A stretch of 64,000 nucleotides of DNA, taken from contig JAFEBQ010000026.1 in NCBI GenBank assembly GCA_018242585.1, positions 17,527 through 81,526 of the forward strand. The letters run 5' to 3'. Below are positions 1 through 64,000 of this stretch, piece by piece. Under the pieces are notes generated by a model. It did not search any database. It saw nothing but the letters and a program-made list of their open reading frames with translations, and was not told where the DNA came from. Source of the stretch: Planctomycetota bacterium (GTDB lineage Bacteria > Planctomycetota > Planctomycetia > Pirellulales > PNKZ01). The translations under genes were made by a program, and so were the position numbers. Position 1 is the first letter of the stretch; every line of letters begins with the position of its first letter.

Positions 1-1113
<1,113 letters not shown>

Positions 1114-1117
1114 GAGG

Positions 1118-1150
1118 AGTTGCGAGTTGCTGGTTACTAGTTGCTAGTGA
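1118..1150. repeat. GTTGC/CTAGT-type degenerate intergenic repeat
   Basis: The groEL1-groES spacer holds a run of GTTGC, GAGTTGC, CTGGTTACTAGTTGCTAGTGACC units. The same vocabulary recurs far away at 34254-34390, where it forms a perfect 23-bp inverted repeat. It does not look coding. Function is unknown. Confidence 0.5.
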
Positions 1151-1232
1151 CCAGAAACTCAAAGCTTTTCGTCGTTCCAACCGCTTCAATCAAGAACACA
1201 ACAACCAACACATAACGAAGGAATCTTAAAAC

Positions 1233-1532
1233 ATGGCCAAGTTGAATCTGCGTCCGCTGGATGATCGCGTCGTGGTCGAGCCGTTGGAAGCCGAAGAGAT
1301 GACCGCCGGCGGCATCGTCCTGCCGGACACCGCCAAGGAAAAGCCGCAGCGCGGTACCGTGGTCTCGGTGGGCCCTGGCAAGCAATTGGACAACGGCCAG
1401 CGCGGCAAGCTGTCGGTCGTCATCGGCGACGAAGTGCTGTACGGCAAGTACACCGGCATGGAAATCGAAGTCGACGGCCGTGACCTGAAGATTCTGCGCG
1501 AGACCGACATCCTGGCCAAGGTGGTTTCCTAA
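1233..1532 (+). CDS. groES: Co-chaperonin GroES
   Basis: The 99-residue product begins [20 protein letters not shown] and matches the 10-kDa co-chaperonin over its whole length. It contains the mobile-loop region ([21 protein letters not shown]) that docks onto GroEL, and ends with the usual [31 protein letters not shown]-type C-terminal half. An AAGGA Shine-Dalgarno lies about nine bases before the ATG. It sits between two groEL genes, 119 bp after groEL1 and 92 bp before groEL2, so one GroES probably serves both rings. No CIRCE element was found in the spacer, so HrcA control is not supported here. Confidence 0.97.
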
Positions 1533-1624
1533 GGCCCTCGCGACGCGGCGCCGGCCGGCAAAGAACGCCGCGGCGCATGTTTAACGATCAATCCAACACG
1601 CATTCAACATAGGAACCTGAAACC

Positions 1625-3244
1625 GTGGCAAAGCAATTGCTGTTCGAAGACCAGGCGCGTGCCAAGATGCTCAAGGGAGTTGAGAAGCTGGCCAGCGCGG
1701 TCGCCGTGACCATGGGCCCGACGGGCCGCAACGTGATCATCAACAAGTCGTTCGGCGGGCCGACCGTGACCAAGGACGGCGTCACCGTCAGCAAGGAAGT
1801 CGACCTGGAAGATCGCTTCGAGAACATGGGCGCCAAGCTCGTGAACGAAGTCGCTTCGAAGACTTCGGACATCGCCGGCGACGGCACCACCACGGCCACC
1901 GTGTTGGCCCGGGCCATCTTCAAGGAAGGCACCCGCAACATCGCCGCCGGTAGCAACCCGATGTCGGTTCGCCGCGGCATCGACAAAGCCGTGGCCGCCG
2001 CGATCGACCACCTGCGCTCGCTGGCCAAGCCGGTCAGCAGCAAGCAGGAAATCGCCCAGGTCGGTTCGATCAGCGCGAACAACGATCCGGAAATCGGCAA
2101 CCTGCTGGCCGACGCCATGGAAAAGGTCGGCAAGGACGGCGTGATCACCGTCGAAGAAGGCAAGGGAACCAAGACCGAGGTCGAGTTCGTCGAAGGTATG
2201 CAGTTCGACAAGGGCTACATCTCGCCCTACTTTGTCAATCGCCCGGCCGAGATGGACAGCCAACTCGAAGACGCGTACATCCTGATCCACGAAAAGAAGA
2301 TCAGCAATCTGCGCGACTTGGTGCCGCTGTTGGAAAAGGTGATCCAGGGTGGCAAGCCGTTGTTGATCATTGCCGAGGACGTCGAAGGCGACGCCCTGAC
2401 GGCCTTGGTCGTGAACCGGCTGCGCGGCGTGTTGAACATCTGCGCCGTCAAGGCGCCCGGCTTTGGCGATCGTCGCAAGGCGATGCTCGGCGACATTGCC
2501 GTGCTGACCGGCGGCACCCTGATCAGCGAAGACTTGGGCCTGAAGCTCGAGAACCTGACGCTGCAGCACCTGGGCCGCGCCAAGCAGATCAACGTCGACA
2601 AGAACAACTGCACGATCGTCCAAGGGGGCGGCAAGCAGTCGGACCTGCAAGCTCGCATTCAGCAGATTCGCAATCAGCGCGAAGCGACCGAAAGCGAATA
2701 CGATCGCGAGAAGTTCGACGAGCGGCTGGCCAAGTTGACCGGCGGCGTGGCCGTGATTTCGGTCGGCGCCAGCTCGGAAGCCGACATGAAGCAGACCAAG
2801 GCCCGCATCGAAGACGCGCTGCACGCCACTCGTGCCGCGGTCGAAGAGGGGATTCTGCCGGGTGGCGGCGTGGCGCTGTTGCGTTGTGCCGAAGCGGTCG
2901 AAAAGGCCCGCGCCTCGGCCAAGGGTGACGAGAAGATCGGCGTCAACATCGTGTTGCACTCGCTGTCGGCTCCGCTCAAGCAGATTGCCAACAACTGTGG
3001 CATTGACGGCTCGGTCGTGGCCGACGAAGTCAGCCAGAAGTCGGGCAACATGGGCTACGACGCCAACAAGGGCGAGTACGTCGACATGGTCAAGGCCGGC
3101 ATCATCGACCCGTTGAAGGTGGTCCGCAGCGCCCTGAGCAACGCGGCCAGCATCTCGGCGTTGATGCTGACGACCGAGGCTTTGGTCACCAACTTGGACA
3201 AGGACGATAAGGCCAAGAACCGCGTCGAAGGAAGCGTCCGCTAA
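1625..3244 (+). CDS. groEL: Chaperonin GroEL, copy 2 (no GGM tail)
   Basis: Complete 539-residue chaperonin. ATPase residues are conserved: TKDGVTV around residue 51 and [12 protein letters not shown] around residue 86. The canonical segment [25 protein letters not shown] is present. Unlike copy 1 it lacks the Met/Gly C-terminal tail and ends in a charged [14 protein letters not shown]. The start is GTG with an AGGAA Shine-Dalgarno about ten bases upstream; the second codon onward ([11 protein letters not shown]) fits the family. Sequence in the catalytic segments is closer to canonical GroEL than copy 1. Multiple groEL copies with differing tails are known in planctomycetes; a division of substrates between the two is an inference. 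Confidence 0.97.
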
Positions 3245-3314
3245 GCGCAGCGCGATGCTGCCGATGGAGCAACCTTGGCGGACAGGAAGTCTTGATTATT
3301 GATGTTAAACATGG

Positions 3315-3355
3315 CGGGCCATCTTCGCTTTCAGCGGTGAAGATGGCCCGTTTTT
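3315..3355 (+). terminator. Rho-independent terminator after groEL2
   Basis: A 12-bp perfect stem (CGGGCCATCTTC pairing with GAAGATGGCCCG) with a 12-base loop is followed directly by TTTTT, 71 bases past the groEL2 stop. This closes the groE transcription unit and separates it from dnaJ. Confidence 0.9.
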
Positions 3356-3452
3356 GTAGCGGCTTGTCAGTTGTCCGTGGTCAGTTGTTTGAGAAGCGAT
3401 TAGCGGTTAGCGATTAGATTGCCGCGACGCGCGTACAATTCACGTAACAGTC

Positions 3453-3515
3453 GTAGGTCAGGCCTTGGCCTGACATGATTGTGGACACAATTCGTCAGGC
3501 CAAGGCCTGACCTAC
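3453..3515. repeat. Perfect 22-bp inverted repeat upstream of dnaJ
   Basis: Arms at 3453-3474 and 3494-3515 are exact reverse complements with a 19-base spacer. Each arm also contains its own smaller palindrome (TCAGGCC..GGCCTGA). The right arm ends 18 bases before the dnaJ ATG. There is no T-run, so it is not a standard terminator; it may be a dispersed palindromic repeat or a leader structure acting on dnaJ. Confidence 0.85.
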
Positions 3516-3533
3516 AAAACTAGCCCCTTCTTC

Positions 3534-4721
3534 ATGGCCAAACGCGACTATTACGAAGTGCTCGGCGTTGTGCGCGAAGCGAGCGACGGCGACATCTCCG
3601 CCGCTTATCGCAAGCTGGCCATCAAGTACCATCCCGACAAGAATCCTGGCAACCAGGAAGCGGTGATCTACTTCAAGGAAGCCGCCGAAGCCTACGAAGT
3701 TCTCAGCGATCAGAACAAGCGGGCTCGCTACGACCGCTATGGCCACGCCGGCGTTGACGGCGCGGGCAGCAGTCCCCACTTCAACGACGTCAACGACATC
3801 TTCCAGGCCTTCGGCGACATCTTCGGCGACAGCGTCTTTGGCGATTTCTTTGGCGGCGGCCGAGGGCGCGGCGGGCGGCGCGTGGCCCGCGGCCAGGACG
3901 TGCAGTGCGAGACGACGCTCGATTTGCTCGACTCGGCCCGCGGCGTGACTAAGACCATCAAATACTCGCGTCACGTCCGCTGCACCGCGTGCGAGGGAAC
4001 CGGCGCCAAGCCCGGCACCAAGCCCGACACTTGCCGTTACTGTGGCGGCCACGGTCAAGTGATTCAGTCGTCGGGCATCTTCCGCGTTCAAACCACGTGC
4101 CCGGCTTGTCGCGGCGCTGGCACGACCATCTCGACCCCTTGCGAGAACTGTCACGGCGAAGGTCAGACCGTCGAACGCGTGAAACGCGAAGTCAACATTC
4201 CGGCCGGCGTCGATGACCAGACCCGCCTGCGTGTCTCGGGCGAAGGGGACGCCAGCCCCAACGGTGGCCCGCCCGGCGACCTGTACTGCCTGATCCACGT
4301 GCAACAGCATCCGCTGTTCGAACGCGACGGCATGAACCTGATCTGCCGTTTGCCGCTCACTTATTCCCAGGCGGCGCTGGGCGCGACCCTGAAAGTGCCG
4401 ACGCTCGAAGGGCCCGAGGACTTGAAGATTCCGGCCGGATCCCAGCCCGGCGACGTGTTGAAGCTGCGCGGGCGCGGCATGCCCGACCCGCGACGCCGCG
4501 GCACCGGCGATTTGCTGGTCGAGTTGCACCTGGAAGTCCCCCGCACCATGACCGCGCGGCAAGAAGAACTGTTGCGCGAGCTGGCCGAAGAAGAAAATGC
4601 CAACGTCCAGCCGCACCAGAAAAGCTTCCTGGAAACGCTGCGCGACTACTTCGTACCGACCGAGAAACCGCCCGAGCCGAAGAGCGAAGAGCCCAAGCCG
4701 CGTAAATCAAAAGACCGATAG
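3534..4721 (+). CDS. dnaJ: Chaperone protein DnaJ (Hsp40)
   Basis: The 395-residue protein has the full type I DnaJ layout. The J domain (residues 4-70) has the HPD triad at 33-35, which stimulates DnaK ATP hydrolysis. A Gly/Phe-rich linker follows (about 75-120). The zinc-binding domain has four CxxCxGxG-type repeats starting at residue 150 (CTACEGTG, CRYCGGHG, CPACRGAG, CENCHGEG). The C-terminal substrate-binding domain carries RGRGMPDPRRRGTGDLLVELHLEVP. The tail ends in a Pro/Glu/Lys-rich stretch. No convincing Shine-Dalgarno precedes the ATG, and a large palindrome lies just upstream. grpE follows 255 bp downstream; dnaK is not in the window. Confidence 0.96.
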   Translation: MAKRDYYEVLGVVREASDGDISAAYRKLAIKYHPDKNPGNQEAVIYFKEAAEAYEVLSDQNKRARYDRYGHAGVDGAGSSPHFNDVNDIFQAFGDIFGDSVFGDFFGGGRGRGGRRVARGQDVQCETTLDLLDSARGVTKTIKYSRHVRCTACEGTGAKPGTKPDTCRYCGGHGQVIQSSGIFRVQTTCPACRGAGTTISTPCENCHGEGQTVERVKREVNIPAGVDDQTRLRVSGEGDASPNGGPPGDLYCLIHVQQHPLFERDGMNLICRLPLTYSQAALGATLKVPTLEGPEDLKIPAGSQPGDVLKLRGRGMPDPRRRGTGDLLVELHLEVPRTMTARQEELLRELAEEENANVQPHQKSFLETLRDYFVPTEKPPEPKSEEPKPRKSKDR

Positions 4722-4733
4722 TTCAAGAATACT

Positions 4734-4942
4734 TGCCACGGAGACACAGAGGCACGGAGGTTAGCACGGAGTAGCAAAGGGAAGGGATTGCGGTGATGAA
4801 TGACCAATGCCCAAATCCCAATGACCAGTCAGACGCGGAGTCCCGTTTCCGACGCAATTATTGGACATTGGTACTTGGTCATTGAGATTTCTCACTCCCT
4901 CCTCTCCGTGCAAACCTCCGTGTCTCAGTGCCCCCGTGGCGA
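4734..4942. repeat. Nested imperfect inverted repeat between dnaJ and grpE
   Basis: The outer arms are variants of CCACGGAGACACAGAGGCAC (4735 onward) and its complement near 4905-4940. An inner pair resembles ATGACCAATGCCC (about 4800) and GGACATTGG.ACTTGGTCATTG (about 4863-4886). Both pairs are degenerate, as in old dispersed repeats. The region does not encode a plausible protein. Confidence 0.6.
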
Positions 4943-4976
4943 ACGCATTTAGAAGTGTGAGAAAAGGCGAAAGATC

Positions 4977-5510
4977 ATGAGCGATCAAGAACAAAAGCTG
5001 TCGTCCGACGACGAGGCCAACGGGGCCGAGAACTCGACTGCGGCGTTCGAGCAAGCGATGGAGCAGCTGCGCGGCGACCTGGACGACGCCAAGGAGCGCT
5101 TGCTGCGCGCCCAGGCCGAAGCCGAGAACACCCGCAAGCGACTGCGTCGCGAGTTGGACGACGAGCGGCGTTATGCCGCGTTGCCGATCTTGGGCGATTT
5201 GTTGCCGGTGGTCGACAACGTCGAGCGGACGGTCGAGGCGGCTGCCAAGGTGGCCGGGGCCGCGGCGGTGGTCGACGGCTTCAAGATGGTGGCTCAGCAG
5301 TTGAGCGACGTCCTCGCGCGGCATCACTGCCAGCGGATCGACGCTTTGCATCAGCCATTCGATCCGAACAAGCACGCTGCAATCGCCCAACAGCCGAGCG
5401 CCGAGTATCCGCCGAACACGGTGCTGCTGGTCGCGCAGCAGGGCTACCAGGTACACGAACGCGTGCTGCGCCCGGCGCAAGTAATCGTCAGCCGCGCACC
5501 GGACGCATAA
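4977..5510 (+). CDS. grpE: Nucleotide exchange factor GrpE
   Basis: The 177-residue protein has an acidic, disordered N-terminus and a long charged helix (about residues 20-65, EQAMEQLRGDLDDAKERLLRAQAEAEN) typical of the GrpE dimer stalk. Next come RLRRELDDERRYAALPILGDLLPVVDNVERTV and the C-terminal beta domain with FDPNKHAAIAQQPS and NTVLLVAQQGYQVHERVLRPAQVIVS, both diagnostic. GrpE releases ADP from DnaK so that the chaperone can cycle. It follows dnaJ on the same strand. The 255-bp spacer filled by an inverted repeat makes strict co-transcription uncertain. Confidence 0.95.
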   Translation: MSDQEQKLSSDDEANGAENSTAAFEQAMEQLRGDLDDAKERLLRAQAEAENTRKRLRRELDDERRYAALPILGDLLPVVDNVERTVEAAAKVAGAAAVVDGFKMVAQQLSDVLARHHCQRIDALHQPFDPNKHAAIAQQPSAEYPPNTVLLVAQQGYQVHERVLRPAQVIVSRAPDA

Positions 5511-5530
5511 CGCCGTTTCAAGTGGCCGTC

Positions 5531-5550
5531 ATTCCCGCGCAGGCGGGAAT
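5531..5550. repeat. REP-like palindrome, core ATTCCCGC..GCGGGAAT
   Basis: An 8-bp perfect stem with loop GCAG. The same core recurs inside a longer hairpin at 44921-44970. This core is common as an extragenic palindrome in many G+C-rich bacteria. Confidence 0.75.
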
Positions 5551-5711
5551 CTAGACGAAAGGTTTTGATAAGTCTGGCCAGGCCCGCACGTCGATAGTTC
5601 ATCAAACATTTGTCGAAAAGCGCGCCCATCGACGCGGCCCCGAACCCACTTGTCGGCCCCGGTTTTCCTGATAAGTTGATTGTTCGGTTGCCGATAGAGT
5701 CTAATCGAATG

Positions 5712-5754
5712 CTCCCCTCGCCCCTCCGTGGGAGAGGGGTTGGGGGTGAGGGGG
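5712..5754 (+). repeat. 43-base dispersed repeat, copy 1
   Basis: The 43 bases are the reverse complement of 46567-46609 with a single mismatch. The unit is C/T-rich on one side and G-rich on the other and can fold on CCCCTC/GAGGGG. Both copies are intergenic. Confidence 0.8.
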
Positions 5755-5838
5755 CTTGGCATTCGGCGCGGCTCGAAGGGATCGACGGCGGCCGCAGTGA
5801 GCGAATGTTCCGCGGCCCCCAACGTCCAAGACACTTTT

Positions 5839-5912
5839 GGCGGCGTAGCTCAGTTGGTTAGAGCACCGGCTTCATAAGCCGGGTGTCACTGGTTCAAGTC
5901 CAGTCGCCGCTA
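5839..5912 (+). tRNA. tRNA-Met (anticodon CAT)
   Basis: A full 74-base cloverleaf. Acceptor arm 5839-5845 pairs with 5905-5911 (one G-T pair at the end), D stem GCTC/GAGC, anticodon stem CCGGC/GCCGG with loop TTCATAA (anticodon CAT at 5873-5875), T arm ACTGG-TTCAAGT-CCAGT, discriminator A at 5912. No CCA is encoded. It reads as elongator tRNA-Met; a lysidine-modified tRNA-Ile with a CAT anticodon cannot be excluded by eye. Confidence 0.95.
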
Positions 5913-5921
5913 TTTTTCATC

Positions 5922-5950
5922 AGCCCCGGCGTTTCGCCCCGGGGCTTTTT
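5922..5950 (+). terminator. Terminator of the tRNA gene
   Basis: Stem AGCCCCGG (5922-5929) pairs with CCGGGGCT (5939-5946) and runs into TTTTT, ten bases after the tRNA. It is a standard Rho-independent terminator. Confidence 0.85.
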
Positions 5951-6026
5951 CATGCGCTAATTCCCAGCGTGGAAAACTATCTGAGCCGCTGCGAACCGCA
6001 ACGCCGGGAGACACGCCGGCCTAGCT

Positions 6027-6203
6027 GTGGTGCTACGCTCGGCAATCACTGCGGCCGATCAGCACGGCATCAAGCGGGAGCCGAACGTCCGCTCATTCGA
6101 TGACTACGACCAGGCGTTGAGCGATGACGAGCGCCGCGACCTGTTTGGCGACGATGACGGGCTGCCCTGGGAGCTGCGCCCGGTCCCGGGGGATTGGGGT
6201 TAA
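6027..6203 (+). CDS. Small orphan ORF, possible gene remnant
   Basis: From a GTG at 6027 an open frame encodes 58 residues with a protein-like, acidic composition (DDYDQALSDDERRDLFGDDD, then LPWELRPVP). There is no ATG and no clear ribosome site, and the frame is closed upstream by a TGA near 5983. It could be a small gene or the 3' remnant of a gene broken when the downstream methyltransferase patch arrived. No family was recognised. Its base composition is like the host chromosome, unlike the A+T-richer genes that follow from 6314. Confidence 0.3.
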   Translation: MVLRSAITAADQHGIKREPNVRSFDDYDQALSDDERRDLFGDDDGLPWELRPVPGDWG

Positions 6204-6313
6204 CATTCGGCCTTTTCATCGTTGGCAAAAGGGATTGCAGGCTAGGCGTGGGATTGCGAAAATCCATTTGATAAAAGGGCTTATGCCAACTACGGACGAA
6301 TTAAAACACGCCG

Positions 6314-7183
6314 ATGAAAAAGCTTTCGAATGACCAGGCGACGATACTTCATGGCGATTGCCTTGAAGTGCTCGAAAGGGAAGTGAAAGACGAAAGCGTT
6401 TCCCTGGTCTTTGCCGACCCGCCCTACAACATCGGCAAGTCATTCGGCCAATTTCACGACAAATGGCCCTCCGACCGAGAGTATGCCGAGTGGTGCTTCC
6501 AGTGGTTGGCAATTTGCTTGAGAAAGCTCAAGGATGACGGAAGCCTCTACGTGATGTCGAGCACTCAGGCTATTCCGTATCTTGATCTCTGGCTGAGAGA
6601 AAGATGCAGCGTGCTGTCTAGAATTGCCTGGCATTACGACAGCTCGGGCGTCCAGGCGCGGAGATACTACGGTTCCTTGTATGAACCGATCTTGTTTTGT
6701 GTAAAGAACCCCAAAAGCTACACGTTCAATGCTGATGCAATTGAGGTCGAAGCCCGAACCGGCGCAGTTCGAAAGCTGATTGACTATCGCAAGGCAGCTC
6801 CGACTCCATACAAGACAACGAAAGTGCCTGGCAATGTTTGGTACTTCCCACGTGTTCGGTATCGCATGGAAGAATACGAGGAACATCCATCACAGAAGCC
6901 AGAGGCCCTTCTGGAGCGAATTATTCTGGCAAGTAGCAATCCTCGCGACCTAATTCTCGACCCTTTCTCGGGTACGTTTACCACCTGCGCTGTCGCCAAA
7001 CGACTCGGCCGCCAAAGCATAGGCATCGAGCAAGAGCGACAATACTTCAAGATTGGCGTCCGCCGCTTAGGACTTGCTGAAGAAGTTGACGGCGAAAAAC
7101 TGCAACCGCTCAGCAAAACTTACGTCCGAAAGAACCGCAAGCGTCGCGCGCTCTCACAGAATGGAATGTTATTCGATGACTAA
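6314..7183 (+). CDS. Adenine-specific DNA methyltransferase, YhdJ-like
   Basis: The 289-residue enzyme is a beta-class DNA N6-adenine methyltransferase. Catalytic motif IV DPPY is at residues 35-38, motif X HPSQKP at 191-196 and the SAM-binding motif DPFSGTFTT at 216-224, in the circularly permuted beta order. Long stretches resemble E. coli YhdJ as I recall it (for example YDSSGVQA, YGSLYEPIL, KVPGNVWYFPRVRY, EALLERIILASSNP). YhdJ is known to methylate ATGCAT, so that site is the best guess here (inference). Codon use is A+T-richer than neighbouring genes, consistent with transfer. The following gene starts inside its last codons, suggesting a type II restriction-modification pair. Confidence 0.93.
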   Translation: MKKLSNDQATILHGDCLEVLEREVKDESVSLVFADPPYNIGKSFGQFHDKWPSDREYAEWCFQWLAICLRKLKDDGSLYVMSSTQAIPYLDLWLRERCSVLSRIAWHYDSSGVQARRYYGSLYEPILFCVKNPKSYTFNADAIEVEARTGAVRKLIDYRKAAPTPYKTTKVPGNVWYFPRVRYRMEEYEEHPSQKPEALLERIILASSNPRDLILDPFSGTFTTCAVAKRLGRQSIGIEQERQYFKIGVRRLGLAEEVDGEKLQPLSKTYVRKNRKRRALSQNGMLFDD

Positions 7184-8357
7184 CTCTGTCCCTCGTCACG
7201 CATTTACGAATCAAATCGAGCAGATTCTCGAAAAGCACTTCGGCATTTTGGCTGCCGACGTTTTTACCGCGAGCCCTTTGCTAGGATATTTGAACCATAA
7301 AACCAGATCCGCAAGTCGCGGCTCGAAGTCACGTGGTGCGTTCGCAAATCACTACGCCCTTTACGTACTTACAGAAGACTATCTCGCGAACGGTTTTGGT
7401 CCTGGGGGCAAGCGACACGGGACGTACGACAAATATGGGGGAGCCAGGTTTAGCGACTTATTAAATCGACAGCGCGAGTTGCCATTCGGCAGTAAGCTAC
7501 AAAACCACGCCTTGAATGGACGACTCAATGACGAGTTCAAAAAGTTTTATCCGTCGGTCGAAAAGGAACCGATTGTTCGCGACGTGGCCAAGCAAGGCTA
7601 CTGGATTCAAGAAGACCTGCTCGTAGTCACGGTCCGAAATAGGGAAGGAAAAAGGCAAGATTTGAACATAGCTCCGTGCGTCATTGACATCATCGACGCT
7701 TACGTAGCTGCCAAGTGCGAAGCATTTGAGTCATTTATTGACTCTTGTGAAGAAATTTCCGCTCTACCAGAGACTGACGAAAAATCCGCAATTGCATTCA
7801 TCGAAGCCCAACTAAAGCCTGAAATCGACGCTCGTGTCTTTGAAATCGTCAGCTTCTCAATACTTAAAGCGTTTTACGGTGATCAAAGAATCTATTGGGG
7901 ATGGACACGTGATAATCTCAATGAAGACGCTCTTGTTCTCTTCAAAACGGGGCGGACGAACGCCAACGACGGCGGCATTGACTTTGTAATGCGGCCACTG
8001 GGCAGATTTTTTCAAGTCACCGAAACGATCGACGTCAATAAGTATTTTCTCGACATCGACAAAATCCAACGGTTCCCGCTGACGTTTGTCGTTAAGTCAA
8101 CGGATGGGCCAGCCGCAATCCAATCCGCGATTGAGGACCAAGCGAAGTCGAAGTACAAAATAGTTGCCGTTGTGAAGAGCTACATGGATGCGATCGAAGA
8201 AATCATCAACATTCCACTGCTAGTCGAACGCCTTCAATCGGTAATCAAAGCTGGCAAGATTCGCCTTGCCATGGATGAGATTGTCGTTCAGAGCAAAGTT
8301 GAATTTAATTACCAGGACACAGCAGAAGTTGTCGATGACATCGACGAGACAGATTGA
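7176..8357 (+). CDS. Putative type II restriction endonuclease paired with the YhdJ-like methylase
   Basis: The chosen ATG at 7176 overlaps the methyltransferase stop by eight bases; an in-frame ATG at 7161 is possible, but earlier starts run deep into the methylase. The 393-residue product has no motif I can name with certainty. Residues 265-283 (DGGIDFVMRPLGRFFQVTE) look like a nuclease core of the PD-(D/E)xK kind, with D269 and a Q-x-T in place of E-x-K. Overlap with a site-specific methylase and shared A+T-rich composition strongly imply a restriction role. If the methylase follows YhdJ specificity, the site would be ATGCAT. Function is inferred from context and should be treated as likely, not proven. 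Confidence 0.7.
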   Translation: MTNSVPRHAFTNQIEQILEKHFGILAADVFTASPLLGYLNHKTRSASRGSKSRGAFANHYALYVLTEDYLANGFGPGGKRHGTYDKYGGARFSDLLNRQRELPFGSKLQNHALNGRLNDEFKKFYPSVEKEPIVRDVAKQGYWIQEDLLVVTVRNREGKRQDLNIAPCVIDIIDAYVAAKCEAFESFIDSCEEISALPETDEKSAIAFIEAQLKPEIDARVFEIVSFSILKAFYGDQRIYWGWTRDNLNEDALVLFKTGRTNANDGGIDFVMRPLGRFFQVTETIDVNKYFLDIDKIQRFPLTFVVKSTDGPAAIQSAIEDQAKSKYKIVAVVKSYMDAIEEIINIPLLVERLQSVIKAGKIRLAMDEIVVQSKVEFNYQDTAEVVDDIDETD

Positions 8358-8393
8358 TTGCCGATAGGTTCTAGCCTTTGGCTAGGCCGATTC

Positions 8394-8738
8394 CTAATAA
8401 ACGCGATCACGCCCATCGGCCTCGACTTCGCCCTGCGGGAACTCGGGCGCGTCACCCTCGACGCTGACGAACTCCCAAGCGGCCTCAGGCCGCCACCGGC
8501 CGCCGTCATACCAGCTTTCATCCGTGAGCCGGAGCGCCGCGATGTAGGGCCCGAGCGGGTCTGTGACCGTGGCCGGCGCGAGTAGGCCGCGGCCGGTCAC
8601 GGAGCCGTCAGTCCGGGCACACTCGACCAGCATGTCAGCGATGAGTTGGGCGAGCGGTTCGCTGGCCTGGTCGACGGCGCGGAGTGTGCCATCTACCCAT
8701 GCCACGGCGCGGGCCTGACCGTCGATCATGAAGTGCAT
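8394..8738 (-). CDS. Hypothetical protein next to the restriction-modification pair
   Basis: A 114-residue frame starting at ATG 8738 (an upstream TTG at 8750 is also possible). The product is acidic in its second half and reads like a real protein (MHFMIDGQARAVAWVDGT, then RLTDESWYDGGRWRPEAAWEF). No domain was recognised. It is convergent with the endonuclease gene, whose end is only 36 bases away, and its G+C content is that of the host rather than of the island-like patch. It might be a remnant of an older accessory element or a small host gene. Confidence 0.45.
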   Translation of the reverse strand: MHFMIDGQARAVAWVDGTLRAVDQASEPLAQLIADMLVECARTDGSVTGRGLLAPATVTDPLGPYIAALRLTDESWYDGGRWRPEAAWEFVSVEGDAPEFPQGEVEADGRDRVY

Positions 8739-8861
8739 CACGTAGCGCAACGCATGACCCCTCTGCCAAACGCGTATTCTACGGGCTTACGCTTCGGACA
8801 ACATCAAACGCCCCTTAACAACGGTACTTGTCCGGGGCTGTTTTGGCTAGGCGCGTTTCGC

Positions 8862-9884
8862 TTACAGCACGCCGCAGAGTTGAAATGTCCGCAGGCAGTC
8901 GAGGATGGCCGACGTGCGCGTGGCGAAGTAGACGGGCCGCTCTTCGCCCGCGTAGCGGTGCTTGTGAAAATAAAGCCCGCGAAAGCTGTACAGCCAGTTC
9001 GCATAGCGGCCGCACATCTGACAGAGCCAGGCCAGGAACGAATTGTTGGCCAGCGGGTCGTCGGCCCGCATGCCTCCCAGCGGGCAATAGCCCAGCGCCA
9101 GGGTCCGCTTCCCTTCGCTGCGGAACTGCTCGATGGCCGTCACCTTGATCAGGTCGGCCGTGCCGCTGGGCGCGTCGGGATGGGTTCGCACGATGTTGGC
9201 CGTGTAGCCGATGGTCTGCTCGTTTTCATACAGCGGATCGAAGTGGACGTAGCCCAGCAGCGTGTCGTCGGCAAAGGCGAAGAACCGCCGCACGTCGTGC
9301 TCGGCCTCGGTCACCAGCGGCCGCGTCAGGAAACGCAGTTCGCGATTCCTGGTCCGCCGGCGCTGCATCCAGCGCTGTGACAGTTCTTCGACCGGCAAGT
9401 TGCGCGCTTCGGCCGCGGTAAGCTCAACGACGTGAAGGCCGTGGCGTCGCGCCGACTGAACTGTCTGGCGCAGGTTGCGCCGCCGCGAACCGGCGAGGGT
9501 GAAGCTGGCCAGGTCGATGTCGACCTCGGTCCCCATGGGCACGATCTTGTAGCCGCACTGTCCCAGCCAGTGTGCCGTGGCGGCCGACAATTGCAGGAAG
9601 CACGCGCTCTTGACGTGGGCCAGAAACTGTTCGAGCAGCGTGATGCGATGCTCGGGCAGCGCGATCGGCTCGGACAGCACAAACGCGCGCGGCAACAACC
9701 CGCCGAGCGTGGTCACCCCTTCGGACCAACGCTGATACGAAACAAAGCCGAGCCGCTCGACAAAGAAGGCGTCGAGTCCCGGCTGCAGCGTGAAGTATCC
9801 GGTCGAGTGCTGACCGTAGCGCCGCAGATAGCTGAAGCGGCGCGCGAGTTCGGGGCTCGATTCAATTTGAGCGAGCGTGGGCAT
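8862..9884 (-). CDS. DUF2156 protein (LPG synthase C-terminal / GNAT-like fold)
   Basis: The 340-residue product begins MPTLAQIESSPELARRFSYL and has YGQHSTGYFTLQPGLDAFF early on, typical of DUF2156 proteins, whose double GNAT-like fold is shared with the catalytic domain of phosphatidylglycerol lysyltransferase. Further family-like segments are GSRRRNLRQTVQSARRHGL (about 160-180) and the C-terminal YSFRGLYFHKHRYAGEERPVYF. In the known synthase this domain moves an aminoacyl group from tRNA onto a lipid; here there is no membrane-spanning flippase half, so the substrate is unknown. The start at 9884 was chosen because upstream residues are Arg-rich and unlike the family. Confidence 0.75.
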   Translation of the reverse strand: MPTLAQIESSPELARRFSYLRRYGQHSTGYFTLQPGLDAFFVERLGFVSYQRWSEGVTTLGGLLPRAFVLSEPIALPEHRITLLEQFLAHVKSACFLQLSAATAHWLGQCGYKIVPMGTEVDIDLASFTLAGSRRRNLRQTVQSARRHGLHVVELTAAEARNLPVEELSQRWMQRRRTRNRELRFLTRPLVTEAEHDVRRFFAFADDTLLGYVHFDPLYENEQTIGYTANIVRTHPDAPSGTADLIKVTAIEQFRSEGKRTLALGYCPLGGMRADDPLANNSFLAWLCQMCGRYANWLYSFRGLYFHKHRYAGEERPVYFATRTSAILDCLRTFQLCGVL

Positions 9885-10048
9885 ACGAAACCGGCAGCCG
9901 AGATGCCTCGATGACCGCAAGCGCCAACGATGCAACCGAGGCGAAATGCGTGATTACAGTTTCGTTAATATAGGCGGCTGTGGGCCCGGAAAACAACGAC
10001 AAAATGTCGTAGTTGATGAGATTTGCCTTTGACGGCCGGGCGAAAGAA

Positions 10049-10219
10049 TCAGCGGTGGGCAGCCGGTTGCTCGCGTGGAAGCACGGTGGCCTGATCGGCC
10101 CCGCGCAGCTCGTGGGCCACGCCAAATAGCGCCGCCGCCGTACCGCCCAGGCAGGCGATCAACAGAAAAGCCGCGATGATTCGCGAGCGAAGCAGGGCAT
10201 GGAGCCAGTTGTCGAGCAT
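10049..10219 (-). CDS. Small single-span membrane protein
   Basis: A 56-residue frame starting MLDNWLHALLRSR with a clear hydrophobic segment (IIAAFLLIACLGGTAAALFG, about residues 14-33) and a short hydrophilic tail. A GTG or CTG-like extension to 10246 exists but adds only Arg-rich residues. No family was recognised. There is only a weak ribosome site. The hydrophobic pattern supports a genuine small membrane protein, but chance cannot be excluded at this length. Confidence 0.4.
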   Translation of the reverse strand: MLDNWLHALLRSRIIAAFLLIACLGGTAAALFGVAHELRGADQATVLPREQPAAHR

Positions 10220-10535
10220 GGTTTCCAGTCTAGTTCGCGCCCGCAAAGTGCAAGGCGCGGCGCGGTTGAACTGCCCAAAAAACTGAGCATTTGGCCGCTA
10301 AACCAGCCCCCCAAAAGGCTAGCCTAGCGGGGGCGCGACCTGCTACAATGCTGGCTGGTTGGTTTGACGACGATCTGTGGCACTCGGTTCTTGTCAGCTT
10401 CGTTCTGCTCTGGACTTTGCCTGCTTACTGTTCACTCGCCATTCCCTGCCTGGCGGGCCACCACTCTGGCCCCTTTCGCTCCGACCCGGAAAGTGTGAAT
10501 TGCGGTCGGGAATGCCCATCTTCAGGAGTTGAACA
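10220..10535. other. Spacer and long leader before the RRM gene
   Basis: No gene was found in these 316 bases. They form the region between a minus-strand small ORF and the plus-strand RRM gene, so they probably hold the RRM promoter and a leader. The AGGAG ribosome site is at 10524-10528. No clear -35/-10 pair was picked. Confidence 0.5.
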
Positions 10536-10859
10536 GTGGGTAAGAAGCTTTATGTCGGTAACTTGAGCTACAACGTGACGAGCTCGAGTCTGGAAGAATT
10601 GTTCGCCCAGTACGGCGAAGTCCGCAGCGCCCAGGTCATCCAAGACCGCGACACGGGCCGCAGCAAGGGTTTTGGCTTCGTGGAAATGGCCGACGACAAC
10701 GCGGCCCAGGAAGCCATCAACGCTCTGAACGAGACCGAGCACGACGGCCGTCCGCTGACGGTGAACGAAGCTCGTCCTCGCGAAGATCGCCCGCGTGGCG
10801 GTGGCGGCGGTGGATACGGCGGCGGTGGCGGTGGTCGCGGCGGCTACGGTCGTCGCTAA
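10536..10859 (+). CDS. RRM-family RNA-binding protein with Gly-rich tail
   Basis: The 107-residue protein is a single RNA recognition motif. RNP2 is LYVGNL (residues 5-10) and RNP1 is KGFGFVEM (44-51). The C-terminus is a short Arg/Gly/Tyr tail (RPRGGGGGGYGGGGGG...). This is the architecture of bacterial Rbp proteins, best studied in cyanobacteria, where several are cold-induced and bind single-stranded RNA. The start is GTG with AGGAG seven bases upstream. A strong terminator lies about 95 bases downstream, so it is probably a single-gene transcript. A role in RNA folding or cold response is inferred from the family. Confidence 0.95.
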   Translation: MGKKLYVGNLSYNVTSSSLEELFAQYGEVRSAQVIQDRDTGRSKGFGFVEMADDNAAQEAINALNETEHDGRPLTVNEARPREDRPRGGGGGGYGGGGGGRGGYGRR

Positions 10860-10953
10860 GCCGGCTCTTTAGCGGTGGCTTGTAGACTACAAGCGGCTCG
10901 TTAAGAACAATTGCTTGCTACGCGCGTCTTCACGGGCGCATAATGCAAACACA

Positions 10954-11003
10954 ACAGCGGCCAGGGAATTCCTTAGTTGGGTCCTTGGCCGCTGTCTTTT
11001 TTT
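10954..11003 (+). terminator. Strong terminator of the RRM gene
   Basis: ACAGCGGCCA (10954 onward) pairs with TGGCCGCTGT (10986-10995), extended by a few more pairs towards the loop, and is followed by CTTTTTTT. It lies about 95 bases past the stop codon, leaving a real 3' untranslated region. Confidence 0.92.
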
Positions 11004-11050
11004 GCGCGTAAATGTCAAACGCATGCGTCGATCGGCGTTTGGCTGGGGTG

Positions 11051-11154
11051 GCCCGGACAACTTGCTTGTCCGGGCGGCGCAGCCGCCAGAGGGATCGAGA
11101 CCGTCATCCATTCCCCTCTTGTCGCTGCGCGACACCGACAACAAGTTGTCGGTG
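11051..11154. repeat. Two hairpins of 10 bp between RRM and radical SAM genes
   Basis: GCCCGGACAA pairs with TTGTCCGGGC (11051-11060 and 11066-11075). CACCGACAAC pairs with GTTGTCGGTG (11133-11142 and 11145-11154). Both stems share the GACAA element. Neither has a T-run. They look like members of a family of intergenic palindromes. Confidence 0.65.
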
Positions 11155-11188
11155 CTACCCATCTCCGGCCCCTCTGAGGTCGTGCCCC

Positions 11189-12751
11189 TCAGAACGAATT
11201 CACGACAGCCATCTCTTCGGCCGCCATCTTGCGGGCCATGAAATAGTGATGGTAGTGCATCGCGCACTTCAGCACGTACACGAACAGCAACTCGGGGTCG
11301 GGTCGCGCCCGCAGAAAGCGCCCGATCCGTCGGCGATACTCGCGGCGTAGCGCGGCATCGGGCACGTAGACCATCAACTGCAGAAAGACTCCCGCCGCCA
11401 TTGCCGAGAACCGGGCCATGGCGGCCGTCCAGGCCAGCGGATGCTTGCGCCAGTAGGCGCGCCGCGCTTGGCCCAGCTTGAAGCCAGCCCGAATGTACAA
11501 TTCCTCCAGCCGGTCGAAGTACGACGTCGGGTCGTAAATCTGGTTGAGCAACTGGACGTAGCCGTCGCGCAGCTCGGCCCGCGTCATCTGGGCCGGCACG
11601 ATGTTGGTGCCGTACTCGGGCGGGTCGCTTTCGTCGAGTCGCCCCTCGGCGGCCAGCCGCTTGTGCAGAGGCGTTTTCGGAATCGCCGCCAGCATGCCGA
11701 CCATGGCGTGAATGATGCGGCTTTCTTCCAGGAACTTGCGCTGCTGCTCGAATACCTGGGCGTCGTCGTGGTCAAAGCCGATGATCATGCCGCACCAGAC
11801 GTCCAGGCCGGCGTCTTGCACCGCATGCACGCGCTCGACAAGGGTTCGCCCGGGGCGCACGTTCTGAAACTTCTTGGTCTCGCGCAACGAGGCTTCGTTG
11901 GGGCTTTCGATGCCGATGAACACGGCCGTGATGTTGGCTTCGATCATTCCCTGCATCAACTCTTCATCGTCGGCCAAGTCGAGCGACGCTTCGGTAAAGA
12001 AGTTGAACGGGAAGCCATGTTCGCGCTGCCAGTCAGCCACTTCCTTGAGCAACGGCTTGATGGCTTGCTTGTTGCCGATCAGGTTGTCATCGACAATCAG
12101 CGCCAGATCCATTTTTTGGGCCAGCAGGGCGTCGAGTTCGCGGCGGATTTGTGGGGCCGTTTTCAGCCGGGGCCGCCGGCCGAACGTGACGATGATGTCG
12201 CAAAACTCACACTGGAACGGGCAGCCGCGCGAGAATTGCAGGCTGCCAAAGGCGTAGTGCTCGTTTTTGAGCAGGTCGAACCGCGGCGTCGGCACCCGAG
12301 TCATGTCGGTCTTTTCGAGCTGCTCGTAGCGCTCCTGGTGCCGGCCTTGCTGCCAATCGGCCAGGAACTTCGGCCAGGTTTCTTCGGCCTCGCCAATGAA
12401 GATGACGTCGGCCAGGTCGCCAAAATAATCTTCTTGCACGGTCACCCAGGGGCCGCCGACCGCGGTGAACACGTCCCGCGCTTTGAGCTCGCGCAAGATT
12501 TCGCGCATCCGCATTCGCTGCACGCTCATACCGGTAACGCCGACGATGTCGGCCCGGGCCAGCCGGTCGAAGTCGATGTCTTCGACGTTCTCGTCAACCA
12601 GCGTGATGGTGTGCTCGCCCGGCGTTAAAGCCGCCAACAGCGGCAAACACGCCGTCGGTAGATTGGCCTTCTTGCGCATCAGCGGCAAGGCCATCTCGAG
12701 CCCCCAGTACGAGATCTCGAACCGCGGATTCACCAGCACGATATCGGCCAT
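11189..12751 (-). CDS. B12-binding-domain radical SAM protein (DUF4070-type)
   Basis: The 520-residue enzyme has an N-terminal cobalamin-binding-like Rossmann domain (about 1-140, starting MADIVLVNPRFE, with VGVTGMSVQRM and GEAEETWPKFL). A radical SAM core follows, with CPFQCEFC holding C177, C181 and C184 for the 4Fe-4S cluster. The C-terminal third resembles DUF4070. This architecture is shared with hopanoid-modifying enzymes such as HpnP, but assignment to 2-methylation is not supported by reading alone. The start at 12751 has a GGGAGGG ribosome site; the frame is open further upstream but unlike the family. It is divergent from the FAD oxidoreductase at 12947. Confidence 0.88.
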   Translation of the reverse strand: MADIVLVNPRFEISYWGLEMALPLMRKKANLPTACLPLLAALTPGEHTITLVDENVEDIDFDRLARADIVGVTGMSVQRMRMREILRELKARDVFTAVGGPWVTVQEDYFGDLADVIFIGEAEETWPKFLADWQQGRHQERYEQLEKTDMTRVPTPRFDLLKNEHYAFGSLQFSRGCPFQCEFCDIIVTFGRRPRLKTAPQIRRELDALLAQKMDLALIVDDNLIGNKQAIKPLLKEVADWQREHGFPFNFFTEASLDLADDEELMQGMIEANITAVFIGIESPNEASLRETKKFQNVRPGRTLVERVHAVQDAGLDVWCGMIIGFDHDDAQVFEQQRKFLEESRIIHAMVGMLAAIPKTPLHKRLAAEGRLDESDPPEYGTNIVPAQMTRAELRDGYVQLLNQIYDPTSYFDRLEELYIRAGFKLGQARRAYWRKHPLAWTAAMARFSAMAAGVFLQLMVYVPDAALRREYRRRIGRFLRARPDPELLFVYVLKCAMHYHHYFMARKMAAEEMAVVNSF

Positions 12752-12946
12752 CGAACGAACCCTCCCGGTGCGTCGAACGAGTTGCTGCCCACCACTCGGC
12801 ATGTGACATCGTATCGCGGCGCGGGGCAAGGCTCAAACAATCTGCCACCGGATTCCCCGCCAGGCGGCAAATGAAGGGCGAACTGTCGCATTGATCGAGC
12901 CACGGTTAGAATCGCCGGCATTGCTGGAACTCGACAGGAATCTGCC

Positions 12947-14212
12947 ATGAAGCTGCTGAAGACCGATGTGTTGATCTGTGGCGGTGGGTGCGCCGGCTTG
13001 TGCGCGGCATTGGCCTCGGCCCGCAACGGCGCTGAGACCCTGGTCGTCGAACGGGCGGGCTTTGCCGGGGGCATCATCACCGCCGTCGGGTTGCCCTACT
13101 TCGACGGCGTGGCTCACAAGAAGGATCGCCGCCTGGTTCTGGGGGGCATCCCGATCGAGTTGCTGGTCCGCTCCGGTATCTGTCAGGCGGGCGATACGCA
13201 CGTCACTAAGTACAACCCCACGATCAGCAATATCGAGCGGTTCAAGCTGCTGGCCGATCAGATGTTCATGGCCGAAGCGCCGCGCCTGCAGGTGCTGTAT
13301 CACACGCAAGTCTGTGACGTGAAAGCCGACGGCGGAAGGATACAAGAGGTGATCTTGGCCAACAAAGATGGCCTCGTTCGCGTGCAGGCCCGGGAAGTCG
13401 TCGATTGCACCGGCGACGGCGACGTGGCGGCCTGGTCGGGCGCGCCGGTCATCAAGACCCAGCCATTGCAGCCACTAACGCTGCACTTTCGTATCGGCAA
13501 CGTCAAGAAGTCGCCCGACATGCAAAAACTCTGCCGCGCGCAACTTGAGGTGGCGCACCAGGCCGGCGAACTGCCCAACTATTATGGCCCTGGCATGATG
13601 TTCATGTTTGCGCCGAACGAAGTCTATTTGCACGCCATTCGTGTGCCGGGCGACGCCAGCGACGCGGCCGACCTGACGCGGTGCGAAATGCAAGGTCGCG
13701 CCGACGCTTGGACCATGTTCGAGCGTTGGAAAGCGAACGTGCCCGGCTTCGAGGACTCGTATTTCTTAATGGCCTCGCCGTTCATCGGCGTCCGCGAGAC
13801 GCGACGCATCGTCGGACAGCACGTGCTGCACGAGAGCGACATTCAGCAAGGTCGCAAGTTCGACGACGCCGTGGCCACCGGCTGCTGGTACTTGGACATT
13901 CATCCCCAGACCGCTACCAGCGGCTCGGCCTGGCACGAAGAGCCCGACTTCCCGGCGCCGTACGACATTCCCTATCGCTCGATTCAGCCAAAACAGATCG
14001 AGAATCTGCTCGTGGCCGGCCGGTGTCACTCGGCCACGGCTCTGGCCTCTTCGTCGTCGCGCGTAACGGCCACAGCTATGGCCATGGGCCAGGCTGCCGG
14101 CACGGCGGCGGCGCTGGCCGTGGAAACTAAGAAGTCGACCGGCGAACTCGCCGGGGTCGCCGTCCGCCGCCGCCTCGAAGCGCAACACGCCGGCCCCTGG
14201 GTCGGCGCGTGA
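12947..14212 (+). CDS. FAD-dependent oxidoreductase (FAD_oxidored family)
   Basis: The 421-residue protein starts with a dinucleotide-binding fold, DVLICGGGCAGLCAALASARNG followed by ETLVVE (residues 7-36), typical of the FAD_oxidored group found in many planctomycetes. A second FAD-contacting element, VVDCTGDGDVAAWSGAP, is at about 148-164, and the C-terminal LLVAGRCHSATALA with MAMGQAAGTAAALAV closes the flavin site. Such proteins are often heterodisulfide-reductase-like or xanthan lyase-like oxidoreductases; the substrate is unknown. The gene is divergent from the radical SAM gene and convergent with the Tad operon end. Confidence 0.9.
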   Translation: MKLLKTDVLICGGGCAGLCAALASARNGAETLVVERAGFAGGIITAVGLPYFDGVAHKKDRRLVLGGIPIELLVRSGICQAGDTHVTKYNPTISNIERFKLLADQMFMAEAPRLQVLYHTQVCDVKADGGRIQEVILANKDGLVRVQAREVVDCTGDGDVAAWSGAPVIKTQPLQPLTLHFRIGNVKKSPDMQKLCRAQLEVAHQAGELPNYYGPGMMFMFAPNEVYLHAIRVPGDASDAADLTRCEMQGRADAWTMFERWKANVPGFEDSYFLMASPFIGVRETRRIVGQHVLHESDIQQGRKFDDAVATGCWYLDIHPQTATSGSAWHEEPDFPAPYDIPYRSIQPKQIENLLVAGRCHSATALASSSSRVTATAMAMGQAAGTAAALAVETKKSTGELAGVAVRRRLEAQHAGPWVGA

Positions 14213-14218
14213 GCATTA

Positions 14219-14596
14219 CTACTTGAAGTAGCGCTCGACCGCCGAGCCGTCTCCAACCAGGCGCACCTGATCGCCGACCTTCAGGCGACACGTCCCCGCC
14301 GGTAGTTCCAGCGTGGCGAACACATCGCCCGGGCCGGTGAACATCCGCCAAGGTTTCAACGACGATACCATGCTGACGACGCGTCCCGCTCGATCGAGCA
14401 TCACGACGTCGATTGGCGCGAGCATGAAACAGGTGTGGACCGAGCGGCACGGGACGATCAACAAGCCCGCGTCCGCAGCCAGCCGGCGCAGTTGCAACCC
14501 ACGGAAGCGCGGCCAGAACGAATCGGCCACCTCCAGCCGCGCGACGATCACCTCGCCCGTCGCCACCTGCACCAGTTGGTAACTGGGCGTCTTCAT
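14219..14596 (-). CDS. DUF192 protein, last gene of the Tad operon
   Basis: The 125-residue product matches DUF192: RFRGLQLRRLAADAGLLIVPCRSVHTCFMLAPIDVVMLDRAGRVV, then KPWRMF and a C-terminal LELPAGTCRLKVGDQV. Family members are small beta proteins, often secreted; this copy has no signal peptide visible. Its start overlaps the tadC stop by four bases, so it is translated with the pilus genes. The function of DUF192 is not established, and a role in pilus assembly here is inference from the operon. Confidence 0.88.
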   Translation of the reverse strand: MKTPSYQLVQVATGEVIVARLEVADSFWPRFRGLQLRRLAADAGLLIVPCRSVHTCFMLAPIDVVMLDRAGRVVSMVSSLKPWRMFTGPGDVFATLELPAGTCRLKVGDQVRLVGDGSAVERYFK

Positions 14597-15513
14597 CGCG
14601 CCGACTGGCTCATGCTGTCGAGGACGCGGAAGATTTCATAAAACGCCGGGCCCAGCGCCGACAGCAGCACGCCCGGCATGAAGCAGACGACCATCGGCAC
14701 CAGCAACTTGATCGGCGTCGACATGGCGAACGCCAGCGCCTGCTCCTTGCGGCGTTGACGCAGATCTTCGGCCTGAATCTTCAGCACGTCGGCCAGGCCG
14801 GCGCCGATTTGCTCGGCCTGAACCACGGCCGAAATGAAGATCGAAAACCAGGTCATCCCCACGCGCCGGCTCAGCCAGCGGAGCGAATCGACGCGCGGCC
14901 GGCCGGCCAGTACATCGCGCTGAAACGCGCTCAGCTCGCGTGGCAAGGTACGATGGGCCTCGAGCGAACCGAGCACCCGGTCGATGGCGCTGTCGAGCCC
15001 GAGCCCCGCTTCGGCCAACGTGGCCAGCAGGTCAAGCACCAGCGGCAGGTCTTCTTCGATCTCGCGCACGCGCTGCCGCCGTGCCGCACGGACTAAGAGT
15101 GTCGGAATCGACGCCAGGCAAACCAGCGCGATCCACGGCGCTCCGTAAATCAGCGGCAACGCCACGTCGCCGACGCCGCCGGGAATCGCTTGGGCCACGC
15201 GGGCCATTTGCGGCAAGTTGCCGTATAGGGTAAACGCCAGCGCCAGCAGTCCGCCGCCGATGCAAAACACTAGCGTGCTTCCCACATAGACCGCCACGGC
15301 GTTCGGGCCGCGACGGCCGGCCAGGAACAACCAGTGCTTGAGCCAGCCCTGCTGGTCCTCGGCCGGTAGCGGCTCGTTCGACTCTTGCTCGCTGAACAAC
15401 CGATCGAGCGTCCGCCCGCGCAAAGCTAATCGTTGCGCCGCCCAGGCAAATAGCGAGACCGCCGCCACCAGCAGCATTCCCAGCACCAGCAAGGTTTGGA
15501 TCGACGCAGGCAT
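14593..15513 (-). CDS. tadC: Tad pilus inner-membrane platform protein TadC
   Basis: The 306-residue protein has an N-terminal membrane segment (LLVLGMLLVAAVSLFAWAA) and a second near residue 75-100. A T2SF domain follows (LPLVLDLLATLAEAGLGLDSAIDRVLGSL... then FISAVVQAEQIGAGLADVLKIQAEDLRQRRKEQA), and the C-terminal hydrophobic pair is typical of TadC. With TadB it forms the GspF-like platform driven by the CpaF ATPase. The gene follows tadB after one base and overlaps the DUF192 gene by four, so it is firmly in the operon. Confidence 0.93.
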   Translation of the reverse strand: MPASIQTLLVLGMLLVAAVSLFAWAAQRLALRGRTLDRLFSEQESNEPLPAEDQQGWLKHWLFLAGRRGPNAVAVYVGSTLVFCIGGGLLALAFTLYGNLPQMARVAQAIPGGVGDVALPLIYGAPWIALVCLASIPTLLVRAARRQRVREIEEDLPLVLDLLATLAEAGLGLDSAIDRVLGSLEAHRTLPRELSAFQRDVLAGRPRVDSLRWLSRRVGMTWFSIFISAVVQAEQIGAGLADVLKIQAEDLRQRRKEQALAFAMSTPIKLLVPMVVCFMPGVLLSALGPAFYEIFRVLDSMSQSAR

Positions 15514-15514
15514 C

Positions 15515-16387
15515 TTAGAACCGGGGTTTGCTCAAGTAGGATATCCAGACCATGCCGACCGCTTGCAGCACGATGGCCACCGCGGCCAGCGACGCGCCGA
15601 CCGAGGTATCCAAAAAGTTCGCCATGCGCTCGGGATCGTTGCGCCACATCAGCACGGCAATGAAGTACGTCGAGCCCATGATCGCCACGATCGACGTTCG
15701 CGCCTGGGTGGTCAGCGCGCGCAGACGGCGCGAGACTTCGATCCGCTGGCGAATCGTCCGTCCCACGTTGGCCAACGTGCCGGTCAAGCTGCCGCCGACA
15801 CCCCAGTGGACCGACAGTGCCATGCTGAACAGCCGGAACGTTTCGAGTGGCACGCGCTCGGACAGCGCGTTGAAGGCCGCGATTGGGTCGTCCCCCAGGC
15901 GAATGCGCCCGAGCAACTCTTCAAGCTGCGGCTTCAGCGGCACCCGGGCTTCTTGCAACGCTTGCTCCAGCGCCACCGGCAGGGCGGCGCCAACGCGCAG
16001 CGCGCTGATCATCAAGTCGATCGCGTCGGCCAACTGGGCTTCGATCCGATCCGAGGTCCACGTGAGCAGCGCGGCGTCGAGTTGGGTTCCCAGCAAGCCG
16101 ACAATCGCCGCGAACGCGCCGGCAAAGGCCCACGGCAGCCCAACCACCCAGTGCAGCACCACCAACACCGCCAGGGCCACACCCCACGGAATCACGTAGT
16201 GACGCCGGGCGAACAGCCGCGGCGGCTCGTGTTCCTCCTCGGCCGCGGTTTCGGTCTCGGCCGTGTGCAGTCCTTCGTCCAGGCGCTCGAGCGTTCGGCG
16301 GCGCAAGGCAAAATGCCGCGCGGCGGCGATCGCGCCGGCGGCACTGCTGGCCAGAAAGAACAGCCCGAACCATAGCTCGCGCGTCAC
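15515..16387 (-). CDS. tadB: Tad pilus inner-membrane platform protein TadB
   Basis: The 290-residue product begins with a membrane span, has a charged stretch rich in Glu, then two further spans (VIPWGVALAVLVVLHWVVGLPWAFAGAFAAIVGLL). The T2SF domain follows (LADAIDLMISALRVGAALPVALEQALQE... SMALSVHWGVGGSLTGTLANVGRTIRQRIEVSRRLRALT). It ends in two hydrophobic segments. The start is GTG three bases after the cpaF stop. TadB and TadC form the inner-membrane base of the Flp pilus. Confidence 0.93.
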   Translation of the reverse strand: MTRELWFGLFFLASSAAGAIAAARHFALRRRTLERLDEGLHTAETETAAEEEHEPPRLFARRHYVIPWGVALAVLVVLHWVVGLPWAFAGAFAAIVGLLGTQLDAALLTWTSDRIEAQLADAIDLMISALRVGAALPVALEQALQEARVPLKPQLEELLGRIRLGDDPIAAFNALSERVPLETFRLFSMALSVHWGVGGSLTGTLANVGRTIRQRIEVSRRLRALTTQARTSIVAIMGSTYFIAVLMWRNDPERMANFLDTSVGASLAAVAIVLQAVGMVWISYLSKPRF

Positions 16388-16390
16388 CGC

Positions 16391-17827
16391 TTACCCCTTT
16401 TGAAACAGGGATATTGGGATGTCCTGGCCGCGCTCGCGCAGCTCTTCGACCATCCGTGGCACGACGCCCGTGGCGACAAACTCGCCTTGCACGGCGCGCG
16501 GCGTCCGACCGCGGCGCTCGAAGCGAAAAATCTCCTGCAACTGCGGCGTCAGCCCTTCCAGGCCGGTAATCTCGGCAATGCTTTCGACGCGGCGAACGCC
16601 ATCTTCGTAGCGGCGGACTTGCACGATGAGTTGTAGCGCCGAGGTCATCTGCTCGCGAATGGCTCGCGACGGCAAATCGACCCCCGCCATCAGCACCATC
16701 GTCTCGATGCGCGCCAGCGCGTCGCGCGGGCTGTTAGCATGGACCGTGGTCAGGCTGCCATCGTGGCCGGTGTTCATAGCTTGCAGCATGTCGAGGGCCT
16801 CGGGTCCGCGGACTTCGCCGACGATGATCCGGTCGGGGCGCATGCGCAGGGCGTTGATCACCAGGTCGCGCGCGGTGATCCGCCCGCGCCCTTCGATATT
16901 CATCGGCCGCGTTTCCATGCGGACGACGTGTTCCTGGTCGAGAACCAATTCGGCGGCGTCTTCGATGGTGACGATTCGTTCGTTGCCGGGGATTGCTTCG
17001 CTGACCGCCCCCAGGTACGTCGTCTTGCCCGAGCCGGTGCCGCCGGAGATCAGCACGTTGCGCCGGCCGATGACCACGGCCCGCATGAACTCAAGCATGG
17101 CCGGCGAATACATCTTCAGCCGCATCAGCTCGGTGCTATTCAAGCGGCGGCGGCCGAAGCGGCGAATCGACAGCGTCGGCCCGTCGATCGTGGCCGGCGG
17201 CAGCGTGGCGTTTACACGGCTGCCGTCGGTCAAGCGGGCGTCGACCATCGGCGAAGCGTCGTCGATGCGCCGGCCGATGCGGGCCGCGATCCGTTGAATG
17301 ATTCTGACCAGGTGTTCCGTATCGCGGAACCGGACGTTCGTCTGTTCCAGGCGGCCGAAACGTTCGACGTACACCATGTCCGCGCGGTTGACCAGGATAT
17401 CGGTCACAGCCGGGTCGGCCATTAGCGGCGCCAGCGGCCCGACGCCGAGCGTCTCTTCCAGCAAGTCATCGGCCAGCCGCTTACGCTCGTTGTCGTTGAG
17501 CGGCAGGTCCAGGTCGTCGAGCACTCGGGCCGTGAACGCCACCACGGCGTCGTGCAACGGCGCGTCGCCGGCCGTCAGCAAATTCTGGTCGTTCAGCTCG
17601 TCGAGCAACTGCTGGTGCAGCCGCGCCTTGACCATCTGGTATTCGACTCGGTCGGTGCGCGCGGCCGGCTCGGCCGCGCGGACGGCGTCGCTGGTCACGC
17701 GCGGGGCGCTGGAACGAATTCGCTCAGTCGGCAGCGCGTTGTGCGCGCGAATCAGCTTCTGACGCGAGTCGTCGTGGCTCGCCCCCTTTTCACCCTGACC
17801 AGGATTGCCAATGCCGTGGTCGTTCAT
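16391..17827 (-). CDS. cpaF: Tad pilus assembly ATPase CpaF/TadA
   Basis: The 478-residue protein is a secretion ATPase of the VirB11/PilT class. Walker A is GGTGSGKTT, followed by AVSEAIPGNERIVTIEDAAEL (Asp box region). The His box-like GHDGSLTTVHANSPRDALARIETMV and the Walker B region PDRIIVGEVRGPEALDMLQAM are present. The N-terminal domain has DDLLEETLGVGPLAPLMADPAVTDILVN, typical of CpaF. It hydrolyses ATP to drive pilin polymerisation. It overlaps cpaE by four bases and precedes tadB by three. Confidence 0.96.
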   Translation of the reverse strand: MNDHGIGNPGQGEKGASHDDSRQKLIRAHNALPTERIRSSAPRVTSDAVRAAEPAARTDRVEYQMVKARLHQQLLDELNDQNLLTAGDAPLHDAVVAFTARVLDDLDLPLNDNERKRLADDLLEETLGVGPLAPLMADPAVTDILVNRADMVYVERFGRLEQTNVRFRDTEHLVRIIQRIAARIGRRIDDASPMVDARLTDGSRVNATLPPATIDGPTLSIRRFGRRRLNSTELMRLKMYSPAMLEFMRAVVIGRRNVLISGGTGSGKTTYLGAVSEAIPGNERIVTIEDAAELVLDQEHVVRMETRPMNIEGRGRITARDLVINALRMRPDRIIVGEVRGPEALDMLQAMNTGHDGSLTTVHANSPRDALARIETMVLMAGVDLPSRAIREQMTSALQLIVQVRRYEDGVRRVESIAEITGLEGLTPQLQEIFRFERRGRTPRAVQGEFVATGVVPRMVEELRERGQDIPISLFQKG

Positions 17828-19038
17828 CGTGCGTCTCCACTGGCCACTGTTTCAGTCGTCGCGGCCTGCGCCTCGGGCTCGATCGGTGCGCCGGGGGCCA
17901 GACGCTCGATCTCGCGCACAATCTTCGCCAGATCGCGAGCCCGCTTGGTGAAGCGACCCGCGGTCAGCGCGAACGGCTCGCCGACGTTGGCGGCCGCGAT
18001 GATGCGACGGTCGAAGCGGACGATATGATCGACCGCTCGGCCCAGCCGCTCGGCCGCTTCGACGGGGCGGGGATTGCCGGCGATCCACTGCACGCGGTTT
18101 AGCACCAAGCGTTGCCGCTCGGCCGGCACGCCGAGTTTGTTCAGCAGTTGCAGCAGCTTGGCCGCCCCCAACAGCGTCGGTACGACGTTCTCGAATACCA
18201 GATACGTTAGATCGCTGAGATCGAGCACGGCCATTGCCACGCGATCGAGCGACGGGATCGTGTCGACGATCACATAGTCGTACGTCCGCCGGGCCAGCAC
18301 GAGGACGCGCGAGACCACCTCGTCGGTGATGTCGGCCCCTTCGATGGCGTCGGCCGGCGCGGCCAGCACGTGCAAGCCGCTGTGATGCGGGACCGCCAGT
18401 TGACGGATCAGCGTCTCGTCCAGCCGGTCGCGCTGGCGCGCGGCGTCGGCCAGCGTGGTCTCGGGCTTCAGATCGAGCAAACTCGCGCAGCCGCCGACTT
18501 GCAGACACGTGTCGACCAACAACACCCGATCGGGGCGCGTCGCCGCCAGACTGCACGCCACGTTGACCGACAAAGTGCTTTTGCCGACGCCCCCTTTGTT
18601 GCTCATGAAGCTGACCAGCCGGCCGACGCGCGACTGGCCAGTTTGACCCGCCTGGGCCAGGCGCTGGACCAGGGCGTCGACATCGCTGCTCGAAAGGGGG
18701 CGGCGCAAGAAGTCGCGTGCCCCGGCGCGAACCGCTTCGATCAACAGTGCGCTCTGCTGGGCTTCGTACTCGAACAAATCGGGACGATAGACGCCGACCA
18801 CGTGCGTGCGCGGCGACGCGGCCAATAGCTCGGCGATCTGCTGCCGGGCGAGCGCCAAGTCGGTGTCGATTTCCAAGAAGGCCAGATGCGGCTGCCAGAT
18901 GCGGGCCTGCTCGATGCCCGTGCGGCCGCCGGCGACGACGCGGATCACCGGCTCGATGGTGCGCACGGCGTTCAAGGCCGCCCGCGCTTCTTCGCCGAGG
19001 GAGCGATCATCACCAATGATCAAAACGTGCGGCTGCAT
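17824..19038 (-). CDS. cpaE: Tad pilus localisation ATPase CpaE/TadZ
   Basis: The 404-residue protein has an N-terminal receiver-like domain (residues 1-125: HVLIIGDDRSLGEEARAAL ... AGARDFLRRPLSSSDVDALV) that lacks a clear phosphorylatable aspartate pattern. A ParA/MinD-type ATPase domain follows with the deviant Walker A SNKGGVGKSTLSVNVA, then YDYVIVDTIPSLDRVAMAVL. This two-domain plan is that of TadZ/CpaE, which places the pilus machine in the cell. The ATG lies 24 bases after the tadG stop, in a G/C repeat without a recognisable ribosome site. Confidence 0.94.
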   Translation of the reverse strand: MQPHVLIIGDDRSLGEEARAALNAVRTIEPVIRVVAGGRTGIEQARIWQPHLAFLEIDTDLALARQQIAELLAASPRTHVVGVYRPDLFEYEAQQSALLIEAVRAGARDFLRRPLSSSDVDALVQRLAQAGQTGQSRVGRLVSFMSNKGGVGKSTLSVNVACSLAATRPDRVLLVDTCLQVGGCASLLDLKPETTLADAARQRDRLDETLIRQLAVPHHSGLHVLAAPADAIEGADITDEVVSRVLVLARRTYDYVIVDTIPSLDRVAMAVLDLSDLTYLVFENVVPTLLGAAKLLQLLNKLGVPAERQRLVLNRVQWIAGNPRPVEAAERLGRAVDHIVRFDRRIIAAANVGEPFALTAGRFTKRARDLAKIVREIERLAPGAPIEPEAQAATTETVASGDAR

Positions 19039-19079
19039 GAGGAAGGGGCTAGGGGCGAGGGATTAGGGGCTAGGGGGCA
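19039..19079. repeat. GGGGCTAG-type repeat between tadG and cpaE
   Basis: Units of GGGGCTAG, GGGGCGAG, GGGATTAG fill the 24-base gap and run into the 3' end of tadG, where the repeat provides the last four residues (PPSP) and the TAA stop. The same vocabulary ends rmlA and yggS at 28850-28972. Confidence 0.75.
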
Positions 19080-20607
19080 CGGCTACCGACACGGATCGAA
19101 CCAACGCGGGGGTGAGTACTCGATTAGTCAGTGCTTTGCCATGCAAGATCAACTCGCTGGCATTTACACCATCGTCGGGTCGGCGAATGAAAGCTGCGGA
19201 GACATTCTGCTGCATGACTTGACTTGGTTTCGGCGTCAACGAGAACGTGTCATTTTGGGGCAACGACAGCGTGACGAGACCAAATCCAACAACATACAAA
19301 GTAGTTGATGTTTCGCCGCTTACTGGTTTCTGGATTAACGGGACGATCGTTGCCCAAGTGCTCGTTCCGGACGAGTCAGCGAGCATGCCAACGCTGGTTG
19401 AGCCGGCGAACATCGAGCCAACGAAGGAGGTCGGAGCACATGTGCCACTGCTCAAGGTCATTCCAGCGCTCATCGTCGAAGTCTGGCCGCCGTTCGTGAC
19501 AAAGCCGATCTGGCCTGTCGGCGTACTAATTGTCCCGTCGGACGCTACCGTGGCTAATGAAGATGTCCCGGCGCTAAGCAAGGACCAGGAATTTGCGTAA
19601 ATCGCAAACGGAGCTGCCCCGACGATACCGTATTTATCAAGATCGGTTGGTTCATCAGGAAGCGGGAGTGTCGGCGAGATCGCGGCACCAACTGACAAGG
19701 CCATGACGGCATCGGCGATCGCCGTCGCGCGAACTTTGATGCCTGTTGCGCGCTGATTCCAAAACGCCGTGGGATCAGCCGAACCTCCGATGCCGGCGCG
19801 TCCAAAGAAATACGGGACGGTAGGACCGGAGGAGGATTCCAGGTTGTCGCTGAATGTCTCGCCGGTGCGCCTTAGACGTGCCAGGAAGCTGCTTGCAGTC
19901 GATGAGTGCGTAGCATCGCTGGCTGGTGTGAAGTCGTAACGCGAATATGGATCGCTGCTCTCCACCTGAGGTTCTGCATGATAAGCCGCGGGGCTCAGCG
20001 ACTGGTACGTGTCGGCAATGCTGCTGTCGGTCACGAATTGTCCCGCGACCAGATCACCCGATGCGACATTCGACGGATTCATTTGCAGCGACACACTCGT
20101 TGCGGCATCGAGCACCACGGTTTGTGAGGCGTAGAAGTCGGTGCCGGGCAATTGCATGCCACCGGTTAACGTCAGCGTTTGGCCATTGGTCGTGCGTGTA
20201 TAGGTCGGCATTACTGTGGCAGCGGCGGAACTAGCTGCGATTCGCCGTGCGTTTTCGCGCCACGTGACAAATTCTGGTGAATCAGTGCCGGGGGGATCTC
20301 CCACTGCCGGCCACAATACGCCGGTCGCCCACGCGGAGCTACCGTCTAGCCAATCGCTAGGGACGTTATCACGGTACCGCAAACCTTCGAGCGCGGCGGT
20401 ATTCACGGCCGACTGCATTTGCCGGCGGGCGACGAAGGCTTGGCCCAGGTCGGCTACGAGCGCCGCGAACGCGAAGATCACGAACACGAAAATAGCGAAC
20501 CAGATCATCGCCGAGCCGCGGCGAAAACGTCGCCGCGAACGATCAGATTTTGCTCGAATACGAGAGCGATTGGTGATTTGCTGCTGGACAGTAATAGGCG
20601 TGCTCAC
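19063..20607 (-). CDS. TadG-like pilus protein
   Basis: The 514-residue protein has a basic N-terminus (RSRRRFRRGSAM) and one membrane span (MIWFAIFVFVIFAFAALVADLGQAFVARRQMQSAVNTAALEGLR), the hallmark of the TadE/TadG-like N-terminal domain. The remaining 450 residues are a long exported region rich in Ser/Thr with no recognised domain. The last residues PPSP and the stop codon are provided by the intergenic GGGGCTAG repeat. Its GTG start overlaps the tadE stop (GTGA). Likely a minor pilin-like or envelope component of the Flp pilus. Confidence 0.82.
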   Translation of the reverse strand: MSTPITVQQQITNRSRIRAKSDRSRRRFRRGSAMIWFAIFVFVIFAFAALVADLGQAFVARRQMQSAVNTAALEGLRYRDNVPSDWLDGSSAWATGVLWPAVGDPPGTDSPEFVTWRENARRIAASSAAATVMPTYTRTTNGQTLTLTGGMQLPGTDFYASQTVVLDAATSVSLQMNPSNVASGDLVAGQFVTDSSIADTYQSLSPAAYHAEPQVESSDPYSRYDFTPASDATHSSTASSFLARLRRTGETFSDNLESSSGPTVPYFFGRAGIGGSADPTAFWNQRATGIKVRATAIADAVMALSVGAAISPTLPLPDEPTDLDKYGIVGAAPFAIYANSWSLLSAGTSSLATVASDGTISTPTGQIGFVTNGGQTSTMSAGMTLSSGTCAPTSFVGSMFAGSTSVGMLADSSGTSTWATIVPLIQKPVSGETSTTLYVVGFGLVTLSLPQNDTFSLTPKPSQVMQQNVSAAFIRRPDDGVNASELILHGKALTNRVLTPALVRSVSVAVPPSP

Positions 20608-21722
20608 TGGCCGAATACCTCGCGGCGGTAGACGCCTTGCCCGCTGACCACGCGGCGAAACGGTCGCACGCCATTTGGTGCTGCACTGCCCCAGGCGACC
20701 ATCTGGCCCAGGCCGTATTCGCCTGCGTATGCACCAAAACCGCTGCCGCTGCTACCCGAGCTTTGTGTCGCCAGGGTATATCCACTTAACGAGTTGGTGA
20801 ACGAAACGTGGGAATCATCCGCCAGAATCGGGGTCGTCGGAGCGGTCGACGCCACCATTGGGTTCGTGGCCGATGGTTGATAAGCGATCAACCCCGCGGC
20901 TTGGAATGGGTAATTGATTCGTAGCCGTACGGTGCCAGGCAGGATCCCCGAAGTCGTACCAGAAGTAATCGGCGCCGACGCCGTCACGCTAAAGCTGCCG
21001 GTCACGCTTGCGTCTAAGCTTCCATAGGTTCCCATCTCTTCGACCACGCCATGCCACGCATATTGGTTTGGCCCTTCGGCCATTAAAACTCGAACGGTCG
21101 TTTCGCCTTGTTCATTTTTCACGACGGTGCCGGGGTATCGATACGCGCCGAGCCCGGCGTCGTAAAACATCACGGGCACGAGCAGTTGGTTGATCAGCGG
21201 CATATACTTTGCAGCGTATTGCGTAAGCGTTAGTCCAAGTTCCGACAGCGTTGACGACGGCACCACCAGAAGCGCCTCGTTGAATATCTGCTGGCGTACC
21301 GCGAGGAGCGGGTCAGTTGAATTTGGATTGTTAAGGTCGACGTAGCGGTAAAGCACATGATTCAATGTTGGAAACGCATACGAGTCATTGCTGTTAGTGC
21401 CCGTCGGATTCAGCGGCATGCGGGACAACTCTTGCGCGCCGACGTCGGCGGCTTGTTGCACGACCTGGGCGGCGAAGAACATCTGGCCCATCGACAAGAT
21501 GGCCGCGAACAGGAACGTCAGCGCCAGGGCGATGATCGCGAACTCGACCAGCGCCTGACCGCGGCGCGTCCGACGGCGATTCACGCGCGCAATCAAATAT
21601 GATTGCGCAGTCGGTTTCTCGCGCGTCGCGGCGCACACAACGGTTCGCCGGAACGAAAACGCCCACGGCGACCCCTCCGTGGGCTGCGTCAAGCTATCGG
21701 TAGCTGGCGTCATGCGCGTCAC
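20604..21722 (-). CDS. TadE-like pseudopilin
   Basis: The product has a basic stretch followed by GQALVEFAIIALALTFLFAAILSMGQMFFAAQVVQQAADVGAQELS, the TadE domain with a prepilin-like processing site (RRTRRG before QALVE). The mature part is long (over 300 residues), Thr/Ser-rich, with no further domain recognised. The start is a GTG at 21722 overlapping the cpaB stop, or an ATG at 21713; both leave about 45-50 residues before the processing site, which is long for a pseudopilin leader. It overlaps tadG by four bases. Confidence 0.82.
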   Translation of the reverse strand: MTRMTPATDSLTQPTEGSPWAFSFRRTVVCAATREKPTAQSYLIARVNRRRTRRGQALVEFAIIALALTFLFAAILSMGQMFFAAQVVQQAADVGAQELSRMPLNPTGTNSNDSYAFPTLNHVLYRYVDLNNPNSTDPLLAVRQQIFNEALLVVPSSTLSELGLTLTQYAAKYMPLINQLLVPVMFYDAGLGAYRYPGTVVKNEQGETTVRVLMAEGPNQYAWHGVVEEMGTYGSLDASVTGSFSVTASAPITSGTTSGILPGTVRLRINYPFQAAGLIAYQPSATNPMVASTAPTTPILADDSHVSFTNSLSGYTLATQSSGSSGSGFGAYAGEYGLGQMVAWGSAAPNGVRPFRRVVSGQGVYRREVFGQ

Positions 21723-22822
21723 CTGTCGGCTCGTGCCGTGCGGCGCGGCGAATCACGATCGATCCGTGTCGGCGGCGTGGGAATCGCGGTGCCGGCCGGC
21801 TGGGCAGTGGCCGGTTGGCTCATCACCGGGGGCGGAGCTTGCACCGGTGTTGCGGCCTTGTTGGGAGCAATCGCCGTCGCCGGCTGAGTGGCCGCCTCGG
21901 CTGGGTGAGCGCCGAAAGACTCGGCGCCGAACGCCCGGCCGCGCACCGTTTCCACCGTCCGCACGTGCTTCAAAGGATCAAGTTCAGGCACCTCGGTATC
22001 GTGGGTTTCCTCGGGACGTCCCGAGCGGGCCACGCAGAATAACGACGCCTTGGTCGACAACGCCTCGGTCAGCGGCGCGATTTCATCGGGATCGAGCGCG
22101 ATGGTCATGTCGCGCATGGGGTCTTTCTTACCACCGCCACCGACCAAGGGGTGCGAACGCCCGCCGTCCGGCGAAGCAGTTTCGTCCGCCGCCCGGGTCA
22201 CCACACGACCATCACTGACCATCACCTTGACGCTGGCGTCTTTGCCGCCCCCTTTGACACCGCCAGCGCGAACGCTGGGTTGCAGATGGCTTGTCTCGAC
22301 CGGCTCGCTGGCCAGCAGGTCGAAGCGGTCGCCGATGCGCAAATCCTTCAGCCCTCGCACCTGGTTGGCGTCGAGTGTCATCGCCCGCTTGCCGGGCGGA
22401 ATGCCCGCCACGACCCCCGGCCGGGTGCCGACGGGCATGAAGTCGCGCTCGGTAAAGGCGTAGCCGGGCTGCTTTTCGCGGGCCATCACGCGGCCGATGA
22501 TCTTGTTGTGGTCGGTGATGAAATCGGTCGGCACCTTGTCGGGCGGGTAATGTAGAACACGCGTTACCAAGGTGCCGGGCGTGGCCATGTGGTCGCGCGT
22601 GACCACGGCATAGATCGGAATCGCCGTTCCCGACAGCGGCACCGCCACCATGCCGGCATAGGGATCGCGAGTGGCCTTGCGGTTGAATTCCGACAGATCG
22701 ATGACGCCAAAGGCGACCAGTCCGACCAGCGTGACGCCCACGCCCAGAACCAAACCCGAAATGGCGACAAACGCGCGCTTCAGCGCCGAAGGACGACGAT
22801 AACCAGCGGTACGGCTTTTCAT
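21719..22822 (-). CDS. cpaB: Flp pilus assembly protein CpaB
   Basis: The 367-residue product has one N-terminal membrane span (FVAISGLVLGVGVTLVGLVAFGV) and a SAF-like domain (AGMVAVPLSGTAIPIYAVVTRDHM ... GRVMAREKQPGYAFTERDFMP, then GIPPGKRAMTLDANQVRGL and IGDRFDLLAS), which is the CpaB/RcpC layout. The C-terminal 80 residues are Ala/Pro-rich and probably disordered. It is the first gene of the eight-gene operon and overlaps tadE by four bases. In most Tad loci the secretin gene follows cpaB; here tadE does. Confidence 0.9.
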   Translation of the reverse strand: MKSRTAGYRRPSALKRAFVAISGLVLGVGVTLVGLVAFGVIDLSEFNRKATRDPYAGMVAVPLSGTAIPIYAVVTRDHMATPGTLVTRVLHYPPDKVPTDFITDHNKIIGRVMAREKQPGYAFTERDFMPVGTRPGVVAGIPPGKRAMTLDANQVRGLKDLRIGDRFDLLASEPVETSHLQPSVRAGGVKGGGKDASVKVMVSDGRVVTRAADETASPDGGRSHPLVGGGGKKDPMRDMTIALDPDEIAPLTEALSTKASLFCVARSGRPEETHDTEVPELDPLKHVRTVETVRGRAFGAESFGAHPAEAATQPATAIAPNKAATPVQAPPPVMSQPATAQPAGTAIPTPPTRIDRDSPRRTARADR

Positions 22823-23137
22823 CTTTTTACTTATTGTTTCTGGTCCGCAGCGGACGATCCAAGTCGCCGACGCGACGAGCCGGGCTTACCACACTCATTG
22901 GCCGCGCCGACCTGGTCAACTGAATTCGCGAGCCACGCGATTCGTCGCGCCGAGCCAGGGCAGGGGGCCGCTGCGTGCGTGTTTTACTCTGGTTTTCCCG
23001 CAATTCCTGATGTGCCAACAGCCCGCAACGCATTGCTGCATTGCGGGCTATTGGGGTTTCACGTTGTCACGCTTTGCCAGCGGCGGGCCACGCGGTATCT
23101 CGTGACCATGCCAGTGGCAGGTTGGATCAGACTAGCC
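22823..23137. other. Spacer between pilin 1 and cpaB, with a hairpin
   Basis: These 315 bases hold no gene. A 13-bp stem (AGCCCGCAACGCA at 23020-23032 pairing with 23037-23049, one or two imperfect pairs) lies 90 bases after pilin 1 in the minus direction. It has no T-run, so it may be a processing or attenuation hairpin that lets the abundant pilin mRNA exceed the operon mRNA (inference). Confidence 0.6.
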
Positions 23138-23482
23138 TTAGGTTCCGTCGGTCTTGTCGGCCACCAGCGGGGTGCCGCCAGCGCTGCCGCCAGGCAAGCC
23201 CAAGGTGTTCGTCGCGCCCACGTCACCCGGTGTCCCGGCCGAGACAATCACACCACCGCTGCTGGCCTGAGTGGCAATCAACTTGCCGACAAAGACGCGG
23301 CCTTGGTCATCGGCATCGTCACCCGGCAGCAGGGCGGCGACGTCCCCCAACAGGTCACCGGCCTTGTGGCCGAGCATGGTGGCGGCCACGAGGCAGACCA
23401 GGGCGACGGCGCCAATCATGATGGCGTACTCGACCATGGCCTGACCGCGGCGGAACTTGGTGGCATTTACACGGCGAATCAT
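23138..23482 (-). CDS. Flp/Fap-type pilin 1
   Basis: A 114-residue prepilin. The leader MIRRVNATKFRRG ends at a type IVb processing site: Gly13 then QAMVEYAI, with Glu at +5 and Tyr at +6. A hydrophobic helix follows (MIGAVALVCLVAATMLG). The mature protein continues with about 70 residues rich in Gly/Ala (ALLPGDDADDQGRVFVGKL...), much longer than the 50-60 residues usual for Flp pilins. The start at 23482 is set by a GGAGG site nine bases upstream. It is nearly identical in its 3' part to pilin 2, indicating recent duplication. A good sigma-70 promoter lies upstream. Confidence 0.93.
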   Translation of the reverse strand: MIRRVNATKFRRGQAMVEYAIMIGAVALVCLVAATMLGHKAGDLLGDVAALLPGDDADDQGRVFVGKLIATQASSGGVIVSAGTPGDVGATNTLGLPGGSAGGTPLVADKTDGT

Positions 23483-23552
23483 GCGAAAAACCTCCAACTA
23501 GGGTAAAAATGGGCTTAAACATGAAACTGAGACTCAGTATCAACAGTGGCGG

Positions 23553-23580
23553 ATTCTACATGTTCCTTTCGGCGTGTCAA
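23553..23580 (-). promoter_or_regulatory. Sigma-70-type promoter of pilin 1
   Basis: Reading the minus strand, TTGACA (23580-23575), a 16-base spacer, and TAGAAT (23558-23553). The predicted transcript would have a leader of about 65 bases before the pilin 1 ATG at 23482. This is the best consensus promoter noticed in the window. Confidence 0.75.
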
Positions 23581-23601
23581 CGCTATCGGGCAAAAAACTT
23601 T

Positions 23602-23943
23602 TTAGGTTCCGTCGGTCTTGTCGGCCACCAGCGGAGTGCCGCCAGCGCTGCCGCCGGGCAAGCCCAGCGTGCCTGCGGCACCCACGTCACCCGTCGTGCC
23701 GGCCGAGATGATGATGCCGCCCGAACTCTGCGACGTCGCGATCAGTTTGCCCACGAACACGCGGCCTTGGTCGTCGGCGTCGTCGCCCGGCAGCAGCGCC
23801 GCCACGTCGCCCAGCAACGCCCCCGCCTTGTGTCCCAGGATCGTGGCCGCCACCAGGCAAACCAGCGCCACGGCGCCGATCATGATGGCGTACTCGACCA
23901 TGGCCTGACCGCGGCGGTGGCGAACATTCTTGCGTCGTAACAT
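23602..23943 (-). CDS. Flp/Fap-type pilin 2
   Basis: A 113-residue prepilin, leader MLRRKNVRHRRG, processing site Gly12 then QAMVEYAI (Glu +5). The hydrophobic helix is the same as in pilin 1, and the C-terminal region differs at only scattered positions. DNA identity with pilin 1 is especially high over the last 60 bases, right up to the stop codon. The ATG at 23943 has an AGGAG site. It lies 119 bases upstream of pilin 1 on the same strand. The pair probably arose by tandem duplication or is kept similar by gene conversion. Confidence 0.93.
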   Translation of the reverse strand: MLRRKNVRHRRGQAMVEYAIMIGAVALVCLVAATILGHKAGALLGDVAALLPGDDADDQGRVFVGKLIATSQSSGGIIISAGTTGDVGAAGTLGLPGGSAGGTPLVADKTDGT

Positions 23944-24159
23944 CGTTTCAACTCCTGGGGTCATGAAAGCGGAAGCCAGGCTCCGTCGTTGGGGCCTTTC
24001 TGACCCTGACGACGGATCGACGTTGGTTTCGTTTCACGCTACCTCGGAAGTTCTGCCCCCCCAGAAGTTCTTCAGCCAAATCTGACTCGGCGCGACCCAG
24101 CCGGCGGAAGCAATGTTCCACCGGCCGGGCCGAATGCACCGAGCAAAGCAACCTGACGA

Positions 24160-24486
24160 CTACGACCCGGAGCCCGATGGCACCGTGTCGGTTACCAGAT
24201 TCCCGTCGACGTTGATTCCCAGGCTCGCGGTGGCCGAGCCGGGGACGCCGGCGACGCCGATGACGCCGCCGGAGTTCGTCGTTTGCACTAGTTCGCCGCT
24301 GAAGATGGCGCCCGTGGTGTCGGCGTCATGGCCGGGCAACAGGGCGGCGGTAATGCCGACCAGGTCCGTGGCCTTGTGTCCGAGTAGCGACAGCGCGCCG
24401 ATTCCCACCAGGACGACCGCCCCGATGATGATGGCGTATTCGACCATGGCCTGACCACGACGGTTGCGGAGGTGCTTGTTCAACAT
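24160..24486 (-). CDS. Flp/Fap-type pilin 3
   Basis: A 108-residue prepilin, leader MLNKHLRNRRG, processing site Gly11 then QAMVEYAI. The helix is IIGAVVLVGIGALSLLG. The extended C-terminal region follows the same plan as in pilins 1 and 2 (ALLPGxxAD..G.IF.G.L..T...GVI), but the sequence groups with pilin 4. An AAGGA ribosome site lies before ATG 24486. It stands alone between pilin 2 and the Cys-rich gene. Whether it is co-transcribed with pilins 1 and 2 is unclear. Confidence 0.92.
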   Translation of the reverse strand: MLNKHLRNRRGQAMVEYAIIIGAVVLVGIGALSLLGHKATDLVGITAALLPGHDADTTGAIFSGELVQTTNSGGVIGVAGVPGSATASLGINVDGNLVTDTVPSGSGS

Positions 24487-24734
24487 GGAAAATATCCTTC
24501 AAAGGTTGATAGATGAAAAAAGCAAAACACGGTCGCGAGGCGCAGCGCATTGCGCGCTGTCACGACACGACATAGTGTGGCGCGCACGGGTGAGCGCTGG
24601 ATCAATACCGATCAAGCGCATTGACATCGTGCGATTCGCCGCGATGGACAGACTAATGGCCCGATTGCGCCCGCGCCTGGACGCATTGCCAGGCGCGGAA
24701 TCAACAGCCGCCGGTAGCCGATAGCGAGGAGCGA

Positions 24735-25334
24735 TCAGGCCCTGCGCGGCGGGGGGATTGGTGGCTGGGCGGGTTCGCCAGACGCCACCTGATAAAGAGT
24801 CGCGGCTTGAGCGACCAAGGGCCATTCGGCGGCCCAGGAGATCTGAATTGGTGGAGGGAGCGACGCGCCGACCACGGCCCACAGGTTTCCTTGCCCCTGG
24901 CATTGGCGCGCCGCGATGGCCGAATACCAGACTAGTGTTTCGCTGGATGCCGGCTGGGCTTCGGGGGAACTCGTCTGAGCACCGCGTTGCTCGCAAGAGG
25001 AACGCTGTTGGCAGCACGATTGCTTGGCGCTGGCGGGCATGCTCACGGCGGCCACGATCGGCGCTGGCAGCCATTCGGGTGGCACGATCACGTTGTTCCG
25101 CTTGGCCCAGGCCAAACGCTGGGCCGGCGTGTGGCAGCAGCAATTGCGCCAACAGTTTTCGGCCGAGTGGCAACCACAGCCATGTGCGGCGCAGGGATAC
25201 GCTTCGCCGGTCGGATTCAACACCAGGGACGGCATGGGCAGCCCCACGGCCGCCGCGCCGAACGCGGCCAAAACCAGCCAAACAGCGCCGGTTCGAATCG
25301 AGTGTCGCAATTTCGATGTCCGCGTTCGGACCAT
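24735..25334 (-). CDS. Cys-rich exported protein, unknown function
   Basis: A 199-residue product from ATG 25334 (a TTG at 25340 also fits). The N-terminus has a signal-like or membrane segment (IRTGAVWLVLAAFGAAAVGLPM). Then comes a dense cysteine block at about residues 45-75: CAAHGCGCHSAENC, then WRNCCCHTP and AQRLAWAKRNNVIVPPEWL, followed by CCQQRSSC. The CWRNCCC..RLAWA pattern is something I associate with small planctomycetal proteins near metal-handling genes, but I cannot name the family. Metal binding is plausible from the Cys/His content. It lies between pilins 3 and 4 and has an upstream promoter-like element shared with the His/Cys-rich gene at 26074. Confidence 0.7.
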   Translation of the reverse strand: MVRTRTSKLRHSIRTGAVWLVLAAFGAAAVGLPMPSLVLNPTGEAYPCAAHGCGCHSAENCWRNCCCHTPAQRLAWAKRNNVIVPPEWLPAPIVAAVSMPASAKQSCCQQRSSCEQRGAQTSSPEAQPASSETLVWYSAIAARQCQGQGNLWAVVGASLPPPIQISWAAEWPLVAQAATLYQVASGEPAQPPIPPPRRA

Positions 25335-25399
25335 CGTCAATTCGCCGTTGGCGACTCGCGAGAGGAAGCCAGGGAATGTCCAGGGTTGCTAGCGTCATC

Positions 25400-25428
25400 A
25401 ATCTAGAGGTTCGCCCGTAGGCTCGCAA
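25400..25428 (-). promoter_or_regulatory. Promoter-like element A, shared with 26556-26583
   Basis: On the minus strand: TTGCGA, 17-base spacer, TAGATT. The spacer carries the block CCTACGGGCGAACCTC, which matches the second copy at 14 of 16 positions. The predicted leader to the Cys-rich gene is about 55 bases. The block may be an operator or simply shared ancestry. Confidence 0.6.
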
Positions 25429-25561
25429 GCTGCCCATAAGGAGTGTGCGGAACGGGGGCGCAAAGTCCCCCGAGCGCCGCGCCGTTGGGCACGGCACTCG
25501 GGAAAAAGCGTGACTCGCCAGGACTAGCCCGACGGAGGCGAAGTTGGCGACTCGTAGAGCG

Positions 25562-25885
25562 TTACGAGCCGGAGCCGTCGGCGGTGTCGCTGACCAGGGT
25601 GCTGCCGTTGGCAATGCCCAGGCTGGCCGAGGTCGAGCCCGGCGTGCCGGTCACGTTAATGACGCCGCTTGAGTTTGTGGTTTGCACCAGCTCGCCGCTG
25701 AAGATCACGCCGTTGTCGTCGGCATGGGCCCCCGGCAGCAAGGCCGTGGTGATGCCGACCAGATCGGTGGCCTTGTGCCCCAGCAGTGACATTGCGCCGA
25801 TTCCCATCAGGACGACCGCCCCGATGATGATGGCGTATTCGACCATGGCCTGACCGCGACGCGAATTGTGAAGTTGCTTCGACAT
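25562..25885 (-). CDS. Flp/Fap-type pilin 4
   Basis: A 107-residue prepilin starting at ATG 25885 with a GAAAGG ribosome site; upstream in-frame residues are unlike a prepilin leader and are left out. Leader MSKQLHNSRRG, processing site Gly11 then QAMVEYAI. It is closest to pilin 3 (VVLMGIGAMSLLGHKATDLVGI, then ALLPGAHADDNGVIFSGELVQTTNSSGVI). It sits upstream of the Cys-rich gene, so the two pilin pairs are separated by non-pilin genes. All four share the long Gly/Ala-rich C-terminal region. Confidence 0.92.
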   Translation of the reverse strand: MSKQLHNSRRGQAMVEYAIIIGAVVLMGIGAMSLLGHKATDLVGITTALLPGAHADDNGVIFSGELVQTTNSSGVINVTGTPGSTSASLGIANGSTLVSDTADGSGS

Positions 25886-26073
25886 ATGCGTGAACCTTTC
25901 GGTAGTTGTTGATTGTGGCTTCGTAAATGGACGTTGGCAAGCGCGCAGGTCGGCGCACTTGGTTTGACGCCGATCGAGGACGCGCATATCGGCGCGTCGA
26001 TCGAAATCAGCGGATTACCTGAAATAAGGATTCGCGCGCGGCGGCGTGGGAAACGCCCCAGGCGCGAATCAGC

Positions 26074-26478
26074 TTACGAAGCCAACTGCGGCGGCCCGCG
26101 GGCCAGATACGCCTCGGCCGCGCCCGACGGCAGCCGTAGGACGTTGGGAGAATGACTGGCGGCCGCGGCGAGTTCGGCCACCGAGAAGTGAAGCTGAACG
26201 GCCTGGGCTTGCGCCTGGGCCTGATACCGGCAAATGGGGCAATCGCCGGGTGCGTGCCACGAGGCCGACGAAGCAATGCCTTCGCCTTCAACGCTGTGGT
26301 CCTGGTCATGATCGGCGTGGGAATGACCAGCCTCGGCGTGGTCGCAGCCGGCGACCGTTGTGACATGGCAATCGTGATGACAGCCGGCCAGTTCGTGCCA
26401 GCCCATCCCCACGAGCGCACAGAGGGCGTAGCTGACCAACGTCAGCGCGCCGAGCAACCGTTTACGCCGGAAGAACAT
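26074..26478 (-). CDS. His/Cys-rich exported protein, unknown function
   Basis: A 134-residue product from ATG 26478 (preceded by an in-frame GTG). A basic N-terminus and hydrophobic stretch (LLGALTLVSYALCALVGMGW) look like a signal anchor. Then comes a His/Cys-rich block, GWHELAGCHHDCH with CDHAEAGHSHADHDQDH, followed by DCPICRYQAQAQAQ. The His cluster and CPIC motif suggest binding of a divalent metal such as zinc or copper (inference). No family is named with confidence. The upstream region holds a promoter-like element shared with the Cys-rich gene at 24735 and three 15-base tandem repeats. Confidence 0.7.
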   Translation of the reverse strand: MFFRRKRLLGALTLVSYALCALVGMGWHELAGCHHDCHVTTVAGCDHAEAGHSHADHDQDHSVEGEGIASSASWHAPGDCPICRYQAQAQAQAVQLHFSVAELAAAASHSPNVLRLPSGAAEAYLARGPPQLAS

Positions 26479-26482
26479 CACT

Positions 26483-26522
26483 GTGCTCGAAGAATTCGTG
26501 CTCGAAAAGGTCGTGCTCGAAT
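26483..26522. repeat. Three 15-base tandem repeats in the leader of the His/Cys-rich gene
   Basis: GTGCTCGA recurs at 26483, 26498 and 26513, a period of 15 bases, directly before the start codon (minus strand reading TCGAGCAC). The repeat would cover the ribosome-binding region. Confidence 0.7.
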
Positions 26523-26555
26523 AAAAACCGAGGTTTACCGAGGAAAGCGGCCCTT

Positions 26556-26583
26556 AGTCTAGAAGTTCGCCCGAAGGAGTCAA
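26556..26583 (-). promoter_or_regulatory. Promoter-like element B, shared with 25400-25428
   Basis: On the minus strand: TTGACT, 16-base spacer, TAGACT. The spacer holds CCTTCGGGCGAACTTC, containing the small palindrome TTCGGGCGAA. Predicted leader to the His/Cys-rich gene is about 70 bases. The match to element A also includes a CAAGCTG (plus strand) beyond the -35. Confidence 0.62.
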
Positions 26584-26823
26584 GCTGTATTTGCAAACGA
26601 ATTGCATGTAGTGCCTGCCCCCCCGGCCGGTCCAAACTGCCCCGTTGCTGCCGTCTTTTACCAGTGCGTCACCGCCGGCATTGGTATTGCCCAACCAGGG
26701 GCCGCTGGGCCAGAATCCGCAAGCGCCGGCGGGGAAATGCCCGTTGTTGCTAGCTGCGGCCGTTGCCTGCCCTGTTCAATTGACCATCTCAATTCCGGTT
26801 CCTTTCAGAAAGTCATTCGCACG

Positions 26824-27894
26824 ATGTCGACGATCTTGGTCACCGGAGGCGCTGGCTTCATTGGCGGCAACTTCGTGCGGCAATGGCTGGCCGAAGAGTC
26901 GGACGCGATCGTCAACCTCGACAAGTTGACCTATGCCGGCAACCTCGACTCGCTGGCCGACGTGGGCCAGAACCCACGCCATCGCTTTGTCGAAGGGGAC
27001 ATCGGCGACGCGGCCTTGCTGGCCCAGTTGCTCGAGCAGCATCGGCCGCGCGCGGTCGTCAATTTTGCCGCCGAGTCGCACGTCGATCGCTCGATCGACG
27101 GCCCGCGGGCCTTTGTCCAGACGAACGTGCTGGGGACGTTCGAGTTGCTGCAAGCGGCGCGCGTTTTTTGGCAGCAACTGCCCACGGGCGAGCGCGAGGC
27201 TTTTCGCTTCTTGCACGTCTCGACCGACGAGGTTTATGGCTCGCTGGGCTCGACCGGCAAGTTCACCGAGACGACGCCTTATGCGCCGAATTCCCCTTAT
27301 TCCGCGTCGAAAGCCGGCAGCGATCACCTGGTCCGCGCTTATCACCACACGTTCGGTCTGCCGACGCTGATCACCAATTGCTCGAACAACTATGGGCCGT
27401 ATCAGTTTCCCGAGAAGTTGATCCCGTTGATCATCCTGAACGCGCTCGAGGGGAAGCCGCTGCCGGTCTATGGCGACGGTCAGAACGTGCGCGACTGGCT
27501 GTTTGTGGCCGATCATTGCAGCGCCATTCGCCGCGTGTTGGCCGCCGGTCGGCCGGGCGAAGTGTATAACGTCGGCGGCAACAACGAACAATCAAATCTG
27601 TCAGTGGTCGAATCGATTTGCGATGCGGTCGATCGGCAACATCCCGGCTTGCCTCACGCGCCGTGCCGCAAGCTGATCAAGTTCGTCACCGATCGACCGG
27701 GGCACGACCGGCGCTATGCGATCGACGCCAGCAAGATCGAACGCGAACTAGGCTGGACGCCAAAGCAGGATTTTCGCTCGGGGCTCGAACAGACCGTGGC
27801 CTGGTATTTGAAGCATCGCACCTGGGTCGAGCGCGTCGGCAGCGGGGCCTATCGCCGCGAGCGACTGGGGCTGGCGACGTCGGCGTCGACTTGA
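26824..27894 (+). CDS. rmlB: dTDP-glucose 4,6-dehydratase
   Basis: The 356-residue enzyme is an extended short-chain dehydrogenase. The NAD-binding motif GGAGFIG is at residues 8-14, the catalytic STDEVYG at 133-139, and the YSASK pair (Y159, K163). It has the family's [15 protein letters not shown] and [16 protein letters not shown] segments. It converts dTDP-glucose to dTDP-4-keto-6-deoxyglucose, an early step to dTDP-rhamnose and other deoxysugars. The ATG at 26824 fits the family; the frame is open for 220 bases upstream but with unrelated residues. rmlA follows 70 bases later. rmlC and rmlD are not in the window. Confidence 0.96.
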
Positions 27895-27964
27895 ATTGGC
27901 AGTCAGTAGCAACGCGCGTTGACGCAGCGGCAGAGAAGAGCATTTCAACGAACGAGGAGCGTTC

Positions 27965-28852
27965 ATGAATCAAACGGCGAAGGTCGGCAAGGGGATCATC
28001 CTGGCCGGCGGCTCGGGAACGCGCCTTTATCCGGTGACGCGCGCGGTTAGCAAGCAACTGTTGCCGGTCTATGACAAGCCGATGATTTACTATCCGCTGT
28101 CGGTGTTGATGCTGGCCGGCATTCGCCAGGTGCTGGTCATCACCACGCCGGAAGATCGACCGAACTTCGAGCGGTTGCTGGGCGACGGTTCGCCAGTCGG
28201 CATCTCGATCCAGTACGCCGTCCAGCCCCGCCCCGAGGGGCTGGCCCAGGCGTTCATCATTGGTCGTGACTTTGTGGGGCGCGATGGCGTGGCCTTGGTG
28301 CTCGGGGACAACATCTTTTACGGCCAGGGCTTGCAGAAAATGTTGATGGATTCAGCGACCGAGGCCCAGGGGGCCACGGTGTTCGCGTATCGCGTCCGCG
28401 ACCCCGAGCGGTACGGCGTGGTCGAACTCGACGCAACCGGTCGACCGGTGTCGATCGAGGAAAAGCCGAAGCAACCCAAGTCGCAACTGGCCGTCACGGG
28501 CTTGTACTTCTATGACAGCCAGGTGGTCGAGATTGCCGCGAACCTGAAGCCTTCGCCACGCGGTGAGTTGGAAATCACCGACGTCAATCGCGAGTATCTG
28601 CGGCGCGGACAATTGCGCGTGCAAAACTTGGGGCGCGGCAGCGCCTGGCTCGACACCGGCACGCACGAGTCGCTGATGCAAGCCGCCAACTTCATCGAGA
28701 CAATCGAAGAACGCCAGGGCCAAAAGGTGGCGTGCATCGAAGAGATCGCCTTCGAGAAAGGCTACATCGGACAAGACCAGCTCTTACGACTAGCCGACGG
28801 CATGAAGAGCAGCTACGGGCAGTATTTGAGAGAACTGGTAAAGAGGGACTAG
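27965..28852 (+). CDS. rmlA: Glucose-1-phosphate thymidylyltransferase
   Basis: The 295-residue enzyme shows [37 protein letters not shown], the nucleotide-binding signature (GGSGTR at 15-20). Further motifs are [24 protein letters not shown] and [10 protein letters not shown], and the C-terminal [20 protein letters not shown]. It makes dTDP-glucose, the substrate of the RmlB just upstream. The last codons and the stop lie at the edge of the GGGRYTAG repeat that also ends yggS from the other side. Confidence 0.97.
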
Positions 28853-28972
28853 GGATTAGGGGCGAGGGACTAGGGAAGAGGCGTCACCAGATTGAATCGC
28901 GCTGAAGAAACTCAAAGTCGCGCGCAAAGGTATTTCCTAGCCCCTAGCCCCTAGCCCCTAGCCCCTAGCCCC
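28850..28972. repeat. Heptamer repeat region between convergent rmlA and yggS
   Basis: The left part has GGGACTAG, GGGATTAG, GGGGCGAG units. The right part (28936-28970) is CCTAGCC repeated five times. The two sides are roughly complementary, so a transcript from either direction could fold. The repeat provides the TAG stops of both rmlA and yggS. Confidence 0.85.
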
Positions 28973-29667
28973 TCTTCAAACAACGCCGAGCCCACGCGCA
29001 CGATCGTTGCGCCTGCTTCAATGGCGACGTCGTAGTCGCCGCTCATGCCCATCGACAAATCGTCCCAGCGCAGCCCGGCCGGGCTTTGCGCGGCAAGCTG
29101 ATCGCGCAGTTGCCGCAGGTCGGCGAACTCGCGGCGGGCCTGGTCGCGGTCACCTTCGCGGCTGGCCATTCCCATCAGGCCGCGGAAGTCGAGCCCGGTC
29201 AACGAAGCGAATGTTGGTAAAAGTGGCGCGATCTCCGCCGGTTGAAAGCCGTGCTTGGTGGCGTCGCCCGAGATGTTCACCTCGATCAGCGCCGGCGCGC
29301 GGCGGCCCGTGGCAATCGCCGTGGCGTTCATCGCTTCGAGCAGCCGCAAGCTGTCTCCCGAGTGAACCAAGTGGCACAGTGGCAGCGTCCGCTCGGCCTT
29401 GTTGCGCTGCAGGTGACCGATCATGTGCCAGCGCACCGGGCGCGTGCCGAGCGCCGCGGCACGTTCCCACAATTGCTGCGGCCGGCTTTCCCCCAGGTCC
29501 AAACAGCCCAGGTCGAGCAACCGCTCGGCGGTGGCCAGGTCGGTGTACTTGGTGACCGCGACCAGGGTGACCGCCTCGGCCGGGCGTCCGCTGCGGGCGG
29601 CTGCCGCGGCAATGGTCTCGCGCACGCGGGCCAGGTTTTCGGCCAGCCGATCGTGAACGCCCGCCAT
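28951..29667 (-). CDS. Pyridoxal phosphate homeostasis protein, YggS family
   Basis: The 238-residue protein is a YggS-type single-domain PLP barrel. VTLVAVTKYTD carries the PLP-binding lysine (K40). Further family segments are LGESRPQQLWERA, RWHMIGHLQRNKA, LIEVNISGDATKHGF, LRGLMGMAS-like FRGLMGMAS and the C-terminal DLSMGMSGDYDVAIEAGATIVRVGSALF. It balances free PLP and amino/keto acid metabolism. The last residues (GLGARG) are encoded by the tandem heptamer repeat rather than by conserved sequence. It is convergent with rmlA. Confidence 0.95.
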   Translation of the reverse strand: MAGVHDRLAENLARVRETIAAAAARSGRPAEAVTLVAVTKYTDLATAERLLDLGCLDLGESRPQQLWERAAALGTRPVRWHMIGHLQRNKAERTLPLCHLVHSGDSLRLLEAMNATAIATGRRAPALIEVNISGDATKHGFQPAEIAPLLPTFASLTGLDFRGLMGMASREGDRDQARREFADLRQLRDQLAAQSPAGLRWDDLSMGMSGDYDVAIEAGATIVRVGSALFEEGLGARG

Positions 29668-29697
29668 CGTCGTCCGCCTTGCTCGCTCGGGGGACTC

Positions 29698-31503
29698 TTA
29701 CTCGACTTCGACCAGCCGCTTGATCTGACCCTTTTTCGTGACGCGACCGAGCAGGAACTCGGAAATCAGATGGTGGCCCAACAACGATCGCGGCGATTTG
29801 TGCTGCAGGCTGCGATAGATCAGCCACTGGTGCGCGCCCAATTGCAGACGATAGCCAACGGCCATGTCGGCCGGGACCGGTTCGTGGTCCTCGGCCACGG
29901 TCAGCCGCCGCCAGGTGAACTTCTTGTCGAGTCGCGATCGGTCGAGGTCGATCACCATCGGCAAGTACAACGCCCGGGCGTTCGCCGCCTGGTGCGTCAG
30001 GGCGAAACCTTCGTCCGAGGCGTCGAGGCCGGCCGCGCTCGGCTGACTGCGCCACTCGGGCATGGCCAAGGGGAACACACGCGCGATCGGCTTCTCCTGC
30101 ATCAGTAGCCCTTCGCAATTGTCCTGGGCCGGCGTGAAGTCGACGCCCGGCACCAGGGGCCAACCGCTGCGGGCCGTGATCGCGCCAGGCTCGGCGGCCG
30201 TAATCACGTCGGCGACAAACAAAAAGCCATCATCGCGGGCCAGCGCGAACTGCCGCTCGAGTCGCACGCCCTGCTCGAATTCCAGATGCAGTTCCAGGTA
30301 ATCGACCTGCGGCTTTGAAATCCAGCACGCTTCGGACCATTGCGAAACGGGTGCGACTTGCTCGCCATTGAACGTCACGCGAGGCGTACATGTCCCGGCC
30401 AGGACCAGGTCGCGGCCGGTATCAAGCTCGATTCGCAATTGGCGTTGGTCAAAGGCGAGCGCCAGTCGCGAGGCCGCGTCGCTCCAATCGGTGCGCAGCA
30501 CGGCCAGGCGTGATAATTCGCCGTGTCCCGAACTGCTGGGGGCTTCGGAGGGCGGCGTGGTTGAACCCTTGAGCACGCGCTTGGCCAGCGTGGCTAGTCG
30601 CGCATTGCCGGAGATCTTGGCCGCATCAACCAGCCAAGCGGCCGAGCGCGGCTCGGCAGCGACCGGGTCGAACGCTTGCGTGGTGTCGCGGCGCGTCAGG
30701 CGCAAGGCCTGCTCAACCGCCAACACGTACTGCTCGCGAATCCGTTCGAGCGAGTCATCGGGGCTCGGGTCGCGGCGATTCAGCAGATGCAACGCCCGGG
30801 CCCACGACGCCAGCAGCGGCCGGAACAAGTCGAGCAACTCGGCGCGCGGCATGCCCGTTTCGTCGGTCACCGATTGCAGGCTCAGCTCCAGCGCGTTCTT
30901 GGCCAGGGTCGCCGCTTGCTGACAGGCCGGCACCTTGCGCAGGTAGTGCCCCAAAACGATCGGCAACTCTACCGAAAGCAACTGGGCCAGCCACGATTGA
31001 CGCGGCGCCTGGCCCGCTTGTCGCGCGAGGGTGATCAACTGCTCGACGACGCGGCTCAAGACATCCTTGGGCAAGACGTAGGCCAATCGCGGCAAATGGT
31101 ACGCCAGCGCCAAGGCTGGCAACACGGTGGCAGCCTTGATCGAGCATTCCTGAGCGAGCCACTGTTCGGTCAGTGCGCGGATTGGCTTGGGGCGGGACTT
31201 GCCGGCCAACAGGTCCCAGGCGTCGCGCGCCATTTCGGCGACATCGGGCGCGTCGGTTTCAAGCTGCGCGGGCTGACCACCCGACAGCCACGCGGCGTCA
31301 ACGCTCCAGAGCAGCGGGGAGCCGTGCCGCGTCAGATCGCGCAGCAACTTGGCCGAGTCGAGTTCCTTGAGTCGGCGGCGCAGCTTGGGCCAGTCGCGCT
31401 CGCTGATGGTGCAAGTCGCGGTGGGCTCGGTGGCCGGTTCAGAGGCGGACCAGGGTTCGGTCGACGGAGCGTCCAACGTATGAATCGGGTTGATGTCGTG
31501 CAT
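29698..31503 (-). CDS. Large protein of unknown function (heparinase II/III-like C-terminus possible)
   Basis: A 601-residue protein from ATG 31503, without signal peptide or membrane span. The first half (about 60-330) is helix-rich with many Leu/Ala/Arg. The second half looks beta-rich (LAFDQRQLRIELDTGRDLVLAG, then VDYLELHLEFEQGVRLERQFALARDDGFLFVADVI), reminiscent of the beta-sheet half of heparinase II/III-like proteins, but no catalytic motif was seen. It lies 30 bases upstream of yggS, so co-transcription is likely. Function unknown. Confidence 0.75.
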   Translation of the reverse strand: MHDINPIHTLDAPSTEPWSASEPATEPTATCTISERDWPKLRRRLKELDSAKLLRDLTRHGSPLLWSVDAAWLSGGQPAQLETDAPDVAEMARDAWDLLAGKSRPKPIRALTEQWLAQECSIKAATVLPALALAYHLPRLAYVLPKDVLSRVVEQLITLARQAGQAPRQSWLAQLLSVELPIVLGHYLRKVPACQQAATLAKNALELSLQSVTDETGMPRAELLDLFRPLLASWARALHLLNRRDPSPDDSLERIREQYVLAVEQALRLTRRDTTQAFDPVAAEPRSAAWLVDAAKISGNARLATLAKRVLKGSTTPPSEAPSSSGHGELSRLAVLRTDWSDAASRLALAFDQRQLRIELDTGRDLVLAGTCTPRVTFNGEQVAPVSQWSEACWISKPQVDYLELHLEFEQGVRLERQFALARDDGFLFVADVITAAEPGAITARSGWPLVPGVDFTPAQDNCEGLLMQEKPIARVFPLAMPEWRSQPSAAGLDASDEGFALTHQAANARALYLPMVIDLDRSRLDKKFTWRRLTVAEDHEPVPADMAVGYRLQLGAHQWLIYRSLQHKSPRSLLGHHLISEFLLGRVTKKGQIKRLVEVE

Positions 31504-31683
31504 GGGTCGGCTGATCAACAGGCAAGTAGTGTCATTTCGCGCGGTGCAGTATCATAAAGACGCCCTCGACCATTTTGAACCCCTCGACCCGTCGGTGGTG
31601 TAAGCGTTTGCCCCCGCGGTCGTTCTGGAAGATTTCCCGCGAGCAGGAGGCCGAAGATGTCCCCGTGTTCTTGGTGTCGCCAA

Positions 31684-32460
31684 ATGACACGATTTGGCTG
31701 GTTTGTGGCAATTGCGTTGGGGGCCTTGGTGCCCAGTTTATTAGCGCAGCAGCCCGCCACGGCCGATGCGGTGCAAGCGCCCGAGGGATTGGTGCGATTG
31801 GCGCCAGATTACGAGATTTGGCTCGATAAGAAAAACAAGCGCGTGGTATTAGTAGGCGAAATCTGCCAGCGCGAAGGGCAGATGGAAATGTTTGCCTGTC
31901 CGCGGAAGACCAAGGAACACGAAGCGGTCGTCTCGCTAGCGACCCAGGCCTACATGGTCCACGCGGCCCTGGTGGCGCTGGGGGCCGAGCCGGGGAACCC
32001 AGCCCAATTCGTGCCCGAGTACAAGCCGGCGCAAGGGCCTGAAATCGAAGTCACGGTCTACTGGACCGATGCCCAGGGGAAGCGGCAACAGACCCGGGCC
32101 CAGAACTGGCTGCGCAACACGCGGACCAACAAGGAGATGGCCACCCCGTGGGTGTTTGGCGGCAGCGGTTTTTGGGTCGACCCGCAGACCCGAGAGAAGC
32201 ACTATCTGGCCGAGGACGGGGACTTGATCTGCGTATCGAACTTCACTAGCGCCACGCTCGACCTGCCGGTCGAGAGCACCCAGTCGAACTCGTCGCTGAT
32301 GTTCGAGGCGTGGACCGAGCGGATTCCCGAGAAGAAAACCCGGGTGACGCTGACCCTGACGCCCAAGCTGAAAGGGCTGGACGACCAGCGGGGGGAAGAC
32401 CCCAAGACCGACTTGTTGCCGCCCCCGAAGGTGGACAAGCCGAAGGATGGGCGCGAGTAA
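31684..32460 (+). CDS. Exported YdjY-domain protein
   Basis: A 258-residue product from ATG 31684; a longer frame to 31657 adds Cys-rich, unlikely residues. It has a signal peptide (FGWFVAIALGALVPSLLAQQPA). The following YdjY-like domain reads DKKNKRVVLVGEICQREGQMEMFACPRKTKEHEAVVSL with VHAALVALGAEPGNP and a C-terminal half containing WVFGGSGFW and EDGDLICVSNF. YdjY-like proteins are common in planctomycetes; their role is not established. The tail is Pro/Lys-rich. Confidence 0.82.
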   Translation: MTRFGWFVAIALGALVPSLLAQQPATADAVQAPEGLVRLAPDYEIWLDKKNKRVVLVGEICQREGQMEMFACPRKTKEHEAVVSLATQAYMVHAALVALGAEPGNPAQFVPEYKPAQGPEIEVTVYWTDAQGKRQQTRAQNWLRNTRTNKEMATPWVFGGSGFWVDPQTREKHYLAEDGDLICVSNFTSATLDLPVESTQSNSSLMFEAWTERIPEKKTRVTLTLTPKLKGLDDQRGEDPKTDLLPPPKVDKPKDGRE

Positions 32461-32518
32461 GTTCAGTGCGCTATGGCTCGTACGCAATGTTCAAATGCGG
32501 CCGCTCGAGCGACAAACA

Positions 32519-32681
32519 CCCCTCCCTTTCAGGGAGGGGCAGGGGGGAGGGTAAAGACGTCGCTGGCCGAAAATCACGGCGCTCAGTGAGCAGTCCACTT
32601 GGTGCAAAGCGAACTGGCCTGCAACGCATTTACCCTCACCCGACTCGCTCCGCTCGTCGACCTCTCCCTTAAAGGGAGAGG
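32519..32681. repeat. Pair of CCTCCC/CTCTCCC palindromes between YdjY and hemQ
   Basis: A perfect 9-bp stem at 32519-32539 is followed by a G-rich tail and GGGTAAAGACG. A 10-bp stem at 32661-32681 (CCTCTCCCTT/AAGGGAGAGG) is preceded by TTTACCCTCACCC. The two units face each other. The stretch 32537-32559 is repeated exactly at 44860-44882. Confidence 0.75.
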
Positions 32682-32729
32682 TGTAGCAGTCGCGCGCGAC
32701 GTCGCCCGTCACATCAAGCCTTGCGTCGC

Positions 32730-33587
32730 CTAACCGGTCACGCGGCAGTGGTCGAGCATCTTGTCGGCCGTCGTGACGTAGCTGGTATAGAACGGCCCGA
32801 ACTCGGCGTACCGGGCGCTCGCCTCGTCGAACCGCATGGTGTAGACGATCTCTTTGAGGAACTCGGGGTTGCGGGCCCACAGCGTGACACCCCATTCCCA
32901 ATCGTCCAAGCCGACCGAGACGGTGATCAACTGCGTCACGCGGCCGGCGAACTTCATGCCGCTGCGGCCGTGCTCGGCCATCAGTCGGTTCCGCTCGCTC
33001 GGCGGCAGCAGGAACCAGTTCTCGACCACTTCGCGCTTCTTGTTCATCGGGTAGAAGCACGTGTTCGGCCACGCGGGCAGGTCGGGCGTCAGCCGCTGCT
33101 TGCGCATCATCTCTTCACGCGACTCATAGGCCTTGAGCTTGGCCTTGTAGCTGGGGCTATCGAGAGTTTCGCCTTCTTCGACCAGCCGGCGGCCGTATTG
33201 CTCGACCGTAGGGACGTACTCCGACACCTCGGTGAGCGAGACGAACGAATAGGTCGGTTCCAGCGCGAACCCCAGCGGGCCGCCCATCAGGGATTGGTGC
33301 ACCGCGTCGAGCTTCATCGGATCGGGATCGAGCATCATCAAGCCGAAGTCGGCCTTGTGCCCTGAGACCAGCGAGACCTGCAACCGCGACGGAGCGCCGT
33401 CACGCCCGCCGTCCAGGGCGGCAATCAACGCCTCGCGGCCGGATTGCCGCTCGGCCGGCGACAGCTCGCGGAGGGCCGCCCGATTGAAGCGGTAGTAGAA
33501 GTGGTTGCAGTGCCAGCCTTGTTGAGGGCTGAGCGAAACTTCGGTCGACGGCGCGGCGTGTTGATGTGCATGGCTCATGCCGAGCAT
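32730..33587 (-). CDS. hemQ: HemQ/ChdC-type coproheme decarboxylase (chlorite dismutase family)
   Basis: The product (285 residues from ATG 33587, or 282 from ATG 33578) matches the HemQ family. Core motifs are WFLLPPSERNRLMAEHGRSGMKFAG, where the His is the heme ligand, then VTQLITVSVGLDDWEWGVTLWARNPEFLKEIVYTMRFDEASARYAEFGPFYTSYV. The N-terminus is His-rich (MSHAHQHA). ChdC decarboxylates coproheme III to heme b in the coproporphyrin-dependent pathway used by many bacteria outside Proteobacteria. No other heme gene is nearby. Confidence 0.92.
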   Translation of the reverse strand: MLGMSHAHQHAAPSTEVSLSPQQGWHCNHFYYRFNRAALRELSPAERQSGREALIAALDGGRDGAPSRLQVSLVSGHKADFGLMMLDPDPMKLDAVHQSLMGGPLGFALEPTYSFVSLTEVSEYVPTVEQYGRRLVEEGETLDSPSYKAKLKAYESREEMMRKQRLTPDLPAWPNTCFYPMNKKREVVENWFLLPPSERNRLMAEHGRSGMKFAGRVTQLITVSVGLDDWEWGVTLWARNPEFLKEIVYTMRFDEASARYAEFGPFYTSYVTTADKMLDHCRVTG

Positions 33588-33652
33588 GATACCAACGCCG
33601 CTGGTCGAGAGAAAGGAGCCGGGGTGGGGCTCATTTGACCGTCAAAGGAAGT

Positions 33653-33739
33653 GCGGGTGCCATGCTCAAGTCAGCAGACTTGAGCATGTGAAGCGTCACA
33701 CGACATGCTCAAGCCTTGTGGGCTTGAGCTGGCACCCGC
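33653..33739. repeat. Composite palindrome able to form a three-way junction
   Basis: The outer stem GCGGGTGCCA (33653-33662) pairs with TGGCACCCGC (33730-33739). Inside it are two hairpins, ATGCTCAAGTC/GACTTGAGCAT and GCTCAAGCC/GGGCTTGAGC. Together they would fold as a cruciform or three-way junction. It is intergenic. Confidence 0.8.
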
Positions 33740-33768
33740 GAGAAAGGGGGGCTGAAGGAAGAGGTTCG

Positions 33769-34245
33769 CTACGCCACGGCGGCGAAGTCGCGGACCAGGC
33801 GGAGGAAGACTTCGCGCGTGACTTGGGCCAGGATCACCTGGCGGCCCGCGGCGGCGGTGGTGGCATAGCGGCAGAGGCTCAGTTCGCCCGGCTTGCGCAC
33901 GATCAGCTCATAGTAACTCGTGCGGCCGTCGTCCTTGGTCGGCGGCACCGAGCGCATTTGCACCACGCACCGCTCGGAGTCGATCTCAATCGCCTGAATC
34001 GGTTCGAGCAGATAGTTGAGCCGGCGCGACAATTCATCGGCCACGGCGCGCAACTGGCCCACGTCGGCCGCAGCCAGCCGGTCGCTCGTCAGCTTGAACT
34101 CCTCGAAGGCCACGGCCAGGGTGTCGATCGCCGACAGGTTGGCGATGAACCGAAGGCCAGCGTCGGCCTCGTCAATGCGCAGCGAGCCATAACTCGGCGC
34201 GGGGATGGCCGCGAGCGAGGATTCAACTTGGTTGATGATTGGCAT
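33769..34245 (-). CDS. Conserved-looking protein of unknown function downstream of spoVR
   Basis: A 158-residue soluble protein (MPIINQVESSLAAIPAPSYGSLRIDEADAG...). The predicted pattern alternates helix and strand, with VDELSRRLNYLLEPIQAIEIDSERCVVQMRS-like segments in the middle and a C-terminal QVILAQVTREVFLRLVRDF. No family was recognised. It is on the same strand as prkA-yeaH-spoVR and follows spoVR after a 152-base spacer filled by a repeat, so it might be regulated with them, but the palindrome may uncouple it. Confidence 0.7.
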   Translation of the reverse strand: MPIINQVESSLAAIPAPSYGSLRIDEADAGLRFIANLSAIDTLAVAFEEFKLTSDRLAAADVGQLRAVADELSRRLNYLLEPIQAIEIDSERCVVQMRSVPPTKDDGRTSYYELIVRKPGELSLCRYATTAAAGRQVILAQVTREVFLRLVRDFAAVA

Positions 34246-34253
34246 GAAAAGGT

Positions 34254-34390
34254 TGCTGGTTGCTGGTTGCGAGTTGCTACGGGAGGAAAAAGTTGCTGGT
34301 TCCTAGTTGCGGGTTGCTAGCTTCTGGTTGCTAGTGAGGAGCAACTGCTGACGGTATTCGACTAGCAACCAGAAGCTAGCAACACGCAAC
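34254..34390. repeat. GTTGC-type repeat with a perfect 23-bp inverted repeat
   Basis: Arms 34313-34335 and 34361-34383 are exact reverse complements with a 25-base loop. The left flank has further tandem GTTGCTGGTTGCT units. The same wording is seen at 1118-1150. There is no T-run after the stem. Confidence 0.85.
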
Positions 34391-34397
34391 TTCTTCC

Positions 34398-35912
34398 CTA
34401 TTTCGCCGCCTCCTGCTTATGCTCCGAGCCGTCGTACGACAGGATCGTTTTCGTCCCGTCGAGCGTGGTCTCGATATGCACCGGGCGCGTCCAGAGCTTT
34501 TGCAGGTTGATCAGCGTGTCGCGGGCGTAGTTCATTTGCAGCTCGACGCCATTGAACTCGTGACGCAGAAACAACTCGCCCCGGTTCTTGTAGTTGCCGT
34601 CGTCAACACAAATCTGCGGCCGGCCCAAGTTGGTCAGGTTCGCCAGTAGTCGTTGCTTGATCTGGGGGAACGCCCGGCTTTCGATCTCATAGGCGTCGGA
34701 GCCCGAGTTATAACCGAACGAGAATAGCTTGTTCTGCCGGCAGAAATCGAGGGTCAGGAAGGTGTCGATAAAGGTCAAGTCGTTGTGGATTCGGCGGACC
34801 TCAAAAATCTTTTGCCGCCCCTGATTCGTAGCGGTGTCCCAGAGTCGCTTCTGGGTCAGATCGTCGCACTCTTCATAGTCGCGGCCGAAACGGCCCCGAT
34901 TCCAGCGGTCTTCAATGTCGCGGAACAGCTCGATGCCTAGTTTGTAAGGGTTCAAACGGTCGGGCGACGTGGCCATTGTGCCCGAGTGATGGTCGGCAAA
35001 GTTCACAATGTCGGCGTCATTGGCGCCGCGGGTGGTCATGATGGTCGAGTGCCAGTAGCTGGCCCAACCCTCGTTCATGATCTTGGTCTGGCCTTGCGGG
35101 GCAAAGTAGTACGCTTCTTCGCGGACAATCGACAGGACGTCCAACTGCCACGACCGCAGCGGCGCGTTCTCCAGGATGAACAGCATCACGTCCCGCGTCG
35201 GATGTTCGGGATTCTTGTGCGCGGGGGGCGCTTCGTTGCGGCGGCGCTCGGCCTCGGCCGCCAGCTTGTCGGGCGGGTTGACGAATGGGTCCAGGTACGG
35301 CTTGGCGTCGAAGCGCGTGCCGCGCGGAGCGTTATCGTGCTCGGAGTCGTCCAGCGGCGTGGTGGCTGCGGCGGCGTGCATGGAAGGACGCTTGATGAAC
35401 GGCGAATGGATGTCGATCAGATCCTCGATGCTCAGACAGGCGTCGAGCACCGTTTCGACCTCGTCAACGCCGAACCGATCCATGTAACGACGGATGCGGT
35501 TGCCGTTGTTGGCCATCTGGTCCATCATCTTCCGGTTCGTCTGGCTGAACCAGAAGTTGTTCTTGAAGAAGTCGCAATGACCATAGACGTGCGCCATGAC
35601 CAGCTTCTGGTCGGTGAGCTCGTTGCAGCTCATCAAGTAGGCGTAGCACGGGTTGTTGTTGATCACCAGCTCGTAAATCTTTTGCAGGCCATAGACATAG
35701 CCCTTGGAAAGCTGTTCGTACTCCATGCCCCAGCGCCAGTGGGGATACCGCGTGGGAAAGCCGCCATAGGCCGCGATCGAGTTCAACTGGTCGTAGTCGA
35801 CCAGCTCGAAGATGGTGGGGAAGAAGTCGAGCCCGCAATCCCGGGCGTGTCCTTCCATTTGCTGCTGCACTTCGACCAGTTCGGGCGGAAGTGTCTGCAA
35901 GCGCGTCGCCAT
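34398..35912 (-). CDS. SpoVR family protein
   Basis: The 504-residue product matches SpoVR/YcgB: ARDCGLDFFPTIFELVDYDQLNSIAAYGGFPTRYPHWRWGMEYEQLSKGY, then HVYGHCDFFKNNFWFSQTNRKMMDQMANNGNRI, and YFAPQGQTKIMNEGWASYWHSTIM. The His/Glu-rich centre is characteristic. The start at ATG 35912 has an AAGGAA site. In E. coli the homologue YcgB is linked to YeaG/YeaH under starvation, and in Bacillus SpoVR affects spore cortex. Here it is the third gene of the prkA-yeaH-spoVR set. The biochemical activity is not known. Confidence 0.95.
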   Translation of the reverse strand: MATRLQTLPPELVEVQQQMEGHARDCGLDFFPTIFELVDYDQLNSIAAYGGFPTRYPHWRWGMEYEQLSKGYVYGLQKIYELVINNNPCYAYLMSCNELTDQKLVMAHVYGHCDFFKNNFWFSQTNRKMMDQMANNGNRIRRYMDRFGVDEVETVLDACLSIEDLIDIHSPFIKRPSMHAAAATTPLDDSEHDNAPRGTRFDAKPYLDPFVNPPDKLAAEAERRRNEAPPAHKNPEHPTRDVMLFILENAPLRSWQLDVLSIVREEAYYFAPQGQTKIMNEGWASYWHSTIMTTRGANDADIVNFADHHSGTMATSPDRLNPYKLGIELFRDIEDRWNRGRFGRDYEECDDLTQKRLWDTATNQGRQKIFEVRRIHNDLTFIDTFLTLDFCRQNKLFSFGYNSGSDAYEIESRAFPQIKQRLLANLTNLGRPQICVDDGNYKNRGELFLRHEFNGVELQMNYARDTLINLQKLWTRPVHIETTLDGTKTILSYDGSEHKQEAAK

Positions 35913-35987
35913 AAATCGTGTTCCTTCTAGCGGTCGGCGGCATGCCAAAAGTGAACTGGCGAAGCCGGCGCCGCGCGCGTCGGGCGG

Positions 35988-37091
35988 CTATTTCCCCTTG
36001 CCCAAGAACAACTTGATCGAATCGTAAATGGCGTTGCGATCGCGAATCTCGGACAAGATCAGGTTCTCGAAATCGCTCCCCAGCTTCTCGTGCAGCGCGC
36101 GCAGGTACTCGCCGCTGCCGTACGGGCTTTCGACTTGTCCATAGCAGAACAGGTTCACGTGCGGCAGCAGCTCTTCGCGCAGCATGCTCATGCAGGTCTG
36201 GTTGTCCTCGCCCCAGTTGTCGCCGTCCGAGAATTGAAAACAGTAGACATTCCAATCGGACGGCGGGAAGTCCTTCTTCAGCAGATCGACACAGACCTTG
36301 TAGGCCGAACTGATCCGCGTGCCGCCGCTTTCGCGGGTGTGATAGAAGGTGTTCTCGTCGACGGCCTTGGCCGCGGCGTCGTGGATGATGTAGCGAACTT
36401 CGAGCCCGCCGTACTGGCTTTTTAGCCAGGTATCGATCCAGAATGCCTCGGTTCGGACGATTTGCTTCTGCTCGTCGGTCATCGAGCCCGAGACGTCCAT
36501 CATGTAGACGATGACGGCGCTGGCCTCGGGATGAGCGACCGTGTGCCAGGAACGATACCGCTTGTCCTCGCGGAACGGCACGACCAGCGGCGAGTCGGGC
36601 ACATAGGTCTTGGACGAAATCTGCCGCCGCAGCGCTTCCATGTAGGTCCGCTTGAAATGCCTGAGTGACTCGGGCCCGGTGCGGCGGATGCTGTTGTACT
36701 TGGTCTTGTCCTGCTGGATGTTCTCGCGCCCCTTGGGCTCGATGCGCGGCAAGTGCAGCTCGTCGGCCATGATCTTGGCCAACTCTTCCAGCGGCACGTC
36801 GACTTCCAGGACATGGGCCCCTGGGTCGCTGCCGGCTTTTCCTTTGCCGTCCCCCTCTTCTTCGCCCTGGCCAACCGCCGTGCCTTCTTCGCCGTCCCCT
36901 TGGCCGACGCCCCCCGAGCCGTTCTTGCCGTAGCGGAAGTGGGGGACGTCGAGTTGCGGGATCGGAATGCTGACCAGGTCGCGACCCTTGCGGCCGATCA
37001 TTTCGCCTTGGGTGACGTATTTGCGCAGGTTTTGTCGAATGCGGCCGCGGACGATCTCGCGAAAGCGCGCATGATCGCGTTGCATTTTCAT
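35988..37091 (-). CDS. YeaH/YhbH family protein (DUF444)
   Basis: The 367-residue product from ATG 37091 ([26 protein letters not shown]) matches DUF444. There is [24 protein letters not shown], a Gly/Glu-rich flexible stretch (about 55-85), and a von Willebrand A-like domain with the MIDAS-like [10 protein letters not shown] (D, S, S) and [14 protein letters not shown]444 proteins are encoded with PrkA kinases and are thought to act as their partner or substrate. The gene is 139 bases after prkA and 75 bases before spoVR. Confidence 0.94.
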
Positions 37092-37230
37092 ATCAGTAGC
37101 CGTCCCCTCCGCGCTCGTCCTAAGCGCCGTGTGCATGGTGGGAGCACACTTCTCTGGACGTCCAACAGGTCGCGGCGTCATTGCCGCGCCGCCTGGTGAG
37201 TCGACGCTAAGCTCTTGTTGTCACTGGTTG

Positions 37231-39279
<2,049 letters not shown>

Positions 39280-40032
39280 ATCGAACGTCCCTTCAAAAAC
39301 GTATGTCGCGCCGGCATCGCCTCATTACGACGCCAACGTACGACACCATCGGGTGCTCGAACCGTCACGATTATGCGTGCGCGGCCCCCCGACTCCTGGC
39401 TAGTTTTGGCCACCGCCGTACGCTCCGGCAACAATCGGAGCAGGGCAGAGGGCCTGGCGGGCGTTTTCTGGCAGGATGGGCCAGAAAGCGGACGTCGGTC
39501 ATGCCCGGCTTGAAAGCCGGTCACCGACAGGAAAATCGCAAGTTCCTGGCCGATGGCCGGACGCCGTAGCGACCAGCGAAGGAACTTGGCAAAGAGCGTA
39601 AGGAACGACGCAGAAAACCGGGACAGCTAAAGCGTTAGGGTAACCGGAACCGGCAAAATCGAGTTAATCTAGCCCGACTTTTCCGCTCCTGCATCTACTA
39701 CAAGTATCGCCTTACCCAAATTATGCGGCAATACCAGCTTTGGCCGTAAACCGCCGCATGGCTGCCAGCCATCCAGGTTATTCCGAACGCAACCTACTAT
39801 GGAACAATAGGTTGCAAAACTGGCAAGTGTCGAGGTTTTGCGCGCTCGAAGACCGAAAATCGCTTCTGCTAATAGCAGGTCGGTCGGCTGGCAACTTAGA
39901 TATGGCGTCTAACGCCCCACTTTCGGCGGTGCGTCAGGTTGACCGACCGCCAACGCCAGCTAGGGCCCCAAGAGCAGGCAAAACGTGGGCATTTTCAGCC
40001 TGTTTTCCCACCAAAACCCGGAGCTTTCGCCC
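39280..40032. other. 753-base gene-free region upstream of prkA
   Basis: No credible gene was found. It lies between prkA and the response regulator gene, both on the minus strand, so it holds the prkA promoter and leader. Several small stems are visible, for example CAACCTA..TAGGTTG near 39800 and CGGCTTGAAAGCCGG near 39507. A structured RNA or regulatory leader is possible, but no known class was recognised. Confidence 0.5.
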
Positions 40033-40434
40033 CTATTTGGCCAACAGCTTTTCCACACTATCGAGCAGCTTGTCCATGGCGAATGGCTTGCGCAGGTAGT
40101 CGTCGACTCCCAACATTTCCGCATAGACCTTGTGCCGGCTTCCTTCGTTGGCCGTGATCATGATCACGCGGGTAGGCACCACTCGGGTCCGACGCAGCTT
40201 TTCCAGCACCAGAAACCCGCTCCGCTTGGGCATCATCATATCCAAGACGACCAGGTCCGGGTCTTCGCGCTCGGCCAAGGCCAGCCCCTGGTTGCCGTCG
40301 CGGGCGATCAGCACCGCGTAGCCCTTGGCTTCCAGCGCCAGCCGCATCGATTCGATAATTTCCTGATCGTCATCGACCAGCAAAATGCGGCTCGGCTTGG
40401 TTTTCTCGGCGGGTTTAGCGGCTTCCTCGGCCAT
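40033..40434 (-). CDS. Single-domain response regulator (CheY-like)
   Basis: A 133-residue protein from ATG 40434. After a short Lys/Glu-rich leader it is a receiver domain: ILLVDDDQEIIESMRLAL with the acidic pair, DPDLVVLDMMMPKRSGFLVLEKL with the phosphorylatable Asp, MITANEG with the conserved Thr, and DDYLRKPF with the conserved Lys. There is no output domain. No histidine kinase lies nearby, so its partner is unknown. The frame is open to a GTG at 40443, but the ATG is preferred. Confidence 0.95.
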   Translation of the reverse strand: MAEEAAKPAEKTKPSRILLVDDDQEIIESMRLALEAKGYAVLIARDGNQGLALAEREDPDLVVLDMMMPKRSGFLVLEKLRRTRVVPTRVIMITANEGSRHKVYAEMLGVDDYLRKPFAMDKLLDSVEKLLAK

Positions 40435-40730
40435 GTTGGGCACTCTCCAAGTTGTCGAATCCTATCGAGCAAAGCCGCTCGGGTGCTGGGCCGCCGCAAC
40501 CTCTTGTCGCGCGCCGTCGATCGACGCCGGCCCACAACGAACGCATCGCCCCAGCGTTTTCCGTGAGAGGGCGATGTTCCGTCGCGCCGAATATCAAACC
40601 CATACAACTATCCGACGCGACCGGCGATTTCAAGCAACGATTGGCTTCGATTCGAATCGCGGCAACGCGCTTTTCCGTGCCAAGCCGCCCAAGAGTGTCG
40701 CTTTCGCCCTTGTTGCGAGGGCTTGTCCTC

Positions 40731-42230
40731 TTAAAGGCCCTTCAGGACCGCCAACGCCTTGGTCTCGAAGATCGCCTGCCACTCGGGGCCGACGAGCGAA
40801 TCGCAATCTTCCTGGGCATAGCCCGTGTTCAGCCGCTGGGCCGCCGTCGGGGCGTAATAGATATAGCCGTTGGTGTAGCCGGCCACGAAGGCATTGGGAT
40901 CCTTGGCCGCCCCCTTGATGTTCAGGCCGACCTGCACGGTCAGCTCGCCAGGAAACGTGACGAGCTTGAAGTCGCCGACGCGCAAGCCGCAGACTTCAAC
41001 GTCCAGCGTGGGCGACCCCGTCGCCTGGTTCTGAGCCAGATGCTTCTTCAGCAGGGCCAGGTTCGTGTTCAGCCGCGTCAGCCGCTCCATGATCTGAATG
41101 TTCTGCAGGTACGTTTCGACGTGGGCGCGATTCTCGGCGTCAAACTTGGCCAACTCGTCGCGCCCCTGCGCCCGGTCGTGTAAGTAGCTTTGGGCATGAT
41201 GCGAAGGAAACTCGGGCGACAACCGCTGCTGAAGCAACAACGGCAGAAACGTCTTGAAGTTGATATTCGTCGGCCGTAGCGAAATTAGCAGCTTACGCTG
41301 CTCGGCGTCGATGGCCGCTATCCGGCGTTCCAGGTCAGCGCCACGCGGCAAGGCGATCGACTCGCTGCTGACTTTCAAGACATCGTCACGCTTGCTCTTC
41401 AAATGGTGCGCCGCCGTGAGGACGGTTTGCGCAAGCAAGTTACCCAGCGGTTCCGCGTCGGGCAGCCGGTTGACCTCCTTGTAACGCACCGGGTTGATGT
41501 CGCCGGCGCAGCCTTGCACAAACAGCGCCACGGCGCCCTCCCCCAGCGCGGTCTCGATCACCGGCGAGGCAAAGCCGGGGAAGTCAGCCGAGTTGCCGCG
41601 ATAGGGCGGGTTCATGATCGGATGGCAGGCAAAGTGATAGACCAGCGCCAGCGGTCGGCCATCGGCGCGGTCCAACCGGAGCAAGCCGACTTGCGGGTCG
41701 ATCGGCCCGACGCCGGCCACGTCTTCATCGCGCGGCAACGAGTAGGCCCGCCGCATGTCGACCTCGCTGCCGTCCTTCATCTTCAACCGGCGGTTCTCGC
41801 TGATCCGGTCTTCCCGGGCGGCGCCGACGGCGACGGTAACCGGTTGCAGGCGAGCGGCCGCGTCCTTCACCACCTGCACCACCAAGTCCGCCGTGTCGTC
41901 GCGGACAATGCCGTGACAATGGCTGGCGTTCACCATCACGCCGGCCGGCGCAATGCCGAGTTCGCTCTGCAATTGCCCGCGAACGCGCCGCATGAAATCG
42001 TTCTTAATGCGCCCAATTTCGCCGATCGCGACCGCGTCGACGGTAATCAGCACGGCCGTCGTCGAGCCTTGTTTCAACACCAGGGCCTTGGCAAAGCACG
42101 GGCAATTCACCGGCCCGGCCGAGCGATCGGTAATGTCCACCTTGGCCGCGCCGGCTTGCAGCGTCTGGGCAGCGTGGACGGGCGATGAGCAAAGCGCAAT
42201 CAGCGCCGTAGCGACGATGAGTGATTTCAT
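40731..42230 (-). CDS. Secreted neutral/alkaline ceramidase-like hydrolase
   Basis: A 499-residue product from ATG 42230 with a clear signal peptide (MKSLIVATALIALCSSPVHA). The mature domain resembles the N-terminal domain of neutral/alkaline non-lysosomal ceramidases: AGAAKVDITDRSAGPVN, VLITVDAVAIGEIGRIKNDFMRRV, VMVNASHCHG, VYHFACHPIMNPPY and FVQGCAGDINPVRY. His residues in SHCHG and FACHP fit the zinc site of the family. Many planctomycetal relatives have unknown substrates, so amide or lipid specificity is open. It is divergent from the flavin reductase gene. Confidence 0.88.
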   Translation of the reverse strand: MKSLIVATALIALCSSPVHAAQTLQAGAAKVDITDRSAGPVNCPCFAKALVLKQGSTTAVLITVDAVAIGEIGRIKNDFMRRVRGQLQSELGIAPAGVMVNASHCHGIVRDDTADLVVQVVKDAAARLQPVTVAVGAAREDRISENRRLKMKDGSEVDMRRAYSLPRDEDVAGVGPIDPQVGLLRLDRADGRPLALVYHFACHPIMNPPYRGNSADFPGFASPVIETALGEGAVALFVQGCAGDINPVRYKEVNRLPDAEPLGNLLAQTVLTAAHHLKSKRDDVLKVSSESIALPRGADLERRIAAIDAEQRKLLISLRPTNINFKTFLPLLLQQRLSPEFPSHHAQSYLHDRAQGRDELAKFDAENRAHVETYLQNIQIMERLTRLNTNLALLKKHLAQNQATGSPTLDVEVCGLRVGDFKLVTFPGELTVQVGLNIKGAAKDPNAFVAGYTNGYIYYAPTAAQRLNTGYAQEDCDSLVGPEWQAIFETKALAVLKGL

Positions 42231-42571
42231 ACGATGTGTTTCGTCAAACGAGGAAGGAGGTGACTGGGGGGCGTAGCGGCAGCGACGAGCGCTTGCCCAA
42301 GCCGGCGGCTCGGCCGCCGATTTCGGTGGCAAAGCCACCGGCTTGGTGGATACGCACATTAGAGCGAATCGAGAATCGCCCCTAGCATATCTTGAACGCT
42401 GTCACCCAAACCAGCGGCGGCTCGGATTTCTGATCCATACACCGATAAAGTCGGCGACTTCGCCAGATTTAGGATTCATTTCCCGCGGTGATGCGAAATA
42501 ATGCCTCGTCCCGCGTCGCTTGCGCAATGTTCCCCCCAAGCCAGCATCCTGCTCCCGCAGACGAGGCCACC
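42231..42571. other. Divergent intergenic region with small hairpins
   Basis: These 341 bases separate the ceramidase-like gene (-) from the flavin reductase gene (+) and must hold both promoters. Two short stems are visible near 42303-42340 (GGCGGC/GCCGCC and GGTGGC/GCCACC). No gene or clear promoter was picked. Confidence 0.5.
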
Positions 42572-43045
42572 ATGAGCGATTCACCTCTCGGACAAGTCCT
42601 GGGCAAGATTCCCAGCGGGTTGTTCATTCTGACCGCCAAGCACGACGGCCAGGAAACCGGCATGTTGGCCAGTTGGGTCGTCCAAGCGGGCTTCGAGCCA
42701 CCGATGGTCTCGATCGCCATTCGCCAGGATCGCTACCTGGCCGGCTGGCTGCAGGACGGCTGTCCCATCGTGCTGAACATTGTCGGCGCTGAACAAAAGA
42801 AGCTGCTCGGCCACTTTGGTCGCGGCTTCGACATCGGCCAGCCGGCGTTCACCGACTTGGCCATCGAGCGCTGCTCGCGCGGGGTGCCAATCCTGACCGA
42901 CTCGGTGGGGCATCTCGAATGCACGCCGCGCGAACATCTCGACTCGGGGGATCATCGCATCTTCTTGGCCGAGGTGATTGGCGGCCGCCCCGGCCCTCAG
43001 AAAGAGCCGTACGTCCACATTCGCAGCAACGGCTTCCGCTACTAA
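42572..43045 (+). CDS. Flavin reductase-like (FMN-binding split barrel) protein
   Basis: The 157-residue product (MSDSPLGQVLGKIPSGLFILTAKHDGQETGMLASWVVQAGFEPPMVSIAI) matches the flavin reductase-like domain, with the family's GMLASWV and a central LNIVGAEQKKLLGHFGRGFD. Homologues bind FMN and reduce flavin or act as flavoprotein oxidoreductases. The ATG at 42572 is preferred over an upstream in-frame ATG at 42488, whose extra residues are unlike the family. The ThDP enzyme gene starts 21 bases after its stop, so the two are co-transcribed. Confidence 0.92.
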   Translation: MSDSPLGQVLGKIPSGLFILTAKHDGQETGMLASWVVQAGFEPPMVSIAIRQDRYLAGWLQDGCPIVLNIVGAEQKKLLGHFGRGFDIGQPAFTDLAIERCSRGVPILTDSVGHLECTPREHLDSGDHRIFLAEVIGGRPGPQKEPYVHIRSNGFRY

Positions 43046-43066
43046 ACCGCAATCAGGGCGCACGCC

Positions 43067-44779
43067 ATGCCTCGACTCTCGGGCGCGCAAGCGATGATCG
43101 AAATGCTGGTCCAAGCCGGCATCGGTCATCTGTTCGGCAACCCTGGCACCACGGAACTGCCGCTGGCCGACGCGCTGGCCAATGACTCGCGCATCAAGTT
43201 CATTCTCGGCCTGCACGAGATTCCGGTCATGAGCGCCGCCGACGGCTTTGCTATGGCCTCGGGCCAGGTCGCGGTGGTCAACCTGCACGCCAGTTGCGGA
43301 CTGGGAAACGCGATGGGCATGCTCTACAACGCCCACCGTGAAGGGACGCCGCTCGTGGTCACCGCCGGCCAGGCCGACCGCCGGCTGATGTTCGAGGAGC
43401 CGATCCTCTGGTCCGATCTGGCCCGCGTGGCCCAGCCCTGGACCAAATGGTCGGCCGAGGTGTCGCGCGTCGAGGACTTGCCCGTGGCGCTGCGCCGCGC
43501 CATGCAAATCGCGCTCGCGCCGCCGACCGGCCCGGTATTTCTCTCGATTCCGATGGACGTGCAGAGCGAGGTTGCCGAACTCGACCTCGCGCCGCTGGCG
43601 GCGCTCGACACGCGCACGCGCCCCGCGACCGAGGCCGTGGCCCGCGCCGCACAAGTCCTGGCCCAGGCCAAACGCCCCGGCATTCTCGCCGGCAGCCGGC
43701 TGGTCGAACGCCACGCGGTGTCGCAACTGGTCAAGCTGGCCGAGCTGCTCGGCGCGCCGGTGATGACCGAGTCGGGCACCTCGCACGGCCGGTTGGCCTT
43801 TCCGTCGGATCATCCCCTGTATGGGCAAGCGATCCCGCTCTGGTCCCCCGAGGTGCGGGACCGCTTGCGCGAGTTCGATGTGCTGTTCGTCGCTGGCATG
43901 GACCTGCTCAGACAGTACGTCTATTTCGAGCCTTCGCGGGCGATCCCCGAACATGTCCGGCTGGTCCACCTGGACGAGAACCCCTGGCAGATCGGCAAGA
44001 ACTACCCGGCCGAAGTCGGGCTGGTCGGCGATCTGCAAGCCGGCATCGCCGAGTTGAACGCGCAGCTCGCCACGACCCAGACCGAGTCACAACGCGCCGA
44101 CGCGCGACGCCGCGGCGGCGAATATGCCGCCACCCACCGAGCCCAGCGCGAACAGCTCGAAACTGAAATCGCGGCGCTCGTGATCCAGCGGCCAATCGCC
44201 CCCAAGGTCTTGATGGCCTCGCTGGCGCGTGTCTTGCCGCGCAATGTCGCGGTGGTCGAAGAAGCGGTGACCACGACGAATATGATGTTCGAGCGCCTGG
44301 GCGCGCTGGGCCTGGAGTCGGCCTACTTCGGGCATCGCGGCTGGGCGCTCGGCTGGGGGCTGGGCTGCGCGATCGGCGTGCAACTGGCCTGGCCCCAGCG
44401 GCCGGTGCTGGGGATCATCGGCGAAGGCTCAACGATGTTCGGCGTGCAGGCCCTTTGGACCGCGGCCCGTTACAACGTGCCGGTCACCTATGTCGTCTGC
44501 AACAACGCGCAATATCGGATTCTGAAAGTCGGCTCGTGGCAGATGCAACTTCCCGCCGCGGCCGAGCAGCGGTTTGTCGGCATGGACCTGGTCGAGCCCG
44601 AGGTCGACATCGTTGCCATCGCCCGGGCAATGGGCGTCGAGGCCGAGCGCATCGAGCATCCCGATCAGTTGGCCGCGCGCGTGCGCGAATCACTCGCCGC
44701 CCACGACCGCCCTCGCTTGTTCGACGTGCCGATCGATCGCAACACACCAGAACGGATGGACTACGGCCAAGTGTCGTGA
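43067..44779 (+). CDS. Thiamine diphosphate enzyme, benzoylformate decarboxylase-like
   Basis: The 570-residue protein has the three-domain ThDP layout. The N-terminal Pyr domain has LFGNPGTTELPLADAL and the catalytic-type glutamate in ILGLHEIPVMSAADGFAMASG. The central domain is Rossmann-like (RPGILAGSRLVERHAVSQLV-type). The C-terminal PP domain has GEGSTMFGVQALWTAARYNVPVTYVVCNN, the cofactor motif with GEG instead of the usual GDG and a CNN end. It resembles benzoylformate decarboxylases and other 2-keto acid decarboxylases; substrate is not certain. It forms a pair with the flavin reductase-like gene. Confidence 0.9.
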   Translation: MPRLSGAQAMIEMLVQAGIGHLFGNPGTTELPLADALANDSRIKFILGLHEIPVMSAADGFAMASGQVAVVNLHASCGLGNAMGMLYNAHREGTPLVVTAGQADRRLMFEEPILWSDLARVAQPWTKWSAEVSRVEDLPVALRRAMQIALAPPTGPVFLSIPMDVQSEVAELDLAPLAALDTRTRPATEAVARAAQVLAQAKRPGILAGSRLVERHAVSQLVKLAELLGAPVMTESGTSHGRLAFPSDHPLYGQAIPLWSPEVRDRLREFDVLFVAGMDLLRQYVYFEPSRAIPEHVRLVHLDENPWQIGKNYPAEVGLVGDLQAGIAELNAQLATTQTESQRADARRRGGEYAATHRAQREQLETEIAALVIQRPIAPKVLMASLARVLPRNVAVVEEAVTTTNMMFERLGALGLESAYFGHRGWALGWGLGCAIGVQLAWPQRPVLGIIGEGSTMFGVQALWTAARYNVPVTYVVCNNAQYRILKVGSWQMQLPAAAEQRFVGMDLVEPEVDIVAIARAMGVEAERIEHPDQLAARVRESLAAHDRPRLFDVPIDRNTPERMDYGQVS

Positions 44780-44859
44780 ACCGCTTACGGAGGTTATCGA
44801 TTTCGCGCACGTGTGAAACGTGGAAGCACGCGCGACAATCGCCCCTCCTTCGCAGGGAT

Positions 44860-44882
44860 GGGCAGGGGGGAGGGTAAAGACG
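44860..44882. repeat. 23-base dispersed repeat, second copy of 32537-32559
   Basis: A G-rich unit ending GGGTAAAGACG, identical over 23 bases to 32537-32559 and in the same orientation. Both copies follow a CCCCTCC-type stem. Confidence 0.75.
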
Positions 44883-44920
44883 CCGCCCTACGTGAGAGAG
44901 TCTTGGTCCTTGGTCGCCCG

Positions 44921-44970
44921 TCCATCCTTGCCGTCATCCCCGCGCAGGCGGGAATGACGGCAAGGATGGA
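44921..44970. repeat. Long REP-like hairpin (23-bp arms, loop GCAG)
   Basis: Arms 44921-44943 and 44948-44970 pair with a single mismatch. The core (ATTCCCGC-type with loop GCAG) is the same as in the shorter palindrome at 5531-5550. No T-run follows. Confidence 0.85.
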
Positions 44971-45133
44971 CCGTATGCAAGGGATTCGGTCCCGAATGGC
45001 ATCCTGAGAGCGCGGCTCGCATTGCTTTGCATCTTGGGTGGTAGGGGGGCATTAAGCATTTCCCCCGCCCGACGCGCCACTTTACAATAGCCGTTCGTCC
45101 TGCGCCAATCACACACCCCACGAAGTTGCACCC

Positions 45134-46462
45134 ATGACCACGCCCGCTCCCGCGGCCGACCGTTCGGTTCGCCGCAAATTGTCGGTGATGATGTTCCTCG
45201 AGTTTTTCATCTGGGGCGCTTGGCTGCCGCTGATCTTTGGTTACCTGCCAAGCCTGGGCTTCACGGCCTTGCAACAGGCCTGGATTCTCAACGCCTTTGC
45301 CCTGGCGTCGTTCGTCGGCATGTTCTTCAGCAACCAGTTCGCCGACCGCAACTTCTCGGCCGAAAAGTTTCTGGCCGTCAGCCATCTGATCGGCGGCGTC
45401 GCCATTCTGGGCATCGGCTGGACTCAGTCGTTCTGGCCGTTCTTCGTGCTGATGCTGATTCATTGCTTGTTCTACGTGCCGACGATTTCAATCACCAACT
45501 CGATCGCTTTCGCCAGCTTGAAAGACGCGACTCACGACTTTGGTCGCGTGCGATTGTGGGGGACCATCGGTTGGATCGCGGCCAGTTGGCCGTTCGTGTT
45601 CATCCTGGTCGATTGGGCCAAGGTGCCCGCCTTGTCCGAAGTCGGCTTTACCGGTTGGCTGGGCTCGGCCTTGGCGACCAGCAAGTCGGGGGCCGAGTTT
45701 CAGCGCGAGGTCGCCTGGACGTTCATCACCGCGGGCATCGCTTCGCTAGTGCTGGCGGGGTTCAGCATGACGTTGCCTCACACGCCGCCCAAGCCGGCCC
45801 AGAAGGGGGCCGAGACGTTCGCCTGGCTCGAATCGATGAAGCTGCTGCGGCTGCCGTTCGTGCTGGTGCTATTCATCGTCACGTTCGTCGACGCGGCGGT
45901 GCATCAGAGTTACTTCATTTTCACCAACGACTACCTGCAAAGCATCGGCGTGCCGGGCAACTGGGTGATGCCGATCATGAGCTTGGGGCAGATTGCCGAA
46001 ATCGGCACGATGGCCGTGCTGGGTATGGTGCTCAAAAACCTGGGTTGGCGGTGGACGATGGTGATTGGCATTCTCGGTCACACCGTGCGGTTCGGCGTGT
46101 TTGCGTTGGTCCCCAATCCGTGGGCGGCCGGCGCGGTGATTTTGCTGCATGGCGTTTGTTACGCATTCTTCTTCGCCACGGTCTACATCTTTGTCGACGA
46201 GTTCTTCCCCAAGGACGCCCGGACGAGCGCTCAGGGGTTGTTCAATTTCCTAATCCTGGGGTTGGGGCCGTTCGTGGCAAACTTTGTCTGGCCGTTGTTG
46301 GGGGACCACTTCAAGACCGACAAAGGTTACGACTTCAGCAAGGTCTTTCTCTGGCCGTCGGGTATTGCCCTGGCGGCGGCGATTGTGCTGTTTCTGCTGT
46401 TTCATCCGCCGCGGCAAGCCGAGCAGGCTGGGTCATCGGGTCACGCCGCCACGCCACACTAG
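45134..46462 (+). CDS. MFS permease of the nucleoside:H+ symporter type
   Basis: The 442-residue protein has about 12 hydrophobic spans. The start SVMMFLEFFIWGAWLPLIFGYL and the next segment ADRNFSAEKFLAVSHLIGG are typical of the Nuc_H_symport family (NupG/XapB-like). Further markers are SLKDATHDFGRVRLWGTIGWIAASW and ILLHGVCYAFFFATVYIFVDEFFPKDARTSAQGLFN. The substrate may be a nucleoside or another small polar molecule. It stands between two dispersed repeats and is probably its own transcript. Confidence 0.9.
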   Translation: MTTPAPAADRSVRRKLSVMMFLEFFIWGAWLPLIFGYLPSLGFTALQQAWILNAFALASFVGMFFSNQFADRNFSAEKFLAVSHLIGGVAILGIGWTQSFWPFFVLMLIHCLFYVPTISITNSIAFASLKDATHDFGRVRLWGTIGWIAASWPFVFILVDWAKVPALSEVGFTGWLGSALATSKSGAEFQREVAWTFITAGIASLVLAGFSMTLPHTPPKPAQKGAETFAWLESMKLLRLPFVLVLFIVTFVDAAVHQSYFIFTNDYLQSIGVPGNWVMPIMSLGQIAEIGTMAVLGMVLKNLGWRWTMVIGILGHTVRFGVFALVPNPWAAGAVILLHGVCYAFFFATVYIFVDEFFPKDARTSAQGLFNFLILGLGPFVANFVWPLLGDHFKTDKGYDFSKVFLWPSGIALAAAIVLFLLFHPPRQAEQAGSSGHAATPH

Positions 46463-46566
46463 AATCGTCGGCGTTTTCCGCCAGTTTGTCGCCCCTCAAC
46501 TTACGCCTTGCGGCCGGTTACAATCATCGGCTTCGGCGGCCATGTGTGGCGCGAAACCATGCGCCG

Positions 46567-46609
46567 CCCCCTCACCCCCAACCCCTCTCCCGCGGAGGGG
46601 CGAGGGGAG
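46567..46609 (-). repeat. 43-base dispersed repeat, copy 2
   Basis: Reverse complement of 5712-5754 with one mismatch. It lies in the 265-base spacer between the MFS gene and pyruvate carboxylase. Confidence 0.8.
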
Positions 46610-46727
46610 AAACCAAGGCCACGCCGCGCGCCATTGGCTGCGCGCGTTTGCCACGGACAACGGACCGCTGACAACTGACAACCTGCCGCCACCAACGGAC
46701 AACTGACTACGGACCACTGATCAACCC

Positions 46728-49700
46728 ATGAGCACGCCCAAGAAGATTCGCAAGCTGCTGGCCGCCAACCGCAGCGAGATCGCCATCCGCGTTTTCCGTT
46801 CGGCCCACGAAGCCGGCATTCGCACCGTGGCCATTTACTCGCACGAAGATCGCTACGCCCTGCACCGGTTCAAGGCCGACGAGGCGTACCAGGTGGGCAA
46901 GCCCGGCGAGCCGATTCGCGCCTACCTCGACATTCCGGGCATCATCGAGATTGCTACCCAACACGAGGTCGACGCCATCCATCCCGGCTATGGTTTTCTG
47001 TCCGAGAATCCCGACCTGGCCCGGGCGTGCGAAGCGGCGGGCATCATCTTCTGCGGGCCGCCGCCGCGCGTGCTGGAGCAACTGGGGGACAAGATCACCG
47101 CCCGCGGCATCGCCGTGCAGGCCGGCGTGCCGGTCTTGTCGGGCAGCGACAAGCCGTTGACCGATGCCAAGCAAGCCGCCGAATTGGCCGACAAGCTGGG
47201 CTACCCCGTGTTGTTGAAGGCCGCCAAGGGGGGCGGCGGACGCGGCATGCGCATGGTTCCCAAGGCCGAAGAACTGGCCGCCTCGCTCGAACAGGCGATG
47301 CGTGAATCGTTGTCGGCGTTCGGCAGCTCGGACGTGTTTCTCGAAAAGTTCATCATGCGCCCGCGGCACATCGAAGTGCAGCTGTTGGGCGACAAGCACG
47401 GCAACCTGGTCCACCTGTACGAGCGCGACTGCTCGTTGCAGCGGCGACACCAAAAAGTGGTCGAAATCGCCCCGGCGTGGAACCTGGACCCGACGCTGCG
47501 CGACGCGATTTGCGACGCGGCGATCAAGATCGGCAAGCAGGTCAACTATGAAAGCGCCGGCACGGTCGAGTTTCTGGTCGACGACGACACTGGCAAGTTT
47601 TATTTCATCGAGGTCAACCCTCGCATTCAGGTCGAACACACGGTCACCGAAGTCGTGACCGGCATCGATATTGTGCGGAGCCAGATGCTGATTGCCCAAG
47701 GAGCGCCGCTGGCAGATTCCGAGATCGGACTGCCGAACCAGGGGGCGATCACCACGCGCGGCTTTGCCGTGCAGTGCCGCGTGACGACTGAGGATCCCGA
47801 GAACAAGTTTCTGCCCGACTATGGCAAGATCGGGCATTACCGCTCGGCCGCCGGCATGGGCGTGCGGCTCGACGCCGGTACCGCGTTCTCGGGGGCCGTG
47901 GTGACGCCGTACTACGATTCATTGTTGGTTAAGGTGACCACCTCGGGGCGGCGGTTCAGCGACGCGGCCCACCGGATGGAGCGGGTGCTGCAAGAGTTCC
48001 GCATTCGCGGCGTGAAGACGAACATTCCGTTCTTGATCAATCTGGTGAATCACCCCCAGTTCCTGGCCGGGGGGTTCACGACCCGGTTCATGGACGAGAC
48101 GCCCGAACTGTTTCATTTCACGCCGCGGAAAGATCGCGCGACCAAGTTGCTGCGCTACCTGGGCGATATCGCGGTCAACGGGCATTCGCTGATCAAGCAG
48201 AAGCCTGCTGGCGTGCGCCGCACGCCAGCCCCCGTGCCCGAGCTGGAACACAAGCCAATCCCGCCGGGCTCGCGGCAGAAGCTGCTGGAGTTGGGCCCCA
48301 AGAAGTTCTGCGACTGGGTGCTGGGCGAAAAGCGGCTGCTGTTGACCGATACCACGTTCCGCGACGCGCACCAGTCCTTGCTGGCGACGCGGATGCGGAC
48401 GCACGACATGACGCGGATCGCCGAGGCGTACGCCAAGCTGACGCCCGAACTGTTCTCGATCGAAATGTGGGGCGGGGCGACGTTCGATACGACGATGCGA
48501 TTCTTGAAAGAAGATCCCTGGCAGCGGCTAGCCGATCTGCGCGAGGGGATTCCGAACATCCTGTTCCAGATGTTGTTCCGGGCATCCAACGCGCTGGGCT
48601 ACGCCAACTATCCCGACAACGTGATTCGCACGTTCGTCAAGGAAGCGGCCGGCGCGGGCATGGACCTGTTCCGGATTTTCGACTCGCTCAACTGGCTGCC
48701 TAACATGCGCGTGGCGATGGACGCCGTCAACGAGACCAAGGCGCTGTGCGAAGCCGCGATTTGCTACACCGGCGACGTGCTCGACCAGAAGAAGACGAAG
48801 TACAACCTGAAGTACTACGTCGACATGGCCAAAGAGCTGGAGCGGATGGGAGCGCACCTGCTGTGTATCAAGGACATGGCCGGACTGTGCAAGCCCTACG
48901 CGGCGGAACTGCTGGTCAAGACGTTGAAGCAAGAGATCGGCATTCCGATCCACTTCCACACCCACGACACCAGCGGCGTGCAGGCCAGCGCCATCCTCAA
49001 GGCGGCCGAGGTTAATTTGGACATTGCCGACGTGGCGATGGGGCCGCTGTCGGGGCTAACGTCGCAGCCGAACCTGGGCTCGGTGGTTCATGCGCTGCGG
49101 TTCACGCCGCGCGACACCGGGCTCGATCCCAATCACGTCCAGACGTTGGACGAGTATTGGGAAGCGGTTCGTGATTTCTATGTGCCGTTCGAGTCCAAGA
49201 TGCGGGCCAGCACGGCCGACGTCTATCGCAACGAAATGCCCGGTGGCCAGTACACCAACTTGTACGAGCAAGCCCAGGCGGTCGGGCTCGAAGCCCGCTG
49301 GCACGAGATTTGTCGCGTGTATGCCGAGGTGAACGAGCTGCTCGGCGACATTGTCAAAGTCACGCCGTCGTCGAAGGCGGTCGGCGACCTGGCCTTGTTC
49401 CTGGTGGCGAACAACATCGCCACGGCCGACTTGCTGGACACCAAGCGAGAGCTGGCCTTCCCCGAGTCGGTCATCGATCTGGTCTCGGGACGCATGGGCC
49501 AGCCGCCGGGCGGTTTCCCGGCCAAGGTCATCGACCGCGTGCTGCGCGGGCAGAAGCCCTTGGAAGGACGTCCGGGCGACCACGAACCGCCGGCCGACTT
49601 TGACGCCACGCGAGCCAAGCTGGAAAAAACCCTGGGGCGTCAGCCGACGGGGCGCGAGTTGCTGTCGTACCTGATGTTCCCGCGCGTGTTCAACGAACTG

Positions 49701-50177
49701 ACGCAGCACGAGGAACAATTTGGCGACACGAGCATCCTGCCGACGCCGCTGTTCTTTTATGGCCCCGTGGCGGGCGAGGAATTCGCCGCCGACATCGAAC
49801 GTGGCAAGCGGCTGATCGTCAAGATGCTGAATGTGGGCGACGCCCAGCCCGACGGACATCGCACGGTGTCGTTCGAGCTGAACGGCCAGCCGCGCGACGT
49901 GACGATCCGCGATCGCTCGCTGGAAGTGGCCGACGGCGGCCGCCGCAAGGCCGAGCCGAACAATACATCCCAGGTTGGCGCGCCGATGCCGGGCATGGTC
50001 GTGACCGTGGCGATCCACAACGCCGACAACGTCAAGCAAGGGCAAAAGCTGCTGACGATGGAAGCGATGAAAATGGAAACCACGCTCTATGCCGAGCGCG
50101 ACGGCAAGGTCGCCGAGGTGCTGGTCCAGTCGGGTACGCGCGTCGAGACCGGCGACTTGCTGGTGCGGTACGAGTAG
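46728..50177 (+). CDS. pyc: Pyruvate carboxylase
   Basis: The 1149-residue enzyme carries all parts on one chain. The biotin carboxylase domain (about 1-460) has LLAANRSEIAIRVFRSAHE and the ATP-grasp Gly loop KAAKGGGGRGMRM. The carboxyltransferase domain (about 535-850) starts LLTDTTFRDAHQSLLATRMRTHDM and includes HFHTHDTSGVQ. The allosteric/PC domain follows, then the biotin carrier domain with EAMKMET, the biotinylated lysine being K1115. It makes oxaloacetate from pyruvate, bicarbonate and ATP. Length matches the family. The gene ends 18 bases from the convergent gene at 50196. Confidence 0.97.
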   Translation: MSTPKKIRKLLAANRSEIAIRVFRSAHEAGIRTVAIYSHEDRYALHRFKADEAYQVGKPGEPIRAYLDIPGIIEIATQHEVDAIHPGYGFLSENPDLARACEAAGIIFCGPPPRVLEQLGDKITARGIAVQAGVPVLSGSDKPLTDAKQAAELADKLGYPVLLKAAKGGGGRGMRMVPKAEELAASLEQAMRESLSAFGSSDVFLEKFIMRPRHIEVQLLGDKHGNLVHLYERDCSLQRRHQKVVEIAPAWNLDPTLRDAICDAAIKIGKQVNYESAGTVEFLVDDDTGKFYFIEVNPRIQVEHTVTEVVTGIDIVRSQMLIAQGAPLADSEIGLPNQGAITTRGFAVQCRVTTEDPENKFLPDYGKIGHYRSAAGMGVRLDAGTAFSGAVVTPYYDSLLVKVTTSGRRFSDAAHRMERVLQEFRIRGVKTNIPFLINLVNHPQFLAGGFTTRFMDETPELFHFTPRKDRATKLLRYLGDIAVNGHSLIKQKPAGVRRTPAPVPELEHKPIPPGSRQKLLELGPKKFCDWVLGEKRLLLTDTTFRDAHQSLLATRMRTHDMTRIAEAYAKLTPELFSIEMWGGATFDTTMRFLKEDPWQRLADLREGIPNILFQMLFRASNALGYANYPDNVIRTFVKEAAGAGMDLFRIFDSLNWLPNMRVAMDAVNETKALCEAAICYTGDVLDQKKTKYNLKYYVDMAKELERMGAHLLCIKDMAGLCKPYAAELLVKTLKQEIGIPIHFHTHDTSGVQASAILKAAEVNLDIADVAMGPLSGLTSQPNLGSVVHALRFTPRDTGLDPNHVQTLDEYWEAVRDFYVPFESKMRASTADVYRNEMPGGQYTNLYEQAQAVGLEARWHEICRVYAEVNELLGDIVKVTPSSKAVGDLALFLVANNIATADLLDTKRELAFPESVIDLVSGRMGQPPGGFPAKVIDRVLRGQKPLEGRPGDHEPPADFDATRAKLEKTLGRQPTGRELLSYLMFPRVFNELTQHEEQFGDTSILPTPLFFYGPVAGEEFAADIERGKRLIVKMLNVGDAQPDGHRTVSFELNGQPRDVTIRDRSLEVADGGRRKAEPNNTSQVGAPMPGMVVTVAIHNADNVKQGQKLLTMEAMKMETTLYAERDGKVAEVLVQSGTRVETGDLLVRYE

Positions 50178-50195
50178 CAACTCGCCGGCGAGCGA

Positions 50196-51068
50196 TTACT
50201 TTCCCGCGGCGTTGGGCGCGAGGAACGCCTGGTAATAGCGCTCGATGGCCGCACCGAACTTGTTGGCGGCGTCGATGCGCTGTTCCTTGGTGCTACGGAA
50301 GTTCGCGCCGGTCTCGAATTGCACTGCGTCGATGCCGCCGGGCTGATCGCTGCCATAGGTTTGCACCGTGTAGCCACCGTTGAACTTCGGCGCTTTCAAG
50401 CTGCCGCTACCCAGCGCCGGCAGCGTCTTCACTTCGGAATCGGCCAGCCAGCCCAGCAAGCCGTTCTGTCCGGCTAGCGCTTCGCGTCCATGACGATTGA
50501 CCAACAGCGTCATCGTCTTGCCCTCGACGGTGCCGACCAGCACGTTGTCGGGATAGCCGGCCTGGCCATGCACGTCGATCAGTAAACCGACGTGGTGTTT
50601 GTTCTGCACCGTCCGGCAAGTGTGGGCGATTGCTTCGTGATAGGCTCGGTAGACCGGCATGGCGTTCGGGGATTCGACCCCTTGTTCGGTCGGCCGATTG
50701 ACGTCGATGTACTTGCGGGCGAATTTCGCGCCGACAAAGTACGGTTTGGCCTTGAGGCGACGTTCGAGATTGCGCGCTAGGTTGTGGGCCAGTTCAAAGG
50801 TGTTCGAGTCGGCTTGCGTGACGAACTGGTCGACGCCGCGGCCTTGCCGCTCGGGGACGCCGGGCACCTCGTCGCGGCCACCATGCGGGGCGGTGATCAC
50901 GATTGGCAAGGTTCCCTCCTCGACAATCACCAGCGTGCCGACGATGTTGCGGGCATCAAGCGTCGCGGGCTCTTTGGCCCACGCCACCGTGGCCGGCGCG
51001 AACGAGACCAGGGCGAGCGTTACGAACAGCACGATAGCGCGGCCTAGGAACTTGGTACGACAAGGCAT
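50196..51068 (-). CDS. Exported N-formylglutamate amidohydrolase-like protein
   Basis: A 290-residue product from ATG 51068 with a signal peptide (GRAIVLFVTLALVSFAPATVAWA). The frame is open further upstream but the residues are unlike a protein start. The mature part resembles N-formylglutamate amidohydrolases: IVITAPHGGRDEVPGV, DSNTFELAHNLARNLERRL, RKYIDVNRP and GLLIDVHGQAGYPDNVL, where His/Asp residues would form the metal site. Secretion and context give no sign of histidine degradation, so the true substrate may be another amide or ester. Convergent with pyc. Confidence 0.8.
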   Translation of the reverse strand: MPCRTKFLGRAIVLFVTLALVSFAPATVAWAKEPATLDARNIVGTLVIVEEGTLPIVITAPHGGRDEVPGVPERQGRGVDQFVTQADSNTFELAHNLARNLERRLKAKPYFVGAKFARKYIDVNRPTEQGVESPNAMPVYRAYHEAIAHTCRTVQNKHHVGLLIDVHGQAGYPDNVLVGTVEGKTMTLLVNRHGREALAGQNGLLGWLADSEVKTLPALGSGSLKAPKFNGGYTVQTYGSDQPGGIDAVQFETGANFRSTKEQRIDAANKFGAAIERYYQAFLAPNAAGK

Positions 51069-51314
51069 GGTCAAACTCGCAGGCCGTCGAAGGTGCATGG
51101 CGTGAACGACGCACTGGTCATGATAGGCCAGTTGGCCAGGAGCGACAAACTTTCTGTCGCGAGTCCCACACCTTTTGAAGGATGACGATGGCTCACCTAA
51201 CCCGCTTGCGAGGCACGGCAGATGATTCGTAGAATGCGTCGTCCCCAACCCTGGCGGCTGCGGAGTCGATGGTTCGCGCGCGGCCGGCCTATTCGTTTCA
51301 ACGACTCGACCGAT

Positions 51315-51638
51315 ATGCAGATTCAACCCGCAAAACTCTCGCTGACGCCTGACAAGCAATTGCGCATCGAATGGAGCGACGGGCAAGTCCGACTCTACCG
51401 CGTGGCTGAGCTGCGCGATCAATGCCCATGCGCGACGTGCCGCGAGAAGCGTTCCGCCCCGCCGGAGCCTGCGCCGTTGTTCCCGGTGCTGTCGACTGCC
51501 GAGGCGCGCCCGCTGACGCTGGCCGGCATGGAGCCGGTCGGCCACTACGCCTACAGCATCGCCTTCAGCGACGGCCACGACTCGGGCATCTATACGTTCG
51601 AGTTGCTGCGCGAACTGGGGCGAGCAGAGAACGCCTGA
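51315..51638 (+). CDS. DUF971 protein
   Basis: The 107-residue protein (ATG 51315) has the DUF971 pattern: LTPDKQLRIEWSDGQVRLYRVAELRDQCPCATCREKR, and the C-terminal PVGHYAYSIAFSDGHDSGIYTFELLRELG. CPCATC resembles a zinc-binding site seen in the N-terminal domain of gamma-butyrobetaine hydroxylase-like proteins. Similar proteins often lie with Fe-S cluster genes, but none is near here. The longer frame to 51222 adds Arg-rich residues and is rejected. The ABC-cassette gene at 51642 ends just four bases away on the other strand. Confidence 0.88.
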   Translation: MQIQPAKLSLTPDKQLRIEWSDGQVRLYRVAELRDQCPCATCREKRSAPPEPAPLFPVLSTAEARPLTLAGMEPVGHYAYSIAFSDGHDSGIYTFELLRELGRAENA

Positions 51639-51641
51639 CCG

Positions 51642-53660
51642 TTACTTATTCCCGCCGGGCAAGACGCCAGGGGGTAGGATGCCAGGAGGTAGACCAGGAA
51701 TGCCGCCCGCGGCGCCGGGAGCGCCGGCCGGTTTCTCGTCGCCGGGCTTTTCTTTCTTCTTGACGATCGAATCGCGGGTGAGGTGAATCTTGCGATAGGT
51801 CTTGTCGCTGATCACGAAGTACCAGTCGGCAAACCGGGCGTTCAATTCCCCGACGCGTTTCTTGCCAGCGGCCACCTTGGCGTCGTACTCGTCCTTGAGG
51901 CGGGCGTTTTCCTTTTCGGTCTGCTCGCGCTGCAGTTCTTCTTCGGTCTTAGCCGGAGGCGGAGCGGCTGGCCCCACGGGAGCACCAGCGGCAGGAGCCG
52001 GAGCAGTGGCAGCGGGCGCGACAGGAGCGGGCACCGTAGCAGCAGGTGCGGCAGGCGCCTCGCTGGCCGGCTTAGCCGGGCCCGCGGGAGCCGCCGGCGT
52101 TTCAGGAGCCTTGGGAGCATCGGCGGGCTTGGCCGGTTCGGCCTGGGCCAGCACATCGCCAGCGAGCGTCCGCTCGGCATTCACCAATCGGAACGGGCTG
52201 GCTGCTGGTTCGTTCGACGAGCCAGCGCCCGGCGCGGGAGTATTGGCCGCAGGCGGTGTCGCGGGCGTAGGAGCAGCAGCCGGCGCTTCACCAGCAGGCT
52301 TGGCCGGGGCAGCCGGTGCTTCGCTCGCTGGCTTTGCCACAGGCGCTGGTGTTGCAGCCGCTGGCGTGGCCGGCGCACCCTCGGGCTTGGCCGGTCCCTC
52401 AACGGGCTTGGCAGATCCCTCAGCCGGCTTCGCCGCCGGCTCGGGGAGCTTCACATACTCGGGCTTGGGAATCAGATCCTGATTGAATTGGGTCATCACC
52501 ATCAGGAACCGATTCGCCCCCTCGTCTTCGGCGTCGGCGGACTTTTCGCCTTCCTTGCCTGGCTCGGCCTTCTTCTCGGTCCCGTCTTTGCCAGCGATGG
52601 CGCCGAACCGCAGGATGTACTCGACACCGTCGGACATGCCGGCGCGGATTTCCCCTTCGTTCGAGTAGAGATGCGCTGCGCCGTTCATCTCGGCAAAGTA
52701 ATAGCCGTGCGTGCCTAGCGAATTGCGCGCCTGGGGATTGCGGGCCAGTTCACTCGACCGTTGCAGGTTCAGGCTCAGCCCGGCGGGCTTGCGTTCGACG
52801 TTGACGATCTTCAATTCGTCGAGCGCATTGCGGGCGTCATTCAGCTTCTGGGCGTCGAGCTCTTCGTCGTCCGCCAAGGGGCGGGACTCGAACTTGTTGG
52901 CCTTGGACATCTGCTTGATGTCGATCACCGACCAACGGCCGTCGCTGTTGTTGTAAGCCAGCTCGATCAGGCTGCCGCGCAGCAGCGCGCCGCGAAGCTC
53001 GTCGACCGAGTGGTCGTCAATGGTGAACTGGCGGAAATCGAAGGCGTTCATCTTGAGCAGATCTTTTTCGATCCAATCACCAAAGCTGGTCGACAGCTTG
53101 GCCAAATCGATTTCGGTCAGATAAATGCGGTTCTCGCCGGGAATGCGCACGAAGTGCAACTTGGCGTTGTTCGGGTCGGCCTTGCCCACGACCAAGTTCA
53201 ACAGTGAACCACCCGAACTGTCCCCCATCCGGACCAGCGTGCCGACACCCTGCGAAGCCGAGGTCAGATCCTTGGTCGTCGGATCGACGACGCCAAACTC
53301 GGCTTCGTCCCCCAAGTTGCTGCTGACCAGCTTCAGCTTCTTCAGGTCCAGCAGCGCGCCGGCCGCCTCGCCCAACTGCTTCTCGGCGTCGGCCGGGTAG
53401 TTCGAGTGAGAAGGAATCGACCAGACGCCGTTCACCTGCTCGATCTTGAATTGCTTCCGGTCCTCGGGCGTCTTTTCGTCGAATTGAATGACTTCCAGCG
53501 AGCGGGCCTTGAGCGGATCCTTGAACTCAGGAAAGAGCAGGCCGCCAGCTTCGCCGGTCGCTTTGACCTCGGTAAAGGGCGTGGGACGCGTGGCGACCGC
53601 CACCGAGACCAGGCCGACGGCGACCACGAGGAAAACGAATGTTTTTTGCGTTTCGTTCAT
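51642..53660 (-). CDS. DUF4340 protein with Ala/Pro-rich linkers
   Basis: The 672-residue product has an N-terminal membrane span (KTFVFLVVAVGLVSVAVATRP), then DUF4340 sequence (about 30-390: KQFKIEQVNGVWSIPSHSNYPADAEKQLGEAAGALLDLKKLK and similar repeats of the fold). A low-complexity Pro/Ala/Lys-rich region runs from about residue 400 to 570, interrupted once by a folded-looking segment. A last conserved part has ARFADWYFVISDKTYRKIHLTRDSIVKKK. It is the third gene of the ABC cassette, 85 bases after the permease-Gldg gene. It probably acts on the outer side of the cytoplasmic membrane. Confidence 0.85.
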   Translation of the reverse strand: MNETQKTFVFLVVAVGLVSVAVATRPTPFTEVKATGEAGGLLFPEFKDPLKARSLEVIQFDEKTPEDRKQFKIEQVNGVWSIPSHSNYPADAEKQLGEAAGALLDLKKLKLVSSNLGDEAEFGVVDPTTKDLTSASQGVGTLVRMGDSSGGSLLNLVVGKADPNNAKLHFVRIPGENRIYLTEIDLAKLSTSFGDWIEKDLLKMNAFDFRQFTIDDHSVDELRGALLRGSLIELAYNNSDGRWSVIDIKQMSKANKFESRPLADDEELDAQKLNDARNALDELKIVNVERKPAGLSLNLQRSSELARNPQARNSLGTHGYYFAEMNGAAHLYSNEGEIRAGMSDGVEYILRFGAIAGKDGTEKKAEPGKEGEKSADAEDEGANRFLMVMTQFNQDLIPKPEYVKLPEPAAKPAEGSAKPVEGPAKPEGAPATPAAATPAPVAKPASEAPAAPAKPAGEAPAAAPTPATPPAANTPAPGAGSSNEPAASPFRLVNAERTLAGDVLAQAEPAKPADAPKAPETPAAPAGPAKPASEAPAAPAATVPAPVAPAATAPAPAAGAPVGPAAPPPAKTEEELQREQTEKENARLKDEYDAKVAAGKKRVGELNARFADWYFVISDKTYRKIHLTRDSIVKKKEKPGDEKPAGAPGAAGGIPGLPPGILPPGVLPGGNK

Positions 53661-53745
53661 AATGACTTCATCGCTCCTTGTGGCGACGATCGATTAGCGA
53701 TGGACAGTTGAATGATTTGTTGAACGCTAGACGGAACCAGGTTGC

Positions 53746-56508
53746 TTAACGCAGCCGCTGCCGCGACACTCCTTCGCGCTCGCGAGCCCGCCGGTTGACG
53801 AACACCGCCAGCCCAGCCAGCAACGGGAACAACGGCGGCAACAGCACGGCCAGTATCTTGTAGCGGCGCTGCACGCCGCGGACTTCGGCGTCGTACTCGC
53901 GTTCGGCTTCGGCTTTCTTCTTGTCGTAGGTGGCCTTCATCTTGGCGACTTGTGCGTCGAGTTGCTGCTGTCCTTGGCGCTGGACGATTTGAATCTCCTG
54001 CAGCAACTGCATCATCTTGCTGGGGTCGTTGTCCTTGCGATCGTTCAGCTTGGCGATCTTGTCTTCAAAGGCCTTGCGCGCGTCGGCGATCGCCTTTTCG
54101 TAATCGGTATACAGGCTCTCGGTGGCGCTTTCCTTCTTCTTGCGGCTCGACTCGGTCAACTGGTCCAGCCGGGTCAGCGTGCGATGCTCGGGGCGGCGCT
54201 TGCGAATGGCGACCACCGCCTCGTCGCCAGCCAGCGAGTCGATCGTGTTCAGCACGAAGGTGATATTATCAAGTTGGAAGTCCAACTCGGGGCGCGACGA
54301 ATTGTTGGCCTGGGATCGCAGCGCGAAGAAATCGGGGCCAAACATGTCCAGGTCGGTCACCACCACTACGTTGATGGGCTCGGCCTTCTCTTGCGGCGGC
54401 GGGGCCGGTTGACCCTCGACCGCCGGCACGGCGGGCTCGACGACCGGCGTGCCAGTGATGTGCATCGCCAGCGTGTAATGCTGCTTGGTCGGGCGGCGCC
54501 GCGGCACGGGGTTGGCCTGCGACATCTGCATCAATTCGGTGAAATTGGTGTAGCCCGTCGCCTCGCCCGTCACGATCAACGGGTCGTGCTTCAACGGCCC
54601 CACGACGTTGGCCGAGAGCCAACCTGGGTACATCATCACCGTTTCCTGCAGGCCGCCGGTGATGGCGTCGTTGGGATTGAAGACCTCATTATGGCTGCAC
54701 CCCTGATCGACAAAGACGATCTCTGGCGGCAGCACCCCCTTCAAACGCGGATGAGGGCAATACGCTTGCCAGACAATCTGGTCGGCCGGCATGTCGATCA
54801 ACAACATCGACCAGAGCTTGCCGATGTCCCCCTTGGGTTGGGGCTGCTGCTGGAACATCGCCATTTGCCCTTGCGGGCGCTTGGGCTGGCTGGTGGGAGT
54901 GACGTTCATCGACGTTGGCATGGGGTCTTCGAAGACCGCGGTCGGCACGCCACGACGAATGGCGGCAATGAACAGATCGAGATGCTGTGGCGACAGGGTT
55001 GACGGCTGGACGGCAATCAGCGCGTCGAACTTCTTGTCCTTGTTGGTCAAGTCCTCGGGGCTGACCTGCTCGAGATCGTACTGCTTCTGCAACTCTTCGA
55101 TCAGCGGTGACGCCGGCGTCGGCTGGAACGTCGACTGGTCAAAACCAGCGAAAAGCTGCGCATCGGTTCGCAGCACGGCGATCTTGCGACGCGCGGCGCG
55201 GCTGACGGTCAGCACCGAGCGGGCCAGTTCGTATTCGAGCGGCGTGCCCGTGTCGACGAATGGCACCACCACCGGCTTGCTGGCCCCCGACATAAACGCC
55301 ACGCCCAGGAACAATTCCCCTTCCTGGTAAGCGCCGCTTTCGCGGATCGAGACCTTGCGGGAGCGGATGCCGTAGAGCTTTTCGGCGCGGGTCGCTTCGT
55401 CGCTGTTCAGTTCGGTCGGGCGAATCTCGACCTTGACGTGACCGCGACCCGAGGCTTCAAACTCGCGCAGCGCGGTCAGCAGATTGAGCCGCGTCTGGAC
55501 ATAGGCGCTGGGGACTTCGGGGCTGATAAAGGCCTCGATCAGCACCGGCCGCTTGGGGTCGATCGAGGCCAGCAGTGCGCGCGTCTGGGGAGACAAACTG
55601 CTCACCTGGCCAATGCTGATATCCTTGCGCAGACCCGAGCGTTCGGCGAAGGTGACCAGGCCAACGGCGATCAGCATCAGGCAGATGGCCCGCACGGCGT
55701 AATGCAGCGCCAGCGAGCCACCCCGGCCGCCGGTCCAATGACGCCGGCTGATCATCACCATGCTCAGGTAGAGCATGACGACGATGATCGAGCAGAAGTA
55801 AACCACGCTGGCCAGGCTGATTACGCCGCGGCCAAAGTCCATGAACTGGCCGGCCACGCTCCAATGCGAAAGTGACGACGCACAGTCGCCAATCGCCATG
55901 GTGTCGGCCCCTTTGCGGAAGATGCCGACAAACTCGCCGATCAGCGTGGTGCCAACTTCGGACCATTGCAGCGCCACCAGCGGCGCATTCATCAACATAC
56001 CCAGCAAAAAGCCAACCGTCAGGTTTCCCGTCAGGAACGAAGCGACCATGCCCACGGCCAGCATGGCCAGACCAACCAGCAAGTGGCCGAAGTAGGTGGC
56101 GACAAACAGTCCCCAATCTGGATCGCCCAGGTAGGCCAGCACGATGAAATTGCAGATCATCGAGAAGAAGAGTGACACGCTGTAAATCGACACGGCCGCC
56201 AGATACTTGCCCACCACCACGTCCAAGTCCGTGGCCGGAATGGTCAGCAGCAACTCGTCGGTCCCTTGCCGGCGCTCGTCGGCCCAGATGCTCATCGTGA
56301 TGGCCGGAATGAAGACCAGCAGAATCAGCGGCAGGTACTTGTTCAACTGATCCAGGTTGGCCAGGTTCGCCACGAAGAACTCGTCGGGCCAAAAGGCGGC
56401 CAGCGAGCTCAAGATGACGAATAAGCAGATAAACACATAGCCCGTCGGGCTATTGAAGTAGGCGATGAAGTTGCGCCGAAAGACCGCCAGGACAACGTGG
56501 ACATTCAT
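53746..56508 (-). CDS. ABC-2 permease fused to a Gldg-type protein
   Basis: The 920-residue protein joins two usual partners. Residues 1-250 are an ABC-2 membrane domain with about six spans (FNSPTGYVFICLFVILSSLAAF, then SIWADERRQGTDELLLTIPATDLDVVVGKYLAAV). The middle (about 270-700) resembles the Gldg intracellular or periplasmic domain (GQVSSLSPQTRALLASIDPKRPVLIEAFISPEVPSAYVQTRLNLLTALREFE). The C-terminal part has a coiled coil (about 780-880) and a final membrane span. The ATPase gene lies 72 bases upstream. Gliding-type GldA/F/G names come from Flavobacteria; no gliding role is implied here. Confidence 0.88.
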   Translation of the reverse strand: MNVHVVLAVFRRNFIAYFNSPTGYVFICLFVILSSLAAFWPDEFFVANLANLDQLNKYLPLILLVFIPAITMSIWADERRQGTDELLLTIPATDLDVVVGKYLAAVSIYSVSLFFSMICNFIVLAYLGDPDWGLFVATYFGHLLVGLAMLAVGMVASFLTGNLTVGFLLGMLMNAPLVALQWSEVGTTLIGEFVGIFRKGADTMAIGDCASSLSHWSVAGQFMDFGRGVISLASVVYFCSIIVVMLYLSMVMISRRHWTGGRGGSLALHYAVRAICLMLIAVGLVTFAERSGLRKDISIGQVSSLSPQTRALLASIDPKRPVLIEAFISPEVPSAYVQTRLNLLTALREFEASGRGHVKVEIRPTELNSDEATRAEKLYGIRSRKVSIRESGAYQEGELFLGVAFMSGASKPVVVPFVDTGTPLEYELARSVLTVSRAARRKIAVLRTDAQLFAGFDQSTFQPTPASPLIEELQKQYDLEQVSPEDLTNKDKKFDALIAVQPSTLSPQHLDLFIAAIRRGVPTAVFEDPMPTSMNVTPTSQPKRPQGQMAMFQQQPQPKGDIGKLWSMLLIDMPADQIVWQAYCPHPRLKGVLPPEIVFVDQGCSHNEVFNPNDAITGGLQETVMMYPGWLSANVVGPLKHDPLIVTGEATGYTNFTELMQMSQANPVPRRRPTKQHYTLAMHITGTPVVEPAVPAVEGQPAPPPQEKAEPINVVVVTDLDMFGPDFFALRSQANNSSRPELDFQLDNITFVLNTIDSLAGDEAVVAIRKRRPEHRTLTRLDQLTESSRKKKESATESLYTDYEKAIADARKAFEDKIAKLNDRKDNDPSKMMQLLQEIQIVQRQGQQQLDAQVAKMKATYDKKKAEAEREYDAEVRGVQRRYKILAVLLPPLFPLLAGLAVFVNRRAREREGVSRQRLR

Positions 56509-56580
56509 AGTGCGGTTCGTTGGTTGATTGCGTTTGCGATTGAGTAGGATGCGGCGATTGGCTTGCGAAGGATGTACCGA

Positions 56581-57318
56581 CTAGGCGGCGTCGGTGCTCA
56601 ACTCGTGGAACCGATCGTCCAGCGAGCGACCGTCGCGGGTCAGCTCGTCGGGCGAACCGTCGAACTTGAGTCGGCCTTCGCTGATGAACAGCACTCGGCT
56701 GCACATCGCCTGGACTTCTTGCAAAATGTGTGTCGACAGCAGAATCGTTTTGTTCTGCCCCAAGCGGCGAATCGTCTCGCGCACCCCGCGAATCTGGTTC
56801 GGATCGAGCCCGGCCGTCGGCTCGTCCAGGATCAACACGTCGGGCTCGTGCAACAGCGCCTGGGCCATGCCCACACGCTGGCGATACCCCTTCGAGAGCT
56901 TGCTGATCGGCTTGCCGATGACCGCTCCCAGGTCGCATTGCTCGATCACGGCCTCGAGCCGGTTCAGCCGGTAACCGCCGCTCAGCCCACGCGCGTCGGC
57001 AAAGAAGTTCAACAGGCTGCGCGGCGTCATGTCGGGGTACAGCGGGCCGTTCTCGGGCAGATAGCCCAGCCGCTTCGAGCCGGCCAGCCGGTCGGTGGCC
57101 ATGTCGTGGCCAGCGATCCGCGCCGCGCCCGACGAGGGGGCCAGGTAGCCGGTCAGCAACTTCATCGTGGTGCTTTTGCCGGCGCCGTTGGGGCCCAGAA
57201 AGGCGACGACCTGTCCTTGCTTGATCTCGAAGCTGATATTTTCCACGGCCGTGAAGTCGCCGTAGTACTTACACAAGCCCTTGGCTTCGATCATCGTCTG
57301 CGAAGTGTTCTCGCTCAT
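56581..57318 (-). CDS. ABC transporter ATP-binding protein (GldA-like)
   Basis: The 245-residue ATPase has Walker A GPNGAGKST, signature LSKGYRQR, Walker B with LILDEPTAGLD and the H-loop ILLSTHIL. The start was moved to ATG 57318: the Shine-Dalgarno GAGGAG sits directly against the ATG at 57324 but six bases before 57318. It is the first gene of the three-gene ABC cassette that also holds the permease-Gldg fusion and the DUF4340 protein. The substrate is unknown. Confidence 0.93.
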   Translation of the reverse strand: MSENTSQTMIEAKGLCKYYGDFTAVENISFEIKQGQVVAFLGPNGAGKSTTMKLLTGYLAPSSGAARIAGHDMATDRLAGSKRLGYLPENGPLYPDMTPRSLLNFFADARGLSGGYRLNRLEAVIEQCDLGAVIGKPISKLSKGYRQRVGMAQALLHEPDVLILDEPTAGLDPNQIRGVRETIRRLGQNKTILLSTHILQEVQAMCSRVLFISEGRLKFDGSPDELTRDGRSLDDRFHELSTDAA

Positions 57319-58121
57319 CGACATCTCCTCGCGATCTCACGATCAATCTGGTCAACGGCCGTCTGCCAGCGCGGCGTGGCAATCCGGTCAAACCCGGCAC
57401 CACGCAAACAGCCTGCGACCATTCTGTACGTTTTGGTGACGCCTGTAGGGAAAAAGCCGAGGCCCCCGCGGGCTCGACGAGCGGTTCCCGATTGCAGCCA
57501 CGAATACTGTGCGAGCCATCCAATCGCCAAGGATTGAAACCGGGCCATCGAACAGCACGGGCGTACGTTCGGTCGAGTTGAGGACGCTCCCCTGCGATCG
57601 CCCCAACCACTCGTTTCATTCGGTTCGCCAGCAAGCCGAGCAGCGCGTGGCACGACGCGCCGCAGACACGGTCCCGAAACCTGCACGACGCCTGTGGGCG
57701 TCGCGGCTCGCCGTGCGCGACCTGAAGACCTGGCTCACTCAAAGCCCCGCGGCACACGTCCGGCCGATGGCGTCGATCGTCCGAATTGGCGTTGCCGGAA
57801 GGCTTTGAGACCTAAACGATAGTTTCCCCAGCAAGGGTTGTCCAGTCACTACGCGACACGACGTCGGTTGGTTCGCCGGTTGCGAACAAAACTCGCGAAA
57901 TACCATATAGCGACTGACCGCTCACACGGACGAAGCTGAGTCGCCGTGGTTTAGGGGCCGCGAATGTCTTTGGCGTTCAGCAACCGTGGCTGAGCGCTCC
58001 AAAAAGAACAAGGAACTGCTCCGGCGCTGGGCCAAAGCAGTTCCTTGTTTTTGAATCTGATCAGTCGAGGCCGACGAGCCAAGAGAACCAGGCTTAATCT
58101 CGCACCACCAAGAGCGCGTAA
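57319..58121. other. 803-base gene-free region
   Basis: No supported gene lies here between the ABC cassette and scpB. Several open frames exist in this G+C-rich DNA, but none has a ribosome site or protein-like composition. A strong terminator closes scpB near the right end (58001-58053). Confidence 0.5.
58001..58053. terminator. Bidirectional terminator downstream of scpB
   Basis: A perfect 14-bp stem (AACAAGGAACTGCT at 58007-58020 pairing with 58036-58049) has a T-run in both directions (TTTTT on +, and TTCTTTTT on -). It lies 70 bases past the scpB stop on the minus strand. Confidence 0.88.
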
Positions 58122-59249
58122 TTACTCCTTCTCGTTCTCTCCTTTATCTTCGTCTTCCTCCCAGTCATCGTCCTCCTCGTCGTCGTCATCGTCCCAGTCT
58201 TCTTCGTCGTCCTCTTCGTCCTCGTCGTCTTCTTCCTCGTCCCATTCTTCATCGTCTTCGTCGACTTCTTCCCAGTCTTCATCATCGAAGTCGTCGTCGA
58301 CGTCTTCATCGTCCTCGTCTTCATCTTCCTCTTCGTCGTCGTCCCATTCCTCGTCGTCGTCTTCGTCGTCATCGCCTGACGACTCATCCTCGCCATCATC
58401 GTCTTCGGCGACCATTGCGTAGTCTGGGCGCAGGCGCAGTTTTTCTTCAGCGTCCTCTGGAACTTCGTGTTCCGCAGCCAATGCCACTCTCACTGGTGAC
58501 TCCTCATTGAATTCGTGGGACTGGTTAGTTTGATGATCCCGAGTTGTCTCGGGCGATACATTCGTTGTTTGATTCGCCGCGTCAGCGGTCGCCGCACTGG
58601 CTTCCACCGCGACACCGACTCCCATAACGTCGGCCAAAGCGGGCAGTTCTGTCAAGTCGCGTAGCCCAAAGCTTTGCAAAAATCGCCGCGTTGTGCCATA
58701 TAAAAATGGTCGCCCTAGCTCTTCGCTGCGACCGGCAATCTTGACCAGGTCGCGCTCAATCAATTGCCGTAGCATTTCACCGCACTGGACGCCGCGAATT
58801 GCTTCGATCTGACCGCGCGAGGCCGGCTGACGATAGGCGATCACCGCCAGGGTTTCCAACGCCGGTGCCGACAACCGCAGTCCCGCCGCCCCTTGCCGCA
58901 ATCGCCGGAGCCACGACGCATATTTGCGTCGCGTCATCAACCGATGACCGCCGGCAATTTCTTCGACGCGGAAAGCGGTCCCCGCTTCGTCGTAAAACTT
59001 ATTCAGTTGGCGGACTAATGTACGCGCTTCGGTAGCATCCGCCAAGCTGGCAAATTGACATATTTTACGCAAATGCAGCGGTTCCACGGCGGCAATCAGC
59101 ACCGCTTCCAGGCGCGCCATGCGCGACGTGCGCGCCCTTGGCCCGTGGGCCGCCGCTCGCGCACCCGTCGAGGATCGGGTCAGACATAACGAGCGGCTTG
59201 GCACGCTGCGATTTTGCGGCGAGTGCGACGTTGCGCTGGCCGTCGACAT
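58122..59249 (-). CDS. scpB: Segregation and condensation protein B with acidic tail
   Basis: The ScpB core spans about residues 40-190: MARLEAVLIAAVEPLHLRKICQFASLAD, then LSAPALETLAVIAYRQPASRGQIEAIRGV, and LLIERDLVKIAGRSEELGRPFLYGTTRRFLQSFGLRDL-like sequence, the two winged-helix domains. ScpB binds ScpA and the SMC condensin. After a linker, residues about 277-372 are almost purely Asp/Glu, punctuated by Trp, Val and Phe, far longer than normal family members. Start is uncertain: ATG 59249 was chosen, ATG 59120 gives the minimal core, and a GTG at 59309 also exists. scpA is not in the window. Confidence 0.9.
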   Translation of the reverse strand: MSTASATSHSPQNRSVPSRSLCLTRSSTGARAAAHGPRARTSRMARLEAVLIAAVEPLHLRKICQFASLADATEARTLVRQLNKFYDEAGTAFRVEEIAGGHRLMTRRKYASWLRRLRQGAAGLRLSAPALETLAVIAYRQPASRGQIEAIRGVQCGEMLRQLIERDLVKIAGRSEELGRPFLYGTTRRFLQSFGLRDLTELPALADVMGVGVAVEASAATADAANQTTNVSPETTRDHQTNQSHEFNEESPVRVALAAEHEVPEDAEEKLRLRPDYAMVAEDDDGEDESSGDDDEDDDEEWDDDEEEDEDEDDEDVDDDFDDEDWEEVDEDDEEWDEEEDDEDEEDDEEDWDDDDDEEDDDWEEDEDKGENEKE

Positions 59250-59469
59250 GGCGGCCAGCAAACCACCGGCGGGCGCAGTGCGCAATCGATTGGCAAGCAA
59301 CGGTCGCACGGCATTCCAGCCTTGTAATTGCGATACGCTTGAAAAGAAACCGCGGCCCAGCGAACCGCGTCAATTCGTCACTGCCCCACGCGGGCCAGCA
59401 GCAACTTGAAACAGCCGCTGAACGTAAGCCTAGGTATTGCCAAACGATCGGGCAAGTAGTCCCACGGGC

Positions 59470-60411
59470 TTACTGGGATTGCTGTCGTCGCCAGGCTTCG
59501 ACTTGTTCAACCACGGTCTTTACCGCCGCCGCTGGATCGGTATCGGTGGCCTCGAAGTTTTGCACGGCGTCCCCTTGCGCACCGTGAGCCATGCGACAGT
59601 GAAAGCGGTAAAGCTGGCCGTTTTGCCCCCACGTTTCGAGCAGGTAATACGTGGCTCCCAATTCACGCAGGCGTTGCTGCGCGTCGGCAAACCAGTCCTT
59701 GCCGCGCAGCTCGCGCTGGCCACCGGATGGCGATGGGGTACCGGTCGAATCACCGGCTGGTGCAACCACAGACTCCAACGGGCGAACATTCACAGCATTA
59801 ACGACCGCCGATGGTGCGACGCTGGCCACAGCCGGCGTCGCGTGTACCGCCAAAGTCACGTTGTCGGCCGAGGCATTCGCCGCATAGCGACGTCCCGGCA
59901 CCCCGCGTGCCGATGAGCGAATTGGCCGTTCATTTCCGGCCGGTGCAGGAACAGCCGACGGAGCACTCGTTGCTGGCGCAATGGCCGCAGACGGGTTCGC
60001 CGGGGGATTTCCGCTCAGTGTCGCCACCGGCGGCGGGGCCGGCACGGCGGTGGGAGTGGGCTCGTTCGGGCTACTGGCGGGTGTTTCGCTGAGGATCGTC
60101 GGCTTGAGCGCTTGGGCCGGACTGCCTTCGGCGTCGAATAGGCTCGGCGCGGTCAATGGCTGTGAAGCCAGCGGGCTCGGCTGAATTTGTTGCAATTGCA
60201 AGATGCTTCCCCCTTGACCGTTCGGCTTGGCCGGGCCAGCCATGTTCAGGTTCAACGGGGGCAAGTTGGACGTTTCACGGGTGAACGAGTTGTCACCAAA
60301 CCAGCTTTTCAACGGTAACCAGCCAGTGCCAAAAACCGCCAACAACGGTACGGCAATCATGCACACGATCATGACCATGGACCGTGCGCCATTCACGAGC
60401 GAAGCACGCAT
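59470..60411 (-). CDS. Membrane-anchored protein of unknown function upstream of scpB
   Basis: A 313-residue product from ATG 60411. An N-terminal membrane anchor (SMVMIVCMIAVPLLAVFGTGWLPL) is followed by about 190 residues rich in Pro/Ala/Ser, then a small folded domain of about 70 residues: DWFADAQQRLRELGATYYLLETWG, YRFHCRMAHGAQGDAVQNFEATD and AAVKTVVEQVEAWRRQQ. This tail domain reads as a conserved unit, but I cannot name it. It lies 220 bases upstream of scpB on the same strand. The layout suggests a domain displayed on a flexible spacer beyond the membrane. Confidence 0.75.
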   Translation of the reverse strand: MRASLVNGARSMVMIVCMIAVPLLAVFGTGWLPLKSWFGDNSFTRETSNLPPLNLNMAGPAKPNGQGGSILQLQQIQPSPLASQPLTAPSLFDAEGSPAQALKPTILSETPASSPNEPTPTAVPAPPPVATLSGNPPANPSAAIAPATSAPSAVPAPAGNERPIRSSARGVPGRRYAANASADNVTLAVHATPAVASVAPSAVVNAVNVRPLESVVAPAGDSTGTPSPSGGQRELRGKDWFADAQQRLRELGATYYLLETWGQNGQLYRFHCRMAHGAQGDAVQNFEATDTDPAAAVKTVVEQVEAWRRQQSQ

Positions 60412-60777
60412 TAGGACGGGCACTCCCGACTAAGTCAGCGGACAACAATGAGGATTCAGGGGGGCAACGACCGGCCTGTGGTTAAGGCACCGGTCGGTTT
60501 GGCATGGGGGGCGGATCATAGGGATTTAGCAGCCAGCGAGCAATGGCATTGTCGGCCACCAAATCGAATGCAAGTCCTGGCCAAATAACGCTTTGAGAAG
60601 CCTCGCGCCAGTCAGTCGCTCGACAGCCATGGAATTGTCCCATATGTTTGTCGTGGTAAGACTTTGCGCCGATTTTCGCCCTCGCGGGTCAAGCATTTTT
60701 TCTGACGGCCCGAGCTTGGCCCCCCGTTACCTCGGTTATCGTTCCTCCCGACTTTAATTCCCCAGCAGTCCCGCTTC
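60412..60777. other. Divergent intergenic region before the DUF1592 gene
   Basis: These 366 bases separate a minus-strand membrane protein from the plus-strand DUF1592 gene. No gene, terminator or clear promoter was recognised, though both genes need promoters here. Confidence 0.5.
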
Positions 60778-63138
60778 ATGCCTGAGTCCCTTCTCGTCAC
60801 ACATTCAAGCTGGCTGCGCCACCGGAGTGTCTTGCTCCTGGTCGCGGTCGCTTTCGGCCTGGGGCAAGCTGTGGCGGCCCGTTCCGCAGAACCACTTACC
60901 GCACCGGACAAGGCTCATCCCCAGTTGGCTGAAAAACTTGGCCCGCTGTTGCAGCGGTACTGCCTGGATTGTCACTCGGGCAAGCAAGCCAAGGGGGAGA
61001 TTCGATTCGATCAGTTCCGCGACCCGGCCCTGTTGATTCGGGACCGGAAACTTTGGGAGCAGGCGCTGGCCAACATTCGCGGTCACGTCATGCCCCCCGA
61101 CGACAAGCCGCAACCGACGCCGCAAGAGCGCGAGCAGTTCCATGCGTTGATCGACGATGTGTTTCGCCGCCACGACGAAGCCCGCCGGGTGCCCGGTCGC
61201 GTGACGATGCGGCGACTGAATCGCGTGGAATACAACAACACGGTGCGTGACTTGCTGGGTGTGAGCTTCCGTCCGGCCGATGACTTTCCGTCCGACGACG
61301 TCGGCTATGGCTTTGACAACATCGGTGACGTGTTGTCGCTGCCGCCGTTGTTGATGGAAAAATACCTGGCCGCAGCCGAGCAGTTGGCCACTTCGGCCAT
61401 CGTGGCGCGCGAGAACAGCGTCGCCCGCACGCGACATTGGCCGGGGAAAGAGCTGGACAACACGTTAAACAAGCAGGCCGGCGGCAGCTTGTACTCAAAC
61501 GGCGAGGCGTTCCAACAGATCGAGTTTGAACGCGACGGCGAGTACAAGTTCCGCATCCGCGCCGCCGCCAAACGGGCCGGCGCCGATCCGGCTCATATGG
61601 AACTGCGAGTCGACAAGCAGATGGTTCGCGCGTTCGATGTCCTGACACGTGACCACGTGGCCGAATCGTTCGAGGCTCAGGCCACGGTCAAGGCCGGCAA
61701 GCATCGCGTCGCGGTCGCCTTCACCAATGATTTCTATGACGAAAACGGTGGCCCCGACGGCAAGCCAATCGATCGCAACCTGACGGTCGAGTCGCTCGAA
61801 ATTGAGTCTCCCTTGCCGACGCGGTGGGAAGACATGCCCGAGTCGCACCGGCGGATTGTGTTCTGTCAGCCGCAGGATTCTTCGCCCGAACCGTGCGCGC
61901 GGCAGATTGTCGAGCGTCTGGCCAGTCGCGCGTATCGCCGCCCCGTCACGCCCGAGGAAAGCCAGCGGCTGACCGCGCTGGTGCTACTGGCCCAGAAGCA
62001 AGGGGACAGCTTCGAGCGCGGCGTGCAACTGGCCGCCCAGGCGGTGCTGGTCTCGCCACACTTCCTGTTCCGCGTCGAAACCGACCAGCACCCCGGCCCC
62101 GACGGCAGCTACCAACTGAACGATTACGAGCTGGCCTCGCGGCTCTCGTACTTTCTGTGGAACAGCATGCCGGACGACGAGCTGTTCAAAGTCGCATTCG
62201 CCGGCAAGCTGCGCCAGCGCGACGAGCTGACGCGGCAGGCGCGGCGGATGATCGCCGACCCCAAGTCGCAAAGCTTCGTGGAAAGCTTTTCCAGCCAGTG
62301 GCTGCAAACTCGCAACTTGAACATCGTGAACCCTGCCACCCAGGTGTTCCCCAAGTTCAAGCCCGAGTTGCTCGACGCCATGCGAACCGAAACCGAGATG
62401 TTCTTTGCCGCGGTGATGCGCGAGGACCGGAGCATTCTTGACTTTATCGATGCCGACTTCTCGTTCGTGAACGACGTGCTGGCCGAGCACTACGGCATTA
62501 AGGAGGTTTCCGGGCGGGAGTTTCGCCGCGTCAAGCTCGACAACCCGAACTTGGGTGGCGTGATTACCCAGGCCAGCATGCTGACGATCACCTCGAACCC
62601 GACCCGCACATCGCCAGTCAAGCGCGGCAAGTGGATCCTGGAAAACATCCTCGGCACGCCACCGCCACCGCCGCCCCCCGAGGTGCCTGCGCTGACGGAA
62701 AACCGCAAGGTGAACGAATCGGCGCCGCTGCGCAAACGGCTGGAACAACATCGCGCCAACCCGGCCTGCGCCAATTGTCACCAGCGGATGGACCCGCTGG
62801 GCTTCGGCCTGGAAAACTTCGACGCCATCGGCCAGTGGCGCGAGCAAGACGGCAAGTTCCCGCTCGACACTGCCGGCGTCTTGCCCAATGGCGAGCAATT
62901 CAACGGTCCCCAGGAACTGAAGCGCGTCCTTCGCGGTCGGCGCACCGAGTTCACCCGCTGCTTGAGCGAGAAGCTGCTCACCTACGCCCTGGGGCGCGGA
63001 CTCGAGTATACTGACAAACTGGCCGTCAACGGCATCGTGCGCGGCGTTGAACGGCAGGACTTCAAGTTCTCGGCCCTGGTGGCCGAAATTGTCAGCAGCG
63101 AACCATTCACCCGTCGTTCCCTGGCAGGGGCGCCATGA
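60778..63138 (+). CDS. DUF1592-family protein with two CxxCH motifs (planctomycetal cytochrome-like)
   Basis: The 786-residue protein has a signal-like N-terminus (HRSVLLLVAVAFGLGQAVAARSA). A PSCyt1-type domain carries CLDCH (C62, C65, H66) with YCLDCHSGKQAKGEIRFDQ. The DUF1587-like RRLNRVEYNNTVRDLLGVSF, DUF1595/1592 region (RPVTPEESQRL, then YELASRLSYFLWNSMPDDEL) and DUF1588 with a second CxxCH, CANCH, near residue 664 (HRANPACANCHQRMDPLGFGLENFD) follow, then DUF1585. Two CxxCH motifs suggest covalent heme. The gene overlaps the next by ATGA, so both are translated together. Its role in planctomycetes is not known. Confidence 0.94.
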   Translation: MPESLLVTHSSWLRHRSVLLLVAVAFGLGQAVAARSAEPLTAPDKAHPQLAEKLGPLLQRYCLDCHSGKQAKGEIRFDQFRDPALLIRDRKLWEQALANIRGHVMPPDDKPQPTPQEREQFHALIDDVFRRHDEARRVPGRVTMRRLNRVEYNNTVRDLLGVSFRPADDFPSDDVGYGFDNIGDVLSLPPLLMEKYLAAAEQLATSAIVARENSVARTRHWPGKELDNTLNKQAGGSLYSNGEAFQQIEFERDGEYKFRIRAAAKRAGADPAHMELRVDKQMVRAFDVLTRDHVAESFEAQATVKAGKHRVAVAFTNDFYDENGGPDGKPIDRNLTVESLEIESPLPTRWEDMPESHRRIVFCQPQDSSPEPCARQIVERLASRAYRRPVTPEESQRLTALVLLAQKQGDSFERGVQLAAQAVLVSPHFLFRVETDQHPGPDGSYQLNDYELASRLSYFLWNSMPDDELFKVAFAGKLRQRDELTRQARRMIADPKSQSFVESFSSQWLQTRNLNIVNPATQVFPKFKPELLDAMRTETEMFFAAVMREDRSILDFIDADFSFVNDVLAEHYGIKEVSGREFRRVKLDNPNLGGVITQASMLTITSNPTRTSPVKRGKWILENILGTPPPPPPPEVPALTENRKVNESAPLRKRLEQHRANPACANCHQRMDPLGFGLENFDAIGQWREQDGKFPLDTAGVLPNGEQFNGPQELKRVLRGRRTEFTRCLSEKLLTYALGRGLEYTDKLAVNGIVRGVERQDFKFSALVAEIVSSEPFTRRSLAGAP

Positions 63139-64000
63139 TGCAACCTGTTTCCCGCCGGATGGTCTTGCGTGGCGTCGGCTCGACGCTGGCCTTGCCGTGG
63201 CTCGACGCCATGTTGCCGCGCTCGTTCGGCAAAGATTCCGCGCCGGCCAACTCACCGCTGCGGATGGCGTTCTTGATGGTCCCCAACGGCGCGCACATGC
63301 CCGAGTGGACCCCAGTGGCCGAAGGTGCCAGTTTCGACCTGCCGCCGATTTTGCAGCCCCTGCAAAACGTCCGCGGCGACATCAGCGTGCTGAGCGGTCT
63401 GACCCAGGCCCAGGCGTTCGCGCTCGGCGACGGCGGCGGCGATCACGCCCGCAGCGCGGCGGCGTTCTTGACCGGCATTCACCCGCGTAAGACGCACGGC
63501 GCGAACATCCATTGCGGCGTGTCGGTCGATCAACTGGCGGCGAACGCCATTGGACGCCAGACGCGACTAGCCTCGCTCGAACTAGGGTGTGAGCCGGGGC
63601 TGACCTCGGGCAACTGCGACTCGGGCTACAGTTGCGCCTATCAATCGAACATCTCCTGGCGCAACGCCACCACCCCCTGCGCCAAGGAAGTCAACCCGCG
63701 GCTAGTCTTCGAGCGACTGTTCTCAAGCGGCAGCCCGCAAGCCAAGCACGAAAGCCGCGAGAAGCGACTGCTGTACCGGCAGAGCATTCTGGATCTGGTC
63801 AATGATGACGCGCAACGGCTGCGCGGCAAGCTGGGCGGAACCGACCAACAGAAGCTCGACGAGTACCTAACTGGCGTGCGCGAGCTGGAGCTGCGCCTGC
63901 AACTGGTCGAATCGAAAGACGTCAAGCCACCCGCCGACTTCAAGCAGCCCGCCGGCGTGCCGGGCGAGTATCGCGAGCATCTGCGGCTGATGTGCGATCT
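63135..64000 (+). CDS. DUF1552 protein (3'-truncated by the window edge)
   Basis: The frame starts at ATG 63135, overlapping the DUF1592 stop, with a second ATG at 63138, and stays open to base 64000. The first 288 residues begin with a Tat-like signal, SRRMVLRGVGSTLALPWLDAM, then PLRMAFLMVPNGAHMPEW, HARSAAAFLTGIHPRKTHGANIHCGVSVDQ, SLELGCEPG and SYQSNISWRN-like SCAYQSNISWRN, all characteristic of DUF1552. DUF1592 and DUF1552 are almost always paired in planctomycetes. The function is not established; export is likely. Confidence 0.93.
   Translation, partial: MMQPVSRRMVLRGVGSTLALPWLDAMLPRSFGKDSAPANSPLRMAFLMVPNGAHMPEWTPVAEGASFDLPPILQPLQNVRGDISVLSGLTQAQAFALGDGGGDHARSAAAFLTGIHPRKTHGANIHCGVSVDQLAANAIGRQTRLASLELGCEPGLTSGNCDSGYSCAYQSNISWRNATTPCAKEVNPRLVFERLFSSGSPQAKHESREKRLLYRQSILDLVNDDAQRLRGKLGGTDQQKLDEYLTGVRELELRLQLVESKDVKPPADFKQPAGVPGEYREHLRLMCD

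Follow-up and report, generated by a model that had tools for sequence, protein, structure and literature searches.

The four long prepilin genes found in the window (the whole 64,000-nucleotide stretch of planctomycete DNA analysed here) are probably copies of the major pilin gene of a distinct Tad pilus lineage, with the C-terminal region of the pilin lying on the filament surface. The long pilins apparently constitute a conserved pilin subfamily that is tied to its own Tad lineage and has gone undescribed; a search of openly accessible papers turned up none that deals specifically with planctomycetal Tad/Flp pilins. Membership of this lineage is defined by a full-length match to the long-pilin profile together with a TadA belonging to a 22-member clade, and the window locus has both.

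All four genes are read from the minus strand. Long pilin 1 (P0001, 23138..23482) has 114 aa, 101 in the predicted mature form; long pilin 2 (P0002, 23602..23943) has 113 aa (mature 101) and long pilin 3 (P0003, 24160..24486) has 108 aa (mature 97), each assigned from its open reading frame and a profile match, and long pilin 4 (P0004, 25562..25885) has 107 aa (mature 96) and a full-length profile match of 113.9 bits. These translations agree exactly with the lengths and coordinates given for four prepilins in the first-pass annotation, and the processing site that it described as shared is RRGQAMVEYAI in 4/4. A Shine-Dalgarno-like stretch (GGAGG/AGGAG/AAGGA/AAAGG-like) lies 6–12 nt 5' of each start. 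In every case the motif is followed by a hydrophobic helix to about residue 50, a Pro-Gly, and then 55–62 further residues, so that the class III prepilin motif G|xxxxEY and hydrophobic helix of Tad/Flp (type IVc) pilins are present in all four. The processing G and mature Glu5 and Tyr6 are invariant among 32 homologues. The genes do not form a compact block, a 201-codon Cys-rich ORF lying between pilins 3 and 4.

Flp pilins are reported to have 50–80 aa (PMC12075869, PMC10934763), a wider range than the 50–60 residues taken as ordinary in the first-pass annotation, and the major Flp pilin of Myxococcus, KilP, has 97 aa and a predicted structure that is alpha-helical throughout (PMC12075869). 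The size range is thus a description and no strict criterion. The window pilins, at 107–114 aa, depart from the usual description of a Tad pilin as a wholly helical protein of 50–80 aa with no added domain. Like KilP they exceed the usual length, but in a comparison based on the published description of KilP their C-terminal region differs in being Gly/Asp/Val-rich with beta-like propensities. The Caulobacter Tad pilin has a mature length of 45 residues and consists of one helix without a globular domain (PMC11067988). The window pilins share with this pilin (PilA; 8u2b, 8u1k) the G|xxxxEY site, the single N-terminal hydrophobic helix and the Tad gene neighbourhood, whereas their mature forms, at 96–101 residues roughly double the normal length, carry a conserved C-terminal region. 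Short Flps (61–67 aa) of the same genome and phylum likewise have the Flp helix and Tad machinery, but they differ in a mature length of 44–50, a EDGPTAVEYAVMLALI motif and association with other TadA clades. The QxxxEYxxx signal is also that of archaeal class III signal peptide proteins (PF04021); the match covers the signal helix only, and the window pilins, unlike those proteins, belong to a bacterial Tad locus. Scores against PF04021 are 18–21.5 bits, under its cut-off of 23.7, with 15/32 homologues matching at E<0.01. None of the window pilins reaches the cut-off of 32.2 for PF04964 (Flp_Fap), three scoring 14–17 bits and pilin 4 being unlisted, and 21/32 homologues match that family at E<0.01 (best 1e-8).

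The C-terminal region begins at P53 in pilin 1 (23141..23326), P52 in pilin 2 (23605..23790) and P51 in pilins 3 (24163..24336) and 4 (25565..25735), all on the minus strand. Its consensus across the 32 homologues is LPGAHxDDNGPIxSGKLIETTxxxxGxIxLD...RLxxNLGxxxxLVVE. The shared C-terminal skeleton noted in the first-pass annotation is more than chance similarity, because each window pilin, reduced to its C-terminal half without the helix, matches 21–26 of the 28 C-terminal halves taken from homologues at E<0.01 (26/28 for pilin 4), whereas shuffled controls give 0–2/280. No entry in Pfam, NCBIfam or the PDB spans the region; the PDB match, to the solved Tad pilin 8u2b (profile E=0.001), runs along the helix alone. 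Modelling, which the first-pass annotation had proposed for this region, bears out the helix and leaves the remainder poorly defined: in two AlphaFold runs with different first sequences the helix is confident to residue 49–51 and pLDDT is <50 beyond, from an alignment of the four window pilins that is too shallow to separate a folded head from a flexible tail.

The low pLDDT means that the C-terminal region could be flexible, and an acidic extension without a fold, such as a coat of charge or a tail bearing glycans, would also be consistent with the net negative charge (−3 to −12) of all 32 homologue C-termini. A Chloroflexi protein of 230 aa (L019:147-839), in which a Flp-like helix is followed by a different, long Thr/Pro-rich tail, offers a parallel for such an extension. 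Residues 51–69, on the other hand, approximately match the helix in conservation (mean column entropy 1.21 vs 1.12 bits), and conserved positions continue to the C-terminus (G64, T69, G90, L97, V98). Disordered tails seldom preserve such a pattern, and an unfolded extension is regarded as unlikely. Simple propensities point weakly to short strands around IVSGKL, GxIxLD and LVV and to no long helix. Since the C-terminus of the helix faces outward in the Caulobacter Tad pilus (PMC11067988), this outward orientation and the conservation together suggest that the region is likely an added surface domain.

The profile was built from the 32 homologues and searched against 392 genomes of the host phylum, representing 267 genera. 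Full-length matches were obtained in 32 of these genomes, belonging to 25 genera and ∼15 families, and amount to 41 copies, mostly one per genome and sometimes two; four occur only in the window genome. Every match at E<=1e-9 spans nearly the whole profile, and the weaker matches elsewhere are confined to the helix. Elsewhere in the window genome there are four short Flp genes (59–61 aa), and the pilins of other host-phylum Tad loci, where recognised, have 61–67 aa (mature 44–50). The sample took in two further phyla, with Verrucomicrobiota among the phyla outside it: 548 genomes, 297 from the phylum of a 'Deltaproteobacteria' MAG and 251 from that of a Chloroflexi MAG, gave helix matches only, ending at profile positions 40–83 and mostly before 65. 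The idea that the C-terminal region is general to Flp pilins, which the first-pass annotation had named as fatal to its proposal, is ruled out by its absence from the ordinary Flps of the host phylum and from these 548 genomes; the proposed planctomycetal subtype is upheld by its presence in ∼15 families and its tie to one TadA clade. A contig scan based on the alignment of the four window pilins selected patterns from the helix alone, and all its matches were relatives of the helix; scans of viral contigs and of plasmids gave nothing. Because no Pfam or NCBIfam model exists, long-pilin genes are probably scattered through databases as hypothetical proteins. Five DUF1559 (PF07596) proteins accord with the planctomycetal assignment made in the first-pass annotation; this family is abundant in Planctomycetota and was missing from 14 control genomes.

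In the window the long pilins head a Tad locus in which the co-encoded machinery typical of Tad/Flp systems is present, all of it on the minus strand: CpaB/RcpC (21719..22822; TIGR03177 E=4e-12 and PF16976, both under the curated cut-offs, and syntenic in relatives), the pseudopilin TadE (20604..21722; PF07811 E=1e-7), a TadG-like protein (19063..20607; PF13400 E=3e-8), the CpaE/TadZ ATPase (17824..19038; AAA_31 E=5e-18), the motor ATPase TadA/CpaF (16391..17827), which falls in the long-pilin TadA clade, and TadB (15515..16387) and TadC (14593..15513), both named from position and homology and having syntenic homologues in relatives. The TadE C-terminus GLG...VRPFRR.VSGQ..YRREVF is common to the window and other long-pilin loci. 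Directly past TadC lies a DUF192 gene (14219..14596, minus strand; PF02643 E=2e-16), as also in the long-pilin loci L050, L051, L056, L057, L064 and L101. No secretin was recognised next to the window Tad locus; the best match in the window genome to the secretin of the locus in G393, the nearest relative and a member of the same family, is at contig C2:20796 (443 bits), and the outer-membrane channel has therefore probably been relocated. Nor was a prepilin peptidase gene recognised beside the window pilins, where many relatives have one. Elsewhere in the window, an N6/N4 DNA methylase gene (PF01555) and an overlapping 427-codon ORF without a Pfam match (6314–8357, plus strand) look like a type II restriction-modification pair, and two adjoining genes that are GroEL-like by sequence appearance occupy 4–1113 and 1625–3244 (plus strand), the former being truncated at the edge of the window.

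The Tad loci of relatives (∼20 genomes) have the order pilin, often prepilin peptidase (PF01478), TadE, CpaB, TadG, CpaE, TadA, TadB, TadC, sometimes rearranged and in many cases with an adjoining secretin. TadA scores are bimodal, 551–1025 bits in long-pilin loci and <=476 in every other TadA. A tree of 57 TadAs places the 22 from long-pilin loci on one side, and the 35 others on the opposite side, of a branch of length 1.09 with support of 100/100; the two groups were set by score, and pilin type agrees with them independently. A full-length long pilin is present in 20/22 clade loci, the other two being cut by the contig end exactly at the expected pilin place, and in 0/35 non-clade loci. 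One genome (G327) has a long pilin with an in-frame stop (L150:10845-11099), no other recognised Tad genes nearby and no clade TadA that the search could find; this locus is probably decaying, as if pilin and clade TadA had been lost together. The pairing of long pilin with clade motor is not absolute, since in another genome (G024, L052) two intact long pilins accompany TadV (prepilin peptidase), CpaB, a secretin and TadE, and no clade TadA was found in that genome.

Myxococcus Tad pili combine several minor pilins with a distantly encoded major pilin (PMC12075869), and by analogy with KilK/KilO the long proteins might be minor or tip pilins, or adapters, of a filament built from a short Flp encoded elsewhere. 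The window genome, with its four short Flp genes, could accommodate such an arrangement; it contains, besides the long-pilin locus, two further TadA loci, and a short Flp is present in one of these or in both. Among relatives, by contrast, no Flp-type pilin besides the long one was recognised in its locus, where it stands at the place normal for a major pilin, those short Flps that can be placed go with other TadA clades in separate loci, and a single TadA scores above the threshold in G319, G325, G276, G335, G240, G066 and other long-pilin genomes. A minor-pilin role is thus considered improbable, and assignment of the long pilins as major pilins is preferred.

The four window copies form one clade (support 97/84) whose neighbour is the pilin of G393, and they were therefore duplicated within their own lineage. 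As the first-pass annotation recognised, they fall into two close pairs, with 88% identity for P0001/P0002, 75–76% for P0003/P0004 and ∼50% across pairs. The paralogues might be antigenic or ligand variants, only a single type of filament being made at any given time and the exposed region diversifying, as would fit the more rapid divergence of the C-terminus than of the helix (pN 0.22 vs 0.03 in pilins 3/4). Promoter-like sites precede pilin 4 (sigma70-like, 25940-25912, minus strand) and pilin 1 (TTGACA-16-TAGAAT, 23580-23553, minus strand) and would permit separate expression, although they are weak evidence, 2 having been found vs 0.6 expected by chance. In both pairs dN falls well short of dS, in the helix as in the C-terminus, so that purifying selection dominates the C-terminus even though it is the more relaxed of the two. 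Variation of this kind is possible but rather doubtful; it is compatible with the major-pilin explanation and touches copy number only. The filaments of mixed subunits suggested in the first-pass annotation may exist, but the single copy in most relatives, four being found only in the window genome, speaks against mixing as a general requirement.

Small Cys/His-rich ORFs, probably secreted and without a Pfam match, adjoin the window pilins at 24735-25340 and 26074-26481 (both minus strand). Similar or analogous ORFs (L151:5345-5791, L056:7327-7836 and L057:6445-6942) directly precede the long pilin in G393, where the match is weak (E=6e-4), and in two genomes of the same order, where they are DUF2946-like and His-rich. 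Genes for a ZIP transporter, a FUR family regulator and a CobW GTPase are found within a few kb of the long-pilin loci L050, L052, L056 and L057, but such metal-homeostasis genes do not accompany long pilins across the whole host phylum, and no E. coli-type Zur boxes were found near long-pilin loci at <=3 mismatches. A more elaborate proposal, of a separate Tad lineage whose major pilin has a genuine folded head against the rule for Tad pilins, with a four-subunit heteropolymeric filament in this organism and perhaps, in view of the ZIP, FUR, CobW and His-rich genes adjoining several loci, some connection to the supply of metal (zinc), is judged rather unlikely.

Under the preferred reading, in which the four genes are copies of a major pilin, the long pilins would be processed, exported and polymerised. 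The motif predicts prepilin cleavage at RRG|QAMVEY, after which the N-terminal hydrophobic helix would pack into the core of the filament, as such helices do in other Tad pili. The acidic C-terminal ∼55–62 residues past the Pro-Gly hinge would project outward on the filament surface, presumably as a small folded head that probably contains beta structure. Gene content points to assembly by the TadA/B/C motor, CpaB and TadE/G of the same locus, and the filament would exit through a secretin encoded elsewhere in the genome, likely that at C2:20796. The four copies are most likely interchangeable or conditionally expressed subunits, which is the weakest step of the scheme. The likely role, by extension from Tad pili in general, would be attachment to surfaces or particles.

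In current descriptions Tad pilins have no globular domain of the sort with which other type IV pilins bind ligands and phages. An exception that is conserved and linked to its own motor would, if true, mean that a Tad filament can carry decoration over its length. Planctomycetes have pili-like polar fibres (PMC8303584), the composition of which is apparently not established, and the long pilins would be concrete candidate genes for these fibres.
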